Below are positions 1-64,000 of a DNA stretch of 64,000 nt, piece after piece. The DNA is from Methylobacterium sp. WSM2598 (GTDB lineage: Bacteria; Pseudomonadota; Alphaproteobacteria; Rhizobiales; Beijerinckiaceae): the NCBI RefSeq assembly GCF_000379105.1, contig NZ_KB900609.1, positions 6,940,125 through 7,004,124 of the forward strand, given 5' to 3'. Below the pieces are notes generated by a model. That model ran no database searches. It saw only the letters and a program-made list of their open reading frames with translations, and had not been told where the DNA came from. Position numbers and translations under genes: made by a program. Every line of letters starts with the position of its first letter. Position 1 is the stretch's first letter.

Positions 1-3000
1 GCGGCGCAGGGCCTCGTCGGCCTCCGCGGCGCGCCGGCCGAGCCGCGCGCCCATCTCGTCCGCGGCGCCGACCAGGGAGGCGGCGACCGCCTCGACCCGG
101 CCGTCGAGCCCGCCCGTCGCGCTCTCCGCCGCCGCCGCGATCGCGGCCGCCACGGCCTCCGCCCGCGCGGCCAGCCCGTCGAGGGCCCGGCGCAGGCCCT
201 CGTCGGCCTCCTCCGTGCGGGCGCTCACCCGCCGGCCCGCCTCGTCGGCGGCCCGCAGGAAGCTCTCGGCGAGCCCGGCGAAGCGCGCATCGACCGCGCC
301 CGCCGCATTCTCGGCGGAGTGCGCCAGGGCGGAGGCCGCCGCCTCGCTGCGCTCCGCCAGGGCCTCGACCGCGCGGCGCAGGCGCTCGTCGGCCTGCGCG
401 GTGCGCTCGTCGAGCCGCGCCCCGACCATGTCGGCGGTGCCGAGCAGCGCGGTCGTCGCCGCGGCCATCTTCCCGTCGAGGCTGCCGGTGGCGGCCTCGA
501 CCGCCTGGGCGAAGGCGGAGGCGACGCTGCCGATGCGCGCGTCGACCGTGCCGGTCGCCATCTCGGCCGAGCGGGCGATCGCCACCGCGGCGTCCCGCGC
601 CCGCAGGACCACGAATTCCACCGCCTCGCGCAGGGCCGCGTCGGTCTCCTGCGCCTGGGCGCCGATCTGCCCGCGGGCCGCCTCGGCCGCCTGCGAGAAC
701 TGCGCGGCGACGCCGCCGAGGCGCGCGTCGAGGCTCCCGGTCGCCGTCTCGGCCGCGCGGGCGAGCGCCGCCGCGGCGTCCTCGGCCCGGGTCGCCAGGG
801 TCTCGACCGCGCCGCGCAGGGCCGCGTCGGTCTGCGCCGTGCGCGCGGTCACCCGCCCCTCGGCCGCCTCCGCCGCCCGCAGGAACGCCTCCGCCGCTCC
901 CGCGAGCCGCGCATCCACCGCCCCGGCCGCCGTCTCGGCCGTGCGGGTGATCACCGAGGCCGCGTCGCGCGCCCGCAGCACCATCCCGTCGAGGGTCTCG
1001 CGCAGGGCCGCGTCGGTCTCCTGCACGGTGGCGCCGATCTGCCCGCGCGCCGTCTCGGCCGCCTGGGCGAGCTGCGCGGCCGCGCCGCCGAGGCGCGCGT
1101 CGAGGTCGCCGGTCGCCGAATCCGCCGCGCCGGCGAGCGCCGCCGCGGCCGCCTCGGCCCGGGTCGCCAGGGCCTCGACCGCGCCGCGCAGGGCCGCGTC
1201 GGTCTGCGCCGTGCGCGAGGCCAGCCGCCCCTCGGCCGCCTCCGCCGCCCGCAGGAACGCCTCCGCGACCCCCGCGAGGCGCGTATCCACCGTCCCGGCC
1301 GCCGTCTCGGCCGATTGGAGGATGGCCGCCGCGGCGTCCTCGGCCCGGGCCGCCAGGGTCTCGACCGCGCCGCGCAGGGCCGCGTCGGTCTGCGCCGTGC
1401 GCGCGGTCACCCGCCCCTCGGCCGCCTCCGCCGCCCGCAGGAACGCCTCCGCCGCTCCCGCGAGCCGCGCATCCACCGCCCCGGCCGCCGTCTCGGCCGT
1501 GCGGGCGATCACCGAGGCCGCGTCGCGCGCCCGCAGCACCATCCCGTCGAGGGTCTCGCGCAGGGCCGCGTCGGTCTCCTGCACGGTGGCGCCGATCTGC
1601 CCGCGCGCCGTCTCGGCCGCCTGGGCGAGCTCGGCGGCCACGCCGCCGAGGCGCGCGTCGAGGTCGCCGGTCGCCGAGGCGGCCGCGTGCGCCACCGCCT
1701 CGGCGGCGGCCTCGATGCGGCCGAGGGCCTCGCGCAGCTGCGCATCGGTCGCGTCGGCCCGGGCGTGGAGCATCCGGGTGCTCTCCTCGGCCGCGCCGAG
1801 GACGCGGGAGGCCGCGGCCCCGCTCGTGGCCTCGAAGGCGGCGGCGAGATCCTCGGCGCTCAGGCGGGCGAGGTCGACGCTCTCGGCCGTGCGGGCGCCG
1901 ATCGCCTGCGCGACCGTCTCGGCCGAGCGGCGCAGCACGTCCACCACCTCGGCCGCGCGGGCGTTGAGCTCGGTGCCGGTCGCCTCCACGGTGCGGTGGA
2001 AGACCTGTGCGGCCTCGACCGTGCGGGTGCCCAGCGCCCCGGTGGCGTCCTCGGCCGCGCGGCGCATGGTCTCGGCCGCCTCCGCGGCCCGGGTGTCGAG
2101 CTCGCCGGAGATCCCGGCCAGCGCGAGGCGGAAGGCCTCGACGGCCTCGGCCCCGGACGCGGTCGCGGCCTCGGCGCCCTCCCGGGCGGCGCGGCGGAAG
2201 GCCTCGACCGCCGCCGCGGCGCTCGCCCCGACCGTCTCGGCGGTGCCGCTGCCGGCGGCGCGGATCGCCTCCGCGGCCGTCTCCGTGCGGGCCCCCACCG
2301 CCCCGGCGGCGGTCTCGGCCGCGCGGCGGAAGACCTCCTCGGCCTCGGCGGCGCGGGCGTCGATCTCGCGCCCGATCTCCTCGGCGGTCCGGCGCAGGGC
2401 CGCGATCGCCGCGCCGGTGCGCCCGTCGAGGGAATTCTGCAGGGACTCGGTGGCGCCCGCGAAGGAGGCGGCGGCGCTCGCCGCGCGCTCGGCCATCAGG
2501 CCGGCGAAGCGGTCGCCGCCCTCGGCGAGGCCGCGCTCCAGGGCGCCGCCATGCACGACGATGGCCTGCTCGACCCGGCCGATCGTGTCCTCCAGGCGGC
2601 CCGACAGGTCGGCGGCGTGCACGCCGATCGCCTGGGCGGCCTCCTCGACCAGGGCGGCGACCTCCTCGCGCAGCCGCGCGGCGCGGGCCGCGAAGGCGTC
2701 GAGCACCGCGTCGCTGGTCGACCCGAGGGCGCCGCTCGCCTCGCGGCCGCTCCGCTCCAGCGCCTCGACGACGCGGGTGCCGGCCCCCTCGATCTCCTCG
2801 CGCAGGGCGACCGAGCGGTCGTCGAGATGGGCGGCGAGCGCGCTGCCCGAGGCGGCGAAGCGGTGGGTGATGGCGTTGCCGGTCTCGGCGAAGCGCGTGG
2901 TCAGGTCCTCGCCGCGGGCGAGCAGGCGCTCCTCCAGGGTGGCGGCCGAGCGCGCGAAGGTCTCGCGCACCTGCTCGCCCTCCCGGTTGAGCGCCTCGAT

Positions 3001-4254
3001 CACCCCCGAGCCGGTCTCGCCGAGCACGCGGGCGACCTCGCCCGCGCTGTCGGCGAGGGCCGCGGTGAGGAGCCCGCTCGTGTGGCCGATCGCCTGCGTG
3101 ACCGCCTCGGTCCGCGCCTGGAGCGTGGCCGCGAGCGCGTCGCCGGCCTCGCCGAGGCCGGCCTTGACGGTCTCGCCCGTCGCGGCGAGGCGCTGGACGA
3201 GCCCGTCGCCCTCGCCGGACACCGCCTGCGCGACGCGCTCGCCGGTCTCGGCCAGGGAGGCGGTGATCTCCTCCCCGCGGCGGCCGAGCGCCGCCGTGAT
3301 CTCCTCGCCGCGGGCGCCGAGCGAGCCGGTGACGCGCTCGCCCACCCCGTCCACCGCCGCGACGATGCGGGAGGCGGCGGTGTCGAGTTCCTGGGTCAGG
3401 GTCTGGTGCGTGCCCTGGATCGCCCCGCGCACCCGCTCGGCATTGGCCACGATGGCCTCGCGCTGGGCGACGAGCTCGTCGACCAGGGCGCGGATGCGGA
3501 TCTCGTTGTCCGAATAGGCCCGCTCCAGGGTCGAGATCTCCCCGCGCACCAGGGTCTCGAGCTCGCCCGCGCGGGCGAGCGCGCGCTCGACGCCGTCGCC
3601 CACCGCCGCGACCTCGCGGCGGACCGCCTGCGACATCGTCAGCACGGCGTCGGTCGAGAAGGCCTCGGGCTCGGCGAGCCGGATCGCCACGTCCCCGACG
3701 GCGCGGGCGACGAGGCGCATCTCCTGGGCGCGCACGGCGAGCATCGCGGCGATGAAGAACAGAAGCACGGGCGCCAGCACGGCGGCGGCGCCAACCGCGC
3801 CCTGCAGGCCCGAGAGTCCGGCGAGGAAGCCGCGCAGGTCGCCGTTCGCCTGCCCCCAGGCGAGGGCCGCGAAGCCCGCGAGCCAGAGAGCGGCCGCCAG
3901 CATGGCGAGCAGGTAGGGCGTGCGCGAGGGCTTCACCCGCAGGCTCTGGCGCATGGCGCCGAGGCCGCGGCGGTCGTCGTTGGCGACGAGGGAGCGGTCG
4001 GGGGGCAGCAGGCCGCCCTCGCGGCGGGCCTCGCGCTCGAGCTCGGGCATCACGCTCCCGTCGAAGACCGGCTCGGCCGGGCGGCCGTCGGTCCGGGGCG
4101 GGCCCGCCAGGGGGTCGGCATCCTCGACGTCGGGCAGGCGCGGCTCCGTCCGGCCGGCCTCGGGCCCGGCAGGCGCCTGGTCCAGGTTCAAGGCCTGCTC
4201 AATCGCCGACAGCGCCGCTTCCGTCGGGTCCTTGAGCTTCTTCTCGGTTGCCAT
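1..4254 (-). CDS. Giant membrane-anchored coiled-coil repeat protein (partial, C-terminus outside window)
   Basis: The frame is open from an ATG at 4254 to the left edge, at least 1418 residues with no stop. The N-terminus is acidic and Pro-rich (about residues 1-110). Two hydrophobic segments follow at about 114-134 and 150-173, so the protein is probably an inner-membrane hairpin. Everything after about residue 180 is Ala/Arg/Glu-rich and predicted coiled coil, with degenerate repeats of about 62 residues built on motifs such as GERVTGSLGARGEEI and ETAAGAVDARL. It resembles the large 'apolipoprotein A1/A4/E-like' or MCP-like helical proteins of Rhizobiales, whose function is unknown to me; chemotaxis HAMP or signalling motifs were not seen. 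The gene is divergent from the Hpt gene. A role in cell envelope or polar organisation would be a guess. Confidence 0.85.
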   Translation of the reverse strand, partial: MATEKKLKDPTEAALSAIEQALNLDQAPAGPEAGRTEPRLPDVEDADPLAGPPRTDGRPAEPVFDGSVMPELEREARREGGLLPPDRSLVANDDRRGLGAMRQSLRVKPSRTPYLLAMLAAALWLAGFAALAWGQANGDLRGFLAGLSGLQGAVGAAAVLAPVLLFFIAAMLAVRAQEMRLVARAVGDVAIRLAEPEAFSTDAVLTMSQAVRREVAAVGDGVERALARAGELETLVRGEISTLERAYSDNEIRIRALVDELVAQREAIVANAERVRGAIQGTHQTLTQELDTAASRIVAAVDGVGERVTGSLGARGEEITAALGRRGEEITASLAETGERVAQAVSGEGDGLVQRLAATGETVKAGLGEAGDALAATLQARTEAVTQAIGHTSGLLTAALADSAGEVARVLGETGSGVIEALNREGEQVRETFARSAATLEERLLARGEDLTTRFAETGNAITHRFAASGSALAAHLDDRSVALREEIEGAGTRVVEALERSGREASGALGSTSDAVLDAFAARAARLREEVAALVEEAAQAIGVHAADLSGRLEDTIGRVEQAIVVHGGALERGLAEGGDRFAGLMAERAASAAASFAGATESLQNSLDGRTGAAIAALRRTAEEIGREIDARAAEAEEVFRRAAETAAGAVGARTETAAEAIRAAGSGTAETVGASAAAAVEAFRRAAREGAEAATASGAEAVEAFRLALAGISGELDTRAAEAAETMRRAAEDATGALGTRTVEAAQVFHRTVEATGTELNARAAEVVDVLRRSAETVAQAIGARTAESVDLARLSAEDLAAAFEATSGAAASRVLGAAEESTRMLHARADATDAQLREALGRIEAAAEAVAHAAASATGDLDARLGGVAAELAQAAETARGQIGATVQETDAALRETLDGMVLRARDAASVIARTAETAAGAVDARLAGAAEAFLRAAEAAEGRVTARTAQTDAALRGAVETLAARAEDAAAAILQSAETAAGTVDTRLAGVAEAFLRAAEAAEGRLASRTAQTDAALRGAVEALATRAEAAAAALAGAADSATGDLDARLGGAAAQLAQAAETARGQIGATVQETDAALRETLDGMVLRARDAASVITRTAETAAGAVDARLAGAAEAFLRAAEAAEGRVTARTAQTDAALRGAVETLATRAEDAAAALARAAETATGSLDARLGGVAAQFSQAAEAARGQIGAQAQETDAALREAVEFVVLRARDAAVAIARSAEMATGTVDARIGSVASAFAQAVEAATGSLDGKMAAATTALLGTADMVGARLDERTAQADERLRRAVEALAERSEAAASALAHSAENAAGAVDARFAGLAESFLRAADEAGRRVSARTEEADEGLRRALDGLAARAEAVAAAIAAAAESATGGLDGRVEAVAASLVGAADEMGARLGRRAAEADEALRR
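767..1677 (-). repeat. Higher-order internal repeat in the coiled-coil gene
   Basis: Bases 767-1119 and 1325-1677 are nearly identical, with about five differences in 353 bases, at an exact offset of 558 bases (186 codons). This is three times a weaker basic period of 186 bases (62 codons), seen for example between the related blocks at 1195 and 1381. The phase is preserved, so the duplication adds protein length without breaking the frame. Confidence 0.85.
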
Positions 4255-4567
4255 CGAACGCCTCGTTACGCCGTGAACGCCGGCGAGGGATCCCGCGGCC
4301 GCCCCCGGGGATCCCGCCCCCCGCCCGACCCGGACGCGAGGCTTCCGCCATTTACCAATCGGACCTTAGACGCAAGGAGTACCAGCGGGATACCCGATCC
4401 GCTCGACCCCGCGCAAAAACCTTAACCGAATGGTTACCATTGCGGGGGCGCTTGGCGTTATCCCGGCCTATCCCACGGGCACGCAAGGGGTCGGGAGGCG
4501 GGCGCGCCGCCGCGCGGCCCGCGCATCGCGCTGTGGATAGCCCGTGGGAGAGGGAGAGTCAGGCGCC
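4255..4567. promoter_or_regulatory. Divergent intergenic region between coiled-coil gene and Hpt gene
   Basis: This 313-base spacer is less GC-rich around 4350-4440 than its neighbours. It holds a perfect short palindrome AATGGTTACCATT at 4429-4441, preceded by TTAACC at 4422-4427. It must contain the promoters of the two divergent genes, but no clear -35/-10 pair could be chosen. The palindrome is a candidate operator only. Confidence 0.35.
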
Positions 4568-4951
4568 ATGGACGACCTCGCGCCCCTGATCGACCGGGCC
4601 GCGCTGGCGCGCGCGACCTTCGGCGACGCGGACCTCGCCCGGGAGGTGCTGGGCCTGTTCCGCGCGCAATGCGCGCGGCTCGGGCCGGCCCTCGCCGACG
4701 CGGCGCGGCCGGCCGCGGAGCGGGCCGACCTCGCCCACACCCTCAAGGGCTCGGCGGCGGGGGTCGGCGCGGCGCGGGTCGGCGCCCTGGCGGAGCGCCT
4801 CGACGCCGCCCTGCGGCGGGCCGACGCGGGCGAGGCCGCCCGCCTCCTCCCTCCCCTGCTGGCGGCGATCGCGGCGACCGCCGAGACGATCGGGACGGCC
4901 GGGATCGGCGCGACCGGCGCGGGCGCCGCGGACCGGGCCCCGGAGGCCTGA
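4568..4951 (+). CDS. Hpt-domain phosphotransfer protein
   Basis: A 127-residue single-domain protein. The motif AHTLKGSAAGVGA near residue 60 is the Hpt signature, and its His accepts and donates phosphate in multistep His-Asp relays. The rest is an Ala-rich four-helix bundle (GALAERLDAAL) with a disordered C-terminal tail. The ATG at 4568 is preferred over an upstream GTG at 4544 because a purine-rich GAGGGAGAG sits about 8 bases before it. No histidine kinase or receiver gene is adjacent, so it is an orphan shuttle whose partners lie elsewhere. Confidence 0.85.
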   Translation: MDDLAPLIDRAALARATFGDADLAREVLGLFRAQCARLGPALADAARPAAERADLAHTLKGSAAGVGAARVGALAERLDAALRRADAGEAARLLPPLLAAIAATAETIGTAGIGATGAGAADRAPEA

Positions 4952-5072
4952 CCGGGCGGCGCGCGACGCGGGCGGCGCGCGGCCAACGGCGCGCTTGCTT
5001 TCCGGGCGGCCTGCCGTCAATCAGGCGCAGCCGCGGGCAGGCCGCGCGGCGCAGACAGGTTCGGAGCGCGCG

Positions 5073-5393
5073 ATGGTCCAGATCACCTACGTCGATGCCG
5101 CTGGCACGCCCCGCACCGTCGCGGGCGAGGTCGGCTCGACCGTGATGGAGACCGCGATCCGCAACAACGTGCCGGGCATCGACGCGGAGTGCGGCGGCGC
5201 CTGCGCCTGCGCCACCTGCCACGTCTACGTCGATCCGGAATGGGAGGCCGCGGTGGGCCCGGCCGAGCCGATGGAGCAGGACATGCTCGACTTCGCCTCG
5301 GACGTGCGGCCGAATTCCCGCCTCTCCTGCCAGATCCGGGTGCGGCCGGAACTCGACGGGCTCAAGGTCACGACCCCGGCCCGGCAGGGCTGA
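5073..5393 (+). CDS. [2Fe-2S] ferredoxin, adrenodoxin type
   Basis: A 106-residue soluble electron carrier of the adrenodoxin/putidaredoxin family. The cluster ligands are visible as C40-x5-C46-x2-C49 (ECGGACACATCHVYV) and C86 (SRLSCQIRV), with the usual spacing. The acidic stretch around residues 65-77 (EPMEQDMLDFASD) matches the partner-binding helix of this family. The length is typical. It stands alone, so it may serve a P450, Fe-S assembly or another oxygenase encoded elsewhere. The start is the ATG after GCGCGCG at 5073; an in-frame extension to 4995 is not supported by family length. Confidence 0.93.
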   Translation: MVQITYVDAAGTPRTVAGEVGSTVMETAIRNNVPGIDAECGGACACATCHVYVDPEWEAAVGPAEPMEQDMLDFASDVRPNSRLSCQIRVRPELDGLKVTTPARQG

Positions 5394-5548
5394 GCCCGGC
5401 CCGACGACGATCGACGGGCGGGGCGCGGCTTCGCCCGGGGCGCGGCCGCCGCGCGATCACGCCGTCCCCCTCGCGCGCCCCTCGGCGCCGGCCCCGCTCC
5501 GGCGCGGGCCAGCGCGAGGCCGTCCCGCCCCCGGCGGGGCCGCGGGCC

Positions 5549-6724
5549 TCAGCGCACCAGTTCGCGCATCGCCCGGTCGATGCCGTCGAGCGTCAGCGGG
5601 AACATCCGCCCGGAGACGATCTGCCGGATCATCGCGATCGATTGCGTGAAGGGCCAGTGCGCCTCCGGCACCGGGTTGAGCCAGACCGCCTTCGTGAAAT
5701 GATCGAGGATGCGGGTGAGCCAGACCTGCCCGGCCTCCTCGTTCCAGTGCTCGACCGAGCCGCCCGGCATGGCGATCTCGTAGGGGGACATCGAGGCGTC
5801 GCCCACGAACACCACCCGGTAATCGGACGGGTAGGTGCGGATCACGTCGAGGAGCGGGGTGCGCTCCGTGTGCCGGCGCCGGTTCTCGGTCCAGACCGTC
5901 TCGTACGGGCAGTTGTGGAAGTAGAAATGGGCGAAGTGCTTGAACTCCGAGCGCGCCGCCGCGAAGAGCTGCTCGGCGAGGCCGACGTGCCAGTCCATCG
6001 AGCCGCCGATGTCGAGGAAGAGCAGCACCTTGACGGCGTTGCGGCGCTCCGGGCGCAGGCGCAGGTCGAGGTAGCCGGCCCGGGCGGTCTCCCGGATGGT
6101 GCCGTCGAGGTCGAGCTCCTCCGCCGCCCCGGTGCGGGCGAAGCGGCGCAGCCGCCGCAGGGCGAGGCGCATGGTGCGCGAGCCCAGCTCCTCGGCATCG
6201 TCGAGGTCCTTGAAGTCGCGCCGGTCCCAGACCTTCACCGCCCGGAAGTTGCGGTTGCCGTCCTGGCCGATCCGCACGCCCTCCGGGTTGTAGCCGTAGG
6301 CGCCGAAGGGCGAGGTGCCGGCCGTGCCGATCCACTTCGAGCCGCCCTGGTGGCGCCCCTTCTGCTCGGCGAGGCGCTGCCTGAGGGTCTCGAACAGCGC
6401 GTCCCAGCCGAGCGCCTCGATCTGCCGCTTCTCCTCCTCGGTGAGGTGCTTCTCGGCGAGCCTGCGCAGCCACTCCTCGGGGATGCCCTGCGGCGCGACG
6501 GCCTCGCCCAGGGACTCGATCCCCTTGAAGACCTGCCCGAAGACCCGGTCGAACTTGTCGAGGTGGCGCTCGTCCTTCACCAGCGCGGCGCGGGACAGGT
6601 AGTAGAACTCCTCGACCCGCTGGCCCGCGAGGTCGCGGTCGAGGGCGTCGAGCAGGGTCAGGTACTCGCGCAGCGAGACCGGGACCTTGGCGGCGCGCAA
6701 TTCGGTGAAGAAGGTCAGGAGCAT
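5549..6724 (-). CDS. VWA domain-containing CoxE-like protein
   Basis: A 391-residue cytosolic protein of the CoxE/VWA family. The N-terminal helical part (FFTELRAAKVPVSLREYL) is characteristic. The central region holds the von Willebrand A core with a degenerate MIDAS motif, LFLDIGGSMDW (DxGxS), followed by RVVFVGDASMSPYEI. Family members usually work with a MoxR-type AAA ATPase to mature or activate a metalloenzyme. No moxR gene lies next to it in this window, which is unusual. It is followed on the right by hemF in the same orientation, separated by about 120 bases. Confidence 0.88.
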   Translation of the reverse strand: MLLTFFTELRAAKVPVSLREYLTLLDALDRDLAGQRVEEFYYLSRAALVKDERHLDKFDRVFGQVFKGIESLGEAVAPQGIPEEWLRRLAEKHLTEEEKRQIEALGWDALFETLRQRLAEQKGRHQGGSKWIGTAGTSPFGAYGYNPEGVRIGQDGNRNFRAVKVWDRRDFKDLDDAEELGSRTMRLALRRLRRFARTGAAEELDLDGTIRETARAGYLDLRLRPERRNAVKVLLFLDIGGSMDWHVGLAEQLFAAARSEFKHFAHFYFHNCPYETVWTENRRRHTERTPLLDVIRTYPSDYRVVFVGDASMSPYEIAMPGGSVEHWNEEAGQVWLTRILDHFTKAVWLNPVPEAHWPFTQSIAMIRQIVSGRMFPLTLDGIDRAMRELVR

Positions 6725-6842
6725 GCGCGAAGAACGCGCGCGCCGGGCCGGAAGGTCAAGCCCCGGCCCGGCGGTTCCCCGTCGCCGCGCCCCATCCGGG
6801 GGACGACGGCGAGGCCGGGGAGCGGGCCGTGCCGGGCGCGCG

Positions 6843-7742
6843 TCAGGGCCAGCGCACCGTCGGGGGCATGGAGGAGAGGATCGAGTCGACGTTGCCGCCG
6901 GTCTTCAGCCCGAAGATCGTGCCGCGGTCGTAGAGCAGGTTGAACTCGACGTAGCGTCCCCGCCGCACCTGCTGCTCGCGCCGGTCGGCCTCCGTCCAGG
7001 GTTGCGAGAGGTTCCGCCGGACGATGGCCGGGTAGACCTCCAGGAAGGCCTCGCCGACGTCGCGGGTGAGCGCGAGGTCGGCCTCCGGGTCCCCGCTCCA
7101 GTGGTAATCGTAGAAGATGCCGCCGATGCCCCGCGGCTCGTTGCGGTGCTTGAGGTGGAAATACTCGTCGCACCACGTCCGGTAGCGGGCGTAGTCGGCG
7201 CCCGGATGCCGCGCGCAGGCCCGCCTCAGGGCCTCGTGGAAGGCGACCGAGTCGGGATCCTCCTGCGTCCGGCGCCGGTCGAGGACCGGCGTCAGGTCCG
7301 CCCCGCCCCCGAACCACGCCTTCGTGGTGACGACGAGGCGGGTGTTCATGTGCACGGTCGGCACGTTCGGATTCCAGGGATGGGCGATGAGCGAGATGCC
7401 GGTGGCGAAGAAGCGCGGATCCTCCGCGGCGCCCGGGATCTGGATGCGGAATTCCGGCGCGAATTCCCCGTGCACCGCCGAGACGTGCACGCCCGCCTTC
7501 TCGAAGACGCGCCCGCGCAGCATCGCCATCACGCCCCCGCCGCCGGGCGCGCCCGAATGGTCGGTGCGCTCCCAGGGCGTGCGCACGAAGCGCCCGGGCG
7601 CCTCGGCCTCGGGATGGAACGGGCCCGCCGCCTCCGATTCCAGGGCCTCGAAGGCCGCGCAGATGCGGTCGCGCAGGGTGGCGAACCAGTCGGTCGCCCG
7701 CGCACGCAGGGCGTCGAGGTCGAGGGAGGCGTCGATGCTCAT
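6843..7742 (-). CDS. hemF: Oxygen-dependent coproporphyrinogen III oxidase
   Basis: Catalyses the O2-dependent oxidative decarboxylation of coproporphyrinogen III to protoporphyrinogen IX in haem synthesis, in the cytosol. It has about 299 residues, the normal length. Family blocks are clear: [59 protein letters not shown] and [14 protein letters not shown]. The ATG at 7742 is chosen over one six codons upstream because a GTGGGATG-like ribosome site precedes it and homologues begin here. The gene is divergent from purD. The presence of the aerobic enzyme fits an obligate aerobe. Confidence 0.96.
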
Positions 7743-7866
7743 GGTGTGGTCATCCCACACCGCCGCCCTCCGGCCAAGGGGGCGCGGCGGGGCCGGCCGG
7801 GAGCGGTTTCATCGCGCCGCCCGATCGCCTACAGGACCAGGCGAGACTCTCTGTCACGGACGGGCC

Positions 7867-9195
7867 ATGCGCACCGATTCCCTCACGATCCTGCTGATCG
7901 GCTCCGGCGGCCGCGAGCACGCCCTGGCCTGGAAGCTGGCGCAGAGCCCGGCCTGCCGGCGCCTCCTCGTGGCGCCGGGCAACCCCGGAACCGCGGCGCA
8001 CGGCACCAACCGGCCCGACCTCGACGTGATGGACGGGGCGGCGGTCGTCGCCTTCTGCCGGCGGGAGGGGGTGGACCTCGTGGTGGTGGGGCCGGAGGCG
8101 CCGCTGGTCGCCGGCCTCGTCGACGCCCTGGAGGCGGCCGGCCTCGCGGCCTTCGGGCCGCGGGCCGCGGCGGCGCGGCTCGAAGGCTCGAAGGGCTTCA
8201 CCAAGGAGCTCTGCGCGGCCTGCGGCATCCCGACCGCCGCCTTCGCGCGCTTCTCCGCGCCCGAGCCCGCCCTCGCCTACCTGCGCGCGCGGGGGGCGCC
8301 GATCGTCGTCAAGGCGGACGGGCTCGCGGCCGGCAAGGGCGTCGTCGTGGCCGAGACGCTGCCGGAGGCCGAGGAGGCGGTCGCGCGCCTGCTCGCCGAG
8401 CCCGGCGCCGAGGTGGTGATCGAGGAGTGCCTCGTCGGCGAGGAGGCGAGCTTCTTCGCCCTCTGCGACGGGACCCGGGCGGTGGCCTTCGGCACGGCGC
8501 AGGACCACAAGCGCGTCCACGACGGCGACCGCGGCCCGAATACCGGCGGCATGGGCGCCTACTCGCCCGCCCCGGTCCTGACGCCCGCGATCGAGGCCGA
8601 GGTGATGGACCGGATCATCCGGCCGACCCTCGACGGGATGCGGGCGCGCGGCACGCCCTTCCGGGGCATCCTCTACGCGGGGCTGATGCTGACCGCGGAG
8701 GGGCCGAAGCTGATCGAGTACAATGTCCGCTTCGGCGACCCGGAGTGCCAGGTGCTGATGCCGCGGCTCGCGGGCGACCTCGTGCCGGCGCTCCTCGCCG
8801 CCGCGGCGGGCGACCTCGCGGGGATCGCGCCGGCCTGGTCGCCGCAGGCGGCGCTCACCGTGGTGATGGCGGCGCCAGGCTATCCGGGGCCGGTGACCCG
8901 CGGCTCCGAGATCCGCGGCCTCGCCGAGGCGGAGGCGGCGGGCGCCCTGGTGTTCCAGGCGGGCACGCGGCGGGAGGGCGACCGGCTCCTGGCCGATGGC
9001 GGCCGGGTGCTCGCCGTGACGGCGACCGGCGCGGGGATCGCGGAGGCGCAGGGCCGCGCCTACGCGGCCCTGGCGCGGATCGACTGGCCGGAGGGGTTCT
9101 ACCGGCGCGACATCGGCTGGCGGGCCCTGGAACCGCGCCCTGGGAGCGCGGAGCCGCGCACGCTCGGCGGAGTTGCGGCGGGCAACTCCGCCTAG
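7867..9195 (+). CDS. purD: Phosphoribosylamine-glycine ligase
   Basis: ATP-grasp enzyme that joins glycine to 5-phosphoribosylamine to make GAR, the second step of purine synthesis. It has 442 residues. The N-terminal motif [17 protein letters not shown], the ATP-grasp segment [19 protein letters not shown], the [14 protein letters not shown] block and the metal-binding end [12 protein letters not shown] are all present. The C-terminus is about 15 residues longer than usual (after RRDIGWRAL), with a low-complexity tail. It is divergent from hemF. A weak hairpin lies downstream at 9265. Confidence 0.96.
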
Positions 9196-9264
9196 CTCTT
9201 GGTCCTGCATCATCGTCGCCGACGGGTGCTTCGGTTCGCCGCCGAAACGGTGACCCCTTCGGCA

Positions 9265-9282
9265 CCGGCCGCTGTCGGCCGG
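9265..9282. terminator. Short GC hairpin after purD
   Basis: A perfect 7-bp inverted repeat (CCGGCCG, loop CTGT, CGGCCGG) lies 70 bases after the purD stop and 48 bases before the next start. There is no U-run, so its role as a terminator is uncertain. Confidence 0.3.
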
Positions 9283-9329
9283 CGGAATGATGCTTAGAAT
9301 GCCGGGGACGCGACAGACGGAGCCGTCCC

Positions 9330-10238
9330 ATGCCCGCCGACCTCTTCCCCGGCTTCGACTCCCACTGGATCGACCTGCCGGACGGGCGCTTCTTCGCCCG
9401 CGCGGGCGGGCCCGCGGAGGGGCCGCCGGTGCTCCTGCTGCACGGGTTCCCGCAGACCCATGCCTGCTGGCACCGGGTCGCGCCGGCCCTCGCCCGCCGC
9501 CACCGGGTGATCTGCCTCGACCTCAAGGGCTACGGCTGGTCGGCGGCCCCGAAGGGCGATCCCGCGCACGAGGCCTATTCCAAGCGCCGGATGGGCGAGG
9601 AGGCGGTCGCCGTGATGGAGCGGCTCGGCCACGCGCGCTTCGCGCTCGTCGGCCACGATCGCGGCGGGCGGGTCGGCTACCGGCTCGCCCTCGACCATCC
9701 GGGCCGGGTGGCCCGCCTCGCCCTCCTCGACATCCTGCCGACCCTGGTGCAGTGGCGGCGCATCGAGGCGGATCCCGCCCTCTACCCGCATTGGCGCTTC
9801 CTCGCCGAGCCGGCCCCCGGCCCGGAGACGCGGATCGGCCGGGGCCCGGACGCCTATTACGAGGGGCTCCTGCGGGGCTGGACCGGCGACGGGACCCTCG
9901 ACGCCTTCGCGCCGGGCGCCCTCGCCCTCTATCGCCAGAGCTGGTCGGTGCCCGAGCGCATCCACGCCATGTGCGAGGATTACCGGGCCGGCGCCGGGCC
10001 GGACCGGGCGGCGGACGAGGCGGACCTCGCGGCCGGCCGCACCCTCGCCTGCCCGACCCTGATCCTGCCCGGGACCGGCTTCGTCGGCCGGGGCGGGCTC
10101 GATCCGGTGCTGGGCGCGTGGCGCGAGACCTTCGCGCCGGCGGCCGCGGGCGCCGCCATCGCCTCCGGGCACTTCGTGGCGGAGGAGAACACGGAGGAGA
10201 CCCTGCGGGCGCTGGTGCCGTTCCTCGCGGCGGCCTGA
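9330..10238 (+). CDS. Haloacetate (fluoroacetate) dehalogenase-like alpha/beta hydrolase
   Basis: A 302-residue alpha/beta hydrolase. The oxyanion motif LLHGFPQTHACWHRV and the nucleophile elbow GHDRGGRVGYRLALDHP place Asp110 as nucleophile instead of Ser. The positions known in fluoroacetate dehalogenases recur: D110, R111 and R114 (carboxylate binding), D134, H154-W155 and Y218 (halide pocket), and H281 (general base). These numbers are read from this protein and compared with the family from memory. The likely reaction is hydrolysis of a 2-haloacetate to glycolate, but related Asp-hydrolases include epoxide hydrolases. It is a single gene with its own start at ATG 9330, convergent with the next gene. 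Confidence 0.83.
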   Translation: MPADLFPGFDSHWIDLPDGRFFARAGGPAEGPPVLLLHGFPQTHACWHRVAPALARRHRVICLDLKGYGWSAAPKGDPAHEAYSKRRMGEEAVAVMERLGHARFALVGHDRGGRVGYRLALDHPGRVARLALLDILPTLVQWRRIEADPALYPHWRFLAEPAPGPETRIGRGPDAYYEGLLRGWTGDGTLDAFAPGALALYRQSWSVPERIHAMCEDYRAGAGPDRAADEADLAAGRTLACPTLILPGTGFVGRGGLDPVLGAWRETFAPAAAGAAIASGHFVAEENTEETLRALVPFLAAA

Positions 10239-10245
10239 GCCGGGA

Positions 10246-11076
10246 TCAGGCCGCCCTGCCCCGCGCCGCCTCCGGCACCTCCTCCGTGCGCACCGTGAAC
10301 TCGGCGAGCCGCGCCTCCCCGAAGCTCGTGGTGAGCGCCACGTCGGTGGCGTCGCGGCCGCGGGCCATCAGGATGCGGCCGATGCGCGGGCGGTTGTGGC
10401 GGGCGTCGAACGTGTACCAGCGCCCGTCGAGATAGACCTCGCACCAGGCCGAGAAATCCATCGGGTCGGGCACCGGCGGCACGCCGATGTCGCCGAGATA
10501 GCCCGTGCAGTAGCGCGCCGGGATGTTCATGCAGCGGCAGAAGGCGACCGTCAGGTGCGCGAAGTCCCGGCAGACGCCGCGCCCCTGCGCGTAGGCCTCC
10601 GAGGCGCTGCGGGTCGCGTCCGCCTGCATGTAGTCGAAGCGGATGTGGCGGTGCACGAAGTCGACGATGGCCTGGACGCGGCCCCAGCCCTCCGGCACCG
10701 CGCCGAAGAGCTGCCAGGCGGTCGCCCCGAGCTTGTCGGTGTCGCAGTAGCGGCTGCCCATCAGGAAGGGCAGCACCGCGTCCGGCAGGTCGGCCACCGG
10801 GACCTGCCGGGCCTGCGGCGCCTGCTCGTCCGGCCGGCCGGAATCCCGCACCGTCGCCTCGGCCGCCATGCGCAGCCGCCCGGCCGGCGCGAGGATGCGC
10901 GTGCAGAGATTGTCGAACGCGTCCCGGTACTGGCGCGCCGGCAGCGGCGGGTCGAAGACGATCGCCTCGGGTGCCAGCAGATCGGCCGCGCGGGACGGAT
11001 GGGTGCTCAGCATCAGCACCATCGGGGTCGGCGCGGGCAGGTCGAAGGCGATCGAGAAGCCTGTTCTGATTCTCAT
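10246..11076 (-). CDS. Transglutaminase-like family protein
   Basis: A 276-residue cytosolic protein with the bacterial transglutaminase-like (papain-like) fold. The nucleophile Cys169 sits in AQGRGVCRDFAHL. The second motif reads DFSAWCEVYLDGRWYTFDARHN; in the usual HAW-E pattern the first residue is the catalytic His, but here it is Ser209, so either another His (H227) serves or activity is changed. The N-terminal ~100 residues form the beta-rich domain of this family. It ends 7 bases from the convergent hydrolase. Substrates are unknown; family members are often found with circularly permuted ATP-grasp genes, absent here. Confidence 0.85.
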   Translation of the reverse strand: MRIRTGFSIAFDLPAPTPMVLMLSTHPSRAADLLAPEAIVFDPPLPARQYRDAFDNLCTRILAPAGRLRMAAEATVRDSGRPDEQAPQARQVPVADLPDAVLPFLMGSRYCDTDKLGATAWQLFGAVPEGWGRVQAIVDFVHRHIRFDYMQADATRSASEAYAQGRGVCRDFAHLTVAFCRCMNIPARYCTGYLGDIGVPPVPDPMDFSAWCEVYLDGRWYTFDARHNRPRIGRILMARGRDATDVALTTSFGEARLAEFTVRTEEVPEAARGRAA

Positions 11077-11254
11077 GCGTGCGCCACGGTCGGGGACGTC
11101 TCGACACAGAAGTCCTTCATGCCGCGCATGTTCCGGCCGCGCCTGCCGATATCGGCCTCACACTGCCTAAATTGCAAGCAGAGGCCGGCCGCCCGGGCGC
11201 GACGATTCGGCCTGCCGCAGGCGGAAGACGGCCGAATGCTGCCGGGACGCAGCG

Positions 11255-12580
11255 TCAGGACCCGAAGAGCGCGTCCGCCAGGAGCTTGGCGTTGAGCCCG
11301 ACGATCAGCGCCGCGATGACCCAGGACAGGCCCCGCAGCCAGCCGGGGATCGCGAGCGGCCCCATCTTGGCCGGGTCGGAGACGAAGCGGATGAGCGGGA
11401 TCACCGCGAAGGGGAGCTGCATCGAGAGCACGACCTGGCTCAGCACCAGCAGCCGCGCGGTGCCCGCGTCGCCGTAGAGGGCGGTGACCGCGATGACCGG
11501 CACGATGGCGATGGCCCGGGTCAGGAGGCGGCGCAGCCAGGGCGCGAGGCGAAGCCGCAGGAAGCCCTCCATGACGATCTGGCCGGCGAGCGTCGCCGTG
11601 ACCGTGGAGTTGAGGCCCGAGGCGAGGAGCGCCACCGCGAACAGGATCGAGGCGAGGCCGGTGCCGAGCAGCGGCGCGAGCAGCTCGTGCGCCTGCTCGA
11701 TCTCCTCGACGTCGGTCCGCCCGGCGGCGTGGAAGACGCTCGCCGCCATGATCAGGATCGCGGCATTGACGAAGAGGGCGAGCATCAGGGCGATGGTCGA
11801 ATCCGCCACCGCGAAGCGCAGGGCCGCGCGCCGGCCGGGCTCGGTCCGCGGATAGGCCCGGGTCTGCACGATGGCCGAGTGGAGGTAGAGGTTGTGGGGC
11901 ATCACGGTCGCCCCGAGGATGCCGATGGCGAGGTAGAGGGCGGCCGGATCGGTGACGATGGCGGGGCTCGGCACGAAGCCGCCCAGCACCGCCCGCAGCG
12001 GCGGCGCCGCGAGCGCGATCTGGACGGCGAAGCAGGCGAAGATCAGGGTCAGGAGGGCGATCACGAAGGCTTCGAGGGCGCGGAAGCCCCGCCGCATCAG
12101 GAGCAGGATCAGCAGCACGTCGAGGCCGGTGAGCACCGCGCCCCACAGGAGCGGGAGGCCGAAGAGCAGCTTCAGGGCGATGGCGGTGCCGATCACCTCG
12201 GCGAGGTCGCAGGCGATGATCGCCGCCTCGCAGGCGAGCCAGAGGGCGAGGCCCACCGGCCGGGGATAATGGTCGCGGCAGGCCTGCGCGAGGTCGCGGC
12301 CGGTGGCGATGCCGAGCCGGGCGGCGAGCGCCTGCAGCACGATCGCCATCAGGTTCGACAGCAGGACGACGGCGAGCAGGGTGTAGCCGAACTTGGCGCC
12401 GCCCGCGATGTCGGTGGCCCAGTTGCCCGGGTCCATGTAGCCGACCGAGACCATGTAGCCAGGCCCCAGGAAGGCGAGCAGCCGCCGCAGCCAGGAGCCC
12501 GTGCCGTGCACCGCGACGCTCCCGTTCATCGCCCCGAGGCTCGCCTCCCCCCCGGCCTGTTCGAACCGCCACGCCCGCAT
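11255..12580 (-). CDS. mntH: NRAMP-type Mn2+/H+ symporter
   Basis: A 441-residue, 11-helix inner-membrane transporter that imports Mn2+ (and Fe2+) with protons. The metal-site motifs are intact: DPGN at 50-53 in helix 1 ([19 protein letters not shown]) and MPHN at 227-230 in helix 6 ([14 protein letters not shown]). The ATG at 12580 has GGGAG about 9 bases upstream; a second ATG 17 codons inside is possible, and the intervening residues look non-conserved. Regulation is visible: a 9-bp inverted repeat of MntR type overlaps the -10 box just upstream. Confidence 0.95.
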
Positions 12581-12605
12581 CGTCCCGCGCTCCCGCCTGC
12601 GCGGC

Positions 12606-12636
12606 GATTATAGCTGGTGCTATAATCAATCGACAA
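12606..12636 (-). promoter_or_regulatory. mntH promoter with MntR-type operator
   Basis: A perfect inverted repeat GATTATAGC-N4-GCTATAATC spans 12606-12627. On the minus strand it contains TATAAT at 12612-12607. TTGTCG lies 18 bases upstream of that (12636-12631), giving a sigma-70-like promoter about 26-56 bases before the mntH start. The core ATAGC-N4-GCTAT is the same as the enterobacterial MntR box as I remember it. Binding here would block the -10 element when Mn2+ is plentiful. Confidence 0.8.
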
Positions 12637-12882
12637 GGCTGAATGGGGTGGCACGGAGCGAATCGCCGCGCGGGCGGGCCGGCGCCCCGTCAGGGCAGGA
12701 AAATGGACTCGGCCGCGCGAGCCCAGCAATTCTGCCCGGTTCCGCAGCGAGAAAGCCCACGACAATCGATGATCCGACGTATTCGTGAGACTTTCCTCGG
12801 CGACGACAGCTCATGGTGCTGCGGCGGCCTCGGAACAAACCGCAGGGCCTCGGCTTGACCCGGCTCGATCAAGCGAGGACAC

Positions 12883-13894
12883 ATGCGCCACGACAGCACC
12901 GATCATCTGAGGCCGCCCACCCGCCGCCCGACCTGGCTGGTGCCTACCCTGGTCGCCTCAGGGGCTGCCCTCGGGGCCTCGGCGGTCTACGCCGCCATCA
13001 AGGCCCGCGAGGCGGAGCGGGACCACCCGCCCGTCGGCCGGTTCCTCACCGTCGACGGGGTGCGCCTGCACTACGTGGAGCGGGGACGGGGCGACCCCCT
13101 GGTGCTCATTCACGGCAACGGCACCATGATCGAGGATTTCCTCGTCAGCGGCGTGGTCGAGGCGCTCGCCACGCGCCACCGGGTGATCATCATCGACCGG
13201 CCGGGCTACGGCTACACGTCGCGCCCGCGGGCCCTCTGGACGCCGCGGGCGCACGCGACGCTCGCACGCGACGCTGTTTCAGGGCGCGCTGGAGCGCCTC
13301 GGGGTCAGAGGGGCGGTCGTGCTCGGGCATTCGTGGGGCAGCCTGGTCGCGGTCGCCCTCGCGCTGCAGGCCCCGCACCTCGTGCGCAGCCTCGTGCTCG
13401 CCTCGGGGTACTATTACCCGACCCTGCGGGCCGACGTGGTCCTGTTCTCGCCCCCGGCCATCCCGGTGCTCGGGGATGTGATGCGCCACACCGTGTCGCC
13501 GCTGATCGCCCGGCTCATCCTGCCGGGCCTGATCAAGGCCATGTTCGCGCCCGCCGACGTGCCGGCGCGCTTCGACGCGCAGATGCCCAAGGAGCTGATG
13601 CTCCGCCCGTCGCAGCTGCGCGCGGCGGCCGAGGACGCGGCGCTCATGACCCCCGTCAGCATGGAGCTTCAGGGGCATTACCGCGACCTGACGCAGAAGG
13701 TGGTGATCATCACGGGCGCGGACGACCAGATCGCCGATGTCGGCCGCCAATCGGAGCGGCTGCACCGGGACGTGCCGCGCAGCGACTTCATCGTCGTTCC
13801 GGGCATGGGCCACATGATCCATCACCTCGCGCCCGACCGGGTCATCGACGCGATCGCGCGGGCCTCGGCGCGGAGCCAAGCCAGGGCCGCCTGA
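12883..13894 (+). pseudogene. Alpha/beta hydrolase, frameshifted by a 13-bp duplication
   Basis: The gene begins at ATG 12883 (GCGAGG ribosome site) with an N-terminal anchor-like hydrophobic segment (LVPTLVASGAALGASAVYAA). It continues through LVLIHGNGTMIEDF and IIIDRPGYGYTSRP in one frame, then resumes in the next forward frame with LFQGALERLGVRGAVVLGHSWGS, the Ser nucleophile elbow, and the C-terminal GADDQIAD and PGMGHMIHH (catalytic Asp and His). The shift is caused by the tandem repeat at 13250-13275. Removing one copy restores TPRAHATLFQGALERLG and a 332-residue hydrolase. Unless corrected by expression, the product is broken before the catalytic Ser. An internal restart at 13319 would lack the oxyanion loop. 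Confidence 0.82.
13250..13275 (+). repeat. 13-bp exact tandem duplication causing the frameshift
   Basis: CGCACGCGACGCT occurs twice head to tail, at 13250-13262 and 13263-13275. The net +13 changes the frame by +1. Deleting either copy rejoins the two halves of the hydrolase exactly, so this is the lesion. Confidence 0.9.
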
Positions 13895-14015
13895 TCCGGG
13901 ATCCGCTCGATCGCAGCGGATCCCGGATCGCAAGCCCGCGCGGCGCCTGAGCGACGCCGATATCCGCACGGCCGAAATGGGAGATGGCGAAGCCATCGAC
14001 CGGATGGCGGATGAG
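13892..14015 (-). repeat. Dispersed intergenic repeat, copy B
   Basis: On the minus strand this reads as copy A at 57633: CATCCGG...GATGGCTTCGCCATCTCC, then TTTCGGCC, then the shared body TCGCTCAGGCGCCGCGCGGGC, then a terminal hairpin GGGATCCG...CGGATCCC. The hairpin end lies directly on the stop codon of the hydrolase (TGATCCGGGATCC at 13892). Confidence 0.85.
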
Positions 14016-14050
14016 CCGCCCGCGGAGATCGCGCGGCGGGGCCATTCCGC

Positions 14051-14527
14051 TCAGTCCCGCCGCGCGCGGAAGAACTCCCGCAGCAGGGAAGCGGCCTCGC
14101 TCTCGCGCAGCCCCCCGTAGACCTCCGGGGCGTGGTGGCAGGTGGGCTGCGCGAAGAAGCGCGGCCCGTGCTCGACGGCGCCGCCCTTCGGGTCGGCGGC
14201 GGCGAAGTAGAGGCGGCGCAGGCGCGCGAGGCTGATCGCCGCCGCGCACATGCCGCAGGGCTCCAGCGTCACGTAGAGGTCGCAGCCGATCAGCCGCTCG
14301 TCGCCGATCGCCCGGCAGGCGGCCCGGATCGCCAGGATCTCCGCATGCGCGGTCGGGTCCCGCAGGGCGCGCGGGCGGTTGCCCGCCACCGCCAGCACGG
14401 TCCCGTCGCGCACGATCGCGGCGCCCACCGGCACCTCCCCGAGGGCGGCCGCCTCCCGCGCCGCCGCGAAGGCGAGCCCGAGCGGATCGGGGCGGCCCCG
14501 TCTCGTCGTCTCCGGCGAATCCCCCAT
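14051..14527 (-). CDS. tadA: tRNA-specific adenosine deaminase
   Basis: A 158-residue zinc deaminase that converts the wobble A34 of tRNA-Arg(ACG) to inosine. The zinc and proton-shuttle motifs are seen as H61-A-E63 (DPTAHAEILAIRAA) and PC91GMC94 (VTLEPCGMCAAAISLARL). VPVGAAIV and FFAQPTCHH are also typical. The length matches the family. It is divergent from the downstream pseudouridine synthase gene, sharing a 44-base promoter spacer, so two RNA-modification genes are transcribed back to back. Confidence 0.94.
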   Translation of the reverse strand: MGDSPETTRRGRPDPLGLAFAAAREAAALGEVPVGAAIVRDGTVLAVAGNRPRALRDPTAHAEILAIRAACRAIGDERLIGCDLYVTLEPCGMCAAAISLARLRRLYFAAADPKGGAVEHGPRFFAQPTCHHAPEVYGGLRESEAASLLREFFRARRD

Positions 14528-14571
14528 CGGCCCCGCTCGCGGAAAAGGATGCGCTCTGGTATCAGGCGCGC

Positions 14572-16365
14572 ATGAGCGACAGCAACGACGACGAGCCCCG
14601 CGGGGAGAGGCGCCGCCGCGGGACGGCCGAGGCGTCCCCCGGCGCGGCCTCCCCCGCCCGCCCCGCGCCCTCCGAGACGGCCGAGCCCGAGCGCATCGCC
14701 AAGGTCATGGCCCGGGCGGGCGTCGCCTCGCGGCGGGACGCGGAGGCGATGATCCTGGAGGGGCGCGTCAGCCTCAACGGCGAGACCCTGACCACGCCCG
14801 CCGTGACGGTCGGGCCCGGCGACCGCATCGTCGTCGACGGCGAGCCCCTGCCCGTCCGCGAGCGCACCCGGCTGTGGATCTTCCACAAGCCCCGCGGCGT
14901 GGTCACCACCGCCCGCGACCCCGAGGGGCGCCAGACCGTGTTCGACATCCTGCCCGAGGACCTGCCGCGGGTGGTGGCGATCGGCCGGCTCGACATCAAC
15001 ACCGAGGGGCTGCTGCTCCTCACCAATGATGGCGGTCTCGCCAAGGTGATCGCCCATCCGGAGACCGGCTGGCTGCGCCGCTACCGGGTGCGCGCCTACG
15101 GCGACGTCGACCAGGCGGCCCTCGACCGCCTGCGCGGCGGCGTCACCATCGACGGGATGGAATACGGCCCCGTCGAGGCCAGCATCGACCGGCAGCAGGG
15201 CGACAATGTCTGGCTGACGCTCGGCCTGCGGGAGGGCAAGAACCGCGAGGTGAAGCGGATCCTGGAGCATCTCGGCCTCTCGGTGAACCGGCTGATCCGG
15301 CTCTCCTTCGGCCCGTTCCAGCTCGGCGACCTGGAGGTCGGGCTCGTCGAGGAGGTGCGCACCAAGGTGCTCAAGGAGCAGCTCGGCCGCTCCCTCGCCG
15401 AGCAGGCCGGCGTCGACTTCACCAGCCCCGTGCGCGAACCGATCGCCCCGTTCGGGTCGCCCAAACCCCCGGCCCCCGCGGCCGGCAGGACGGGCGCCCC
15501 GGGTCGCGACCGGCCCCGGGGCGAGCGCCCGGACCGCGGCGCGCGCCCGGATCGCGGGGAGCGCCTCGACCGCGGCGAGCGTCCGGCCCGGCCGGGCCGC
15601 GACCCGGCCCGGCCGCAATTCGCGCGCCCGCCCGCCCCCGGGGCGCGCCCGGAGCGGGACCGCAAACCCGCGACCGGGCCGGCCCTGCGCCGGGCGGTCT
15701 GGCACGACCCGGAGATCGAGGCCGCGGTCGAGGCGCGCCCGCGGCTGCGGCGGCGGACGAACGATCCCAAGGAGGCCCGGGCCGCGGCGGCCGAGCGCCC
15801 GCGCGAGCGGGTCGGCGCGATCGCGACGGGGGAGCGCCGCGTCGTGGTGGAGCGCCTCAAGGCGGAGCCCGCCCCCGAGCCGCGCCGCCCGCCCGAGGGC
15901 CGGCCCCGGCCGGAGGGCCGGCAGCGGCCGGAGGGCCGCCTAGATCGCGAGCGGCCCGCCCGCGGCGACCGCCCGCCCCGCGCGGGCGAGGAGCGCCCCG
16001 CGCGGCGCCCGCGCCCGGAGGGGTCAGGGCGGCCCGAGGGCGGCGCGCGTCCGCGCCCCGAGGGCGGCGGCCGGCCCGGCTTCGGCAAGGGCGGATTTGA
16101 CAAGGGCGGCTTCGGCAAGGGCGACTTCGGCAAGGGCGGCCCCGGCGCGGGCCGCGGCGGCCCCGGCTTCGGCAAGGGCGGTCCCGGAAAGGGCGGTCCC
16201 GGAAAGGGCGGCTCCGGGTTTGCAAAGGGCGGCCCCGGCTTTGCAAAAGGCGGCTCGAAGGGCGGCCGGCCGGGTCGCGGCGGCGCGGCCCCGCGACCCG
16301 GCGGACCGGGCGGACGACCGGGCGGCGGGCGGCCCGGCGAAGGGCGGCCGCCCCGCGGGCGCTGA
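14572..16365 (+). CDS. rluB: 23S rRNA pseudouridine synthase (RluB family) with Gly/Lys repeat tail
   Basis: A 597-residue protein. After an Arg/Glu-rich start comes an S4 RNA-binding domain (IAKVMARAGVASRRDAEAMI, about residues 41-90). The RsuA/RluB catalytic domain follows, with the Asp in IGRLDINTEGLLLLTNDGG, then KNREVKRILEHLGLSVNRL. This matches enzymes that modify U2605 of 23S rRNA. From about residue 280 the protein is disordered: first basic R/P/E-rich, then FGKGGF/GKGGPGKGG repeats to the end. RluB proteins are usually about 250-300 residues, so half of this one is an unstructured basic tail, perhaps for ribosome binding. It is followed by rsmD after 3 bases. Confidence 0.93.
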   Translation: MSDSNDDEPRGERRRRGTAEASPGAASPARPAPSETAEPERIAKVMARAGVASRRDAEAMILEGRVSLNGETLTTPAVTVGPGDRIVVDGEPLPVRERTRLWIFHKPRGVVTTARDPEGRQTVFDILPEDLPRVVAIGRLDINTEGLLLLTNDGGLAKVIAHPETGWLRRYRVRAYGDVDQAALDRLRGGVTIDGMEYGPVEASIDRQQGDNVWLTLGLREGKNREVKRILEHLGLSVNRLIRLSFGPFQLGDLEVGLVEEVRTKVLKEQLGRSLAEQAGVDFTSPVREPIAPFGSPKPPAPAAGRTGAPGRDRPRGERPDRGARPDRGERLDRGERPARPGRDPARPQFARPPAPGARPERDRKPATGPALRRAVWHDPEIEAAVEARPRLRRRTNDPKEARAAAAERPRERVGAIATGERRVVVERLKAEPAPEPRRPPEGRPRPEGRQRPEGRLDRERPARGDRPPRAGEERPARRPRPEGSGRPEGGARPRPEGGGRPGFGKGGFDKGGFGKGDFGKGGPGAGRGGPGFGKGGPGKGGPGKGGSGFAKGGPGFAKGGSKGGRPGRGGAAPRPGGPGGRPGGGRPGEGRPPRGR

Positions 16366-16368
16366 GCC

Positions 16369-16926
16369 ATGCGCATCGTCGGCGGCGCCCTGCGGGGCCG
16401 GGCCCTGGCGGGGCCGCGCAGCGACGCGATCCGGCCGACCTCGGACCGGCTGCGCGAGGCGCTCTTCAACGTGCTGGCCCACGCCTACGGCGACCCCGTC
16501 CCGGGGGCACGGGTGCTCGACCTCTTCGCCGGGACCGGCGCCCTGGCCCTGGAGGCCCTGTCGCGGGGCGCCGCCTTCGCGCTGATGGTCGACGAGGGCG
16601 CCGAGGCGCGCGGGGTGATCCGCGGCAACGTCGAGGCGCTCGGCCTGGGCGGCACGACCCGGCTCTTCCGCCGCGACGCGACCCGGCTCGGGGCGGCCCC
16701 GCCGGGCGAGCCCTTCGGCCTGGTCTTCTGCGACCCGCCCTACGGGCGCGACCTCGCCCCGAGGGCCCTGGAATCCTGCCGGGCGGGCGGCTGGCTCGCG
16801 CCGGGGGCCCTCGCCCTGGTCGAGGAGGCGGCCTGCGCCGCCCTCACCCTGCCGCCCGGCTTCTCGGAGCTGGAGCGCCGGACCTACGGCGAGACACAGG
16901 TGGTGTTCGCCCGCCTCGACCCCTGA
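16369..16926 (+). CDS. rsmD: 16S rRNA (guanine966-N2)-methyltransferase
   Basis: A 185-residue SAM-dependent methyltransferase. MRIVGGALRGRAL and RPTSDRLREALFNVL are the family's N-terminal signature. ARVLDLFAGTGALALEAL is motif I and LVFCDPPYG is the catalytic D/NPPY motif. It methylates N2 of G966 in 16S rRNA. The start codon lies 3 bases after the stop of the pseudouridine synthase, so both rRNA modification genes form one transcript. The stop abuts a copy of the dispersed repeat. Confidence 0.94.
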   Translation: MRIVGGALRGRALAGPRSDAIRPTSDRLREALFNVLAHAYGDPVPGARVLDLFAGTGALALEALSRGAAFALMVDEGAEARGVIRGNVEALGLGGTTRLFRRDATRLGAAPPGEPFGLVFCDPPYGRDLAPRALESCRAGGWLAPGALALVEEAACAALTLPPGFSELERRTYGETQVVFARLDP

Positions 16927-17046
16927 TACGACATCCGGTTGATTGCTTCGCAATGCGGATTTCGGCTTCCCTCGAGCGCCGCGCGGGCTTGTCATAGGTT
17001 TTCCGGAAGTGATCTTCCGGAAAACCTATGACCCTGCCCGGGATCC
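16927..17046 (+). repeat. Dispersed intergenic repeat, copy C, with long hairpin
   Basis: It starts right after the rsmD stop with ACATCCGGTTGATTGCTTCG and has the body TCGAGCGCCGCGCGGGC. In place of the GGATCC hairpin it carries a longer perfect inverted repeat at 16993-17030: 17-bp arms CATAGGTTTTCCGGAAG and its complement around a TGAT loop. This could terminate transcription of rluB-rsmD. Confidence 0.8.
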
Positions 17047-17099
17047 GCGGGCGCCCCCGGCATGGCACAAGCGGGGCCGGATGCGGGAGGGGAAGCGGC

Positions 17100-17642
17100 A
17101 TGGCGCGTGCGGACGACCTGATCGTGCGGCCCTGCGGCCCGGAGGACATCCCGGCCGTGCAGGCGATCTACGCCCACGCGGTCCGCACCGGCCGCGCCTC
17201 GTTCGAGCTCGATCCGCCGGACATGCCCGAGATGCTGCGCCGCCACGCGGGCCTGGTCGGGGCGGGCTACCCCTACCTCGTGGCGGTCGCGGGCGACGCC
17301 CTCCTCGGCTACGCCTATGCGGGCCCCTACCGGACCCGGCCGGCCTACCGGGGCACGGTCGAGAACTCGGTCTACGTCGATCCCGCCCGCCTCGGCCAGG
17401 GCATCGGCCGGCGCCTGCTCGGGGACCTCGTCGAGGCCGCGACGGCCCGCGGCTTCCGCCAGATGGTGGCGGTGATCGGGGATTCCGCCAACGCGGCCTC
17501 GATCCGCCTCCACGCCGCCCTCGGCTTCGCGCAGGTCGGGGTGCTGCGGGCGGTCGGCTGGAAGCACGGGCTCTGGCTCGACACCGTGCTGATGCAGCGG
17601 GCGCTCGGCCCGGGCGACGCGGCGCCGCCGGACGCCCCGTGA
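17100..17642 (+). CDS. GNAT N-acetyltransferase (phosphinothricin acetyltransferase type)
   Basis: A 180-residue GNAT enzyme. LIVRPCGPEDIPAVQAIYAHAV begins the domain, VENSVYVDPARLGQGIGRRLL is the acetyl-CoA pyrophosphate loop (Q/R-x-x-G-x-G/A), and VIGDSANAASIRLHAALGF is motif B. The pattern fits the Pat/Bar/MddA group, which acetylates phosphinothricin, methionine sulfoximine or sulfone. The ATG at 17100 follows a strong GGGAGGGGAAG site; upstream in-frame starts fall inside the repeat element and are rejected. The substrate is inferred only. Confidence 0.88.
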   Translation: MARADDLIVRPCGPEDIPAVQAIYAHAVRTGRASFELDPPDMPEMLRRHAGLVGAGYPYLVAVAGDALLGYAYAGPYRTRPAYRGTVENSVYVDPARLGQGIGRRLLGDLVEAATARGFRQMVAVIGDSANAASIRLHAALGFAQVGVLRAVGWKHGLWLDTVLMQRALGPGDAAPPDAP

Positions 17643-17663
17643 CCGGACCGCCCACGGCGGCGC

Positions 17664-17684
17664 GGCCCTCCTCAGGCGAGGGCC
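17664..17684. terminator. Hairpin in the spacer after the GNAT gene
   Basis: A perfect 7-bp inverted repeat GGCCCTC-N7-GAGGGCC begins 21 bases after the GNAT stop, with no T-run. The rest of the 289-base spacer (17643-17931) shows only the sequence GTTAATCGGCTGCTAACCCTAAC around 17790, which is AT-richer and may belong to the promoter of the next gene. Confidence 0.4.
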
Positions 17685-17931
17685 CGCCCCTCGGGACGTC
17701 GAGCGCGGTCCGGGCGGCCGCGTTGGCGATCACCTCGACGAGGCGGGCGTCGTCCCGGCCGCCCGCGGCGGCCGGCCCGGCCCCGATGCGTTAATCGGCT
17801 GCTAACCCTAACGTTTTATTGCCGGTCCGGGGAGCCGCGCGCTTGCGGGGCCGTGGCCGCGCATCCGGGCGGCTCCCTCGATCCTGGGGTCCGGCGCCCT
17901 GCCCTGCAGGCCCGGCGAGGCGGAGCGGCCG

Positions 17932-19572
17932 GTGGTGCCAGAGCGGCCGACAGACGAGCGGGGACGGGCCGCCGGGAAGCGGCCGGCGAACCCGTCCGCT
18001 GGCGGAGCCGGATCCGCGCCGGGACCCTGGTCCGCGCCGGGACCCTGGTCCGCAGGCGGGCTCGCCCTCGCGGCGCTGCTCCTGGCCGGACCGGCCCGGG
18101 CCCAGGCTCCGCTCCCCGGCACGGACCCGGCGCCCGGAATCGCCGCCGAGGCGGGCGGCGCGGCGGCGTCCGGGAGCCTGCGCCTGCGCGGCACGGCCGA
18201 GACAGGTCCCCGCGCCCAAGCCCGTTCCTCCGCCCGCCCTCTGGGCGCGGGCGAGAAGCCCCGCCGGCCGCCGCAGCGGCGCACCCGGCCGCCGACGGCG
18301 GGCCTCGTGCGGCCGCTCACGCAGGCTCCGGTCGCCGATCCGCCGGCCCTGCATCCGGTCGTGCAGGAGCCGGTGGTCGGCCTGCCCGATCCGAACCTCG
18401 CCGCGCCGCTCCTGCGGCGACGCCCGATCGACCCGACCGACCCCTACGCGCCGCTCGGCGTGAAGGTCGGCGGCCTGACGCTGTTTCCCGCCCTGCAGCA
18501 GAGCGCCGGCTACGACACCAACCCGGACCGCGCCGCCAAGGGCAAGGGCTCGGCGGCGTTCCGCACGGACGGCGAGCTCGGCTTCCAGAGCGACTGGTCG
18601 GCCCACTCGCTCAGCGGGACCCTGCGCGGGGGCTACGTCAGCTTCCCGGACAACCGCACGGCCGACCGCCCGGACGGCGACGGCGCCTTCCTCCTGCGCC
18701 TCGACGCCTCCCGCGACACCCGGATCGAGGTCCAGGGCAGCTACCTCGTCACGACCCAGCGCGCGAACAGTCCGGACCTCAACGCGCAGTTGCGCGAGCG
18801 TCCGGTCGCGGCGAGCTACGGCGGCACGGTCGGGGTGGTGCAGGATTTCAACCGCCTGCAGGTGGCCCTGCGCGGGGTGATCACCCGCGATTCCTTCGAC
18901 GACGCGCTCCTCGCCAACGGCTCGGTCCAGCGCCAGGACGAGCGCAACGCCAACACCTACGGGCTGCGCCTGCGCACGGGCTACGAGATCGGCCCGGGCT
19001 TCACCCCCTTCGTGGACGCGCTCCTCGACACCCGCGTGCACGACCTGCGGGCCGATTCCGCGGGCTACCGGCGGGACTCGGACGGGCTGACGCTGCGGGG
19101 CGGGTCGTCGTTCGAACTCTCGCGCATCCTCATCGGCGAGGTCTCGGCCGGCTATCTGCGCCGCGGCTACGCGGACAACCGCCTGCGCGACGTCACCGGC
19201 CCGGTCTTCGACGGGGCGCTGCTCTGGGCCGCGACGCCGCTGATCGCCCTGCGGCTCACCGCCAGCACCGGCGTGATCGAGACCGTGGTGCCGAACGCGA
19301 GCGGCGTCCTCACCCAATCCTACGGGGCGGAGCTCACCTACGACCTCCTGCGCAACCTGCGCCTGACGCTGATGGGCTCTCTCTACTCGAACGAGTATCG
19401 GGGCGTCGGCATCCGCGAGGACGGGCTGCTCGCCGGCCTGAAGCTCGATTACCGGCTCACCCGCTGGCTCGGCATCCGGGCGAGCTACACGCACGAGGAC
19501 CTGCGCAGCACCGCGGCGGGATCGAGCTACCGCTCCGACACGTTCCTGGTGGGAGTGCGGGTCAATCCGTGA
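17932..19572 (+). CDS. Outer-membrane beta-barrel protein (BBP2-type)
   Basis: A 546-residue secreted protein. The signal peptide is GGLALAALLLAGPARA with cleavage near residue 57 (ARA-QA). Residues 58-165 are Pro/Ala-rich and disordered. From about 170 to the end there are alternating amphipathic strands (LTLFPALQQSAGYDTNPDR, EVSAGYLRRGYADNRL, LRLTLMGSLYSNEYRG, SDTFLVGVRVNP), typical of outer-membrane barrels of the putative beta-barrel porin 2 family. The start is a GTG; no better in-frame start exists, which leaves an unusually long n-region. An 18-bp tandem duplication (18013-18048) encodes SAPGPW twice before the signal core. Function is unknown; relatives often accompany exopolysaccharide genes. 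Confidence 0.83.
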   Translation: MVPERPTDERGRAAGKRPANPSAGGAGSAPGPWSAPGPWSAGGLALAALLLAGPARAQAPLPGTDPAPGIAAEAGGAAASGSLRLRGTAETGPRAQARSSARPLGAGEKPRRPPQRRTRPPTAGLVRPLTQAPVADPPALHPVVQEPVVGLPDPNLAAPLLRRRPIDPTDPYAPLGVKVGGLTLFPALQQSAGYDTNPDRAAKGKGSAAFRTDGELGFQSDWSAHSLSGTLRGGYVSFPDNRTADRPDGDGAFLLRLDASRDTRIEVQGSYLVTTQRANSPDLNAQLRERPVAASYGGTVGVVQDFNRLQVALRGVITRDSFDDALLANGSVQRQDERNANTYGLRLRTGYEIGPGFTPFVDALLDTRVHDLRADSAGYRRDSDGLTLRGGSSFELSRILIGEVSAGYLRRGYADNRLRDVTGPVFDGALLWAATPLIALRLTASTGVIETVVPNASGVLTQSYGAELTYDLLRNLRLTLMGSLYSNEYRGVGIREDGLLAGLKLDYRLTRWLGIRASYTHEDLRSTAAGSSYRSDTFLVGVRVNP

Positions 19573-19849
19573 GCCGGGCCGGCGGCGCCGCCCGGCCGGG
19601 CTTGCCATCCGTCTCCGGGAAGCAATCGTCCCGTTGAAGGCGGATATCCTGTCGTGCAGCCGAGTTGTCCATCCGTCACGACGCCTCGCGCCGCAGGATG
19701 GCGCCTGGCGATGAAAGCAGAATGGCCGCACATCACGGCTATGCAGAAGAAATTCTGAAGCCCGCAGCGGAGAATATGCATCTCAACCCGATGACGCCGA
19801 TCGGCCCGGTGCATCCCCTGCGCGAGCCGATGTGCGAGAGCCGCGAGCC

Positions 19850-20480
19850 GGACATGAGCGTCGAGGCCGTCCATGCCAGCCCCTCCGGGCGGAACTGCTT
19901 CGCGGACCGCGACCACGACGACTCCATCGGGGTGCCGCCGACGCGCTCTCCGCCGCGGTCCTGATCCTGGCGCCGGACCGGCGCATCGTGTTCGGCAACG
20001 CTCAAGGCGCGGGCCGAGCGCGCGCGGGGGAGCCTGCTCCGCGAGCGGGCGGGACGCCTCGTGGGCGCGACGGCGGACGGGAGGCGGCTCGTGGCCGAGG
20101 TGACCGCCCGGCACGGGAGCAGGGGACGCGACGCGCGCCTCAGCGACGCGACGGGACGGGTCCCGTACGCCTCCCGGGTCGCCCTGGCGAAGGTCGGCGA
20201 GGCGCTCCTGCGCCTCCTGCGCGAGCCGGAGCGGGACTTCGTCACCCCCGCTCGCCTCGGCCGCCACCCTGGTCCGGCTCCCGCCCGGCGAGCTGCGGGT
20301 GCTCGCACACGGATCTCCTGCGCGTCGTGCTCGGCCTGCGGTCGCCCCTCGGGGACGCGTCGTAACCGCCGGATGCGCGACAGGCGAAAGCTGCCCGCAC
20401 GCTGAGTTCGCGCTGCCGATCACGGCGCCCGCGCAACTCTTCAAGACGACGAACTCTCTCCTCCGTTTGGCGGAGGCGCA
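19850..20480 (+). pseudogene. Decayed regulator relic (PAS/LuxR-like)
   Basis: This 1.1-kb stretch between genes has no intact reading frame of convincing composition. Pieces in successive frames read like one protein: DALSAAVLILAPDRRIVFGNA, then RAERARGGSLLRERAGRLV and GATADGRRLVAEVTA, then VRLPPGELRVL, then a tail AQLFKTTNSLLRLAEAQAA ending at a TAA at 20488. The first part resembles the sensor half of PAS-linked LuxR-type regulators, which often read 'PAVLLLDADGRVLHANAAA'. At least three frameshifts are needed. The assignment is tentative. Confidence 0.3.
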
Positions 20481-20718
20481 AGCGGCGTAAATCGACAAGG
20501 ATGCACTCCGAGACGACCCGGGAGCATCATCACTCATGCCGGATGTGGTAGCCATGACTGCATTTCTGCCGATCATCTGCCACGCCGACCGCGTCGTTCA
20601 GGCGGCCTCGCCCGGGGCGAGCGATCTCGCGGATGTCCCCGCCCCCGCCACCCGCGCGGGCGACGCCGACTGATCCACGAAGGCCGGCGGGACGGCCGCC
20701 GAACAGGGGCGTGACGCC

Positions 20719-21627
20719 ATGGACAACATCATCATGCTGTTCGCCTGCCTGATGATCGGGATCATCCTGCAGAAGGCCGGGCGCGTCCCCGACAACGCCC
20801 ACACGGCCCTGAACGCCTTCATCATCCACATCTCGCTGCCGGCGCTGATCCTGTCCCACATCCACTCCGTGCGCATCGACGCGTCCGTGCTCTACGCGAT
20901 CGCCATGCCGTGGATCGTCTTCTTCGCGAGCGTGGTGCTGTTCTGGCTGCTCGGCAGGATGCTGAACTTCAGCAGGAAGACGACGGGCGCGCTCAGCGTC
21001 GTGGCCGGGCTCGGCAACACCTCCTTCATCGGCCTGCCGGTGATCGAGAGCTTCTTCGGCGCGGACAAGATGCAGCTCGGGATCATCATCGATCAACTCG
21101 GGACCTACCTGGTCCTCAGCACGCTCGGGATCCTCGCGGTGTGCTTCTACGCCGAGGGACCATCGCTCACGCACCGCGACATTCTCAAGAGGATCGCGGG
21201 CTTCCCGCCGCTGATCGCGCTCGCGGCCGCCCTCCTCCTGCTGCCCCTCCCCTATCCCGACTGGTTCGCGTCGATCCTGGCGCGGCTCGGCGGCACGCTG
21301 GCTCCCCTGGCGCTCGTCTCCGTCGGATTGCAGCTTCGCGCCGCGGCCCTCTCCGGCAACGCCCTGGCCCTGTGCCTGGGCATCGGCTACAAGCTCCTGC
21401 TCGCCCCCCTGATCATCATGGCCCTGTACATCGGCCTGCTCGGTCTGAGGGGCGTCCCGGTCCAGGTCACGCTGCTCGAATCCGCGATGGCGCCGCAGAT
21501 CGGCGGGTCGATCGTCGCGATCCAGTACGGCCTCGACGCGCGGCTGATCACGCTGCTCGTCGGCATCGGCACCGTGCTGTCCTTCCTGACGCTGCCGCTC
21601 TGGTGGGGCCTGTGCGCCCGGATCTGA
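20719..21627 (+). CDS. AEC-family transporter (auxin efflux carrier type)
   Basis: A 302-residue inner-membrane protein with about ten hydrophobic helices. Family marks are IGIILQKAGRVPDNAHTALNAFIIHISLPALIL at the start (helices 1-2), GLGNTSFIGLPVIESFFG in helix 4, and LESAMAPQIGGSIVAIQYGLD near the end. AEC carriers move small organic acids or amino-acid-like anions; a close bacterial group is the malonate carrier MdcF type. Its codon use is visibly less GC-biased than its neighbours, and it follows the decayed region, so it may have been acquired. The start is the ATG after GGGGCGTGACGCC. Confidence 0.9.
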   Translation: MDNIIMLFACLMIGIILQKAGRVPDNAHTALNAFIIHISLPALILSHIHSVRIDASVLYAIAMPWIVFFASVVLFWLLGRMLNFSRKTTGALSVVAGLGNTSFIGLPVIESFFGADKMQLGIIIDQLGTYLVLSTLGILAVCFYAEGPSLTHRDILKRIAGFPPLIALAAALLLLPLPYPDWFASILARLGGTLAPLALVSVGLQLRAAALSGNALALCLGIGYKLLLAPLIIMALYIGLLGLRGVPVQVTLLESAMAPQIGGSIVAIQYGLDARLITLLVGIGTVLSFLTLPLWWGLCARI

Positions 21628-21743
21628 TCCCCGGCCCGCCCGCTCGGGGCCGCGGTCCCGCCGCGACGGGCGCCCGGGGCCCCGCCGCCCCGTCGAGCCA
21701 CGGCCCCCTGATGCCGGGCGACACGCGACGGCCCGCGACCGGG

Positions 21744-22367
21744 TCAGCCGAACCGGCCGCCTCCCGGCGCCCGCTTCCGGGCGACCACCGCGACGATGTG
21801 CCAGCGCTTCACCGGGCCGTGGATCGACGGGGCGCGCTCGACCTCCTCGCGCCGCCAGACGACCTCGAAGCGCGCGAACAGCCGCGCGATCTCCTCCGCC
21901 GTCCACCCGAGGCAGGCGCCCTCGCGGACCCACTCGTCCCGCATGCCGAAGAAGTGGCCGGCGAACCATCCGTCCGGAGCCAGGGCGTCCTCGATCCCGG
22001 CCCAGACGCGCGGGAAGTGCTCCCGCGCGCAGAACGGCAGGCTGAAGCTGGCATTGACGAGCGCCGCTCCGGCGGGCAGCGCCGCGGCCTCGAACCGCGC
22101 CCGGACGAAGCGGAACCGGGCGGCGTGGCGCGGCTCGACCGCCGCCCGCACGGCCTCCCCGGCGCGCGCGGAGGCGTCGATCGCGACGACGGTCCACCCC
22201 CGGCGCAGCAGGGCGAGGCTGTCCTGACCGGCGCCGCAGCCGAGATCGATCGCGAGCCGCCGCGCGCCCGCCCCGCCGCGGCCCATCCGCCTCAGCGCCT
22301 CGACGAGGGACGCCCGGGGCGGATCGTCGATCGGGGACGCGCCGCGCGCCTGCGCCCGGTCGGTCAC
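21744..22367 (-). CDS. Class I SAM-dependent methyltransferase
   Basis: A 207-residue methyltransferase. RRLAIDLGCGAGQDSLALLRRGW is motif I with the acidic post-I segment VVAIDAS; ALVNASFSLPFC and DGWFAGHFFGMRDEW complete the Rossmann core, like TehB/UbiE-type small-molecule enzymes. The GTG at 22367 (VTDRAQARG) is chosen because homologues begin just before PPRASLVEAL; in-frame ATG codons farther upstream add a Pro/Arg-rich segment with no family support. It is divergent from the RiPP-like precursor gene 370 bases away, so it could be a tailoring enzyme, but shared regulation is not shown. Confidence 0.75.
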   Translation of the reverse strand: MTDRAQARGASPIDDPPRASLVEALRRMGRGGAGARRLAIDLGCGAGQDSLALLRRGWTVVAIDASARAGEAVRAAVEPRHAARFRFVRARFEAAALPAGAALVNASFSLPFCAREHFPRVWAGIEDALAPDGWFAGHFFGMRDEWVREGACLGWTAEEIARLFARFEVVWRREEVERAPSIHGPVKRWHIVAVVARKRAPGGGRFG

Positions 22368-22736
22368 GGCCGGCCGCTCCCCGCCGCGGGCCGGCACAGG
22401 CTCCCCCGCATCAGGAGAGACCGGCCCTCGCGGCGTCCCGGCGCAGACGAGCGCGCCCGACTTGCGCCGAGGCCGGAGCATACGCAACGAGAAGGCCGCG
22501 TTGCGGGAGTCATGCCCAAGTGATACTCTTCGTCTGTACAGTTGCAAGTCCGGCCGGATTGGAGCATCGGCGGGAGTGCGGGCGCATCCCCCGGGAGGGG
22601 AGGCGTCGAGGACTGCCCCGCCGAGGAGGACGCGTCCTGCCGGTCACGGACATGCGCGGTGCACGGCCAGGGCGGGCGCCGCGTGCCCCCGAACGCGGCC
22701 GGACCATCGACCCGACGCGCCACGGAGGAGACCGGC
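22368..22736. promoter_or_regulatory. Spacer between methyltransferase and RiPP-like operon
   Basis: A 369-base region with an AT-richer island at about 22500-22560 (CATGCCCAAGTGATACTCTT, then CTGTACAG, a perfect 8-bp palindrome at 22534-22541, then GTTGCAAG). The promoter of the precursor gene must lie here, but no confident -35/-10 pair was found. The strong ribosome site GGAGGAG is at 22724-22730. Confidence 0.4.
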
Positions 22737-23018
22737 ATGCCGACCCGCGACGACAAGGACGGCGCCCGGCCCGAGGGGAGCGCCCCCGAGCAGGGCGACC
22801 CGTTCGAGGCCGTGGAGGTCGCGGCGCCCTCGGACCCGCAATCCCTGCCCCTGGACGACCTCGATCTGGCGAGCGGCGGCGCCTCCTGCGGGGCCGGCTC
22901 CTGCTCGGCCGACAACACCAAGTGCCGGCGATCCGAGTTCGTCCAGATCACGGACACCAGCAGCCGGTTCAATTCCGGCATTCTCACCACGATCGTGAAG
23001 TTCTTCTCCTTCAGATGA
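22737..23018 (+). CDS. RiPP precursor peptide candidate with double-glycine leader
   Basis: A 93-residue peptide. Residues 1-46 form an acidic, disordered leader (PFEAVEVAAPSDPQ) ending in LPLDDLDLASGG, a typical double-Gly leader end at G47-G48. The putative core (49-93) starts ASCGAGSCSADNTKCRRSE, with Cys51, Cys56 and Cys63 (C-x4-C-x6-C), and ends in a hydrophobic, aromatic segment GILTTIVKFFSFR. There is no Sec signal. The ATG at 22737 has GGAGGAG six bases upstream. Eighteen bases separate it from the recognition-domain protein, and the MNIO gene overlaps the end of that one, so the three are co-transcribed. It is inferred to be the substrate of the MNIO enzyme, with the Cys residues as likely modification sites. 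It has no match that I recognise among methanobactin, bufferin or TglA precursors. Confidence 0.8.
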   Translation: MPTRDDKDGARPEGSAPEQGDPFEAVEVAAPSDPQSLPLDDLDLASGGASCGAGSCSADNTKCRRSEFVQITDTSSRFNSGILTTIVKFFSFR

Positions 23019-23036
23019 GGGGGTGAGATCGCCAGG

Positions 23037-23828
23037 ATGAGCTTGTCTGACATGCAATCCGTGCTGGCGAAACTCTATACCGACGAAATCTATCGGGGTT
23101 TGTTCTTCAAGAATCCGGAAGCCGCGGTGGAGAGCCTGGGCCTGCCGGCGGCCGAGGCCGCGGCGCTGGCGGCGCTGCCCCGCGCGCCCGTGGAGGAGAT
23201 CGCCGGCGAGCTGTTCGGCAAGGCGCTCGACCGCATCCGCAACGCCTACCCGGCGGCCTGCGCCGCGGCGCCGGACCGCGTCGCGCGGGCCTACCGCCGC
23301 TACTACGCGGGCCACCCGTCCCAGGATAGGGCGCAGTCCCTGGCGCATCTCATCGGGTTCGGCAGCAGCCTCGCCCAGGCGGTCGGGGCCGGCGACCCGC
23401 CCTACCTGTTCGACCTCGTCCGGTACGAGCGGCAGCGGCTCTGCACGAAGCGGGGCGCGGAGCCGGCGCGGTCCGCGGGCGACGGCGAACCGGCGCGCGA
23501 GGCCCGGCCCCGCCTGGCGCGCGGGACGACGGTGGAGCGGCACGGCTTCGCGGTCGCGGCGATCGCGGCCGCGCTCGGCCGGGGCGAGGCGGTGGCGCCG
23601 CAGCCCTCGGCCTGCATCCTCGCGGTCTATCGCCGGCGGGAGGACGGCGCGCCCGGCGCGCTCGCGATCAACGCGGCGACGGAGCGCCTGCTCGACCTGT
23701 GCGACGGGCGCACCGACCTCGCCGCCTGCGCGCGGATCCTGGGAGAGGAGCTGCGGCGGGGGGACGTCGCGGACCTCGTGCGCCGGCACGTCTCGCACCT
23801 GGTCCGGCTCGGAGTCCTGCATGCCTGA
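23037..23828 (+). CDS. MNIO partner protein with C-terminal PqqD-like RiPP recognition domain
   Basis: A 263-residue soluble protein. Residues about 1-50 are a small helical segment (MQSVLAKLYTDEIYRGLFFKNPEAAVESLGL). Residues about 55-136 (ALDRIRNAYPAACAAAPDRV, AYRRYYAGHPSQDRAQSLAH, PPYLFDLVRYERQR) recall the N-terminal domain of HvfC/BufC (DUF2063) partners of MNIO enzymes. A linker and a beta-rich stretch follow. Residues about 205-263 (ALAINAATERLLDLCDGRTD... VSHLVRLGVLHA) match the winged-helix pattern of PqqD and other RiPP recognition elements. It probably binds the leader and presents the core to the oxidase. The start is ATG 23037 after GAGGGGGTGAG. Domain calls are by eye. Confidence 0.8.
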   Translation: MSLSDMQSVLAKLYTDEIYRGLFFKNPEAAVESLGLPAAEAAALAALPRAPVEEIAGELFGKALDRIRNAYPAACAAAPDRVARAYRRYYAGHPSQDRAQSLAHLIGFGSSLAQAVGAGDPPYLFDLVRYERQRLCTKRGAEPARSAGDGEPAREARPRLARGTTVERHGFAVAAIAAALGRGEAVAPQPSACILAVYRRREDGAPGALAINAATERLLDLCDGRTDLAACARILGEELRRGDVADLVRRHVSHLVRLGVLHA

Positions 23829-24672
23829 GCGCCCTGACGCCAGCGCCCACCTGGGCGCGGGGATCGGCTACCGGCTCGACCTGCGCGAGGAGATCCTCGG
23901 CGCCGCGGGCCGGGTCGAGGTCGTCGAGGTGATGGCCGACAACTACCTGTTCCGGCCGGAGCGGCGGAACGAACTCGCCGCGCTGCGCGAGCGCCTGCCC
24001 ATCGTCCTGCACGGCCTCGACCTCTCGGTGGGGAGCGCGGAGCGCCCGAACCCGGACTATCTCGGGGAGGTGCGCCGCCTCTGCCGGCTCACGGCGGCGC
24101 CCTACTACAGCGACCACCTCGCGGTGACCCGCGTGCGGGGCGTGAGCCTCGGCCACCTCACGCCGGTCTGGTACGGCCGGTCGAACCTGAGCGCCGCGAT
24201 CGACAACGTGAACGCGGTCCAGGACTGCCTCGGGATCCCGCTGGTCCTCGAGAACATCACCGCGGACCTGACGATCCCCGGGGCCGAGATGACGGAGGGC
24301 GAGTTCTTCCGCGAGCTCGTGCGGGCGACGGGGTGCGGGATGCTCCTCGACGTGACCAACATCGAGGTCAACAGCCTCAACCGCGGCCTGGACCCGGCCG
24401 ACATCCTGCGCTCCTTTCCCCTGGAGAGCGTCGTGCAGGTCCACCTCTCGGGCGGCGTCGAGGCCGGGGGGCGGATGATCGACAGCCACAGCGCGCCGAT
24501 CTCCGAGCGGAGCTGGAGCCTCTACGCGGACCTCCTCCGGCGGGCGGCCGCGCGGGTCGTCATCGTCGAGAGGGACGCGGATTTCGACGACGGGGCGGGG
24601 ATCATGCGGGAGGTGTCGCGCGCCGGGGCGATGCTCGCCGCCGCCCGCGCGGGCGCGCCCGTCAGCCCGTGA
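23821..24672 (+). CDS. DUF692 / MNIO-family multinuclear iron oxidase
   Basis: A 283-residue TIM-barrel enzyme. The family opening GAGIGYRLDLREEIL... VEVVEVMADNYLF is clear. Candidate iron ligands are H64 (IVLHGLDLS), H99 (YYSDHLAV), E144 (LVLENI), D177 and N180 (LLDVTNIEVNS), H208 (VQVHLSGG), D221 and H223 (IDSHSAPI) and E250 (VIVERD), the positions where MbnB-like enzymes bind two or three irons. Such enzymes use O2 to rebuild Cys or other residues of a RiPP core. Its start overlaps the stop of the partner gene by 8 bases, showing translational coupling. The last 11 bases overlap the end of the convergent downstream gene. Confidence 0.93.
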   Translation: MPERPDASAHLGAGIGYRLDLREEILGAAGRVEVVEVMADNYLFRPERRNELAALRERLPIVLHGLDLSVGSAERPNPDYLGEVRRLCRLTAAPYYSDHLAVTRVRGVSLGHLTPVWYGRSNLSAAIDNVNAVQDCLGIPLVLENITADLTIPGAEMTEGEFFRELVRATGCGMLLDVTNIEVNSLNRGLDPADILRSFPLESVVQVHLSGGVEAGGRMIDSHSAPISERSWSLYADLLRRAAARVVIVERDADFDDGAGIMREVSRAGAMLAAARAGAPVSP

Positions 24673-25741
24673 GGCCGCGGGCGGCGACCGGGATCTCGCC
24701 GACGATCCGTCCTGCGCGGGTCGTCACCAGCCGGTCGACCATGTTGACCACGACGCAGACGTGGTTGGGGACGACCCGCACCACGCTGCCCACCGGCAGC
24801 GCCTCCGGGCAGGCCGCGAGGTCGAGGAAGCCGTGCTCCTCGGCGAGCTTGTGGATGCGGGCCCGCGGCGCCTCGCGGATCAGCCCGTACCCGTCGAGGC
24901 CGCCGCCCGGATCCGCCGTGAGCGTCTTCGAGCCCGCGTCGAGGACGCCGCGCTCGGGCACGGCCCGGCTCACCACCGTGGCCACCACGTCGAGGGCGCA
25001 ATCCTCCGGGAGCGCCGCCCCGCAGGCCATCATCATGCGGTCGTTGAAGATCACGGTACCGGCCCGGTGCTCGGTGGCGCCGCGGACCGCCCCGAGATGC
25101 CGCAGGTTCGGGGTGCCGCCGGTCGAGACGATGCCGGCCTCCAGCCCCTCCCCGGCCAGGCCCTGCCGGACGCGGTCGAGGAAGGCCTGCGTCGCCGCGA
25201 CGCCGTCCTCCGGCGGGTAGAGCAGGAGCCCGGCGAAGCGCAGGGAGGGCGTGCCGGCGATCTGCCGCGCCAGGGCCACCGCCTCCTCGGGGCGCGCGAC
25301 GCCGGCCCGGGCGCGGCCGGTGTCGCATTCCACCATCACCGCGAGGGGGCGCCCGGCCGCGGCCGCCGCCTCGCCCAGCCCCGCCACCACCGCCGGGTGG
25401 TCGGCGCTCACCGTCAGGGCGGTGCGCCGCAGCAGGCGGGCGAGGCGCCCGAGCTTCTCCGGCCCGACGAGGTTGTAGCTGATCAGGATGTCGTCGAGGC
25501 CGGCCTCGGCCATCACCTCGGCCTCGCCGAGGGTCTGGCAGGTCAGGCCCCGCGCCCCTGCCTCCCGCTGCATCCGCGCCAGGACCGGGCTCTTGTGGGT
25601 CTTGATGTGCGGGCGGTTGGCGAGGCCGGCGGCGTCGCAGGCCGCCTGCAGCCGGGCGATGTTCCGCTCGACCCGGTCGAGGTCGATCATCACGGCCGGG
25701 CTGCCGAACGTGCGGGCGACCTCTTCGGCGAGGGAGGGCAT
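24662..25741 (-). CDS. D-threonine aldolase-like PLP enzyme
   Basis: A 359-residue fold-type III PLP enzyme (alanine-racemase-like barrel plus beta domain). PAVMIDLDRVERNIARLQ starts the barrel, and HIKTHKSPVLARMQ holds the PLP lysine. VECDTGRARAGV and IVSTGGTPNLRH follow. The C-terminal domain has the metal-binding H-x-C-like segment VVPNHVCVVVNMVD and EHGFLDL typical of D-threonine aldolase and D-serine dehydratase. The likely reaction is retro-aldol cleavage of D-threonine or a D-3-hydroxy amino acid, or D-serine deamination. It is convergent with the MNIO gene and overlaps it by 11 bases, so probably not part of that operon. Confidence 0.88.
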   Translation of the reverse strand: MPSLAEEVARTFGSPAVMIDLDRVERNIARLQAACDAAGLANRPHIKTHKSPVLARMQREAGARGLTCQTLGEAEVMAEAGLDDILISYNLVGPEKLGRLARLLRRTALTVSADHPAVVAGLGEAAAAAGRPLAVMVECDTGRARAGVARPEEAVALARQIAGTPSLRFAGLLLYPPEDGVAATQAFLDRVRQGLAGEGLEAGIVSTGGTPNLRHLGAVRGATEHRAGTVIFNDRMMMACGAALPEDCALDVVATVVSRAVPERGVLDAGSKTLTADPGGGLDGYGLIREAPRARIHKLAEEHGFLDLAACPEALPVGSVVRVVPNHVCVVVNMVDRLVTTRAGRIVGEIPVAARGLTG

Positions 25742-25805
25742 CGGGGACTCCGGGGCGGCGGGACGAGGCCGCGACCCTCGCCCCGATCCGCGCCCCTGTC
25801 CAGCC

Positions 25806-26450
25806 TCAGCGCACCAGCGCGAGCGGCGCGCCGGACTTGGAGAGGGCGCCGTCCATGGCGCCGCCCGCCGCGCGCAGCCGCGCCGCGACCGTGCCGCCCG
25901 GCTGGTAGAGGTAGACCTCGCCGTCGCGGTAGTCCCAGGCCGTGACCTTGGCGAGGTCCTTGTTGGCGCAGCCGCTCGAGGTCGCCTTGTAGAGGTCGAG
26001 GGCCGGGGTGCTGGCGAGCGTGATGCGGCAGCTCGCCCCGGTGGCGTCCTTGGCGGTCCAGCCGCCGACCACCGAGGAGCGCCCGCCGGCCGCGACCGGC
26101 GGGGGCGGCGCCAGGGCGGCCTGCTGCTGCACCGGCGCGGGCGCCGGGCCCGGCTCGGCCATGATCGGCCCGCCGGGATTGGCCGCCACGCCGGACGGGG
26201 CCGCCGGCTCGCCCGGCGCCGCGCTGGCGCCGGGCGGCGGCGCGAGCGGGGCGGAGGTGACCGGGCCGGCGGCGAGGCCGGGCGGGCCGAGATCCGGCTC
26301 CGCCTCGGGCGCGGCCGGGCGCGCCTGCCGGGCGGCGAGGCGCGGCGGCGCCGCGTCGAAGCGCGAGGAGGCGCAGGCCCCCAGGCTCGCGGCGAGCGCC
26401 GCGACGGCGAGCGACGGCACGGCGACGGGGCGGAGGGTCGAACGCGGCAT
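25806..26450 (-). CDS. AprI/Inh (Omp19-like) outer-membrane lipoprotein
   Basis: A 214-residue lipoprotein. The ATG at 26450 gives a lipoprotein signal LAVAALAASLGAC with lipobox LGAC; earlier in-frame starts lie across the repeat and terminator region and are rejected. Residues about 30-120 are Pro/Ala-rich and disordered. The C-terminal ~90 residues (VVGGWTAKDATGASCRITL, YKATSSGCANKDLAKVTAW, DGEVYLYQPGG) match the eight-stranded protease-inhibitor domain of AprI/Inh, with its pair of Cys. Brucella Omp19 has the same plan and inhibits proteases. The role here is inferred. Confidence 0.85.
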   Translation of the reverse strand: MPRSTLRPVAVPSLAVAALAASLGACASSRFDAAPPRLAARQARPAAPEAEPDLGPPGLAAGPVTSAPLAPPPGASAAPGEPAAPSGVAANPGGPIMAEPGPAPAPVQQQAALAPPPPVAAGGRSSVVGGWTAKDATGASCRITLASTPALDLYKATSSGCANKDLAKVTAWDYRDGEVYLYQPGGTVAARLRAAGGAMDGALSKSGAPLALVR

Positions 26451-26525
26451 CACGGATCCCGGACAGGAGGGGTTTTCGCCGCCATAGCCGCACCGGAAGG
26501 CGCCCGCAGGGCCGGCCGGAACGAC

Positions 26526-26548
26526 AAAGGCGCCCGCAGGCGCCTTTT
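26526..26548. terminator. Bidirectional rho-independent terminator
   Basis: A perfect 9-bp hairpin AAAGGCGCC-CGCA-GGCGCCTTT followed by another T, between the sdhB stop and the lipoprotein start. The A/T flanks are symmetrical, so it can act on the minus strand to close the sdh transcript before the lipoprotein gene. Confidence 0.8.
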
Positions 26549-26584
26549 CGAGGGGGTGTGGCCGCAATGCCGCAGCGGGAAGGA

Positions 26585-26691
26585 TCATCCCGAATGCGGC
26601 GGATTGCGTCGCCATGCGGATGCGGGCTTCGCTCAGGCGCCGCGCGGGCGCGTGAGACGGGATCCGCTCGGATCAACCGGATCCCGGATCA
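26585..26691 (+). repeat. Dispersed intergenic repeat, copy D
   Basis: It contains CATGCGGATGCGGGCTTCG, the body CGCTCAGGCGCCGCGCGGGC and the terminal hairpin GGGATCCGCTCGGATCAACC with its partner CGGATCCC. The final GGATCA of the repeat overlaps the sdhB stop codon at 26689-26691. Confidence 0.85.
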
Positions 26692-27471
26692 GACCTCGCG
26701 CGCCACCATCATCTTCTTGATCTCGGCGATGGCCTTGGCCGGGTTCAGCCCCTTGGGGCAGGTATTGGCGCAGTTCATGATCGTGTGGCAGCGGTAGAGC
26801 CGGAACGGGTCGTGCAGGATGTCGAGCCGCTCGCCCGTGTGCTCGTCGCGGCTGTCGATCAGCCAGCGATAGGCCTGGAGCAGCGCCGCCGGGCCGAGGA
26901 AGCGGTCGCCGTTCCACCAGTAGCTCGGGCAGGAGGTGGTGCAGCAGGCGCAGAGGATGCACTCGTAGAGCCCGTCGAGGCGGGCGCGGTCCTCCGGCGT
27001 CTGGCGCCACTCCTTCTCGGGCGAGGGCGTCTCGGTCTGCAGCCAGGGCTCGATGGCCGCGTGCTGGGCGAAGAAGCTCGACAGGTCCGGCACGAGGTCC
27101 TTCAGGACCGGCATGTGCGGCAGCGGATAGATCCGGATCTGGGCCGACCGGCAATCGTCGATGCCGAGCGTGCAGGCCAGCGTGTTCTGCCCCATGATGT
27201 TCATGGCGCAGGAGCCGCAGATGCCCTCGCGGCAGGAGCGCCGGAAGGTCAGGGTCGGGTCGACCTTGTTCTTGATCCACAAGAGCGCGTCGAGGACCAT
27301 CGGCCCGCAATCGTCGCGGTCGACGTAGTAGGTGTCGATCCGCGGATTGTGGCCGTCATCCTCGTTCCAGCGGTAGATCCGGAACTCCTGCAGGTTCTTG
27401 GCGCCGGCCGGCTTCGGCCAGGTCTTGCCCTCGCCGTATTGCGAGTTCTTGGGAAGGGAGAATTGGGCCAT
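26689..27471 (-). CDS. sdhB: Succinate dehydrogenase iron-sulfur subunit
   Basis: A 260-residue subunit that carries electrons from SdhA to ubiquinone. The [2Fe-2S] ligands are C80, C85, C88 and C100 ([22 protein letters not shown]). The [4Fe-4S] and [3Fe-4S] ligands are in [16 protein letters not shown] (171-181) and [17 protein letters not shown] (228-238). The length is normal for alphaproteobacteria. It is the last gene of the sdh cluster and is separated from sdhA by a methyltransferase gene, which is not the standard order. Its stop lies inside a dispersed repeat. Confidence 0.97.
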
Positions 27472-27672
27472 GTCGCAAACCTAGGCAGATTGATCGGAAC
27501 CGAGAGCCCGAAGCCGGAGCCGACCGGCCTCGATGGTCAGGAGGAGGGAACCGGCAAGACGATCGTCGTGCGCCCTCCCGATCGCCCGAACCGTGCCGCG
27601 GATGCAGGCGCGGCCGCCCCTCACGGCGGGATCGCGGGCGCTGCGGGGAAATCGGGTCACGGCGCGCCTCCC

Positions 27673-28494
27673 TCACTCCAGCATCCGGAATCCGACCGGG
27701 ATCGCCCGGGCCGGCCCCTTCAGGCGCCGCTCGAACACGACGAGGCTGTCGTAGAAGGCGATCGCGTCGGTCACGTCGGCGAAGCCCGGGTCGCGCGGCC
27801 CCGGGTCGGGGTCGAGCACGTAGCGGGCGTGCAGGCGGTCGAGCAGGTCCTTGGCGTACTCGATGAAGGCGCCGGGCGCCCGGTAGCCGCCGCCGACCTC
27901 CGGCCAGTAGGAGCAGTGCACGTCCTCCACCGCGTAGACCCCGTCCGGCGCGAGCAGCGGGTAGAGGGTCTCGAAGGTGGCGATCTGGTGGGCGCTGACG
28001 TGGCTGCCGTCGTCGATCACCACGTCGATCCCGCCCATCGCCTCGGCGATCCGCCCCAGCAGCGCCCGGTCGGTCTGGCTGCCGATGTGGATGGTGACGT
28101 CCGGATCCCCGACCGTCGCGCAGCGCGGGTCGATGTCGAGGCCGTGGATCACCGCCTCGGGCCCGAGATAGCGCCGCCAGACCTGGAGGGAGCCGCCGTG
28201 GTTGACCCCGATCTCCAGCAGCCGGACCGGCCGGCCGCGGTAGCGCGCCAGGTGGCGATCGTAGGCGTCGAGGTAGTGGGTCCATTTCGAGGCGAAGCGG
28301 CTCTCCGGATCCGCGTTCTGCGCGAAGTAGGCCTCCCGCATCGGGTTGGCGACGCGCAGGCGCTCGGCCGCGAGGTCCCCGGACGAGGCCCCGCGCACGA
28401 TCTCCTGCCAGGAGCCGGGCGGCTCCGCCGGGGCCCCGGCCCGCAGGAAATCGGGCGAGGCCGCCGGCTTGGCGCGGCGCATCCGCTTCAGCAT
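27673..28494 (-). CDS. SAM-dependent methyltransferase inserted in the sdh cluster
   Basis: A 273-residue class I methyltransferase. RPVRLLEIGVNHGGSLQVWRRY is motif I and VIHGLDIDPRC the acidic motif II. IDVVIDDGSHVSAHQIATF and YAVEDVHCSYWP resemble macrolide O-methyltransferases (MycE/cephalosporin hydroxylase-like group) that act on sugars or small molecules. It lies in the same orientation between sdhA (25 bases) and sdhB (201 bases). Nothing links it to succinate oxidation, so an insertion into the operon is likely. The ATG at 28494 is the natural start. Confidence 0.82.
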   Translation of the reverse strand: MLKRMRRAKPAASPDFLRAGAPAEPPGSWQEIVRGASSGDLAAERLRVANPMREAYFAQNADPESRFASKWTHYLDAYDRHLARYRGRPVRLLEIGVNHGGSLQVWRRYLGPEAVIHGLDIDPRCATVGDPDVTIHIGSQTDRALLGRIAEAMGGIDVVIDDGSHVSAHQIATFETLYPLLAPDGVYAVEDVHCSYWPEVGGGYRAPGAFIEYAKDLLDRLHARYVLDPDPGPRDPGFADVTDAIAFYDSLVVFERRLKGPARAIPVGFRMLE

Positions 28495-28519
28495 GGGGCT
28501 CTCCCGCCCGCCGCGCCGC

Positions 28520-30346
28520 TCAATAGACCCGCGCCTTCGGCTCGATATAGGCGATGTCGTTCGACATCGTGTAGGTGTGGACCGGCCGGTAGTCGATCGT
28601 GACCTTGCGGCCCTCCGGGTCGAGCCAGGCGAGGGTGTGCTTCATCCAGTCCTTGTCGTTGCGGTCGGGGAAGTCCTCGCGGGCATGGGCGCCGCGGGAT
28701 TCGGTGCGGTTGACCGCCGATTCCATCGTGACCACCGCCTGGCCGATCAGGTTGTCGAATTCGAGCGTCTCCAGCAGGTCGGTGTTCCAGACCAGCGAGC
28801 GGTCGGTGACCCGGATGTCGTCGATGCCCGACCAGACCTTGTGGATGAGGTGCTTGCCCTCCTCCAGGACCTCGCCGGTGCGGAAGACCGCGCAGTTGTT
28901 CTGCATCGTCCGCTGCATGTCGAGGCGCAGCTCCGCGGTCGGCCTGCCGCCATTGGCGTAACGGAAGCGGTCGAGGCGGGCGAGCGCCTTGTCGGCCGAG
29001 TCCTTCGGCAGGTCCGGCAGCCGGCCGTTCGCCTCCACGATCTCGGCGCAGCGCAGCCCGGCCGCGCGGCCGAACACCACGAGGTCGATGAGCGAGTTGG
29101 AGCCGAGCCGGTTCGCCCCGTGCACCGACACGCAGGCCGCCTCGCCGATCGCCATCAGGCCCGGCACCACGTAGTCGGGATTGCCGTCCCGCAGGGTCAG
29201 CACCTCGCCGTGATAGTTCGTCGGGATGCCGCCCATGTTGTAATGGACGGTCGGGAGCACCGGGATCGGCTCCTTGGTGACGTCGACGCCGGCGAAGATC
29301 TTGGCCGATTCCGAGATGCCGGGCAGGCGCTCGTGCAGGATCTTGGGATCGAGGTGGTCGAGGTGGAGGTAGATGTGGTCCTTGTTCTTGCCGACGCCGC
29401 GGCCGGCGCGGATCTCCATGGTCATGGAGCGGGAGACCACGTCGCGGGAGGCGAGGTCCTTGGCCGAGGGCGCGTAGCGCTCCATGAAGCGCTCGCCCTC
29501 CGAATTGGTGAGGTAGCCGCCCTCGCCGCGGGCGCCCTCGGTGATCAGGCAGCCCGCCCCGTAGATGCCGGTCGGGTGGAACTGCACGAATTCCATGTCC
29601 TCAAGGGCGAGGCCGGCGCGCAGCACCATGGCGTTGCCGTCGCCCGTGCAGGTATGGGCCGAGGTCGCCGAGAAATAGGCGCGCCCGTAGCCGCCCGTCG
29701 CCAGGATGGTCATGGCGGCGCGGAAGCGGTGGATCTCGCCGGTGGCCTGGTCGAGGGCGATGACGCCGCGGCAGCGGCCCTCCTCGTCCATGATCAGGTC
29801 GAGGGCGAAGTACTCGATGAAGAAGTTGGTCCGGTTCTTGACCGCCTGCCCGTAGAGGGTGTGCAGCATGGCGTGGCCGGTGCGGTCGGCCGCCGCGCAG
29901 GTGCGCTGGGCCGTGCCCTTGCCGTAATCGGTGGTCATGCCGCCGAAGGGCCGCTGGTAGATCTTGCCCTCGGCCGTGCGCGAGAAGGGCACGCCCCAGT
30001 GCTCGAGCTCGTAGACCGCGGCCGGGGCGTTGCGCACCAGGTACTCGATCGCGTCCTGGTCGCCCAGCCAGTCCGACCCCTTCACGGTGTCGTACATGTG
30101 CCAGCGCCAATCGTCCGGGCCCATATTGCCGAGGGAGGCCGAGATGCCGCCCTGGGCCGCGACCGTGTGCGAGCGGGTCGGGAAGACCTTGGTGATGCAG
30201 GCGGTGCGCAGGCCCGCCTGGCTGCAGCCGACCGTGGCGCGCAGCCCCGCGCCGCCGGCGCCGACGACGACGACGTCGAAGCTGTGCTCGACGATGGGGT
30301 ACGCCTGGCCGGTCTGGGCCGGCGCGGCTTTTCCGTTGATGGCCAT
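28520..30346 (-). CDS. sdhA: Succinate dehydrogenase flavoprotein subunit
   Basis: A 608-residue catalytic subunit that oxidises succinate to fumarate in the TCA cycle and complex II. The FAD dinucleotide fold is [20 protein letters not shown]. The covalent-FAD His lies in [11 protein letters not shown]. The substrate segment [25 protein letters not shown], the [11 protein letters not shown] motif and the C-terminal R/K-rich capping region ([16 protein letters not shown]) are intact. It follows sdhD after 127 bases that contain a hairpin repeat. Confidence 0.98.
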
Positions 30347-30363
30347 GGGCGTGATCCCTCTAG

Positions 30364-30405
30364 CATTTTCCGACGAAGTGGCTTCCGGCTCGTCGAAGAA
30401 AATGC
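30364..30405. repeat. Interrupted inverted repeat between sdhD and sdhA
   Basis: AGCATTTTCCGACGA is mirrored by TCGTCGAAGAAAATGC around a 13-base centre. The arms are GCATTTT with AAAATGC and an inner CGACGA with TCGTCG. The sequence has the look of a family of palindromic elements that I remember from Methylobacterium and Bradyrhizobium spacers (GCATTTTC...GAAAATGC). In an operon it may stabilise or modulate RNA between sdhCD and sdhAB. Confidence 0.7.
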
Positions 30406-30473
30406 GGCAAATCAGGAACCTGGAGCAGCGTCCGGCGGCAACGTGATCGGGCGCTGCTCGAGGGGGTTGGACG

Positions 30474-30887
30474 TCAGGCGAAGGCGCGCAGGCTGATCCG
30501 CACGATGGCGTACAGGCAGGCGACCGCCACCACCGTGCTGTAGAAGGTGTTGGCGATCACCGCGGCGATCTTCAGACCCTTGTCGTGGACGTAATCCTCG
30601 ATGACGATCTGCATGCCCATCCGCATATGGTTCGTCACCGAGAGGACGCCCAGGATCAGCAGGATCGCGACGAGCGGGTGCGACACCAGGCGCACCGCGT
30701 CCTCGTAGGAGCGGCCGGCGCAGAGGGCGACGATCACCACGAAGGACAGGATCAGCGGCACGTTGGAGACCGCGGTGACGCGGTGCAGCCACCACTCGCC
30801 GGTGCCGTGATGGGCCGGGCCGAGCCCCTGCACCCGGGCGTAGGAGGTCCGGATGGTGCGGGTGGCCTCGGGACGGTTGTCGACCAT
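30474..30887 (-). CDS. sdhD: Succinate dehydrogenase membrane anchor subunit
   Basis: A 137-residue three-helix inner-membrane protein that with SdhC holds haem b and the quinone site. [22 protein letters not shown] is the typical N-terminal block, with the Arg and Trp near the quinone site. [21 protein letters not shown] carries the conserved His and the EDY motif after helix 2. The length is normal. It starts 12 bases after the stop of sdhC. Confidence 0.94.
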
Positions 30888-30898
30888 GGCGCTCTCCC

Positions 30899-31300
30899 TC
30901 AGCGTGCCAGCAGGGCCGCGGCCCAGATCACGACCGTGAGCACGGCCGAGCCGACGAGCGTGTACCGCGCCATCGCGATGCGCGTGCCCGGCTCCATGCC
31001 GTGCCCGAAATCCCAGATGAGGTGGCGGATGCCGCCCAGCATGTGGTGCATCAGGATCCAGGTATAGACGAAGATCACCAGCCGCCCGAGGATCGAGCCG
31101 TAGAGCCAGGCCACGGGATCGTAGGCCGCCTTGCCGGAGGCGAGCGCCACCAGCCAGACCGCCACCAGCGCGGTGCCGCCGTAGAGGGCGATCCCGGTGA
31201 GGCGATGGGCCACCGACATCGCCATGGTCCAGGTCCAGCGGTAGATCTGGAGGTGGGGCGAGAGGGGTCGGGCCACGGCGGGCCTGACGATTTCGGCCAT
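30899..31300 (-). CDS. sdhC: Succinate dehydrogenase cytochrome b556 subunit
   Basis: A 133-residue three-helix membrane protein. RPLSPHLQIYRWTWTMAMSVAHRLTGIAL is the family signature, with the Ser and Arg at the ubiquinone site. ILMHHMLGGIRHLIWDFGHG contains the haem-ligand His. The ATG at 31300 (MAEIVRP) is used; a GTG 16 codons upstream is not supported by homologues. It is the first gene of the sdh cluster, facing two palindromic operator candidates and the LysR gene. Confidence 0.95.
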   Translation of the reverse strand: MAEIVRPAVARPLSPHLQIYRWTWTMAMSVAHRLTGIALYGGTALVAVWLVALASGKAAYDPVAWLYGSILGRLVIFVYTWILMHHMLGGIRHLIWDFGHGMEPGTRIAMARYTLVGSAVLTVVIWAAALLAR

Positions 31301-31455
31301 GATGCGATCCTTGCTCCGTGCAGGCCCGGCGACTGGTCCGGCTCCCAACTCAGCTACGTATCGGCTCCGTCACGGGGCGACAACGCGGCCACGGGGCCCG
31401 GGCGTTCCGGCGGCGCGCCGCCCATTCGTGCCCTCTTTGTTTGGAAATGGTCCGG

Positions 31456-31499
31456 TTCGCAATGCGAATCTCGTTGACGGAGACTTCGCGATCCGCGAA
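31456..31499. promoter_or_regulatory. Twin palindromes between sdhC and LysR gene
   Basis: TTCGCA-A-TGCGAA (31456-31468) and TTCGCG-ATC-CGCGAA (31485-31499) are related inverted repeats with centres about 30 bases apart, three helical turns. TTGACG at 31474-31479 lies between them and may be a -35 box for the LysR gene. The arrangement suits a dimer pair binding one face of the DNA. Confidence 0.6.
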
Positions 31500-31520
31500 A
31501 CCTGGGGACCCATCCGCTCC

Positions 31521-31532
31521 CTGGTATACCAG
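31521..31532. promoter_or_regulatory. Perfect palindrome CTGGTATACCAG
   Basis: A 12-base perfect palindrome 65 bases before the LysR start. TGGTATACCA resembles operators of GntR/FadR-type regulators as I remember them. It could equally serve as a TATACC -10 region. Function is inferred. Confidence 0.45.
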
Positions 31533-31597
31533 AGATTTCCCGCGGCGGCCCTTCGTGCGCGGCGCAGGATCGGGCCCTCTCCCGGCGGGACTGCCCG

Positions 31598-32530
31598 ATG
31601 CATTTCGACCTCGTCGACCTGAGCCTGTTCCGCCACGTGGTCGAGGCGGGCTCGATCACCCACGGGGCGGCCCGGGCCAACCTCGCGCTCGCCGCGGCGA
31701 GCCACCGCATCCGGGCGATGGAGGCCTCCCTCGGGGCCGCGCTGCTGACCCGGGCCCGGCACGGGGTGACGCCGACGCCGGCCGGGCGCACGCTGCTGTC
31801 GCATGCCCGGGCGATCCTGGGGGGCGTCGAGCGGCTGCAGGCGGACCTGGCGGCCTTCGCGGGGGGCGCGGCCGGGCAGATCCGCGTCCTGTCGAACACC
31901 AACGCGCTCACCGAATTCCTGCCCGAGGTGCTCTCGGCCTACCTGACGCAGCATCCGGGGGTGAGCGTCGAGATCGAGGAGCGGCTCTCGGACGAGATCG
32001 TCGGGCTGGTCGCCGAGGGGGCGGCGGATCTCGGCCTGGTGGCGGCGACCGTCGAGACCGGCACGCTGCAGACCTATCCGTTCCGGCGCGACCGCTTCGT
32101 GCTGGCGGTGGCGGCCGACCACCCGCTGGCGTCCCGCGTCGCCGTCCCCTTCGCGGAGGTGATCGACCACGACCTCGTCGGGCTCGACCGGGCGAGCGCC
32201 CTGACCCGGTTCCTGCTCACCAAGGCGGCGCGGATCGGCCAGCCGCTGCGGCTGCGGGTGCAGCTGCGGGGCTTCGACGCGGTCTGCCGGCTGGTGGAGT
32301 GCCGGGTCGGCCTCGGCATCGTGCCGGAGACCACGGCCCGGCGGGCCGCCCGCACCATGGCGATCGCGATCGTGGCGCTGGAGGATCCCTGGGCGACCCG
32401 CGACCTCACCATCTGCATGCGCGACCTCGCCGCCCTGCCGCCCTTCGCGCAGGATTTCGTGGCGCATCTGCGCCGCGGCGAGGCGGGGCCGGGCGCGACG
32501 GCGTCCCTCGCCCGGGACGGCGCGGCCTAG
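31598..32530 (+). CDS. LysR-family transcriptional regulator
   Basis: A 310-residue LTTR. The winged helix is at residues about 4-62 (DLSLFRHVVEAGSITHGAARANLALAAASHRIRAMEASLGAALLTRARHGV; the recognition helix is ALAAASHRIRAME). The C-terminal periplasmic-binding-like co-inducer domain begins IRVLSNTNALTEFLPEVL. It is divergent from sdhC across a 297-base region with three palindromes, so it may control itself and possibly sdh. The inducer is unknown. Confidence 0.92.
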   Translation: MHFDLVDLSLFRHVVEAGSITHGAARANLALAAASHRIRAMEASLGAALLTRARHGVTPTPAGRTLLSHARAILGGVERLQADLAAFAGGAAGQIRVLSNTNALTEFLPEVLSAYLTQHPGVSVEIEERLSDEIVGLVAEGAADLGLVAATVETGTLQTYPFRRDRFVLAVAADHPLASRVAVPFAEVIDHDLVGLDRASALTRFLLTKAARIGQPLRLRVQLRGFDAVCRLVECRVGLGIVPETTARRAARTMAIAIVALEDPWATRDLTICMRDLAALPPFAQDFVAHLRRGEAGPGATASLARDGAA

Positions 32531-32686
32531 GGCGGCACGCGATCACGCGGCGATCGGGCGCCGCTCCAGGTCTCTGATCTCGGGGCCTTGTCTTCGACGA
32601 ACCGGCATCCCCTTCGTCGGACGATGCGCTCGGTCCGGGGCCGTCAGGGCCGCTCGGGGCCTTCCGGCGGAGCGTCGGCGCCGGCA

Positions 32687-32950
32687 TCAGGCGCGGCGAA
32701 ATCGGCCCGCCTCGGGTGCGGCGTGTGGCCAGCGCGCCGCCAGCGAGGCGGCCAGGCCCGGCAGCGGCGCGTCCGCGCTCAGCGCGTCCGCGACGGCGTC
32801 CGCCTCGTCCATGTCGAGCCCGACCTGGAGCACGCCGTCGATCACCGCGGTCTCGCCGGTGCGCACGTCGTAGACCGTCCAGCCGTGGCGGTCGCGGCGG
32901 ATGTCGTACCGGATCAGGTCTGCCCGGATCAGGTCTGCCTTGGTGTCCAT
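32687..32950 (-). CDS. Small conserved-type hypothetical protein
   Basis: An 87-residue protein with no family that I recognise. The middle, RHGWTVYDVRTGETAVIDGVLQVGLDMDEADAVADAL, looks like a compact beta-beta-alpha domain. The N-terminus carries a 15-bp tandem duplication (32911-32940) that encodes ADLIR twice. The ATG at 32950 has GGAGCGGATCC just upstream. GC-rich third positions support coding. It lies next to the LexA-box gene on the same strand. Confidence 0.65.
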   Translation of the reverse strand: MDTKADLIRADLIRYDIRRDRHGWTVYDVRTGETAVIDGVLQVGLDMDEADAVADALSADAPLPGLAASLAARWPHAAPEAGRFRRA

Positions 32951-33069
32951 GGATCCGCTCCGTCGCGATCATCGGGAAGCCGGCGGAATAGCTCCGCCGC
33001 GCTCCGGCCTAGGTGCTCGCCCGCACATGCCGGCCGGCGCGGGCCGGCGCGTTTCGGGGCCGAGGGCCA

Positions 33070-33375
33070 TCAGTCAGCCGGGCGGCAGCCCGCCGCCGGG
33101 CAGCAACCCGCCGCCGGGCAGCAACCCGCCGCCGGGCAGCAACCCGCCGCCGGGCGGCAGCCCGCCGCCGGGCGGCAGCCCGCCCGGACGTAGCCGCGCG
33201 AGATCAGCCGCTCGCGCGCCGCCCGCTGCCGCTCCGCCTCGTCGAGCGCTGCGAGCGCGTCGGCCACCGCCCGCCGCAGGGCCGCGCAGGGATCGCCGCC
33301 CGCCTCGCGCAGATAGGCCGCCGTCACCGCGTCGAGGGCCGGATGCGCCTCGCCCTGCCTCGCGCCATCCGCCAT
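33070..33375 (-). CDS. Small protein with Cys-rich repeat tail under a LexA-type box
   Basis: A 101-residue protein. Residues 1-62 are helical (HPALDAVTAAYLREAGGDPCAALRRAVADALAALDEAERQRAARERLISRGYVR). The C-terminal third is made of six AAGC(C/R)P repeats encoded by an 18-bp minisatellite, so it is full of Cys and Pro. The ATG at 33375 lies 19 bases from a perfect GTTC-N7-GTTC box, the alphaproteobacterial LexA site, so it is probably DNA-damage inducible. No known SOS protein was recognised. The start has a weak ribosome site. Confidence 0.65.
   Translation of the reverse strand: MADGARQGEAHPALDAVTAAYLREAGGDPCAALRRAVADALAALDEAERQRAARERLISRGYVRAGCRPAAGCRPAAGCCPAAGCCPAAGCCPAAGCRPAD
33080..33187. 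repeat. 18-bp minisatellite, about six units
   Basis: Units GGGCAGCAACCCGCCGCC or GGGCGGCAGCCCGCCGCC follow each other at 33080, 33098, 33116, 33134, 33152 and 33170. Three central units are identical, and the outer ones share the GGC variant. The period of 18 keeps the reading frame of the Cys-rich tail, so copy number can vary without frameshift. Confidence 0.9.
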
Positions 33376-33393
33376 CGCCGCCGACTCATCTTG

Positions 33394-33408
33394 AGAACAT
33401 AACGTGAA
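33394..33408 (-). promoter_or_regulatory. LexA-type SOS box (GTTC-N7-GTTC)
   Basis: On the minus strand it reads GTTCACGTTATGTTC, the direct-repeat LexA site of alphaproteobacteria. It is 19-33 bases upstream of the small Cys-rich gene, in an AT-richer promoter stretch (TTTTGTTCACGTTATGTT). Confidence 0.65.
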
Positions 33409-33501
33409 CAAAACACGCGGCGGGCAATCGGTCAAGGTTGCGGACGGGCGGCGGGGGCGCGTGTGGATTGCGGGGATGCGGCTGGGGCGTGCGCGTCAGA
33501 C

Positions 33502-33725
33502 CACATCCGCTCGACCCCTTTGGGATGGCGGATTGGGGCTTCGCTCAGGCGCCGCGCGGGGGTGTGATCCGGGCGGATGGTCGGCCGCGTGCGCTGCGCC
33601 GCGCTTCGGCAGCGCTCCCGTCCCGGAGGCAGCCCGCCGGGCGCTTCCCGACCATTACGGGCGATGCGCGGCCGTCGGGGTCCTGGAGGCCACCCGGCCC
33701 CGGAGGGCCACCCGGCCCCGGAGGG
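33502..33725 (+). repeat. Dispersed repeat copy E and an 18-bp tandem pair
   Basis: The 437-base spacer 33376-33812 has no convincing gene. At 33502-33580 lies a shorter copy of the dispersed repeat (CACATCCGCTCG, GGATTGGGGCTTCGCTCAGG, GCCGCGCGGG, GTGATCCGGGCGGAT). At 33690-33725 the 18-mer CCACCCGGCCCCGGAGGG occurs twice exactly, with a decayed third unit. Confidence 0.75.
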
Positions 33726-33812
33726 GCATCCGGGCGCGGGGTGCGGGCGCCGGCCGCGGGCGGGGTCGGACGCGCCGGCTCTCCGGCATCGCGGCCCCTC
33801 GGGCGGCGGGTC

Positions 33813-35336
33813 TCAGCCCGCGTAGAGGTCCCGGTTGGCGTCCCGCAGCACGTTCTTCTGCACCTTGCCCATGGTGTTGCGGGGCAACTCGTTCACGAAC
33901 AGCACGCGCTTGGGCAGCTTGAACTTGGCGAGCCGGGCCTCGAGGGCGCCCAGGATCTCGGCCTCGCCCACCCGCTCGCCCGGCCGGCGCACCACCACGG
34001 CCGTCACGCCCTCGCCGAAATCCCGGTGCGGCAGGCCGATCACGGCCGATTCGAGCACGCCCGGCAGCGCGTCGATCTCGGTCTCGACCTCCTTCGGGTA
34101 GACGTTGTAGCCGCCCGTGATGATGAGGTCCTTGCCCCGCCCCACGATGTGGACGTAGCCGCGCGCGTCGATCTTGCCGAGGTCGCCGGTGATGAAGAAG
34201 CCGTCGGGCTTGAACTCCGCCGCGGTCTTCTCCGGCATGCGCCAGTAGCCCTTGAAGACGTTGGGACCGCGCACCTCGATCATGCCGACCGCCTCGGCCG
34301 GGAGCGGCGCCCCGCTCTCCGGATCGACCACCCGCAGCGCCACCCCCGGCAGCGGGAAGCCGACCGTGCCCGCCACCCGCTCCCCGTCATAGGGGTTCGA
34401 GGTGCTCATGTTGGTCTCGGTCATGCCGTAGCGCTCGAGGATCGCGTGGCCGGTGCGCTCGCGCCACTCGCGATGGGTCTCGGCCAGGAGCGGCGCCGAG
34501 CCGGAGACGAACAGGCGCATGCCCCTGGCCGCCGCCGGCGTCAGGCCCGGCTCCTTGAGGAGGCGGGTGTAGAAGGTCGGCACGCCCATCAGCACGCTCG
34601 CCCGGCCCATCAGGGCGAGGATCCGCGGCGGGTCGAGCCGGGGCAGGAAGATCATCGCGGCGCCCGCCATCAGCACCGTGTTGGTGGCCACGAACAGCCC
34701 GTGGGTGTGGAAGACCGGCAGCGCGTGGATCAGCACGTCGTCCGCCGTGAAGCGCCACGCCTCGACCAGGGTGAGCGCGTTCGAGGCGAGGTTGTCGTGG
34801 GTGAGCATGGCGCCCTTCGAGCGCCCGGTCGTGCCGGAGGTGTAGAGGATCGCCGCGAGGTCGTCGGAGCCCCGCGCCACGTCCGCGAAGCTCTCGGTCT
34901 GGCCGCGCGCCTCCGCCGCCATCGTGCCCTCGCCCGCCGCGTCGAGGGTGGCGACCTGCTTGACGCCCGCCGCCTCCGCCACCGGCCGCAGCGTGTCGAG
35001 CCGGCCCGGATCGCAGACGAACAGCGCCGGCTCGGCGTCGCCGAGGAAGTAGGCGATCTCGGCCGGGGTGTAGGCGGTGTTGAGGGGCAGGAACACCGCG
35101 CCCGCCCGCACGCAGCCGAGATAGAGCGCGATCACCGCCGGGCTCTTCTCCACCTGCACGGCGACCCGGTCGCCCGGCGCCACGCCGAGGCCGACGAGGG
35201 CGGCCGCGTAGGCCCCGGACGCCGCCACGAGGTCGGCGTAACTCCAGCGCAGGCCCTCGGGCGTCTCGAGGAAGAGGCGCGCGGCGGGGTCCTGCGGCAG
35301 GCGGGCGCGGACGAGGTCGAAGAAGTGGTTGGCCAT
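33813..35336 (-). CDS. matB: Malonyl-CoA synthetase
   Basis: A 507-residue acyl-adenylate enzyme that activates malonate with ATP and CoA. The P-loop-like motif is ILYTSGTTGRSKGAMLTH. HALPVFHTHGLFVATN, GSAPLLAETHREWRERTG, ERYGMTETNMSTSNPYDGER and the hinge FITGDLGKID follow. The C-terminal catalytic lysine lies in LPRNTMGKVQKNVLR. The Met/Arg pattern around ERYGMTETNM and the neighbouring malonate genes argue for malonate over other carboxylates. It is the last gene of the mat operon, 38 bases after malonyl-CoA decarboxylase. Confidence 0.94.
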   Translation of the reverse strand: MANHFFDLVRARLPQDPAARLFLETPEGLRWSYADLVAASGAYAAALVGLGVAPGDRVAVQVEKSPAVIALYLGCVRAGAVFLPLNTAYTPAEIAYFLGDAEPALFVCDPGRLDTLRPVAEAAGVKQVATLDAAGEGTMAAEARGQTESFADVARGSDDLAAILYTSGTTGRSKGAMLTHDNLASNALTLVEAWRFTADDVLIHALPVFHTHGLFVATNTVLMAGAAMIFLPRLDPPRILALMGRASVLMGVPTFYTRLLKEPGLTPAAARGMRLFVSGSAPLLAETHREWRERTGHAILERYGMTETNMSTSNPYDGERVAGTVGFPLPGVALRVVDPESGAPLPAEAVGMIEVRGPNVFKGYWRMPEKTAAEFKPDGFFITGDLGKIDARGYVHIVGRGKDLIITGGYNVYPKEVETEIDALPGVLESAVIGLPHRDFGEGVTAVVVRRPGERVGEAEILGALEARLAKFKLPKRVLFVNELPRNTMGKVQKNVLRDANRDLYAG

Positions 35337-35374
35337 GGTGGGGATCCGGACAGGGAGCGGCGCGTCGGGTCGCC

Positions 35375-36934
35375 TCAGGCCTCCGCCAGCGCGACGGCGC
35401 GGGCGGGGGGCAGGTTCTGGCGCAATTCGCGGTTGACCGCGATGGAGGCCGAGACCGTGCCGAGGTTGGCGTAGGTCTCGTGGTTCTTCTCGATCGCCGC
35501 GAGGTCGTAGAGGTAGTTCACCATCAGCCCGTAGGACTGGGCGAGGCCCTTCTTGGAGACGTCGCCGAGGAAGTTCAGCCGCTCCAGCCGGGCGCCGTTG
35601 CCGAGATGGAAGCGGGCGACCGGGTCGACCGGCTTGCCGCGCGGGGTCTTGGCGCGCAGGAAGTAGTAGGCGGCGGCCGGCAGCAGCGCCTTGCGCACCG
35701 TCTCCGCGGTCGCCTTGTCGGCGTGCCAGTCGGGCCTGTCGAGGAGGCGCAGGGTCTCGACGTCCTCGCGCGTGAGGCCCTGCGGCGCGTCCGCCCGGCG
35801 CTCGCGGTCGAGCCAGTGGCGGAAGCCCGGCACCGGCGAGAGCGTCACGAAGGTCTTCAGCGCCGGCATCTCCCGGCAGAGATCCTCCACCACCTGCTTG
35901 ATCAGGAAATTGCCGAAGGTCACGCCGGCGAGCCCGCGCTGGCAGTTCGAGATCGAGTAGAAGATCGCGGCCGTGGCCTCGCGCGAGGCCATGGGCTGGC
36001 GCTCATCCGAGAGGATCGGGCCGATCGCCGTGGCGATGCTGGTGGTCAGCGCCACCTCGACGAAGATCAGCGGCTCGTCGACCAGGGCCGGGTGGAAGAA
36101 CGCGAAGCAGCGCCGGTCCGCCGGCTCGATCCGCCGCCGCAGGTCGTCCCAGCCCGAGATCGCGTGCACCGCCTCGTAGCGGATGATCTTCTCCAGGATG
36201 TGGGCCGGCGTGGTCCAGTCGATCCGGTGCAGCACCAGGAAGCCGCGGTTGAACCAGGAGGCGAAGAGGTGCTCGAAGTCGGAATCGAGGCTCTCGACCG
36301 CGTCCAGCAGGGCGGCGTCGCGGTCCTCGGCGCCGCGCAGGAGGTCGCGGTAGCTGAACAGGTCCTCGCGCATGCGCACCAGCGCGATCGTGCCGTCGCG
36401 GGCGAGGTTGAGGCGGCGGATCAATTCCTGCGAGCGCGGCTCGGCCGCCTCGTGCAGCCGCCCGAGGGTCGCCCGCGAGGGGGCCGCCTGGTAGCCCGCG
36501 ATGGCGCCCGCCACCGCCTCGACGTCGGCGCCGAAATCCACCGCGATCCGGCGCAGGAAGTCGTGGCGCTCGGCCACCGTGAAGGTGGCGTAGCGGTCGA
36601 GGATGATGCGGGCGAGGGCGACGCCCGAGGCCTCGCCCCGCCGCGAGATCAGGTCCTCGCAGAGCTTGACGAGGTCGGGGACGCTCGCCCGCGACAGAGC
36701 CTCCCCCCGGCCGAAGGGGATGAGCCCGCGGCCTCGCTCCGTGATGCTCTGGAGGAGGTCGCCGAGGAAGGAGATCGCCACCATGTCGCCAGCCCACGCT
36801 CCGTGCCGCCTGTCCGCGGCGGGCAAGTCTTCCGCGACGGGCAAGTCTTCCGCGACGGGCAAGTCTCCTGCCGCGCCGCCCGTCCGGGACAGATAGGGTT
36901 CCGCCGCGCCGGCGGAGAAGTCTCGGCCCGCCAC
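35375..36934 (-). CDS. matA: Malonyl-CoA decarboxylase
   Basis: Decarboxylates malonyl-CoA to acetyl-CoA. The family region starts at FLGDLLQSITERGRGLI and contains SDFEHLFASWFNRGFLVLHRIDW, FFHPALVDEPLIFVEVALT, FYSISNCQRGLAGVTFGNFLIKQVVEDL (active-site Ser, His) and PVARFHLGNGARLERLNFLGD. Two starts compete. GTG 36934 has GGGAG nine bases upstream and lies just past the matM stop; it adds 50 residues including two AEDLPV repeats. ATG 36784 begins where homologues do but has a poor ribosome site. I list the longer form; the shorter (469 residues) is quite possible. Confidence 0.92.
   Translation of the reverse strand: MAGRDFSAGAAEPYLSRTGGAAGDLPVAEDLPVAEDLPAADRRHGAWAGDMVAISFLGDLLQSITERGRGLIPFGRGEALSRASVPDLVKLCEDLISRRGEASGVALARIILDRYATFTVAERHDFLRRIAVDFGADVEAVAGAIAGYQAAPSRATLGRLHEAAEPRSQELIRRLNLARDGTIALVRMREDLFSYRDLLRGAEDRDAALLDAVESLDSDFEHLFASWFNRGFLVLHRIDWTTPAHILEKIIRYEAVHAISGWDDLRRRIEPADRRCFAFFHPALVDEPLIFVEVALTTSIATAIGPILSDERQPMASREATAAIFYSISNCQRGLAGVTFGNFLIKQVVEDLCREMPALKTFVTLSPVPGFRHWLDRERRADAPQGLTREDVETLRLLDRPDWHADKATAETVRKALLPAAAYYFLRAKTPRGKPVDPVARFHLGNGARLERLNFLGDVSKKGLAQSYGLMVNYLYDLAAIEKNHETYANLGTVSASIAVNRELRQNLPPARAVALAEA
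36821..36870. repeat. 18-bp tandem repeat at the matA 5' end
   Basis: GGGCAAGTCTTCCGCGAC occurs at 36821-36838 and 36839-36856 and is followed by a partial third unit. If the GTG start of matA is used it encodes AEDLPV repeats; otherwise it lies in the matM-matA spacer. Confidence 0.85.
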
Positions 36935-36938
36935 GGCG

Positions 36939-38285
36939 TCAGCTCCCGAGCAGCCGGTCCGGCAGCCACAGGGCGATGCCGGGCGCGACGCACAGGATCA
37001 GGATCGCCGCCGCCATCAGCAGCACGAAGGGCAGCGTGCCCCAGATGATGTCCGAGAGCGGGATGTCCGGCGCGATGTTCTTGATCACGAAGATGTTGAG
37101 GCCGACCGGGGGATGGATCAGGCCCATCTCCATGGTGATGGTCATCACCACCCCGAACCAGACGAGGTCGAAGCCCGCGGCCTTGAGCGGCGGCAGGATG
37201 ATCGGCGCGGTCATCAGGATGATCGAGACCGGCGGCAGGAAGAAGCCGAGCACCACGACGAGGAGCAGGATCGTCGCCAGCAGCAGCCAGGGCGAGAGCT
37301 GCAGCGCCACGATCGCGGCGGCCGCGGCCTGCGAGATGTGCAGGTAGCTCATCACGTAGGCGTAGAGCAGCGACATGCCGATGATCAGCATCAGCATGGT
37401 CGATTCGCGCAGGGTGGCGGTGAGGATCGGGTCGACGTCCCGCGGTTTCCAGACCCCGTAGATCAGCGCGATCAGCACGAGCGCCAGGATGCCGCCGAGC
37501 CCCGCCGTCTCGGAGGGGGTGGCGTAGCCGCCGTAGAGCGCCACCATCACGCCGGTGAGCAGGACCACGAAGGGCATCACCCGCGGCAGCGTCGAGAAGC
37601 GCTGCGCCATCGAGTAGCTCTCCTCGGCCAGGATCGCGTGGCCGGGCCCGCCCGCCGCCTGGACCGCCCGCGCGGCGGCGAATTCCCGCCGGAAGCGGAA
37701 GACCGCGTAGAGGGCGAAGAGCGCGACCAGGAGGAGGCCCGGACCGATCCCCGCGAGGAAGAGCCGCCCGAGGGATTGCTCGGCCGCCACCGCGTAGAGG
37801 ATCATGGTGATCGAGGGCGGCAGCAGGATGCCGAGCGTGCCGCCCGCCGCGATGATCCCGGCCGCGAATCCCCCCGAATAGCCGCGCTTGCGCATCTCCG
37901 GGATGCCGGCCGAGCCGATCGCCGAGCAGGTGGCCGGGCTCGACCCCGCCATGGCGGCGAAGAGCGCGCAGGCGAAGACGTTGGCGATGCCGAGCCCCCC
38001 GGGGATGCGGTGCATCCAGGCGTGCATCGCCGAGTAGAGGTCCTGGCCGGCCTTCGAGCGCCCGATCGCCGCGCCCTTCAGGATGAAGAGCGGGATCGAC
38101 AGCAGCGTGATCGACGCCATCTCCTCGTAGACGTTCTGCGCCACCGTATCGAGGGAGGCGCCCGGCATAAAGGCCAGCATGAAGACGAGGGCGACCGCCC
38201 CGAGCGCGAAGGCGATCGGGATGCCCGACAGCATCGCCCCGAGCGTCGCCCCGGCATAGAGGATTCCGACGACGGCCGTGCTCAT
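36939..38285 (-). CDS. matM: TRAP transporter large permease, malonate
   Basis: A 448-residue DctM-type permease with about 12 membrane segments that drives Na+-coupled uptake. SGIPIAFALGAVALVFML, SITLLSIPLFILKGAAIGRS, GSSPATCSAIGSAGIPEMRKRGY and GLIHPPVGLNIFVIKNIAPDIP are family signatures. Its ATG overlaps the stop of the small permease (ATGA), so the two are translationally coupled. The substrate, malonate, is inferred from the neighbouring decarboxylase and synthetase and from the matPQMAB operon described in Sinorhizobium. Confidence 0.95.
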   Translation of the reverse strand: MSTAVVGILYAGATLGAMLSGIPIAFALGAVALVFMLAFMPGASLDTVAQNVYEEMASITLLSIPLFILKGAAIGRSKAGQDLYSAMHAWMHRIPGGLGIANVFACALFAAMAGSSPATCSAIGSAGIPEMRKRGYSGGFAAGIIAAGGTLGILLPPSITMILYAVAAEQSLGRLFLAGIGPGLLLVALFALYAVFRFRREFAAARAVQAAGGPGHAILAEESYSMAQRFSTLPRVMPFVVLLTGVMVALYGGYATPSETAGLGGILALVLIALIYGVWKPRDVDPILTATLRESTMLMLIIGMSLLYAYVMSYLHISQAAAAAIVALQLSPWLLLATILLLVVVLGFFLPPVSIILMTAPIILPPLKAAGFDLVWFGVVMTITMEMGLIHPPVGLNIFVIKNIAPDIPLSDIIWGTLPFVLLMAAAILILCVAPGIALWLPDRLLGS

Positions 38286-39037
38286 TGGGCGGCCCTCCCG
38301 GGCCGCGGGGCCCTCCCGGGCTGCGGGGCCACTTCGGGCTGCGGGGCCACTTCGGGCTGCGGGGCCACTTCGGGCCGCGGGCCCGCCTCGGGCCGCGGGC
38401 CCGCCTCGGGCCGCGAGGCCACCTCGGCGAGGTCGGCCCCGAGCCCGACCTTGGGATCGGCGCGGCCGGCCGCGAGGGGGCCCCGCGCGATCCCCTCGGC
38501 GAGCTGCAGCAGGAGCTGCAGGGTGAGCAGTGTCATGCCGGAGGCCATCAGCGCGTAGGGGATCCAGAGGGGCGGGCCCCAGGTCGATTGCGAGGTCTGC
38601 CCGTCGACCCAGGCCTCATGCAGAAGGGTCCAGCTCTTCCACGAGAAGAAGGCGACGAAGAGCAGGCTGACGAGGTCGGCGAGGACGAGCCGCGCGGCGT
38701 TGACGCGGGGGCTCAGCAGGCCGGTCAGCGCCTCGATGGCGACGTGGCCGCGCCGCGCCTGCACGGCGGCCGCCGACAGGAAGGTCGCGCCGACGATCAG
38801 GAACACCGCCGTCTCGTCCTGCCACTCGGTCGGGACCTTGAGGAAGTAGCGCACCACGACGCTGTGGGTGAGGACCAGGCAGGCCGCCATCAGGGCGAGC
38901 CCCCCGAGGAGCAGGATCAGCCGGTTGACGGCCGCCATGGCGGCCTCGACGGCGCCGAGCGCCCCCGGGGCGCGCGGGATGCCGCGCCCGTCGTGGCCGG
39001 CGGCCGCCGCCGAGGCCGCGTCGAAGGCGTGGCTCAC
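38282..39037 (-). CDS. matQ: TRAP transporter small permease, malonate
   Basis: A 251-residue DctQ-type protein with four membrane helices (LILLLGGLALMAACLVL, ETAVFLIVGATFLSAAAV, LVSLLFVAFFSWKSW, YALMASGMTLLTLQLLL). RYFLKVPTEWQDETA and RRGHVAIE are family motifs. The start is a GTG at 39037 that overlaps the stop of matP (GTGA). The C-terminus is about 50 residues longer than usual and consists of RPEAGP and QPEVAP hexapeptides encoded by the 18-bp repeat array. Confidence 0.92.
   Translation of the reverse strand: MSHAFDAASAAAAGHDGRGIPRAPGALGAVEAAMAAVNRLILLLGGLALMAACLVLTHSVVVRYFLKVPTEWQDETAVFLIVGATFLSAAAVQARRGHVAIEALTGLLSPRVNAARLVLADLVSLLFVAFFSWKSWTLLHEAWVDGQTSQSTWGPPLWIPYALMASGMTLLTLQLLLQLAEGIARGPLAAGRADPKVGLGADLAEVASRPEAGPRPEAGPRPEVAPQPEVAPQPEVAPQPGRAPRPGRAAQ
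38318..38407. repeat. 18-bp tandem array in the matQ 3' end
   Basis: Three exact GGGCTGCGGGGCCACTTC units (38318-38371) are followed by two exact GGGCCGCGGGCCCGCCTC units (38372-38407), with decayed units on both sides. They encode the cytoplasmic tail of matQ in frame. Confidence 0.9.
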
Positions 39038-40050
39038 GCGACTGCCTCCGCGAGCTTGAGCATCTCGGCGCAGCTCGACGATTTCGCCGCGTAATCCTTC
39101 CAGGCGGTGTCGCGGGCGATGTCGCGCCAGCGGCCGAGGGTCGCCTCGTCGAGGGTCGCGATCTTGGCGCCGGCCTTCCCGAAGACCTGCTCGACCCGGT
39201 CGTCGTCCGCCATCGCGCCCTGCTGCCCGAAGGACTCCAGCTCGGCCCCGACCTGCATGATCAGGTCCTTCTGGTCCTTCGGCAGGCCGTCGAAGACGAT
39301 CTTCGACATCATGATCGGCTCCAGCATGAACCAGTAGGAGCGGCCCTTGCCGGAGGTCAGCGCCTTGGCGAGCTCCTCCAGGCGGAAGGAGATCAGGCTG
39401 GTCGAGGAGGTGATGACGGCGTCGCAGGCGCCGGTCTGCATCGCCGCGTAGGATTCGTTGGAGGGCAGGCTGAGGGTGGCGGCGCCCGCCGCCTTCATCA
39501 TCAGGTCCATCTCGCGGGAGCCGCCGCGCACCTTCATGCCCTTGGCGTCGTCCGGCGTCACCAGCGGGCGCTCGCGGCTCGCCACGCCCCCCGATTGCCA
39601 GACCCAGGACACCATCACGATGCCCTTGGCCTGCAGGATCTCGGCGAGCTTGCGGCCGACCGGGGCGGCTTTCCAGGCCTTGGCCTGCTCGTAGGAGGTC
39701 ACCAGCGCCGGCATCAGCCCGATATTGGTCTCCGGCACCTCGCCGCCCGCGTAGGGGAGCGGGTAGAGGCTCATGTCGAGCGCGCCCTTCCGCATCGCGC
39801 TGAACTGGGCGTTGGTCTTCATCAGGGACGAGCCCGGATAGACCTGCAGGTCGAGGGCGCCCTTCGAGCGCTCCTTGAGGGCGACCGCGAATTTGCGCGC
39901 CATGCGGTCGCGGAAGTCGCCCTCGTCGATCGAGCCGCCCGGGAACTGGTGCGACAGCTTGAGGGTGGTGGCCGCCCGGGCCGTCCGGGCGGACAGGAGC
40001 GCGGGCGCCGCCAGACCGGCGGCCACGAGCGAACGACGCGTGAGAGCCAT
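39034..40050 (-). CDS. matP: TRAP transporter substrate-binding protein, malonate
   Basis: A 338-residue periplasmic DctP-family protein. The ATG at 40050 gives a signal peptide ALTRRSLVAAGLAAPALLSARTARA, with the twin Arg suggesting possible Tat export. Ligand-binding blocks are LKLSHQFPGGSIDEGDF, DLQVYPGSSLMKTNAQFS, WVWQSGGVASRERP, KVRGGSREMDLMMKAAGA (the carboxylate-binding Arg) and LPSNESYAAMQTGACDAVITS. It is the first gene of the mat operon and lies opposite the GntR gene. Confidence 0.95.
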   Translation of the reverse strand: MALTRRSLVAAGLAAPALLSARTARAATTLKLSHQFPGGSIDEGDFRDRMARKFAVALKERSKGALDLQVYPGSSLMKTNAQFSAMRKGALDMSLYPLPYAGGEVPETNIGLMPALVTSYEQAKAWKAAPVGRKLAEILQAKGIVMVSWVWQSGGVASRERPLVTPDDAKGMKVRGGSREMDLMMKAAGAATLSLPSNESYAAMQTGACDAVITSSTSLISFRLEELAKALTSGKGRSYWFMLEPIMMSKIVFDGLPKDQKDLIMQVGAELESFGQQGAMADDDRVEQVFGKAGAKIATLDEATLGRWRDIARDTAWKDYAAKSSSCAEMLKLAEAVA

Positions 40051-40139
40051 GGCGTGTCTCCTCCGGCCGGGTCGATCCCGGCGCGGCCGGGGCCACGCCC
40101 CGGCTCTGTGTGCGGCCACCCCTTATGGACGGGGCGGCT

Positions 40140-40186
40140 CGTGGTATATTGCACGGAAAGAAGCCCGCTCTTGTATATTTTGTCAA
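40140..40186. promoter_or_regulatory. mat operator/promoter region
   Basis: The only AT-rich part of the 192-base divergent spacer. CGTGGTATATTGCACG (40140-40155) has 4-bp mirrored ends. TCTTGTATATTTTG starts at 40169. The second contains TCTTGTA, the half-site I recall for the malonate repressor MatR (TCTTGTA/TACACGA). TTGTAT and TATATT here could also be promoter boxes for matP. Confidence 0.6.
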
Positions 40187-40242
40187 CCGGCCTGCATAAT
40201 CCGCGCGGATCCGGTTCGGGCCGCCCGGGGGGTGACGCCGCC

Positions 40243-41028
40243 ATGAGTCACACGCACAGGAACGGTCCCGCGGACAGGACCGAGGGTCACGCGCCCAAAA
40301 ATCACCCGCTCGGGAATCACCCGAACGGGAACCACCCGCCCAGGAACAACCCGCCCAGGAACAACCCGCCCAGGAACCACGCCCAGCGGCTGAAGCAGAC
40401 GATCGAGGACGAGATCGTCGACGGCGTGCTGCCGCCCGGGGCGCGGCTCGACGAGGTCCAGCTCGCCGCGCGGTTCGGGGTCTCGCGCACGCCGATCCGG
40501 GAAGCGCTGCTGCAGCTCGCCGCGACCGGGCTGATCGAGGTGAAGCCGCGCCGCGGCGCGGTGGTGAGCACGCCCGATCCGGCGCGGCTCCTCGAGATGT
40601 TCGAGACGATGGCGGAGCTGGAGGCGTCCTGCGCGCGGCTGGCGGCCCGGCGCCTGACGGCCGAGCACCAGCGGGAGCTCGTCGCGGCCCTGGAGGCCTG
40701 CCGGAAGGCGGCCGAGACCGGCGACACCGAGGCCTACTACGCCGAGAACGCGGTCTTCCACGCGGTCATCTACCGGGCCTCGCGCAACGGATTCCTGTGC
40801 GAGCAGGCCGTGCAGCTGAGCCGGCGCCTCGCGCCGTTCCGCCGCATCCAGCTGCGCGCCCGCCACCGGCTCGGCCAGTCCTTCGCCGAGCACGCGGGGG
40901 CCGTGGAGGCGATCCTGGCGGGCGACGAGGCGCGCGCGGGCGAGTGCATGCGCGCCCACGTCATCGTGCAGGGCGACCGCTTCGCGGACCTGATCCTGAG
41001 CCTGCGCCGCGACAGCGCGGCGGCGTGA
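40243..41028 (+). CDS. GntR-family regulator of the mat operon
   Basis: A 261-residue FadR-subfamily regulator. The winged helix at about residues 46-112 contains RLKQTIEDEIVDGVLPPGARLDEVQLAARFGVSRTPIREALLQLAATGLI and RRGAVVSTPD. The C-terminal FCD all-helical domain has the metal/acid-binding residues in ENAVFHAVIYRASRN and FAEHAGAVEAILAGD. It is divergent from matP and corresponds to the regulators called MatR or GtrA in rhizobia. The N-terminal 45 residues are a His/Asn/Pro tail made partly by 15-bp repeats (NNPPR). The ATG at 40243 is used; the frame is open farther upstream but runs across the promoter. Confidence 0.92.
   Translation: MSHTHRNGPADRTEGHAPKNHPLGNHPNGNHPPRNNPPRNNPPRNHAQRLKQTIEDEIVDGVLPPGARLDEVQLAARFGVSRTPIREALLQLAATGLIEVKPRRGAVVSTPDPARLLEMFETMAELEASCARLAARRLTAEHQRELVAALEACRKAAETGDTEAYYAENAVFHAVIYRASRNGFLCEQAVQLSRRLAPFRRIQLRARHRLGQSFAEHAGAVEAILAGDEARAGECMRAHVIVQGDRFADLILSLRRDSAAA
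40330..40374 (+). repeat. 15-bp tandem repeat in the GntR gene
   Basis: AACAACCCGCCCAGG occurs at 40345 and 40360, and a one-base variant at 40330, encoding (N/H)NPPR repeats before the DNA-binding domain. Confidence 0.88.
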
Positions 41029-41088
41029 GCCCCGGCCGGATCGCCCGCGGGCGCGTCCGCCGAAGCGGCGCCCCTCGGCGGATGAGGC

Positions 41089-41292
41089 TCAGCCGCCGCG
41101 GCCGGGCAGCGGCGTCAGCTCGATGCGGTCGGCGCGCTCGCGCCAATCCTCGATGCCGTGCTGGCGGGCGAAGCGCAGGGCGGCGGCCCGCTCGGCCCGC
41201 TGCGGGTCGCGCGCGCGGGTGATCTCGACCGTGCCGACCGCGAACGGCACTCCCATGATCTCCTTGGCGAACTGAACACGGTATTGCGACAT
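41089..41292 (-). CDS. Small hypothetical protein
   Basis: A 67-residue basic protein (MSQYRVQFAKEIMGVPFAVGTVEITRARD... FARQHGIEDWRERADRIELTPLPG). The ATG at 41292 has GAGGGAT seven bases upstream and codon use fits the genome. No domain was recognised; the pattern of a beta hairpin followed by a helix is seen. It is convergent with the GntR gene. Confidence 0.7.
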   Translation of the reverse strand: MSQYRVQFAKEIMGVPFAVGTVEITRARDPQRAERAAALRFARQHGIEDWRERADRIELTPLPGRGG

Positions 41293-41754
41293 CGTCCGAT
41301 CCCTCGCGGATCCAGGTCATGCCGGCGTCGCGCCGGCCCTGCGGAGCTGCCTCACCAAGAGTTCACGCTGTCCTGCCCGGACCCGCCGCCAGTGCAGCGC
41401 GGCCATTCGACCGTGCCGATCCGGGAGCGGTCCCGGCAGGACATCCGGCGCCAAGTATCCCCGGGCCGCGCCGCCAGGCCAAGCGGAATTCGTCGTGCAG
41501 AATGTCGCCGGCCTGCGCCGGCCCCGGAGATGGGGCCGGCGGGTTGGGGGCGAAAGGGCTCGGGCCCGCCGGGATCGTCGCAGCGGGACCCCGCGGGCCC
41601 CGTGAGCGGGCCCCCCCGGGCCCCGTGAGGGGCGTGCGGCATGTGCGCAGCGCGGGGCGGCCGCGCGGCGCGGGACCCGTGCGCGGGCGGGCGCAGGCCC
41701 TACCCTGGGGGGACCATTCGGGGCGAGTCGCCCCTGCCCAGCGAACCGGACCCG
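41293..41754. other. Spacer without recognised gene
   Basis: 462 bases between the small gene and the MFS gene. Open frames here lack family motifs and good ribosome sites. The only structure seen is the G/C run GCGGGCCCCCCCGGGCCCCG near 41605, which can fold on itself. Confidence 0.4.
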
Positions 41755-42966
41755 ATGACGAGCGCCCCGTCCTCCGCCCTGCCGCAGAACGCCGCGCTGC
41801 CGGCCCTCACCCCGGCGACGCGCCTCAGCCTGAGCCTGATCGCGGGCGGGGCCGTGGCGAACATCTACTACAACCAGCCGCTCCTCGCCGTGCTGGCGCA
41901 GGATCTCGGCGCGGCGGCGTCGAGCCTGGTCCCGACCGCGACGCTCGCCGGCTACGGGCTCGGGATCCTCGGCCTCGTCCCGATGGGGGACCGCTACCCG
42001 CGCCGCGGGCTGATCGTCGGCCAGCTCCTCCTGCTCTCGGGCGCGCTGGTGCTGGCGGCCCTGGCCCCGGGGCTCGGCACGCTGGCGGCGGCGAGCTTCC
42101 TGATCGGCGTCCTGTCGACGGCGGCCCAGCAGGCGGTGCCCTTCGCGGCCGAACTCGCCCCGGACGCCAGCCGCGGCCGGATGGTCGGCCAGGTGATGAC
42201 CGGGCTCCTGCTCGGCATCCTGCTCGCCCGGACCCTGAGCGGGCTCGTGGGGGCGTGGTTCGGCTGGCGGGCGATGTTCGGCGCCGCCTGCGGCCTCTCC
42301 CTCGCCCTCGCCGCCCTGGCGGCCCTGACCCTGCCGGCGACCCGGGCCGCCACCCGCCTGCCCTACGGCGCGCTGATGGCCTCGGTCCTCGACCTCGCCC
42401 GGGGCCAGGCGCCCCTGCGGCGCGCGGCGCTGTCCCAGGCGCTGCTCTTCGCCGCCTTCAACGCCTTCTGGACCAGCCTCGCCCTGTTCGTGGAGGGACC
42501 GCCCTTCCGCCTCGATCCGGCCGGGGCCGGGCTGTTCGGGCTGATCGGCGCCGCGGGCGCCCTCTGCGCGCCCTATGCGGGGCGCTTCGCCGACGCGAAG
42601 AGCCCGCGGCCGGTGGTGATCGGCGGCGCGCTGCTGACGCTCGCCTCCTTCGCGGTGTTCGGGCTCCTCGGCGGCCGCTCCCTCGCCGCGATGGCCCTCG
42701 GCGTGCTCCTCATCGACATCGGCATCAACACGGCGCTGATCGCCAACCAGACCCGGGTCTACGCGCTGGCGGCGGGGGCGCGGGGGCGGATCAACACGGT
42801 GTTCTTCACGGCGGTGTTCATCGGCGGCGCCCTCGGCGCCTCGGCGGGCACCCGCGCCTTCGCGGCGGGGGGCTGGCCGCTGCTCTGCCTCGTCGGCGGC
42901 GCCTTCGCGGCGGCGGGGGTGGTGGTGCCGCTGCTGGAACCCAGGGCCGGGCCCCGGGGGGCGTGA
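41755..42966 (+). CDS. MFS transporter
   Basis: A 403-residue 12-helix major facilitator. LIAGGAVANIYYNQPLLAVLAQDLG is the opening of the YnfM/YgaY-like drug-efflux group. The loop 2-3 signature is GLVPMGDRYPRRGLIVG. GRINTVFFTAVFIGGALGASAGT is the conserved helix-11 region of this group. The ATG at 41755 is preferred since the 38 in-frame residues before it are not membrane-like. The substrate is unknown. It is convergent with thrB. Confidence 0.9.
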   Translation: MTSAPSSALPQNAALPALTPATRLSLSLIAGGAVANIYYNQPLLAVLAQDLGAAASSLVPTATLAGYGLGILGLVPMGDRYPRRGLIVGQLLLLSGALVLAALAPGLGTLAAASFLIGVLSTAAQQAVPFAAELAPDASRGRMVGQVMTGLLLGILLARTLSGLVGAWFGWRAMFGAACGLSLALAALAALTLPATRAATRLPYGALMASVLDLARGQAPLRRAALSQALLFAAFNAFWTSLALFVEGPPFRLDPAGAGLFGLIGAAGALCAPYAGRFADAKSPRPVVIGGALLTLASFAVFGLLGGRSLAAMALGVLLIDIGINTALIANQTRVYALAAGARGRINTVFFTAVFIGGALGASAGTRAFAAGGWPLLCLVGGAFAAAGVVVPLLEPRAGPRGA

Positions 42967-43026
42967 ACCGGTCTCCGGCCCATGGCATCGCCCGCGGGCG
43001 GCCGCGGGGGGTTCGGGCGCCCTCCC

Positions 43027-43992
43027 CTACGGCGTCCAGCCGTATTCCTCCGCCCCCGTCACCCGGCGGTGGAAGGCGAGCTTGCGGTCGTATTCGAGGG
43101 GATCCTTCGGCTTCACCAGCGCGCCGGGCGGCACGTTGAGCCAATCCACCAGGCGGGTGAGCATGAAGCGCAGGGCCGCGCCCCGGGCGAGCAGCGGCAG
43201 GGACTCGACCTCGCGGGGATCGAGGGGCCGTGCCGCCTGGTAGGCGGCGATCATGGCCTGGCCCTTGGTGCGGTTGAAGGAGCCGTCCAGCTCGAAGCAC
43301 CACGCGTTGAGGCAGATGGCGAGGTCGTACGCGAAGGCGTCCGTGCAGGCGAAGTAGAAGTCGATCAGCCCCGAGACCGCGTCGCCGATGAAGAAGACGT
43401 TGTCGGTGAAGAGGTCGGCGTGGATCACGCCGCCCGGCAGGTCCCGCGGCCAGGCCTCCTCCAGCCGGGCGAGGTCGTCGCGGGTGCGCGCCGCGAGGTT
43501 CGGGGCGACCCGGTCGGCCTGCGCCTCGGCCTGGGCGAAGAGCGGGCGCCACGCCGCGACCGAGAGGGCGTTGGGGCGCCGCATCGGGAAATCCACCCCG
43601 GCCGCGTGGAGGCCGGCCAGCGCCCGGCCGAGCGCCCGGCAGTGGCGCACCCCGGGCCGGCGCACCGAGACGCCGTCCAGGAAGGACACGATCACGGCGG
43701 GCCGCCCGCAGAGCCGCCCGAGCGCCGTGCCGGCCCGGTTGCGGATCGGCTGCGGGCAGGCGAGGCCGCGCGCCGCGAGGTGCTCCATCAGGCCGAGGAA
43801 GAAGGGCAGGTCCCCCTCCGCCACCCGCTTCTCGTAGAGGGTCAGGATGTAGGAGCCGGCCGTGGTGTGCAGGTAGAAGTTGGTGTTCTCGACCCCCTCG
43901 GCGATGCCCTTGTAGGAGAGCAGGCCGCCGATGTCGTAATCGGCCAGGAAGGCGGCGAGCGCCTCGTCGGGAACCTCGGTGTAGACCGCCAC
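43027..43992 (-). CDS. thrB: Homoserine kinase (APH-fold type)
   Basis: A 321-residue kinase that phosphorylates homoserine for threonine synthesis. This is the alphaproteobacterial ThrB related to aminoglycoside phosphotransferases, not the GHMP type. MAVYTEVPDEALAAFLADYDIG is the signature start. VENTNFYLHT, VIHADLFTDNVFFIGD (catalytic HxDxxxxN) and LIDFYFACTDAFAYDLAICLNAW (metal-binding Asp) follow. It is downstream of ispH on the same strand, the usual neighbourhood in Rhizobiales. Confidence 0.95.
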   Translation of the reverse strand: MAVYTEVPDEALAAFLADYDIGGLLSYKGIAEGVENTNFYLHTTAGSYILTLYEKRVAEGDLPFFLGLMEHLAARGLACPQPIRNRAGTALGRLCGRPAVIVSFLDGVSVRRPGVRHCRALGRALAGLHAAGVDFPMRRPNALSVAAWRPLFAQAEAQADRVAPNLAARTRDDLARLEEAWPRDLPGGVIHADLFTDNVFFIGDAVSGLIDFYFACTDAFAYDLAICLNAWCFELDGSFNRTKGQAMIAAYQAARPLDPREVESLPLLARGAALRFMLTRLVDWLNVPPGALVKPKDPLEYDRKLAFHRRVTGAEEYGWTP

Positions 43993-44049
43993 GGTCCGTA
44001 TCCGTCTCGAAGGAAGGAGGCGGCCGGACGGCGTCGCCCCGGCGCGCGA

Positions 44050-44081
44050 GGGGCGCCGCCCCGGTGATGGGGCGGCGCCCC
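44050..44081. terminator. Strong hairpin between ispH and thrB
   Basis: GGGGCGCCGCCCC and its exact complement form a 13-bp stem with loop GGTGAT, 58-89 bases before the thrB start. There is no T-run; it could be an attenuator or an RNA-stability element within the ispH-thrB transcript. Confidence 0.6.
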
Positions 44082-44093
44082 GCGCTTGTCAAA

Positions 44094-44113
44094 GACCGCC
44101 CGGCGGGGCGGTC
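44094..44113 (-). terminator. Terminator candidate after ispH
   Basis: On the minus strand GACCGCC-N6-GGCGGTC is followed by TTTG, starting 3 bases after the ispH stop. A short 7-bp stem with three T residues, so termination would be partial. Confidence 0.5.
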
Positions 44114-44116
44114 AGG

Positions 44117-45118
44117 TCACTCGGCGGCCTCGCTGCGCAATTCCCGCGGCAGCGGGAAGACCATGTCCTCGGTGGTGGTCGAGACCGTGTCGACCGTGAC
44201 CGCGTAGCGGGTCGCGAAGGCGTCGATGATCTCCTCGACCAGCACCTCGGGGGCCGAGGCGCCGGCGGTGAGGCCGAGCCGGCGGATATTGGCGAAGGCG
44301 TCCCAGTCGATCTCCTCGGCGCGGTTGAGGAGCCGGGTGATCGGGCAGCCCGCCCGCTCGGCCACCTCGCGCAGGCGCTGCGAGTTCGAGGAGTTCGACG
44401 AGCCGACCACGATCAGCGCGTCCACGAGGGGCGCCACCTGCTTGACCGCCTCCTGGCGGTTGGTGGTGGCGTAGCAGATGTCGTCCTTGTGCGGGCCGAC
44501 GATCGCCGGGAACTTGCGCTTGAGCGCCTCGACGATGTGGTGGGTGTCGTCGACCGAGAGGGTGGTCTGCGTCACCCAGGCGAGGTTGTCGCGGTTGGCG
44601 GGCTCCAGCGCCTCGATCTGCTCGACGTCCTCCACCAGGGTGATCGAGCCCGCCGGCAGCTGGCCCATCGTGCCGACCACCTCGGGATGGCCCGAATGGC
44701 CGACGAGGAGCACGTGGCGCCCGCGCTTGTGGTGGATCTCCGCCTCGCGGTGGACCTTGGTGACGAGGGGGCAGGTCGCGTCGATGGTGGTGAGGCCGCG
44801 GCTCTCGGCGGTCTGCGGCACGGTCTTGGCGACGCCGTGGGCCGAGAAGATCACCGGGGCGTTGCCGTCCGGAACCTCGTCGAGTTCGGAGACGAAGACG
44901 GCGCCTTTGCGCTTCAGGCTCTCGACCACGTACTTGTTGTGGACGATCTCGTGCCGGACGTAGACCGGCGGCCCGTAGATCGCGAGCGCCCGCTCGACCA
45001 CGTCGATGGCGCGCACCACGCCCGCGCAGAAGCCGCGGGGCGCGCAGAGCATGATCTCGAGCGGGGGTTTCTCGGGCGCGGCGGCGCCGGGGGCGGAGGA
45101 GTTCGCGGGAGCGGTCAT
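44117..45118 (-). CDS. ispH: 4-hydroxy-3-methylbut-2-enyl diphosphate reductase
   Basis: A 333-residue [4Fe-4S] enzyme, the last step of the MEP pathway, making IPP and DMAPP. Cluster Cys residues lie in [37 protein letters not shown] and [37 protein letters not shown] and [18 protein letters not shown] are conserved substrate-site motifs. The ATG at 45118 (MTAPANSS) is chosen; the frame stays open 26 codons upstream, but no ribosome site is seen there. Confidence 0.96.
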
Positions 45119-45305
45119 GATACCCGGGATGTGGCGAAGGGGGGCTTGGCCTGTCAACCTCTCATCGCATCGAATCACGGCGATCCCTAGACGCAACCGC
45201 CGGATCGCCCGCGCGCCGGGTGAGACGGCGCACCTGCGCGGCGCAGGCGCACCTCGCGCGTCGCGGGCGCGCCCCGCGCGGCGCGGCGGCTTCGGCGGGC
45301 GGCGG

Positions 45306-46463
45306 TCAGCGGGCCGGCCGCAGCCGGGCGAGGCGCGCGAGCAGGGCGCAGGCCGCGAGCGAGCAGCCCATCGCGGTGGCGAGCGCGGGGGCCGGCCCGA
45401 ACCGGGTCAGCAGGGCACCGAGGAGCGGCGGCGCCGCCGCGGCCGCGAGGTTGAGCGGCAGCGCGATCCGCGCCAGCGCCGCGCCGTAGGCGGCCCCGTC
45501 GTAGAAGACGAGGGGCATCGTCGCCCGGGCGATCGCGAAGGCGCCGCTGCCCAGCCCGAACAGGACCGCGAAGACCAGGGCCGCCGCGCTGCCGCCGCCG
45601 CCGAGGAGCAGCGCCGCGAGGCCGAGCGGCATCGCCCCGGTGGCGACGATCCCGGTGGTCAGGCCGTCCCAACGCGCGCCGCCGGCCATGTCGATCATCC
45701 GCCCGGCGACCTTGAGCAGGCCCATGGCGGAGCCGGCGGCGACGGCCTCGGCGGTGCCGAAGCCGTAGGCGGTGAGGAGCGCGATGGTGACCGCTTCGAG
45801 CCCGAAGGAGACGAAGCCGCTGAGCCCGATCGCCGCCGCCATCAGCCGGAAGGGGGAATCGGCGGCGGAGGGCGCGGGCGCCGCCGCGGTGGCCGGGACC
45901 GGGCCCCGCGCGGGCGGCAGCCAGGCGAGCAGCGGCAGCACGAGGGCGAGCTGGAGCCCGGCATAGAGCCGCACCGCCCCGCGCCAGCCGATCGCGGCGT
46001 CGAGCCAGGCGGTGAGCGGCCAGAAGATCCCGGTGGCGAGGCCCGTCACCAGCATCACGAGGCCGATCGCGCTGCGGGCGCGGGGCCCGGCGAGTTCGGT
46101 CAGGTAGGCGTTGGCGCTGGTCGAGAGCATCGCCGCGCCGAAGAGGCCGAGCACCGCCCAGGCGAGCAGGTAGCTCGCGAGGCCGGCGGCGGCCGAGAGC
46201 AGCAGCAGGCCGGCGGCGCCGAGGAGGGACCCGGCCATCATCACGGACCGCGCCCCGATGCGCGCGTAGGCTCGGCCGAGGAGCGGCGAGGCGAGCCCCG
46301 ACACCACCATCACGAGCGAGGATCCGGCCAGAACGGTGGGCAGGTCGAGGCCGAGGGAGGCCCCCATCCGGGCGCCGATCACCGGGGGCAGGAGGATGCT
46401 GCCCCACCCGATCACCTGCGTGGCGCCCAGGATGGCGAGGGGGCGGCCGAGGCGGACCTGCAT
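45306..46463 (-). CDS. MFS transporter (OFA/CynX-like)
   Basis: A 385-residue membrane protein with 12 helices. [18 protein letters not shown] at the start, [20 protein letters not shown] (loop 2-3) and [15 protein letters not shown] (loop 8-9) show a major facilitator. The substrate is unknown. It is divergent from the Kef-type antiporter gene across a 309-base spacer. Confidence 0.88.
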
Positions 46464-46772
46464 GGGGAACCGGGGATGGGCGGGCGGGAGCGCCGCAGCA
46501 TGGCCGCTTCACGGATCTGCCGCAACGGCGGGGCGGCGCGGGCGCCCTCTCGCGCCGGCCCCTCGGGGCTTCGGCTTCGGCGAGGGGCGCCGGCGGGGGC
46601 GCCGGCGAACGTCGGAGCGACGCGTCGCGCCGCGCGACGCTCCGGGCGCGCCGCGATGGCGCGCCCGCCGACCGAGGCTCGCTCCGGCCTCCCGCCCCGC
46701 CCCCTCCCGCCTCGCTTTGCGCCACATCCCCGGGTTAAGGAGTGCGCTCCCCTCACCCACCGGGAGCCCCGC
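46464..46772. promoter_or_regulatory. Divergent spacer with large GC hairpins
   Basis: The 309-base spacer contains nested inverted repeats. GGAGCG at 46614 pairs with CGCTCC at 46638, and GGGCGCGCC-N5-GGCGCGCCC is perfect at 46644-46666. Open frames through it have no recognisable protein. The promoters of both transporter genes are expected here. Confidence 0.5.
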
Positions 46773-48671
46773 ATGGCGAGTGCCGCCGACCACGCCAGCT
46801 TCCTGCCGCCGGTCCTCACCTTCCTGTCGGCCGCCGTGGTCGGCGTGCCGATCGTGCGCCTGCTCGGCCAGAGCGCGGTTCTGGGCTACCTCCTGGCCGG
46901 GGTGGTGATCGGGCCCTCCGGGTTCTCGCTGATCCCGGAGGCCGAGACGGCGCGCAGCGTCTCGGAGCTCGGGGTGGTGCTGCTGCTGTTCATCGTCGGG
47001 CTCGAACTGGAGCTCTCGCGGCTGATCTCGATGCGCCGCGACATCCTGGGCCTCGGCACGCTCCAGCTCGTCGCCTGCGCGGCGGCGCTCGGGGGACTCG
47101 GCATCCTGGGCGGCCTCACCCCGGCCGCCGCCGGGGTGGTCGGCACGGCGCTCGCCCTCTCGGCGACGGCGGTCGCCCTGCAATTGCTGGAGGAACGGCG
47201 CGACCTCGCCGCCCCCTACGGCCAGCGCGCCTTCGCGGTGCTGCTGTTCCAGGACCTCTCGGTGGTGGCGATCCTGGCCCTGTTGCCGCTGCTCGCCTCG
47301 ACCGGCACGGCGGCGAGCGGCAACCCGCTCGGCGAGGCGCTGCGCGCGGCGGGCTCGGCGGTGGCGGCGATCCTGGCGGCGGTGCTGGTCGGACGCTACG
47401 GCCTCAACCGGTTCTTCCGGCTGCTGGCCGCCAGCGGCGCCCGCGAGGTGATGACCGCCGCCGCCCTCCTGGTCGTGCTCGGGACCGCGCTGCTGATGGA
47501 GCATGTCGGCCTCTCGATGGCGATGGGCGCCTTCCTGGCCGGGCTGCTGCTCGCCGAATCGAACTTCCGCCACCAGCTCGAGGCCGATATCGAGCCGTTC
47601 CGCGGCATGCTGCTCGGCCTCTTCTTCATGAGCGTCGGCATGTCGATCGACGTGGCGCTGGTGCGGGAGCACTGGCTCGGGCTCTCGGCCGCCACGGTCT
47701 CGGCGATCCTGCTCAAGACCGCGGTCGTGGCGGCCCTGTTCCGCCTGTTCGGCTCGCCCTGGCTCGACGCCCTGCGGGGCGCCGCCGTGCTCGCGCCGGC
47801 GGGGGAATTCGCCTTCGTGCTCCTGCCGATGGCGGGCGAGCTCGGGATCGTGGACGGGGCGGCGGGGCGGCTCGCCATCGCGCTCGCGGCGCTCACCATG
47901 CTGGTGGGGCCGCTCGCCGCCAAGGGGCTCGACGGGCTGCTCGCGCGGCGGCGCACCGGCGCCCTCGAACCGGCCTACGACCAGATCGAGAGCACCGACG
48001 CCCGCGTCCTCGTGGTCGGCTTCGGCCGCTTCGGCCAGATCCTCAACCAAGTGCTGCTGGCGCAGGGGATCAGCGTCACGGTGATCGACAAGGACGTGGA
48101 GCAGATCCGCAGCGCCGCCCGCTTCGGCTTCCGGGTCTATTACGGCGACGGCACCCGCCTCGACGTGCTGCGGGCGGCCGGGGCCGGGCGCGCCGAGGTG
48201 ATCTGCATCTGCATCGACGAGGCCGAGGAGACCCTCAAGATCATCGACCTCGTCCACGCGGAATTCCCCGCCGCCCGCACCTACGTGCGGGTCTTCGACC
48301 GGGTCCAGGCGATCGAGGCGATGAACCGGGACGTCGACTTCCTGATCCGCGAGACGGTCGAGTCGGCGCTGGCCTTCGGGCGGGCCACCCTGGAGGCGCT
48401 CGGCGTGCCGGCCCAGGAGGCGGCCGGCATCGCCGACGACGTGCGCAAGCGCGACGTCGCCCGGCTCGTCCTGCAGCAGGCCGGCGAGCCCCTCGACCGC
48501 ACCGACCCGGTGCGCGGCCTCGTGCGCATCAAGCCCGAGCCCCTGACCGCGCCCCAGCGCGCCTCCCGGGCGCTGACCCAGGAGACGCGGGACATCCTCG
48601 CCAAGGAGCGGCCGGCGCCGCCCGAGCCCGCCCCCGAGGCCAGCCCGGAGCCGGTCTCCGATGAGGCCTGA
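46773..48671 (+). CDS. Kef-type K+/H+ antiporter (CPA2) with RCK domain
   Basis: A 632-residue inner-membrane antiporter. The membrane part (about 1-395) has VGVPIVRLLGQSAVLGYLLAGVVIGPSG, the CPA2 core LLFIVGLELEL and VLLFQDLSVVAILALLP. The cytosolic RCK/TrkA-N domain (about 409-525) starts with the nucleotide loop ARVLVVGFGRFGQILNQ and contains VTVIDKDVEQI. It resembles KefB/KefC, the glutathione-gated K+ efflux systems, though gating residues were not verified. The ATG at 46773 is chosen; upstream open frame is low-complexity noise. Its stop is inside the start of the MATE gene. Confidence 0.93.
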   Translation: MASAADHASFLPPVLTFLSAAVVGVPIVRLLGQSAVLGYLLAGVVIGPSGFSLIPEAETARSVSELGVVLLLFIVGLELELSRLISMRRDILGLGTLQLVACAAALGGLGILGGLTPAAAGVVGTALALSATAVALQLLEERRDLAAPYGQRAFAVLLFQDLSVVAILALLPLLASTGTAASGNPLGEALRAAGSAVAAILAAVLVGRYGLNRFFRLLAASGAREVMTAAALLVVLGTALLMEHVGLSMAMGAFLAGLLLAESNFRHQLEADIEPFRGMLLGLFFMSVGMSIDVALVREHWLGLSAATVSAILLKTAVVAALFRLFGSPWLDALRGAAVLAPAGEFAFVLLPMAGELGIVDGAAGRLAIALAALTMLVGPLAAKGLDGLLARRRTGALEPAYDQIESTDARVLVVGFGRFGQILNQVLLAQGISVTVIDKDVEQIRSAARFGFRVYYGDGTRLDVLRAAGAGRAEVICICIDEAEETLKIIDLVHAEFPAARTYVRVFDRVQAIEAMNRDVDFLIRETVESALAFGRATLEALGVPAQEAAGIADDVRKRDVARLVLQQAGEPLDRTDPVRGLVRIKPEPLTAPQRASRALTQETRDILAKERPAPPEPAPEASPEPVSDEA

Positions 48672-50106
48672 CGCCGCCCGGACGGGCGAGGCCGCCTTCG
48701 TCACCGGCTCGACGCTGCGCCACGTGGTGGTGATGGGGGCGGCGGGCTCGGCCGGGCTGATGGCGGTCTTCGCCGTCGACCTCCTGTCGCTGCTCTACGT
48801 GTCCTGGCTCGGCGACCCGTCGCTCACCGCGGCGGTGGGCTTCGCCTCCATCCTCCAGGTCTTCGGCGTCTCCATCAACATCGGCATGATGATCGCGGTC
48901 GGCGCCCTGGTGGCGCGGGCCCTCGGGGCCGGCGACCGGGAGCGCGCGCGGCGCCTCGCCGCCTCCGCCATGGCGCTCACGGTCCTGGCCTCCCTCCTCG
49001 TCCTCGCGCTCCTCGTGCTCTTCCTCGACCCGCTCCTGCGCCTCGTCGGGGCGGGGCCGGAGGTGGTGCCGGCGGCGCGGCGCTTCCTGCTGATCTCGCT
49101 GCCGGCCCTGCCCCTGATGGCGCTCGGCATGGGCTTGTCCGGCGTGCTGCGCGCCGTGGCCGATGCCCGCCGGTCCAGCGCCGTGACGGTCGGCGGGGCC
49201 GTGGTCATGGCCGTCCTCGACCCGCTGCTGATCTTCGGCCTCGGGCTCGGGCTCGACGGGGCGGCGCTCAGCGTGGTGGCGGTGCGCCTCGCCTTCGCGG
49301 CGATCGGCTGGCAGGGCGCCGTGGCGGTGCACCGCATGGTGGCCCTGCCGCGGGCTGAGGCGGTCCTGGCCGACGCCCCCGAGGTGCTGCGCATCGCCCT
49401 GCCGGCGGTGCTGACCAACCTCGCCCCGCCCGTGGCGAGCGCCTTCCTGGCCCAGGTGATCGCGGGGTTCGGGACGCAGGCCGTGGCGGCCGGCGCAGTG
49501 ATCGACCGGCTGATCCCGGTCGCCTTCGGGGGGCTGTTCGCGCTCTCGGGGGCGATCGGGCCGATCCTCGGCCAGAACTGGGGCGCGGGCCGCTTCGACC
49601 GGATGCGGCGCATCCTGCGGGACGCCGTCCTGGTCACCGCCCTCTACCTCGCGGCGGTCTGGCTCGCGCTGGCGCTCGGGCGCGGGGCGATCCCCCGCGC
49701 CTTCGCCCTCGACGGCGAGGCGGCGCGCCTCGTCGCCTTCTTCTGCCTCGTCGGCAGCGCGATCTGGTTCTTCAACGGGCTGCTGTTCCTGGCCAACGCC
49801 GCCTTCAACAATCTCGGCTTCCCGCTCCTCTCCACCGCCTTCAACTGGGGCCGGGCGACGCTCGGCACCATGCCCTTCGCGGTGCTGGGCGCCCGGCTCG
49901 GCGGGCCGGAGGGCGCCCTGCTCGGGGTCGGGGCGGGCTCGGTCGCCTTCGGGGCGCTGGCGCTCCTCGCCGCGTTCCGGGTCGTGGGCGTGCTGGAGCG
50001 CCGGCCGCGCAGCGGACCGGCCCCCGTCCCCGGCGCGGCCTCAGGCGGCGAGGCCCCGCCCCACCCGGCTCCCGTCGCGGGCCACCAGGGTCACGCGCAC
50101 CGCTGA
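48661..50106 (+). CDS. MATE-family efflux transporter
   Basis: A 481-residue protein with 12 membrane helices in two similar halves. MAVFAVDLLSLLYVSWLGDPSLTAAVGFASIL and GLSGVLRAVADARRSSAVTVGGAVV mark the first half, GALSGAIGPILGQNWGAGRFDRM-like residues the second. MATE proteins export cationic drugs with Na+ or H+. The ATG lies 11 bases before the kef stop, so it is translationally coupled. The last 20 residues are hydrophilic and overlap the convergent DUF1127 gene by 66 bases. Confidence 0.92.
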   Translation: MRPDAARTGEAAFVTGSTLRHVVVMGAAGSAGLMAVFAVDLLSLLYVSWLGDPSLTAAVGFASILQVFGVSINIGMMIAVGALVARALGAGDRERARRLAASAMALTVLASLLVLALLVLFLDPLLRLVGAGPEVVPAARRFLLISLPALPLMALGMGLSGVLRAVADARRSSAVTVGGAVVMAVLDPLLIFGLGLGLDGAALSVVAVRLAFAAIGWQGAVAVHRMVALPRAEAVLADAPEVLRIALPAVLTNLAPPVASAFLAQVIAGFGTQAVAAGAVIDRLIPVAFGGLFALSGAIGPILGQNWGAGRFDRMRRILRDAVLVTALYLAAVWLALALGRGAIPRAFALDGEAARLVAFFCLVGSAIWFFNGLLFLANAAFNNLGFPLLSTAFNWGRATLGTMPFAVLGARLGGPEGALLGVGAGSVAFGALALLAAFRVVGVLERRPRSGPAPVPGAASGGEAPPHPAPVAGHQGHAHR

Positions 50107-50379
50107 AGGGCCCACAGGCGAAGCGCCCAGGATCTTGGAGTGACGTCGGTCCGCCAAGTGCAGGGTCGGGTCGTCCCGCCACGACAGGTCGAGGGCGCCC
50201 ACGACCTCGGCGCGGGTCAGCCCGAGATCCCTGAGCATGCGGTCGTCGAGCGCGGCGAGGCGATGGGCGGCGCGCCGGTGGGCGAGGAGGCGGATCACCG
50301 TCGCCACGCCCTTGCGGGCCACGCGACCGGCCCGCAGGACCAGCGAGAGAACACCGAGGGGAGCGAAACCGACCGTCAT
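50041..50379 (-). CDS. DUF1127-domain protein
   Basis: A 112-residue protein. The domain is HRRAAHRLAALDDRMLRDLGLTRAEV at about residues 35-60; this small basic helix pair binds RNA or regulates phosphate and carbon metabolism in other alphaproteobacteria. DUF1127 proteins are often only 45-75 residues, so this one has an extra C-terminal region (LHLADRRHSKIL... VGRGLAA) that overlaps the MATE gene end. The ATG at 50379 has a strong GGAGG site. Confidence 0.82.
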   Translation of the reverse strand: MTVGFAPLGVLSLVLRAGRVARKGVATVIRLLAHRRAAHRLAALDDRMLRDLGLTRAEVVGALDLSWRDDPTLHLADRRHSKILGASPVGPSAVRVTLVARDGSRVGRGLAA

Positions 50380-50463
50380 CCTGACCTCCGGCGGCGGCCA
50401 TTCCGGGGCGCGCCGCAGCCCCCTCATACGCCGGCGCGACCGATCCGTTGAGCGAATGCTTGA

Positions 50464-50476
50464 GATGTGTCACATC
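50464..50476. promoter_or_regulatory. Palindrome between DUF1127 and LysR genes
   Basis: GATGTG-T-CACATC is a perfect 13-base inverted repeat, 85 bases from the DUF1127 start and 27 from the LysR start. It is a good operator candidate for the divergent pair, perhaps autoregulated by the LysR protein. Confidence 0.5.
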
Positions 50477-50502
50477 ACGGAAGCTGATGAAAGGAGGCCG
50501 CC

Positions 50503-51375
50503 CTGCACCCCCTCGACATCGACCAGCTGCGCAGCTTGGTGGCGATCGCCGAAACCGGCTCCTTCACCCAGGCCGCCGAGCGCGTGCACAAGACGCAATC
50601 GGCCGTCTCGATGCAGATGAAGCGGCTGGAGGAGCGGATCGGGCGCGAGATCTTCGCCCGGGCCGGGCGCGGGGTGCGGCTCACCGACGACGGGGAGCGC
50701 CTCCTCGACTACGCGCGGCGGATCGTGCGGCTGCAGACCGAGTGCCTCGCGCGCTTCGCCGAGGGCGACCTCGCGGGCCGGGTGCGGCTCGGCCTGCCCG
50801 ACGACTACGCCGAGCGCTACCTGCCGGAGATCCTGGCCCGCTTCGCGCGGGCGCATCCGCGCGCCGAGGTAACGGTGGTCTGCGAGCCCACCGACATGCT
50901 GGTCGCCCGGATCGGGAGCGGCGACCTCGACCTCGCCATCATCACGGAGGCGCGCCACCGCGGCAGCATCGAGACGATCCGCACCGAGGCGCTGCTCTGG
51001 GTCGGGTCGGGCCGCCACCGCACCCACGCGCAGACGCCCCTGCCGCTCGCCCTCGGGCGCCCGGCCTGCGTCTGGCGCGCGGCGGCGCTCGCGGCCCTGG
51101 AGCGGGTCGGCCGCCCCAACCGCATCCTGTTCGTGAGCTGGAGCTCGACCGCGGTCGGCGCCGCGGTGCTGGCCGGCCTCGCCGTCTCGGTCCTGCCCGA
51201 GAGCGCGCTCAGGCCCGGGATGCGGATCCTCTCCCCGGCGGACGGGTTTCCCGCCCTCCCCACCTGCCGGATCGGGCTCATGCGCCCGCGCATCCCGGAG
51301 CCGATGCCGCTGGCCGACGCCCTCGCGGCGCAGATCCGCGAGTGCCTCGACAATCTCGGGGTCGCCGCGGAATAG
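50503..51375 (+). CDS. LysR-family regulator with CTG start
   Basis: A 290-residue LTTR. The winged helix reads DIDQLRSLVAIAETGSFTQAAERVHKTQSAVSMQMKRLEERIG, and the effector domain begins VRLGLPDDYAERYLPEIL. No ATG, GTG or TTG lies before the first helix except inside it (TTG 50533, GTG 50536), which would cut off the start of the DNA-binding domain. A perfect AAAGGAGG at 50490-50497 sits five bases before CTG 50503, which gives a normal N-terminus (MHPLDIDQLRSL). I therefore place the start at this CTG. Relatives include regulators of stress and amino-acid export. Confidence 0.88.
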   Translation: MHPLDIDQLRSLVAIAETGSFTQAAERVHKTQSAVSMQMKRLEERIGREIFARAGRGVRLTDDGERLLDYARRIVRLQTECLARFAEGDLAGRVRLGLPDDYAERYLPEILARFARAHPRAEVTVVCEPTDMLVARIGSGDLDLAIITEARHRGSIETIRTEALLWVGSGRHRTHAQTPLPLALGRPACVWRAAALAALERVGRPNRILFVSWSSTAVGAAVLAGLAVSVLPESALRPGMRILSPADGFPALPTCRIGLMRPRIPEPMPLADALAAQIRECLDNLGVAAE

Positions 51376-51402
51376 GAGCGGCGTCGGCGGGGGCCCGCGC
51401 GC

Positions 51403-51603
51403 TCACGGCTTCGAGAGCACGTTCACCACCTGGCTGCTGAAGTTGGCGTAGAGATTCCCGGTCTGATTGCCGTACAGGCTCAAGCCCCCGACCAGCGCCA
51501 GGAAGATGAAACCGGCGATCATCACGTACTCGATCGCCGTGCTCCCTGAGGAATCGCACAGGAACAGTCGCACGGTTTTGGCACGCAGCCATCTGCCGGT
51601 CAC
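51403..51603 (-). CDS. Flp/Fap-type pilin
   Basis: A 66-residue type IVb prepilin. The prepilin-peptidase site is SGSTAIEYVMIAGFIFLALVGG, with Gly before the cleavage and Glu at +5, followed by a single hydrophobic helix. The start is a GTG at 51603 with GGAGGGG upstream; longer in-frame starts precede this site. No tad/cpa secretion genes are in the window, so it is an orphan pilin or is served by a remote tad locus. Confidence 0.82.
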   Translation of the reverse strand: MTGRWLRAKTVRLFLCDSSGSTAIEYVMIAGFIFLALVGGLSLYGNQTGNLYANFSSQVVNVLSKP

Positions 51604-51767
51604 GACACGCCCCCCCTCCACCTCACAGTGCAACGATAGGGCGGAACTCCCTCATCATCGGTTAAGAGAACCCCCGAAAGTGAGCCGCCCGCCACGCCTC
51701 TTCCGCAGGGTCAGGGCCGGCCTGGTCGGCCGCCCTGCCCGGATCAACCTTCCTGGTCAGCTCCTGG

Positions 51768-52043
51768 TCAGCCCTTGCCGGTCGCCTTGCGCAGGGCGTC
51801 GATCCGCTCCGAGGCCTCGGCCTTGTCGAGATCGGGATCGTAGGCCTCGCCGTCCCCGGCCTGCTCCGACAGGGTCTTGAGGTAGGAGGCCTGCGCGCCG
51901 GTCATCGGCTCGTGCCCGGTCGTCCAGTCCTTCGGATCCTTGATCCGGTTCGAGGGCTCCGCCGCCTCGGGCGCGGTCTTCGGATTCTCCGCCGCGCGAG
52001 TCTCGGCCGCGTGGGTCTTGGCCGCGTGCGTCTTGGCCGTCAT
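51768..52043 (-). CDS. DUF3072-domain protein
   Basis: A 91-residue soluble protein. The domain is DPKDWTTGHEPMTGAQASYLKTLSEQAG with the trailing EASERIDAL, a small fold that resembles SAP/SPFH-free helical modules; the function is unknown. The N-terminus MTAKTHAAKTHAAETRAAE is produced by 15-bp repeats (51991-52035). The ATG has a GAGGAG site. A LexA-type box lies 13 bases upstream of the start. Confidence 0.82.
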   Translation of the reverse strand: MTAKTHAAKTHAAETRAAENPKTAPEAAEPSNRIKDPKDWTTGHEPMTGAQASYLKTLSEQAGDGEAYDPDLDKAEASERIDALRKATGKG

Positions 52044-52055
52044 GTCGGCTCCTCT

Positions 52056-52070
52056 GTTCCCGTATTGTTC
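52056..52070. promoter_or_regulatory. Second LexA-type box (GTTC-N7-GTTC)
   Basis: GTTCCCGTATTGTTC is a perfect GTTC-N7-GTTC direct repeat just upstream of the DUF3072 gene (gene strand GAACAATACGGGAAC). Its distance to the start codon is like that of the box at 33394. Confidence 0.5.
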
Positions 52071-52190
52071 TCGTCGGGGGAACGCGCGGAGGAGGCGCCC
52101 TGTTCCGTCCCCGGCCGCGACATCCCGCGCCCGGGGACGCCGCCGCGGGAATGCGGCGGCGCGGTGCTCGGGAGAGGTCTCCCGGGCGGG

Positions 52191-53078
52191 TCAGGCCGCC
52201 TTGGCGCGGGGCTGCACCTCGGCGGTGTAATCGTCCATCAGGGCGCGGGTGAGCGCCGCCGGCTGGAACCGGTAGGGGCCGATCTCGGAGACCGGGGTCA
52301 CCTCGGCGGCCGAGCCGGTGATGAAGCACTCCGAGAAGCCCGCCATCTCCTCGGGCCGGATGCGCCGCTCGATCACCTCGACGCCGCGGCGGCGGGCGAG
52401 CTCGATCACCGTCTGGCGGGTGATGCCGTTGAGGAAGCGGTCGGCGAGCGGGGTGTGGATCGCGCCGTCCCGGATGAAGAAGACGTTGGCGCCGGTGCAC
52501 TCGGCGACGTTGTCCTCCCAGTCGAGCATCAGCGCGTCGGCGTAGCCCTTTTTCTCGGCCCGGTGCTTGGAGATCGTGCAGATCATGTACAGGCCCGCCG
52601 CCTTCGAGGCGGAGGGCGCCGTGCGCGGGTCGGGACGCCGGTACTCGGCGAGGTCGAGGCGGATGCCCTTCATCTTGGTGGCCGGGTCGAAGTAGCTCGG
52701 CCATTCCCAGGCCGCGATGGCGAGGTGGATGGTGTTGTTCTGCGCCGAGACGCCCATCATCTCCGAGCCGCGCCACGCCACCGGGCGCAGATAGGCGTCC
52801 TGCAGACCGCTCTCCTTCAGGACGAGGGCCTTGGCGGCGTCGATCTCGGCCACGGAGAACGGGATCTCGAAATCGAGGAGCTCGGCCGAGCGGCGCAGCC
52901 GCTGCGAATGCTCCGTGCTCTTGAAGATCTGCCCGCCATAGGCGCGCTCGCCCTCGAACACGCAGGAGCCGTAATGGAGCCCGTGGCTGAGGACGTGAAT
53001 CTTCGCGTCCGCCCACGGCACCATGCGGCCGTCGAACCAGATGTGGCCTTCACGCTGGTCGAAGGGGATGACGGACAT
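52191..53078 (-). CDS. ilvE: Branched-chain amino acid aminotransferase
   Basis: A 295-residue fold-type IV PLP enzyme that makes or degrades Leu, Ile and Val. K159 (TAPSASKAAGLYM) is the PLP lysine. IHVLSHGLHYGSCVFEGERAY, YLRPVAWRGSEMMGV, ALMLDWEDNVAECTGANVFFI and ECFITGSAAEVTPV are family motifs. The ATG at 53078 (MSVIPFDQREG) matches homologues; the frame is open far upstream but runs through the marR promoter. It is divergent from marR over a 192-base spacer. Confidence 0.95.
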   Translation of the reverse strand: MSVIPFDQREGHIWFDGRMVPWADAKIHVLSHGLHYGSCVFEGERAYGGQIFKSTEHSQRLRRSAELLDFEIPFSVAEIDAAKALVLKESGLQDAYLRPVAWRGSEMMGVSAQNNTIHLAIAAWEWPSYFDPATKMKGIRLDLAEYRRPDPRTAPSASKAAGLYMICTISKHRAEKKGYADALMLDWEDNVAECTGANVFFIRDGAIHTPLADRFLNGITRQTVIELARRRGVEVIERRIRPEEMAGFSECFITGSAAEVTPVSEIGPYRFQPAALTRALMDDYTAEVQPRAKAA

Positions 53079-53179
53079 GACGATGATCCTCGGTTGCGGT
53101 TCGTGTCCGGAAGGGCGGGCCGGCTCGCAATCTTCGTGCTTCAGCGACGCGAATGGCGTTCGTTCGTTGCGCCGGCGGG

Positions 53180-53226
53180 GTTGACGGGTATCAACGGGGC
53201 TGAGATATGTCAACAAGGCTGACATA
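53180..53226. promoter_or_regulatory. Two inverted repeats before marR
   Basis: GTTGA-N6-TCAAC at 53180-53195 and TATGTCA-N7-TGACATA at 53206-53226 both are perfect. The second has the size of a MarR operator and is 45 bases before the marR start; it may cover the promoter of one or both divergent genes. Confidence 0.6.
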
Positions 53227-53270
53227 AATCGGACGGCCGGGCGGGGCCCGGAGATCGGGGCGGTGAGACC

Positions 53271-53951
53271 ATGGACAGGACGGCGAACCGAGCTGCCCGA
53301 ACCCGGCCGAACCCCGCGGAGGGGCCGCGCGCGGCGCCGGCCGACCCGGCCGGCGAGGCCCCGCCGGACCCGGCGAACGAGGACCTGCCGGAGGTCGGCC
53401 ACGCCTACGACCTGATCGAACTCCTGTTCTTCGCCTATCGGGACTTCGTCTCCGATCCGGACCGCATCCTGGCGGAATACGGCTTCGGGCGGGCGCACCA
53501 CCGGGTGCTGCACTTCGTGGAGCGCAATCCCGGCCTCACGATCGCCGAACTCCTCGATATCCTGCGCATCACCAAGCAGAGCCTCAACCGGGTGCTCAAG
53601 GAGTTGATCGAGTCGGGCTACATCGCGCAGCGCGCCGGGACGAGCGACCGCCGCCACCGGCTGCTGACCTGCACCCCCAAGGGGCATCGGCTGGCCGCGG
53701 ACCTCGCCCGCCTGCAGGGCGAGCGGGTGCGGCGGGCCCTGGCCGAGGCCGGCCCGGCTGCCCGCGGCCCGGCGAGCCGCTTCCTCCTTGCAATGATCGA
53801 TGCCGGCGACCGCCCGGCGGTGCGCCGCCTGATCGCGGCGGCGCCGGACGGCGCCGCGGCGGGATCCGGCGCCGCGCCGGCACTCGGCGCCGGGGCGGCA
53901 CTCGGCGCCGCGCCGGCACTCGGCGCCGCGCCGGCGCCCGAGGAGGGCTGA
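53271..53951 (+). CDS. MarR-family transcriptional regulator
   Basis: A 226-residue regulator. The winged helix (about residues 44-150) holds [54 protein letters not shown] (recognition helix) and the wing [15 protein letters not shown]- and C-terminal tails of about 40 and 50 residues are disordered; the C-terminal one consists of 18-bp-repeat-encoded APALGA units (53869-53940). It is the first gene of a tight cluster with the two-component genes (4 bases apart) and divergent from ilvE. Confidence 0.9.
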
Positions 53952-53955
53952 GGGA

Positions 53956-54678
53956 ATGACGGCGCTCGCCGCCCGGGCGGATCTCCCCGACCACGCGCCC
54001 CACATCCTCGTCGTCGACGACGACCGGCGCCTGCGGGACCTGCTCTCGCGCTTCCTCTACGAGCAGGGCTACCGGGTGACCGCCGCGGCGAGCGCCGCGG
54101 AGGCCCGCGCCAAGGGGGCGAACCTCGTCTTCGACGCCCTCGTCCTCGACGTGATGATGCCGGGCGAGACCGGCTTCGACTACGCCCGCCAGATCCGGCA
54201 GACCTCGCAGGTGCCGATCCTGATGCTCACCGCCCGCTCGAACCCGAACGACCGGGTGACGGGGCTGGAGATCGGGGCGGACGATTACCTGCCCAAGCCC
54301 TTCGAGCCCCGCGAGCTGATCCTGCGGCTCAACAACATCCTGCGCCGCAGCGCGGGCAGCGGGCCGGTCGGCGCGGCGGCGCCCCTCGACGCGGTGCGCT
54401 TCGGCCCCTTCCTGTTCCGGGTCGAGCGCGGGGAACTCACCCGCGACGAGGAGCCGATCCGGGTGAGCGAGCGCGAGCGCGAGATCCTCACCATCCTGGC
54501 CCTGGCCAAGGGCGGGAACGTCGCCCGCGAGGCGCTCACCGGCGGGGCGGAGCCGGGCAACGAGCGCACCATCGACGTGCAGATGAACCGCCTGCGCCGC
54601 AAGCTCGAGGACGATCCGGCCAATCCCCGCTACCTGCAGACGGTGCGGGGGATCGGCTACCGGCTCGTGCTCGACTAG
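53956..54678 (+). CDS. OmpR-family response regulator
   Basis: A 240-residue DNA-binding regulator. The receiver has acidic D21-D22, the phospho-acceptor D65 ([14 protein letters not shown]), T92 and K114 ([11 protein letters not shown]). The C-terminal OmpR-type winged helix ends in [38 protein letters not shown]. It is 4 bases after marR and its stop touches the start of the histidine kinase, so the pair is cognate. The pattern matches the PetR/CenR-like systems of alphaproteobacteria; inputs are unknown. Confidence 0.95.
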
Positions 54679-56103
54679 ATGGCGCTGCCCGGCGGGATCG
54701 CGGGCGCCGCGGAGGCGGGCGCCGCGGAGGAAGGAGCCGCCCGCCCGACCCTGGCCGCACAGCTCTCGCCGGCCGCGCTCTGGCGCCGCCTCGGCCGGGC
54801 GCTGGGCGAGCGGCTGCCCAAGGGCCTCTACGCCCGCTCCCTGATCATCATCATCGCGCCGGTCGTGCTGCTGCAATCGGTGATCGCCTACACCTTCATG
54901 GAGCGGCACTGGCAGCTGGTGACGCGGCGCCTCTCCGCGGCGGTGACCGCCGACGTCGCGGCGCTGATCGACATCTACGAGAGCTACCCCCAGGACCGGG
55001 ATGCCGAGACGCTGCAGCGCATCGCGGAGCAGCGCCTCAAGCTCGACGTCGACATCCTGGAGGGGGCCAGGATCCCGGCGCCGGGCCCGCGGCCGTTCTT
55101 CTCCCTCCTCGACGAGGCCCTCTCGGACGAGATCCGCCGCCAGATCAAGCGGCCGTTCTGGATCGACACGGTCGGCCGCTCCAGCCTGATCGAGATCCGG
55201 GTGGCGATCCCGGGCGGGGTGATGCGGGTGATCGCCAAGCGCAGCCAGGCCTACGCCTCGAACTCGCACATCTTCCTGCTCTGGATGGGCGGGACCTCGC
55301 TGGTGCTGCTCGGGGTGGCGATCCTGTTCCTGCGCAACCAGATCCGGCCGATCCTGCGGCTCGCCGACGTCGCCGAGAGCTTCGGCAAGGGCCGGGACGT
55401 CGAGTTCCGTCCCCGCGGCGCCCGCGAGGTGCGCAAGGCCGGCCACGCCTTCATCGAGATGAAGCGGCGCATCGAGCGGGCGATGGAGCAGCGCACCGCG
55501 ATGCTGAACGGGGTGAGCCACGACCTGCGCACGATCCTGACCCGCTTCCGCCTGTCGCTGGCGCTGCTGGAGCAGAATCCGGAGATCGAGGACCTCCTGC
55601 GCGACGTGGACGAGATGAGCCGGATGCTGGAGGCCTACCTCGCCTTCGCGCGGGGCGATTCGGGCGAGCAGGCCGCCCCCGTCGACATCCGGGCGCTGCT
55701 GGAGGACCTGCGCACCGACGTGGAGCGCCTGGGCGGCCACGTGAGCGAGGTCACGCTCGAGGGGCCCGCCACCGTGACGGTGCGGCCCGACGCCTTCCGG
55801 CGCTGCCTGTTCAACCTCGCGGCCAATGCGGCGCGCTACGGGGAGACGATCGCGCTGACCGCCCGCCAGGAGAGCCGCTGGCTCGCGGTCTCGATCGACG
55901 ACGACGGGCCGGGGATCTCGCCGGAGCGGCGCGAGGAGGTGTTCAAGCCCTTCGTGCGCCTCGACGACGCGCGCCAGGATGCGGGCGGCTCCGGGCTCGG
56001 CCTCGCCATCGCCCTCGACATCGCCCGCGCCCATGGCGGCGACATCGCGCTCCACGATTCGCCCCTCGGGGGCCTGCGCGCGACGGTGCGGATCCCCGCG
56101 TGA
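54679..56103 (+). CDS. Sensor histidine kinase
   Basis: A 474-residue inner-membrane kinase. Helix 1 (SLIIIIAPVVLLQSVIAYTFM, about 54-74), a periplasmic domain to about 195, helix 2 (IFLLWMGGTSLVLLGVAILFL), then HAMP (RNQIRPILRLADVAESFGKG). H281 (LNGVSHDLRTILTRF) is the phospho-His, and the HATPase_c boxes are NAARYGE (N box) and DDGPGISPERREEVFKPF plus GGSGLGLAIA (G boxes). It starts one base after the stop of its response regulator. Confidence 0.94.
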   Translation: MALPGGIAGAAEAGAAEEGAARPTLAAQLSPAALWRRLGRALGERLPKGLYARSLIIIIAPVVLLQSVIAYTFMERHWQLVTRRLSAAVTADVAALIDIYESYPQDRDAETLQRIAEQRLKLDVDILEGARIPAPGPRPFFSLLDEALSDEIRRQIKRPFWIDTVGRSSLIEIRVAIPGGVMRVIAKRSQAYASNSHIFLLWMGGTSLVLLGVAILFLRNQIRPILRLADVAESFGKGRDVEFRPRGAREVRKAGHAFIEMKRRIERAMEQRTAMLNGVSHDLRTILTRFRLSLALLEQNPEIEDLLRDVDEMSRMLEAYLAFARGDSGEQAAPVDIRALLEDLRTDVERLGGHVSEVTLEGPATVTVRPDAFRRCLFNLAANAARYGETIALTARQESRWLAVSIDDDGPGISPERREEVFKPFVRLDDARQDAGGSGLGLAIALDIARAHGGDIALHDSPLGGLRATVRIPA

Positions 56104-56305
56104 GCGCCCCCTCACAAATTGGTCGCGATGTGGCCCTAGAGCGCTCGCGGCCGAGGGGGATGCCGGCTCGGCGCGAGGGAGTGCGGCGCATGGCGGAAGC
56201 GGGGATCTCGGCCGAGGCGGCCAGGGCTCCCGAGCGGATCCTGCGCCCGCCCGGACTCTCGCGCCGCCGCCGCCCTCTCCCCCCGCCCCCGAACCGGACC
56301 TCGTC

Positions 56306-57571
56306 ATGACGGCCGACGCCCGCCCCCCGACCGGCCAGCCGCTCGAACCGATCGAGCGCTCGCGGCTGATCTCCGAGTCGCTGCGCCAGATGGCGCGCAT
56401 CTCGCGCTACAACGATCCGCGCCAGCAGCTGCGCGAGGCGCGGGCCCAGCGGCGGCGCGACTACGTCACGCCGATCCTGTTCCTGGCCCTGTTCGTGCTC
56501 CCCTCGCTCGCCGGGATCGGGGTGTTCGGGTTCTACCTCTCGGACCGCTACGTGGCGGAGACGCAGTTCGCGATCCGCCCGGCCGTGGGCGCGACCGAGG
56601 CCGGGGGCCGCGGCGAGAGCGGCAGCGGGGGCAGCGGGGGCAGCGGCAACGCTTTCGCGAGCGTGATCGGCCAGATGATCGCCCAGGACATCGCGCTCGC
56701 GGCCGAGTACATTACCAGCCGGCCGATGGTGGAGGCGGTCGAGCGCGCGCTGCCCCTGCGCGCGATCTTCTCCCGCGACTCCATCGACGAGTTCTCGCGC
56801 TTCGACGCCGAGGAGCCGGTCGAGAGGCTGGTGCGCTACTGGCGCGACCGCGTCCAGGTCACGGTCGAGGGGGCCGGCCTCGTCTCCGTGAAGGTGAACG
56901 CCTTCGCCCCCGAGGAGGCGGTGGCGATCAGCCGGGCGATCCTCGCCGAGAGCGAGCGGCGGATCAACGAACTCACCGCCAAGGCCCGCGAGGACGCGCT
57001 CGCCGAGAGCGAGCGCGCGCTCGCGCGCGCCGAGGAGCGCCTGACCGGGCTCCAGGTCGAGATGCGCAACCTGCGCAACCGCGGCGGCGTGCTCGACGCC
57101 GAGAAGACCGCCGGCATCAACGTCAAGATGGTCGCGCAGGTGCGCGAGCAGCGCATCGCGCTCGGCGTGAGGCTCGCGCTGCTGCAGCGCGACCTCAAGG
57201 AGGACACCCGCAGCGTCCAGGATCTCAAGGCGCAGATCGCGCAGCTCGACGCCACGATCGCGGGCCTGGAGCGGGAGGCGACGACGCAGGATCCGAACCA
57301 GCGGCGGGTCCTGTCCGACGCCCTCACGCGCTTCGAGCAGCTGGAGGTCGACCGCAAGAACGCGCAGGCCTTCTACGGCCGCATGATCGCCGCGCGCGAG
57401 CAGGCGCGGATGATCGCCGACCGCCAAGTCGAGTTCTTCACCGTCGCGGTGCAGCCGAGCCTGCCGCAATCGGCCGAGCAGCCGCGGCGGCTGCAGTGGA
57501 TCGCCGTCACCGAGGCGGGCGCCGCCCTCGCCTTCGGCCTGTCGATCCTGCTGCGCAACCAGCTGACCTGA
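56306..57571 (+). CDS. Capsule polysaccharide export inner-membrane protein (KpsE/BexC-like)
   Basis: A 421-residue polysaccharide co-polymerase-like protein. Helix 1 is VTPILFLALFVLPSLAGIGVFGFYL (about 55-80), the periplasmic coiled coil lies at about 200-340 (REDALAESERALARAEERLTGLQ; DLKAQIAQLDATIAGLE) and helix 2 is at the C-terminus (AVTEAGAALAFGLSILL). RYVAETQFAIRP is the family motif after helix 1. A 9-bp GGCAGCGGG repeat gives a Gly/Ser run at about residues 106-115. KpsE normally works with KpsM/T/D genes, which are not in the window. It follows the two-component genes by 202 bases. Confidence 0.9.
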   Translation: MTADARPPTGQPLEPIERSRLISESLRQMARISRYNDPRQQLREARAQRRRDYVTPILFLALFVLPSLAGIGVFGFYLSDRYVAETQFAIRPAVGATEAGGRGESGSGGSGGSGNAFASVIGQMIAQDIALAAEYITSRPMVEAVERALPLRAIFSRDSIDEFSRFDAEEPVERLVRYWRDRVQVTVEGAGLVSVKVNAFAPEEAVAISRAILAESERRINELTAKAREDALAESERALARAEERLTGLQVEMRNLRNRGGVLDAEKTAGINVKMVAQVREQRIALGVRLALLQRDLKEDTRSVQDLKAQIAQLDATIAGLEREATTQDPNQRRVLSDALTRFEQLEVDRKNAQAFYGRMIAAREQARMIADRQVEFFTVAVQPSLPQSAEQPRRLQWIAVTEAGAALAFGLSILLRNQLT

Positions 57572-57632
57572 TCCGGTCCCCCGCCGGGCGGCGGGAGACC
57601 CCGCGGGCGGCCCCGCCCGCGGCGGCCGCCCT

Positions 57633-57754
57633 CATCCGACATCCGGTTGATGGCTTCGCCATCTCCGATTTCGGCCATGCGGATGTCGGCGTCGCTCAGG
57701 CGCCGCGCAGGCTGGTGATCCGGGATCCGCTTCGATCAACCGGATCCCGGGTCA
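57633..57754 (+). repeat. Dispersed intergenic repeat, copy A
   Basis: The best copy: CATCCGACATCCGGTTGATG, GCTTCGCCATCTCCGATTTC, GCCATGCGGATGTCGGCGTC, the body GCTCAGGCGCCGCGCAGGC, then hairpin GGGATCCGCTTCGATCAACC and CGGATCCC. The last bases overlap the denD stop codon (57752-57754). Confidence 0.9.
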
Positions 57755-58732
57755 GGCGGCGATCCTGCCGCCGAGCTCGTCCTCGATATGCACCCGGATG
57801 ATCGTCTCGAAATCCGGCTCCGCCGTGAAGCCGAGGTCCAGCGCCCGGCGGGGGTCGAAGGCGCGCGGCCAGCCCGCCACGATGCGCTCGACCGTCGGGT
57901 CGGGGACGCGGCGGATGCGCGCGACCACCGCCTCGCCGGCGACGCGGCGCAGGGCCTCGATCTGCTCGGCCACCGTGACGGCGACGCCCGGCATGGTCAG
58001 GTTGCGGCGGTCGCCCAGCCGCGCGCCCTCGATCGTGGCGGCGTGGAGGAGGAAGCCGACCGCGGCGCGGGGCGAGGCGTGCCAGTGGCGCACGCCGTCG
58101 GGCACCGGCAGCACCGCCTCCTGCCCGGCGAGCGGCTCGCGGATGATGCCCGAGAAGAAGCCCGAGGCCGCCTTGTTGGGCTTGCCCGGCCGCACGCAGA
58201 TCGTGGGGAGCCGGATCCCGACCCCGTCGAGGAAGCCCCGCCGCGTGTAGTCCGAGAGGAGAAGCTCGCCGATCGCCTTCTGGGTGCCGTAGCTGGTGAG
58301 CGGGGCGGTCAGGTACTCGTCGCCGATCACGTCGGGCATCGGCGCGCCGAAGACCGCGATCGAGGAGGTGAAGACGAGGCGCGGGCGGTAGCCGTCCCCG
58401 ATCGCCCGCACCGCGTCGAGGAGGGCCCGCGTGCCGTCCAGGTTGATCCGGTAGCCCTTGTCGAAATCGGCCTCCGCCTCGCCCGAGACGATCGCCGCGA
58501 GGTGGAAGATGACGTCGGGGCGGCCGGCGACCAGCCGCTCCGCCTCGCCGGGCAGCGACAGGTCCGAGGCCGAGAGCGCGACCGGGAAGCGGGCGGCGGG
58601 CGCCTCGGGCGCCACCACGTCGTGCAGGGTGAGCCGGGTGATCGGCTCGGCCCCGAGCCGGCCGTCGCGCAGGAGGCGGGCGAGGAGCTTGCGGCCGACC
58701 ATGCCGGCCGCGCCGAGGATCAGGATGTGCAT
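57752..58732 (-). CDS. denD: D-erythronate dehydrogenase-like NAD-dependent oxidoreductase
   Basis: A 326-residue extended SDR. The NAD loop is ILILGAAGMVGRKLLARLL, VIFHLAAIVSGEAEADFDKGYRINLDGTRAL follows, and the catalytic pair is in TSYGTQKAIGELLLSDYTRRG (Y-x3-K). FTSSIAVFGAP has the catalytic Ser. The pattern RLPTICVRPGKPNKAASGFFSGIIREPL is diagnostic for DenD, which oxidises D-erythronate at C2. The usual denA/B/C partners are missing here; an SDR gene lies immediately upstream. The ATG at 58732 is clear. Confidence 0.9.
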   Translation of the reverse strand: MHILILGAAGMVGRKLLARLLRDGRLGAEPITRLTLHDVVAPEAPAARFPVALSASDLSLPGEAERLVAGRPDVIFHLAAIVSGEAEADFDKGYRINLDGTRALLDAVRAIGDGYRPRLVFTSSIAVFGAPMPDVIGDEYLTAPLTSYGTQKAIGELLLSDYTRRGFLDGVGIRLPTICVRPGKPNKAASGFFSGIIREPLAGQEAVLPVPDGVRHWHASPRAAVGFLLHAATIEGARLGDRRNLTMPGVAVTVAEQIEALRRVAGEAVVARIRRVPDPTVERIVAGWPRAFDPRRALDLGFTAEPDFETIIRVHIEDELGGRIAA

Positions 58733-58752
58733 GGCTGGGATCCCGGTGCCGG

Positions 58753-59499
58753 TCAGAGCGCGAAGCCGCCATCGACCAGGTGGGTCTGGCCGGTGGTGAA
58801 GCGGGATTCGTCCGAGGCGAGGTAGACGGCGAGCGCGGCCACCTCCTCGGCGCGGCCGAGGCGGCCCATCGGTTGGCGGTCGATGAAGCTCTGCCGGGCC
58901 TCGGCCTCGCTGGTGCCGGTCTGGGCGGCGAGCGCCTTGATCCGCTCGTCGAGGGAGGGCGACTGGATCGTGCCGGGGCAGATGGCGTTGGCGCGCACGC
59001 CCTGGCGGATGAAGTCGCGGGCCACCGCCATGGTGAGGCCGATCACCGCCGCCTTGGTGGTGCCGTAGACGTAGCGGTTGGGCGCGGTGGCGAGGGTCGA
59101 GACCGCCGAGGCGATGTTGACGATGGAGCCGTGGCCGCGCTCCAGCATGCCGGGCAGGAAGGTCCGGATGGTCCGGTGCATCGAGCGCACGTTGAGGTCG
59201 AAGGCGAGGTCCCACTCCGCGTCGGTGCAGTCGAGGATCGTGCCGTGATGGACGAAGCCCGCCGCGTTGACCAGGATGTCGACCGGGCCGGCGCCCCGCG
59301 CGAAGGCCGCCACCGCCTCGTCCGAGCGCACGTCGAGGGACGCCGTCGCGGCGCCGCTCAGCCCTTCGAGCTTGCCCGCGTCGAGGTCGGTCGCGAGCAC
59401 GCGGGCGCCCTCCGCCAGGAACGCCTCGGCGATCGCCCGGCCGATCCCCTGCCCCGCCGCCGTGACCACGGCGCTCCTGCCCGCAAGACGTCCCACCAT
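58753..59499 (-). CDS. SDR-family oxidoreductase
   Basis: A 248-residue classical short-chain dehydrogenase. The NAD loop is SAVVTAAGQGIGRAIAEAFL, with Asp in ATDLDAGKLEG selecting NAD. NAAGFVHHGTI is the NAG motif, IVNIASAVS has the catalytic Ser, and YVYGTTKAAVIGLT is Y-x3-K. The PGTIQSPSLDERI segment and overall length resemble the BDH2/2-keto-3-deoxy-L-fuconate dehydrogenase group. It sits 20 bases before denD in the same direction, so a sugar-acid pathway is likely. Confidence 0.92.
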   Translation of the reverse strand: MVGRLAGRSAVVTAAGQGIGRAIAEAFLAEGARVLATDLDAGKLEGLSGAATASLDVRSDEAVAAFARGAGPVDILVNAAGFVHHGTILDCTDAEWDLAFDLNVRSMHRTIRTFLPGMLERGHGSIVNIASAVSTLATAPNRYVYGTTKAAVIGLTMAVARDFIRQGVRANAICPGTIQSPSLDERIKALAAQTGTSEAEARQSFIDRQPMGRLGRAEEVAALAVYLASDESRFTTGQTHLVDGGFAL

Positions 59500-59521
59500 G
59501 CGCTCCCTCCCCAGCCGCCCG

Positions 59522-60688
59522 TCACGCGAGGCGTTTCACCATGTGCACCAGCCGGCGGTCCGGGCGGGCCTCGACCCGCTCCGTCTTCCAGCCGTGCCGC
59601 GCGTACCAGCCGATCGCGCGCGCGAGCTTCTCTCCCGTGTAGAGGCGCAGGCAGGAGAGGTCGAGATGCTTCGCGCGGGCCTCGGCCGCCGCGAGCAGGC
59701 CGGCGCCGAGGCCCCGGTCCTGGCGGGACGGCGCCACCGCGATGCTCCAGACCAGGAGGTGGTCGGGCCTCGGATCGAGGATGAGGGCGCCCGCGAGGTC
59801 GTCCCCCTCCTCCAGGAGCCAGACCTCGTGCGCGGCGAGCACGGCCTCGGGGGGCGTGAGGAGCGGCAGCGGCTCGGCGCCGAGCAGCGCCCGGTTGGGC
59901 GCGTAGGCCGCCGCCTGCAGGGCGCCGAGCGCCCGGAGGTCCGCCCGGGTCGCCCGGCGCAGCGGATGGCCCGGGATGGAGGGCGCGTTCAGCACCGAGA
60001 GGCGCAGGCGCTGGCCGCCGTCCGGGGAGAAGTTCTCGGGGGCGAGCCAGCGGTCGAGGCCCTGCGCCACCTGCGGCCATTCCCGGTCGAGGATCGAGTA
60101 CCACGCCGTGTCCCGGTTGCGGCCCTTCACGATCATGGCCTGCCGGAAGACGCCCTCGGGGGTGAAGCCGAGGCGCAGGGCCGCCGCCCGCGACGGCGCG
60201 TTGAGGGCGTTGCACTTCCACTCGTAGCGGCGGTAGCCGAGGCCGAACGCGTGGGCGGCGAGGAGCCGCATCGCCTCGGTGGCGCCGGGCGAGCGCTGCA
60301 GGGCGGGCGTGTACAGGATGTGGCCGACCTCGATCACCCGGTTCGCCGGGTCGATCCGCATCAGCGCGGCGTGGCCGAGCGCCCGGCCCGAGCGGGCATC
60401 GAGGATGGCGAAGAACAGGGGATCCTCCGAGGCCGCGCCCGCCCTGAGGTAATCCTGGAAGGCGGCCGCCTCCGGGAAGGGCCCGCGGGCCATGTAGAGC
60501 CACAGAGCCTCGGTGCCCGGGCCGACCGCGCCGCCCGCGAGGTCCGGCCCGTGCGCCGCCGCGTCGAGGGGGGCCAGGGTGACGAAGCGCCCGCGCAGGG
60601 TGACGCGCGCCGGGCGGGGCGCCGGATCGGCCGGGACGACGGGGGCGCCGACCGGGAGGCCGGTCGCCGGATCGGTCTCGTGGCTCAT
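59522..60688 (-). CDS. Fused double GNAT acetyltransferase
   Basis: A 388-residue protein with two GNAT domains. Residues about 20-205 are RimJ/RimL-like (VTLRGRFVTLAPLDAAAHGPDL; GHAALMRIDPANRVIEVGHILYTPALQRSPGATEAM; KCNALNAPSRAAALRLGFTPEGVFR). Residues about 228-388 are a second GNAT (IAVAPSRQDRGLGAGLLAAAEARA; Q-x-x-G-x-G acyl-CoA loop). The two are probably an accidental fusion of separate enzymes or a two-domain modification protein. Its ATG overlaps the stop of the next gene upstream (ATGA), so both are co-translated. Confidence 0.88.
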   Translation of the reverse strand: MSHETDPATGLPVGAPVVPADPAPRPARVTLRGRFVTLAPLDAAAHGPDLAGGAVGPGTEALWLYMARGPFPEAAAFQDYLRAGAASEDPLFFAILDARSGRALGHAALMRIDPANRVIEVGHILYTPALQRSPGATEAMRLLAAHAFGLGYRRYEWKCNALNAPSRAAALRLGFTPEGVFRQAMIVKGRNRDTAWYSILDREWPQVAQGLDRWLAPENFSPDGGQRLRLSVLNAPSIPGHPLRRATRADLRALGALQAAAYAPNRALLGAEPLPLLTPPEAVLAAHEVWLLEEGDDLAGALILDPRPDHLLVWSIAVAPSRQDRGLGAGLLAAAEARAKHLDLSCLRLYTGEKLARAIGWYARHGWKTERVEARPDRRLVHMVKRLA

Positions 60689-61527
60689 CGGGCCGCGCGG
60701 TCCTCTCGGAAGAAGCCGTTGAGGTCGGAGAAGCTCACCGAGCCGTCGAAGCCGGCGAAGCTGCCCTCCTGGCGGATGCGCTTGGCGGCGCGGATGAAAC
60801 CGGTCCAGGCGGCGCGCGCGAGGGACGAGCCGACGCTGACGCGCCGCACCCCGAGGGCTTCGAGATCCGCGACCCGCAGCCCCGCATTGGTGCTGACCAG
60901 CAGGTTCACGGGCTTGGGCGCCACCGCCGCCACGACGGCGCGGATCTCCTCGCGGCGCTTGGGGCCGGGCGCGTAGAGCACGTCGGCCCCCGCCTCCGCG
61001 TAGGCCTGCAGGCGGCGCAGCACCTCGGGGAGCGGCTCGGGGTGGCCGACCAGGTAGGCCTCGCAGCGGGCGGTCAGCAGCACCTCGCCCCCGGCCTCGT
61101 CGATCGCCGCGCGGGCGGCCCGGATCCGCTCGACCGCCAGGCCGAGGTCGTAGAGGGGGGCGCCGCGATCGCCGGTCGCGTCCTCGATCGAGAGGCCGGC
61201 GATCCCGGTGGCGACGCAGAGCCGGACATTCGCCGCGACGCCCTCGGGGTCGTGGGCGTAGCCGGATTCGAGATCGGCGTTGACCGGCAGGTCGGTGGCC
61301 TGCGCGATCTCGGCGATGTGGGCGAGCATCGCGTCCCGGGGCACCGCCCAGTCGGTGTCGGGCAGCCCGCGCGAGAAGGCGAAGCCGGAACTCGTGCTGG
61401 CGAGCGCCGGGAAGCCGAGGGCGGCGAGGTAGCGGGCGGTGCCGATGTCCCAGGGGTTCGGCATCACGAAGCAGCCGCTCGCGTGGAGGGCCCGGAAGGC
61501 GGCGCGGCGGGCGGAGACGTCGGTCAT
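60685..61527 (-). CDS. Isocitrate lyase/PEP mutase-family protein
   Basis: A 280-residue TIM-barrel C-C or P-C bond enzyme. CFVMPNPWDIGTARYLAALGFPALASTSSGFAFSRG is the opening of the family, LPVNADLESGYA carries the metal-binding Asp, IAGLSIEDATGDR and LTARCEAYLVG follow. The catalytic Cys loop (KKCGH) of true isocitrate lyases is not seen, so it belongs to the oxaloacetate-hydrolase/methylisocitrate-lyase-like group of unknown substrate. It overlaps the GNAT gene by four bases. Confidence 0.88.
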   Translation of the reverse strand: MTDVSARRAAFRALHASGCFVMPNPWDIGTARYLAALGFPALASTSSGFAFSRGLPDTDWAVPRDAMLAHIAEIAQATDLPVNADLESGYAHDPEGVAANVRLCVATGIAGLSIEDATGDRGAPLYDLGLAVERIRAARAAIDEAGGEVLLTARCEAYLVGHPEPLPEVLRRLQAYAEAGADVLYAPGPKRREEIRAVVAAVAPKPVNLLVSTNAGLRVADLEALGVRRVSVGSSLARAAWTGFIRAAKRIRQEGSFAGFDGSVSFSDLNGFFREDRAAR

Positions 61528-61626
61528 GCGGACCTCCCAGCGGCCCTGACGCGTCGCGGGGCCGCCCTCCTGTCCGGAGGTGCCCCGCGGGCCGTCATCG
61601 TGGACCGGAACGGCGCGGGCGCGCCC

Positions 61627-62171
61627 TCAATGCCCCTCGAACTCGACCAGGGTGAAGACCGGCACGTCGAGGGCGCGCAGCCTCGCGGCGCCGCCCAGTG
61701 CGGGCAGGTCGATGACGAAGCAGGCCGCCACCACCTCGGCGCCGATCTGGCGCAGGAGGTTCACGCCGCCTCCGCCGTGCCGCCGGTGGCGATCAGGTCG
61801 TCGACCAGCACGACCCGGTCCCCCGGCTTCACCGCGTCCGAGTGGATCTCCATCTCGTCGGTGCCGTATTCGAGCGCGTAGGCGATCGACACCGTGGTGT
61901 GGGGCAGCTTGCCCTTCTTGCGGATCGGGACGAAACCCGAGGAGAGCTGGTGGGCCACCGCCCCGCCCAGGATGAAGCCCCTGGCCTCGATGCCGGCGAC
62001 CCGGTCGATCCGCCCGCCCGCGAAGGGATGGACCAGGGCGTCGACCGCGCGCCGGAACGCGCCCGGATCGCCGAGCAGCGTCGTGATGTCCCGGAAGACG
62101 ATGCCCGGCTTCGGGTAATCCGGGATCGAGCGGATCGCGTCCTTCAGCGCTGAGAGCGTGCGCGGGTCCAT
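61627..62171 (-). pseudogene. apt: Adenine phosphoribosyltransferase, frameshifted
   Basis: Salvages adenine to AMP with PRPP when intact. From ATG 62171 the first frame gives [59 protein letters not shown] and the PRPP loop [17 protein letters not shown], then stops at TGA 61761. The next frame continues [20 protein letters not shown] and ends LVEFEGH at 61627. One missing base in the GC-rich run near 61764 (GAGGCGGCGTGAAC for GAGGCGGCGGTGAAC) explains it. The joined protein would be 181 residues, the normal length. The truncated product keeps the PRPP loop but loses the last two strands. Confidence 0.88.
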
Positions 62172-62301
62172 GCGGGAGCCTTTGGGGTCGAGACGCCACG
62201 GCCCAAACGGTCGAGCCGGAGGCGGGTTAGAGCAGATCGCGGCCGCGCTGGAAAGCGCCCGGCCGCTCCCGGGGGCCGGCGCCCCCATCCGCGCACGAGG
62301 C

Positions 62302-63096
62302 TCAGGCGTTGGCCTTCCTGAGCAGGGCGACGAGGTCGCGGTGCAGCCCCTCGTTGCCGCAGGCGACCGACCGGGCCGCGAGCGCGTCCGGCCCGCCATC
62401 GGCGCTGGTGGCGAAGCCGCCCGCCTCGCGCACCAGGATCAGCCCCGCCGCCATGTCCCAGGTCTGCAGGTCGCGCTCCCAGTAGAGGTCGGCCCGGCCG
62501 CAGGCCACGTAGGCGAGGTCGAGGGCGGCCGAGCCGAAGCGGCGCACGCCCCCCGTCACGGCCATCACGGTGCCGAGCTCCTTGAGCAGCCGCGGGTGGT
62601 TGCCGCGGCCCAGATAGGGCGAGCCGTAGAGCACGAGCGCGTCGGCGAGGTCGCCGCGGGCGGAGACGCGCAGCCGCCGATTGTTGAGGAAGGCGCCCTT
62701 GCCGCGCTCGGCGATGAACAATTCGTCCTTGATCGGGTCGTAGATCACGCCCGCGACGACCACGCCCTCGCGCTCCAGCCCGACCGAGATGCAGAAATGC
62801 GGGATCCCGTGCAGGAAGTTGGTGGTGCCGTCGAGGGGATCGACGTGCCACGTATGGGTCTTGTCGGAGCCCTCGACGGCGCCGCCCTCCTCCATCACGA
62901 GGCCGTAGCCGGGCCGCGCCTTCATGAGGGACTCGCGCAGGCTGGCCTCGGCGCGCCGGTCGGCGGCGGTGACGAAGTCGCCCGGGCCCTTGCGCGAGAC
63001 CTGGAGGTTCTCGACCTCGCCGAAATCGCGCTTGAGGCCCCGCGCGGCCTTGCGCACGGCATCGACCATCACGGTCATGAGGGGAGAGTTGATCAT
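62302..63096 (-). CDS. suhB: Inositol-1-monophosphatase family protein
   Basis: A 264-residue Mg2+-dependent phosphatase. Metal-site motifs are [28 protein letters not shown] and [18 protein letters not shown]. SuhB-type proteins hydrolyse myo-inositol phosphate and also act in rRNA transcription antitermination. The length is typical. The ATG at 63096 ([21 protein letters not shown]) is the standard family start. It precedes apt by 130 bases. Confidence 0.95.
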
Positions 63097-63208
63097 CGCG
63101 AGAGGGTCCGGTTGCGTGGCGGCTCGGGCCGGGGGCGGGCGGCATGGACGGGCGCCCGCGCGGGGCGCGGGGCGCGCGCCGGCCGCCCTCTGGAATTGGG
63201 GTCCGGCC

Positions 63209-64000
63209 TTAAGGCGTCATCCGGTCCGCGGCAAGGCGCTCGGCCCGCGCGCGCTCCTCCGCCGTGAGCCCGGCGGCCACCTGGGCCAGCCACGCGTCGC
63301 TCAGGCCCTGGGCGCTCGCCGCCATGTTCCAGGCCGCCGCCTCGACGAGGTTCTTGGGCACGCCCCGTCCGGCCGCGTAGAGCCGGGCGATGCGGTTCTG
63401 CGCCACGGCGTTGCCCCGGTAGGCGGCGTGGCGGAAGTAGCGGGCAGCCCTCGCCTCGTCCTTGGCCACGCCCTCGCCGTTGAAGAGCAGGATCGAGAAC
63501 TCGACCTCGCCGGCGATGTCGCCGTTGTCGGCCGCGCGGCGGAACAGGGAGGCCGCCTCGGCGAGGTCCTTCGCCACGCCGCGGCCCTTCAGGTAGAGGA
63601 TCCCGAGCGCGTGCTGGGCGGCCGGCACCTCCTGGTCGGCGGCCCGGCGCAGCAGCGTCGCGGCGCGGGCGAGGTCCTCGGGCGAGCCGGTGCCGAGCAG
63701 GATCAGGGCGAGGTTGTAGGATGCGGTGGGCTCGCCCTTGGCGGCGGCCTTCTCCAGCCAGGCCCGGCCGGCCGCCAGGTCCTTGCGCAGGCCGCGGCCC
63801 TCGATCGCCATCATGGCGAGCAGGCCCATGGCCGGCGCGTCGCCGAGATCGGCCGCGAGCCGGTACCACTCGGCCGCCTTGGCGGGGCTCTGCCGCACCC
63901 CGAGGCCCTGGTTGTAGAGCTCGCCGAGCAGCGTCATGGCCGGGGCGTCGGCCTTGTTGGCCTCGAGCCGCTTCGTCGCCTCGCGGAAGGCGGCGTTGTA
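63209..64000 (-). CDS. Sel1-repeat (SLR) protein, partial
   Basis: At least 264 residues, open to the right edge (the frame continues YNAAFREATKRLEANKADAPAM before the first internal Met). It is built of about six 36-residue Sel1 repeats with the pattern A-x2-LG-x2-Y-x2-G-x-GV-x2-D-x2-A-x2-W(Y/F)-x2-AA-x2-G (TLLGELYNQGLGVRQSPAKAAEWYRLAADLG; HALGILYLKGRGVAKDLAEAASLFRRAADNG). It forms an alpha-solenoid for protein contacts. The C-terminal end is ERLAADRMTP. The N-terminus, likely with a signal peptide, is outside the window. Confidence 0.92.
   Translation of the reverse strand, partial: YNAAFREATKRLEANKADAPAMTLLGELYNQGLGVRQSPAKAAEWYRLAADLGDAPAMGLLAMMAIEGRGLRKDLAAGRAWLEKAAAKGEPTASYNLALILLGTGSPEDLARAATLLRRAADQEVPAAQHALGILYLKGRGVAKDLAEAASLFRRAADNGDIAGEVEFSILLFNGEGVAKDEARAARYFRHAAYRGNAVAQNRIARLYAAGRGVPKNLVEAAAWNMAASAQGLSDAWLAQVAAGLTAEERARAERLAADRMTP

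Follow-up and report, generated by a model that had tools for sequence, protein, structure and literature searches.

Three genes lie head to tail on the forward strand at 22737–24672 of the window, by which we mean the whole 64,000-nucleotide stretch of the Methylobacterium sp. WSM2598 genome analyzed here. They encode a 93-residue peptide, the putative precursor (22737–23018, with the ATG at 22737 and the stop codon at 23016–23018), a 263-residue partner protein (23037–23828), and a 283-residue MNIO (DUF692) oxidase (23821–24672), and all three open reading frames were confirmed. A ribosome binding site read from the sequence, GGAGGA (22724–22729), is located 7 nt upstream of the precursor ATG. 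The partner gene starts after a spacing of 18 nt from the precursor stop codon, and its end (23828) overlaps the start of the MNIO gene (23821) by 8 bases, as the first-pass annotation had described. A second genome of this species (G575) carries intact copies of the three genes, which differ from those of the window by 1 synonymous and 3 amino-acid changes in total, one of the latter in the precursor; with only four codon differences, this genome is too close for a selection test. Scans for promoters, terminators, and inverted repeats gave nothing usable, and no regulatory site was found.

A stretch of about 5.05 kb (19594–24647) is missing from the same site of two congeners, in which the flanks abut (L194 in G556 and L196 in G537); in a third region (L195 in G108), only the right flank was found. 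In addition to the operon, this island contains genes for an AEC transporter (20719–21627, forward strand) and a SAM methyltransferase (21744–22547, reverse strand). No protease, and no transporter other than the AEC carrier, was recognized in the island, and no copper gene was recognized by eye among the neighbors, three of which were covered by a profile scan.

The precursor peptide

The predicted leader (residues 1–48, 22737–22880) ends in LPLDDLDLASGG and has a net charge of −9. It follows the rule for C39 double-Gly leaders, L(−12)x3E(−8)L(−7) and GG, as quoted in PMC6363468, with Asp replacing Glu at −8. The motif L(−12)x3[DE](−8)L(−7)x4GG is present at a single place in the precursor (residues 37–48), was found in 47 of 200,000 shuffles of its sequence, and appears in only one of the 386 open reading frames of at least 30 residues in the window, which is the precursor frame itself. 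No hydrophobic signal peptide or other hydrophobic stretch is visible in the leader on inspection by eye. The predicted core (residues 49–93, 22881–23015) has the Cys pattern SCGA-G-SCSA-DNTKC, in which C51 and C56 lie in paired SC[GS]A motifs and C63 follows; the core described earlier as Cys-rich thus holds three Cys in 45 residues. It also contains D59, N60, D73, N79, and five Phe, carries a charge of +3, and has an apolar, hydrophobic C-terminus.

The peptide is an orphan. It gave no match to Pfam or NCBIfam models up to an E-value of 10 or to PHROG up to 1, and no relative was found in a scan of genome contigs, which returned 130 pattern stretches and may not include records of the own genome. 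Among 111 genomes of the genus, only the own genome and G575 gave matches below 1e-3; 93 of the 111 gave some match at an E-value of 1, the best besides those two being 0.00125. A phmmer search against all open reading frames of at least 35 residues in 69 MNIO loci gave no match at an E-value of 1, and the best value in two Xanthomonas, one Legionellales, and one Fluoribacter genome was 0.19. Because no homolog was found outside the species, no conservation of the Cys residues can be shown. The peptide has neither a family-model match nor a visible signal peptide, which supports the earlier description of the operon as an MNIO RiPP system whose precursor is unfamiliar. Its further expectation, that precursor homologs would stand beside MNIO genes elsewhere, held only in part: strict homologs were found only within the species, and an analogous double-Gly Cys peptide, whose similarity is at chance level (E-value of 0.053), was found in Streptomyces sp. 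NBC_01527.

The partner protein

The AlphaFold model of the partner matched TglI with a Z-score of 13.3 over 234 residues and NGO1945 with a Z-score of 9.8 over 174 residues, and PF09836 (DUF2063) was absent among the Pfam matches up to an E-value of 10. As modeled, the partner is a PME-type 2 protein, having a TglI/NGO1945-like fold without the DUF2063 signature. Its C-terminal domain (residues 160–263, 23514–23825) is modeled as three strands followed by three helices, and the confidence of the model is low from residue 191 onward (block means of 43–66). This domain had been proposed to be a PqqD-like recognition domain. The signal is weak by sequence, with TIGR03859 (PqqD; 0.006), HvfC (3.7e-7; 30.2 bits against a cut-off of 142), ApyI (1.2e-5), and NGO1945_C all matching below their cut-offs, and the proposal is supported by the fold; we describe the domain as RRE-like and predict that it binds the leader.

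The N-terminal domain (residues 1–63, 23037–23225), a probable docking site for the MNIO, matched NF038399 with an E-value of 9.1e-9 and 35.3 bits, short of the cut-off of 40, and TIGR04509 with 1.3e-6, just below the cut-off. Its model superposed on Os1348 (6lk7) over 63 of 66 residues at 2.2 Å with a Z-score of 8.5, a value to be read with the caution given for the aligner that scores of helical bundles under about 13 may reflect a common arrangement only. PDB chains searched by sequence with the partner profile gave nothing significant, and thus the link to Os1348 rests on the below-cut-off NCBIfam profiles together with the fold comparison. These data point to a likeness of the modeled domain to the NHLP/Os1348 leader, not to membership. 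NF038399 was unmatched in the Streptomyces partner and in five of 17 partners, several of which are close Methylocystis relatives. Os1348 is an NHLP-type peptide from a Pseudomonas; the precursor PosA of that bacterium is paired with an MNIO fusion. The helical N-terminus contacts the MNIO in the crystal structure reported for TglI (PMC10880893) and in the AlphaFold 3 model reported for PesI (PMC13060819).

In a sequence search of 385 genomes of the class, 14 gave a partner match at an E-value of 0.01, and only the own genome and G271 (7.9e-7) fell below 1e-3; no match was found in plasmids at 0.01 or in viral contigs. A full-length partner is encoded upstream of the MNIO here and in five other organisms. 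In the survey of partner position, for which seven loci were dropped beforehand (L001, L003, L033, L047, L160, L201, and L202), the search profile was derived from 13 partners of the same type, and loci recorded as having none therefore include those with type 1 partners. Partners downstream of the MNIO measured 67–368 residues from mechanically assigned starts; 67 of the 76 had at most 231 residues and nine had 245–368, so that not all of them are short. In the seed alignment, the eight partners taken from TIGR04222-type loci end before the final three helices of the RRE-like domain.

The MNIO enzyme

The third gene product matched PF05114 with an E-value of 3.3e-74 (249.9 bits against a cut-off of 25), which confirms its assignment to the DUF692/MNIO family. 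All nine iron ligands of TglH (H71, H107, E151, D184, N187, H216, D229, H231, and E258, as given in PMC10880893) are retained in the alignment as H64, H99, E144, D177, N180, H208, D221, H223, and E250. The enzyme fell below the cut-offs of all five NCBIfam MNIO models that it matched: BufB (214.7 bits against 310), HvfB (162.7 against 360), ApyH (114.1 against 400), MbnB (57.6 against 325), and ChrH (45.9 against 600). Its nearest relatives, with identities of up to 45%, come from TIGR04222-type loci and adjoin Gly/Ser/Cys-rich tails with CGxxC-like stretches. Nothing was found when the MNIO alignment was compared with viral contigs.

A first tree of 128 rows placed the enzyme within the TIGR04222-associated half (100/100), as the weakly supported sister (95/66) of a Xanthomonas/Legionella group. 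In a second tree, drawn from 45 hand-chosen rows that included the Streptomyces row and excluded L114, it was sister to the MNIO of Streptomyces sp. NBC_01527 (97/87), a pairing in which attraction is possible because both branches are long (1.03 for the window MNIO and 1.72 for the Streptomyces MNIO). Holding the five partner-first rows together in this tree was not rejected (p-AU of 0.095).

Comparison with known systems

A similar arrangement is that of the plasmid locus of Streptomyces sp. NBC_01527 (NZ_CP109396.1), in which precursor, partner, and MNIO follow in the same order and the peptide is likewise small, with an acidic N-terminus, GG, and a Cys core. The Streptomyces peptide differs in its length (56 residues) and in its leader, which does not fit the L−12/L−7 rule, and the locus carries extra genes annotated as FAD/NAD(P)-binding protein, 2OG-Fe(II) oxygenase, and ABC transporter. 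We know of no published name for this locus. The Xanthomonas, Legionellales, and Fluoribacter loci in which the partner comes first were also examined for a precursor, and none could be named.

The TIGR04222-MNIO-PME type 2 loci (Antoine et al. 2025, PMC12452194) contain the nearest MNIOs and partners with an N-terminal domain of the same kind, and their substrate shares the lack of a Sec signal peptide and ends in a Gly/Ser/Cys-rich stretch. In the window, however, the putative substrate is a 93-residue peptide with a double-Gly leader and not a membrane protein, and the partner precedes the MNIO and carries the full RRE-like part. Membership in this system was rejected, since no TIGR04222 match was found in the precursor, the partner, or the three flanking genes scanned.

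The TglHI system of 3-thiaglutamate (pearlin) biosynthesis shares the MNIO ligands and the two-domain partner fold. TglH acts on a Cys that is appended C-terminally to a scaffold peptide (PMC12452194), and TglH Asn73, described as orienting the substrate Cys, lies in an insertion without a counterpart in the window MNIO. The bufferins and oxazolin (captophorins) are similar in that BufB is the best NCBIfam match of the MNIO and the substrate contains Cys; their gene order is bufABC, in contrast to the order of precursor, partner, and MNIO here. Assignment to this group was rejected on the BufB score, the absence of a Sec signal peptide visible by eye, and the absence of a DUF2063 match, and methanobactin on the MbnB score and the absence of MbnC and MbnA matches among NCBIfam models up to an E-value of 10. 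The std cluster of Streptomyces thermodiastaticus resembles the window in having a precursor (StdA), an RRE partner (StdD), and an MNIO (StdE), but its pathway targets a carbamoylated Lys and involves YcaO-TfuA, and the available portion of the source describes no Cys modification (PMC13174530).

Discussion

We propose, with a probability of about 0.6, that the operon encodes a compact MNIO RiPP pathway whose peptide is probably oxidized on Cys and exported in trans by a C39 transporter, with copper binding as its most likely role. The type of pathway is known, the kind of precursor is new, and the docking domain of the helper appears to resemble a borrowed peptide leader. By analogy with TglHI, the helical N-terminal domain of the partner would bind the MNIO, and the C-terminal RRE would bind the acidic leader. 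The MNIO may then oxidize one or both of C51 and C56, in the paired SC[GS]A motifs, and form a heterocycle of the thiooxazole type or a related one; a C39 peptidase ABC transporter encoded elsewhere would cut after Gly48 and export a peptide of about 45 residues. For comparison, FonA loses about 4 Da for each Cys modified (PMC13097082), and bufferins show a UV band near 305 nm (PMC12452194). None of the four Peptidase_C39 loci of the genome lies in the operon. Two of them have, by eye, a Cys in what we take to be the expected place, the two transporters being encoded at L164:10534–12717 and L165:10352–12487. One of these is an NHLP exporter (TIGR03796, 1076 bits against a cut-off of 853), and the other has, at a distance of about 2.5 kb, a small Cys peptide with a leader ending in LDLAALKAISGG.

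Asp, Asn, Phe, and homocitrulline are further targets of characterized MNIOs (PMC12452194, PMC13174530), and a Cys target is thus likely but not certain. The enzyme might instead modify a non-Cys residue of the peptide, such as Asp, Asn, or Phe, the cysteines being disulfide-bonded or free. The Std, Pbs, Pfl, and Pes MNIOs are described as targeting homocitrulline, Phe, or Asp, the Apy MNIO targets Asp (PMC12452194), StdA, StdD, and StdE likewise use an RRE partner, and the core offers the Asp, Asn, and Phe residues listed above as candidates. We nevertheless consider this rather unlikely, because the nearest MNIO relatives adjoin the Cys-rich tails with CGxxC-like stretches and the sole analogous precursor shares GG and Cys and little else.

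The step from a Cys-modified peptide to its role is the weakest one; metal (copper) binding outside the cell is the most likely function, and antimicrobial activity comes next. Double-Gly leaders and C39 exporters are common among bacteriocins, and the charge and apolar C-terminus of the core would suit a peptide whose modified Cys head and hydrophobic, basic tail, FNSGILTTIVKFFSFR, act on membranes. On the other hand, no immunity gene was recognized by eye in the island, and several Cys-modifying MNIO products, namely methanobactin, bufferins, fontiphorin, and oxazolin, bind copper (PMC12452194, PMC13097082), making a bacteriocin-like product an unlikely outcome.

That the 93-residue frame is not the substrate, with the MNIO–partner pair acting in trans on a different protein or the island decaying, would agree with the orphan status of the precursor, the absence of a recognizable gene in the left kilobase of the island (about 19.6–20.7 kb), and the second MNIO of the genome, of which only the C-terminal part is present, but is improbable given the good ribosome binding site, the leader motif, the tight spacing, the frames intact in two genomes, and an RRE part that is kept, unlike in the eight aligned TIGR04222-type partners.

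There is also a more speculative idea, which we regard as possible though doubtful. PME-type 2 partners may be displaced leaders, their MNIO-docking helical domain sharing ancestry with the NHLP/Os1348 leader, and the window and Streptomyces operons may found a class of split-leader, C39-exported MNIO peptides. In systems of the PosA/PflA type, an NHLP/Os1348 leader is joined in cis to the substrate, and the MNIO fusion that acts on this substrate is described without a partner. With the docking domain fused to an RRE and acting in trans, the true precursor could be reduced to a short double-Gly leader and a core. The Os1348 likeness would give a fold identity to the TglI domain that was called novel in the report of its structure (PMC10880893), and would suggest how MNIO partners arose.

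MNIO enzymes perform unusual oxidations on ribosomal peptides, and in their published landscape many minor precursor types remain to be identified (PMC12452194). The present operon would add a precursor with a double-Gly leader to an MNIO branch whose other links in this analysis are to membrane proteins carrying Cys-rich tails, and it is a minimal three-gene case that is simple to co-express.

Operon structure and the MNIO enzyme

The open reading frames read from the sequence confirmed the three genes that the first-pass annotation had placed here, all on the plus strand: the precursor (22737–23018, 93 residues), the partner (23037–23828, 263 residues), and the MNIO (23821–24672, 283 residues), the last overlapping the partner by 8 bases as reported. 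The precursor begins with ATG, has a good ribosome site, and is separated from the partner by 18 nt. All three genes are present and intact in G575, another genome of the species, where the precursor carries one silent and one amino-acid change, the MNIO two amino-acid changes, and the partner none. The MNIO matched PF05114 in Pfam (E 3.3e-74). It also matched five NCBIfam MNIO equivalogs, reaching the curated cut-off of none of them; the nearest was BufB (214.7 of 310 bits). In an alignment with TglH, residues H64, H99, E144, D177, N180, H208, D221, H223, and E250 fall on the nine iron ligands of TglH listed in PMC10880893, and because all nine are kept, the enzyme is expected to be active. 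The originally noticed operon is real, and it is a predicted MNIO RiPP system whose precursor carries a double-Gly leader and whose partner is of PME-type 2.

Precursor peptide and its counterpart

The precursor had been described as unfamiliar, which was borne out by searches of Pfam and NCBIfam (to E 10) and PHROGs (to E 1), in which no family was matched. Its leader of 48 residues (charge −9) ends in LPLDDLDLASGG, and its core, ASCGAGSCSADNTKCRRSEFVQITDTSSRFNSGILTTIVKFFSFR, contains the near-repeats SCGA and SCSA plus a third Cys. Compared with the C39 rule, quoted in PMC6363468 as Leu(−12)-X3-Glu(−8)-Leu(−7) ahead of the double Gly, the leader has Leu at −12, Asp at −8, and Leu at −7; the motif was present in 47 of 200,000 shuffles of the precursor.

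Homologues in other genomes, to which the first-pass annotation had tied its reading of the peptide, were found in part: the copy in G575, of the same species, was the only one that the searches detected, whereas the counterpart peptide in Streptomyces sp. NBC_01527 aligned no better than chance (E 0.053). The Streptomyces locus has the order 56-residue peptide (MAPASAVLAEEVEEELLIPVKLDEDDMKVLGGLMPPNCAGCGGTTCVSCNTIPHPH), partner, and MNIO, followed by genes annotated as FAD/NAD(P)-binding protein, 2OG-Fe(II) oxygenase, and ABC transporter; no other record among 72,556 plasmids matched its peptide (E 1) or partner (E 0.01). A tree built from 45 chosen rows pairs the two MNIOs as sisters (97/87), on long branches. 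This locus order and the sister MNIOs support, but do not prove, a small class in which a double-Gly Cys peptide is followed by an RRE partner and then the MNIO.

The adjamnio-1, -2, -7, -I, and -IV precursors are listed in PMC12452194, which describes signal peptides as absent from the first three and places the last two among proteins without them; the window precursor may overlap with one of these types. Among the matches listed in a literature search, no paper joined "MNIO" and "double-glycine"; PMC12636437 uses "double-Gly", but to note the absence of a typical site of this kind from its precursors. As listed in PMC13174530, the std cluster shares with the window operon a precursor, an RRE partner, and an MNIO.

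Partner protein and its N-terminal domain

An AlphaFold model of the partner, built from a 17-row alignment, had a mean pLDDT of 75.7 and a pTM of 0.67 and was weak at residues 141–160 and from 191 on (block means 43–66). It resembled TglI (VIA Z 13.3 over 234 residues; Foldseek E 2.5e-5) and NGO1945 (VIA Z 9.8 over 174 residues; Foldseek E 0.29). Since Pfam gave no DUF2063 signature, the partner fits the "PME-type 2" group as described in PMC12452194.

Of the new results, the strongest is that the partner docking domain resembles the Os1348 leader. Two NCBIfam models matched below their cut-offs: NF038399 ("Os1348 family NHLP clan protein"; E 9.1e-9; 35.3 bits against 40) at residues 5–59, and TIGR04509 ("NHLP-related RiPP peptide"; E 1.3e-6; 28.3 bits against 34) at residues 2–43. 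At E 0.01 these families were matched by 12 and 8, respectively, of 17 partners examined, several of which are close relatives. In structure, residues 1–63 superposed on Os1348 (crystal structure 6lk7_C) over 63 of 66 residues at 2.2 Å (Z 8.5), and over 46 residues on SonA, the precursor in a complex with the methyltransferase SonM (Z 5.7).

Os1348 comes from Pseudomonas sp. Os17. PMC12636437 describes PosA, from the same strain, and PflA; related clusters encode an MNIO-nitroreductase fusion, which was shown there to modify PflA. From the shared strain and family name we infer that PosA is identical with Os1348. The word "partner" is absent from the text of that paper, and among the matches listed in a literature search no paper named any two of Os1348, 6LK7, TglI, and PosA. 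A single domain may serve both as the docking domain of the partner, in trans, and as the NHLP leader, in cis.

Related loci and partner position

Sixty-nine MNIO loci were collected from GTDB genomes. A tree of 128 rows places the window MNIO, with support of 100/100, in the half that also takes in every one of the 62 loci whose label records a Gly/Ser/Cys-rich ORF upstream of the MNIO start or overlapping it. Every MNIO row from another genome of the genus, five in all, falls in the opposite half, which we tentatively call "bufferin-like" because of Cys-repeat peptides seen upstream in two loci (L009 and L010). The locus label "TIGR" was assigned automatically; for one locus bearing it, L007, a match to TIGR04222 (96 bits, cut-off 43) bore the label out. 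At E 1e-15 an MNIO was found in 6 of 111 genomes of the genus (its own, G575, and four others). One metagenome-assembled genome titled Actinomycetota (L102) has an MNIO that groups with Planctomycetota, and its phylum group in the collection includes G992, which carries the Chthonomonas locus L101; its title may therefore be wrong.

Among 152 MNIO-locus rows, several of them the same place, the partner lay after the MNIO in 76 and before it in 12, and none was found in 64. Of the 12, six represent the window's own locus or the copy in G575, and two a single Xanthomonas hortorum place; the other four come from one organism each (X. populi, a Legionellales genome, Fluoribacter gormanii, and Streptomyces sp. 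NBC_01527). Partners before the MNIO have 258–295 residues, leaving out two rows cut by the locus end; those after it have 67–368 with mechanically assigned starts (at most 231 in 67 of 76), and all eight in the seed alignment end before the final three helices of the RRE-like region.

In X. hortorum (L151:29-4825) and X. populi (L114), a LanM-like protein lies upstream of the partner-MNIO pair (TIGR03897, 203.8 of 304 bits in L151; frame in pieces in L114), which suggests a lanthipeptide-MNIO hybrid. In F. gormanii (L117:3150-8810) and the Legionellales genome (L115:3094-8552), inspection by eye placed an acetyltransferase-like gene upstream of the pair and oxygenase-like proteins after it, with an ABC transporter also in L117; no precursor was found in either locus.

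Genomic island and export candidates

Window positions 19594–24647 are absent from the congeners G556 and G537, where the flanks abut; in a third congener, G108, the fetched region showed the right flank only. At E 1e-6, none of the three genes was found beside the alanine-racemase-like flank gene in 16 other loci of the genus (about 1.5 kb each side). The same 5 kb island carries an AEC transporter (carrier; 20719–21627, plus strand) and a SAM methyltransferase (21744–22547, minus strand; weak TehB and daptide-MTase matches).

Four Peptidase_C39 loci occur elsewhere in the genome, one of which may export the window peptide. One (L164, G000:C1:5787000-5806000) is a RiPP-like cluster apart from the window operon; its NHLP exporter exceeds the TIGR03796 cut-off and lies near two B12 radical SAM-like proteins, below cut-off (best TIGR03975 95 and 107 bits; cut-off 282), and it also holds a HlyD-like protein (by eye) and a GG-containing 134-residue ORF with the leader LEAVAGG. 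At the second (L165, G000:C1:949000-968000), a 54-residue ORF (L165:7683-7847) with five Cys and the leader end LDLAALKAISGG precedes a C39 ABC transporter by about 2.5 kb and matched no NCBIfam family; from an inner Met it has 39 residues (MTKLDLAALKAISGGTCAPAPCPPPANDCKKDCGNSKCS), with the double Gly and five Cys. The two remaining loci showed, by eye, no Cys at the expected place. A second MNIO in the genome, 55% identical to that of the window, consists of the C-terminal half only (L163:5559-5996, G000:C1 near 5,277,558), with no N-terminal half in the surrounding 13 kb; the same piece is present in G575.
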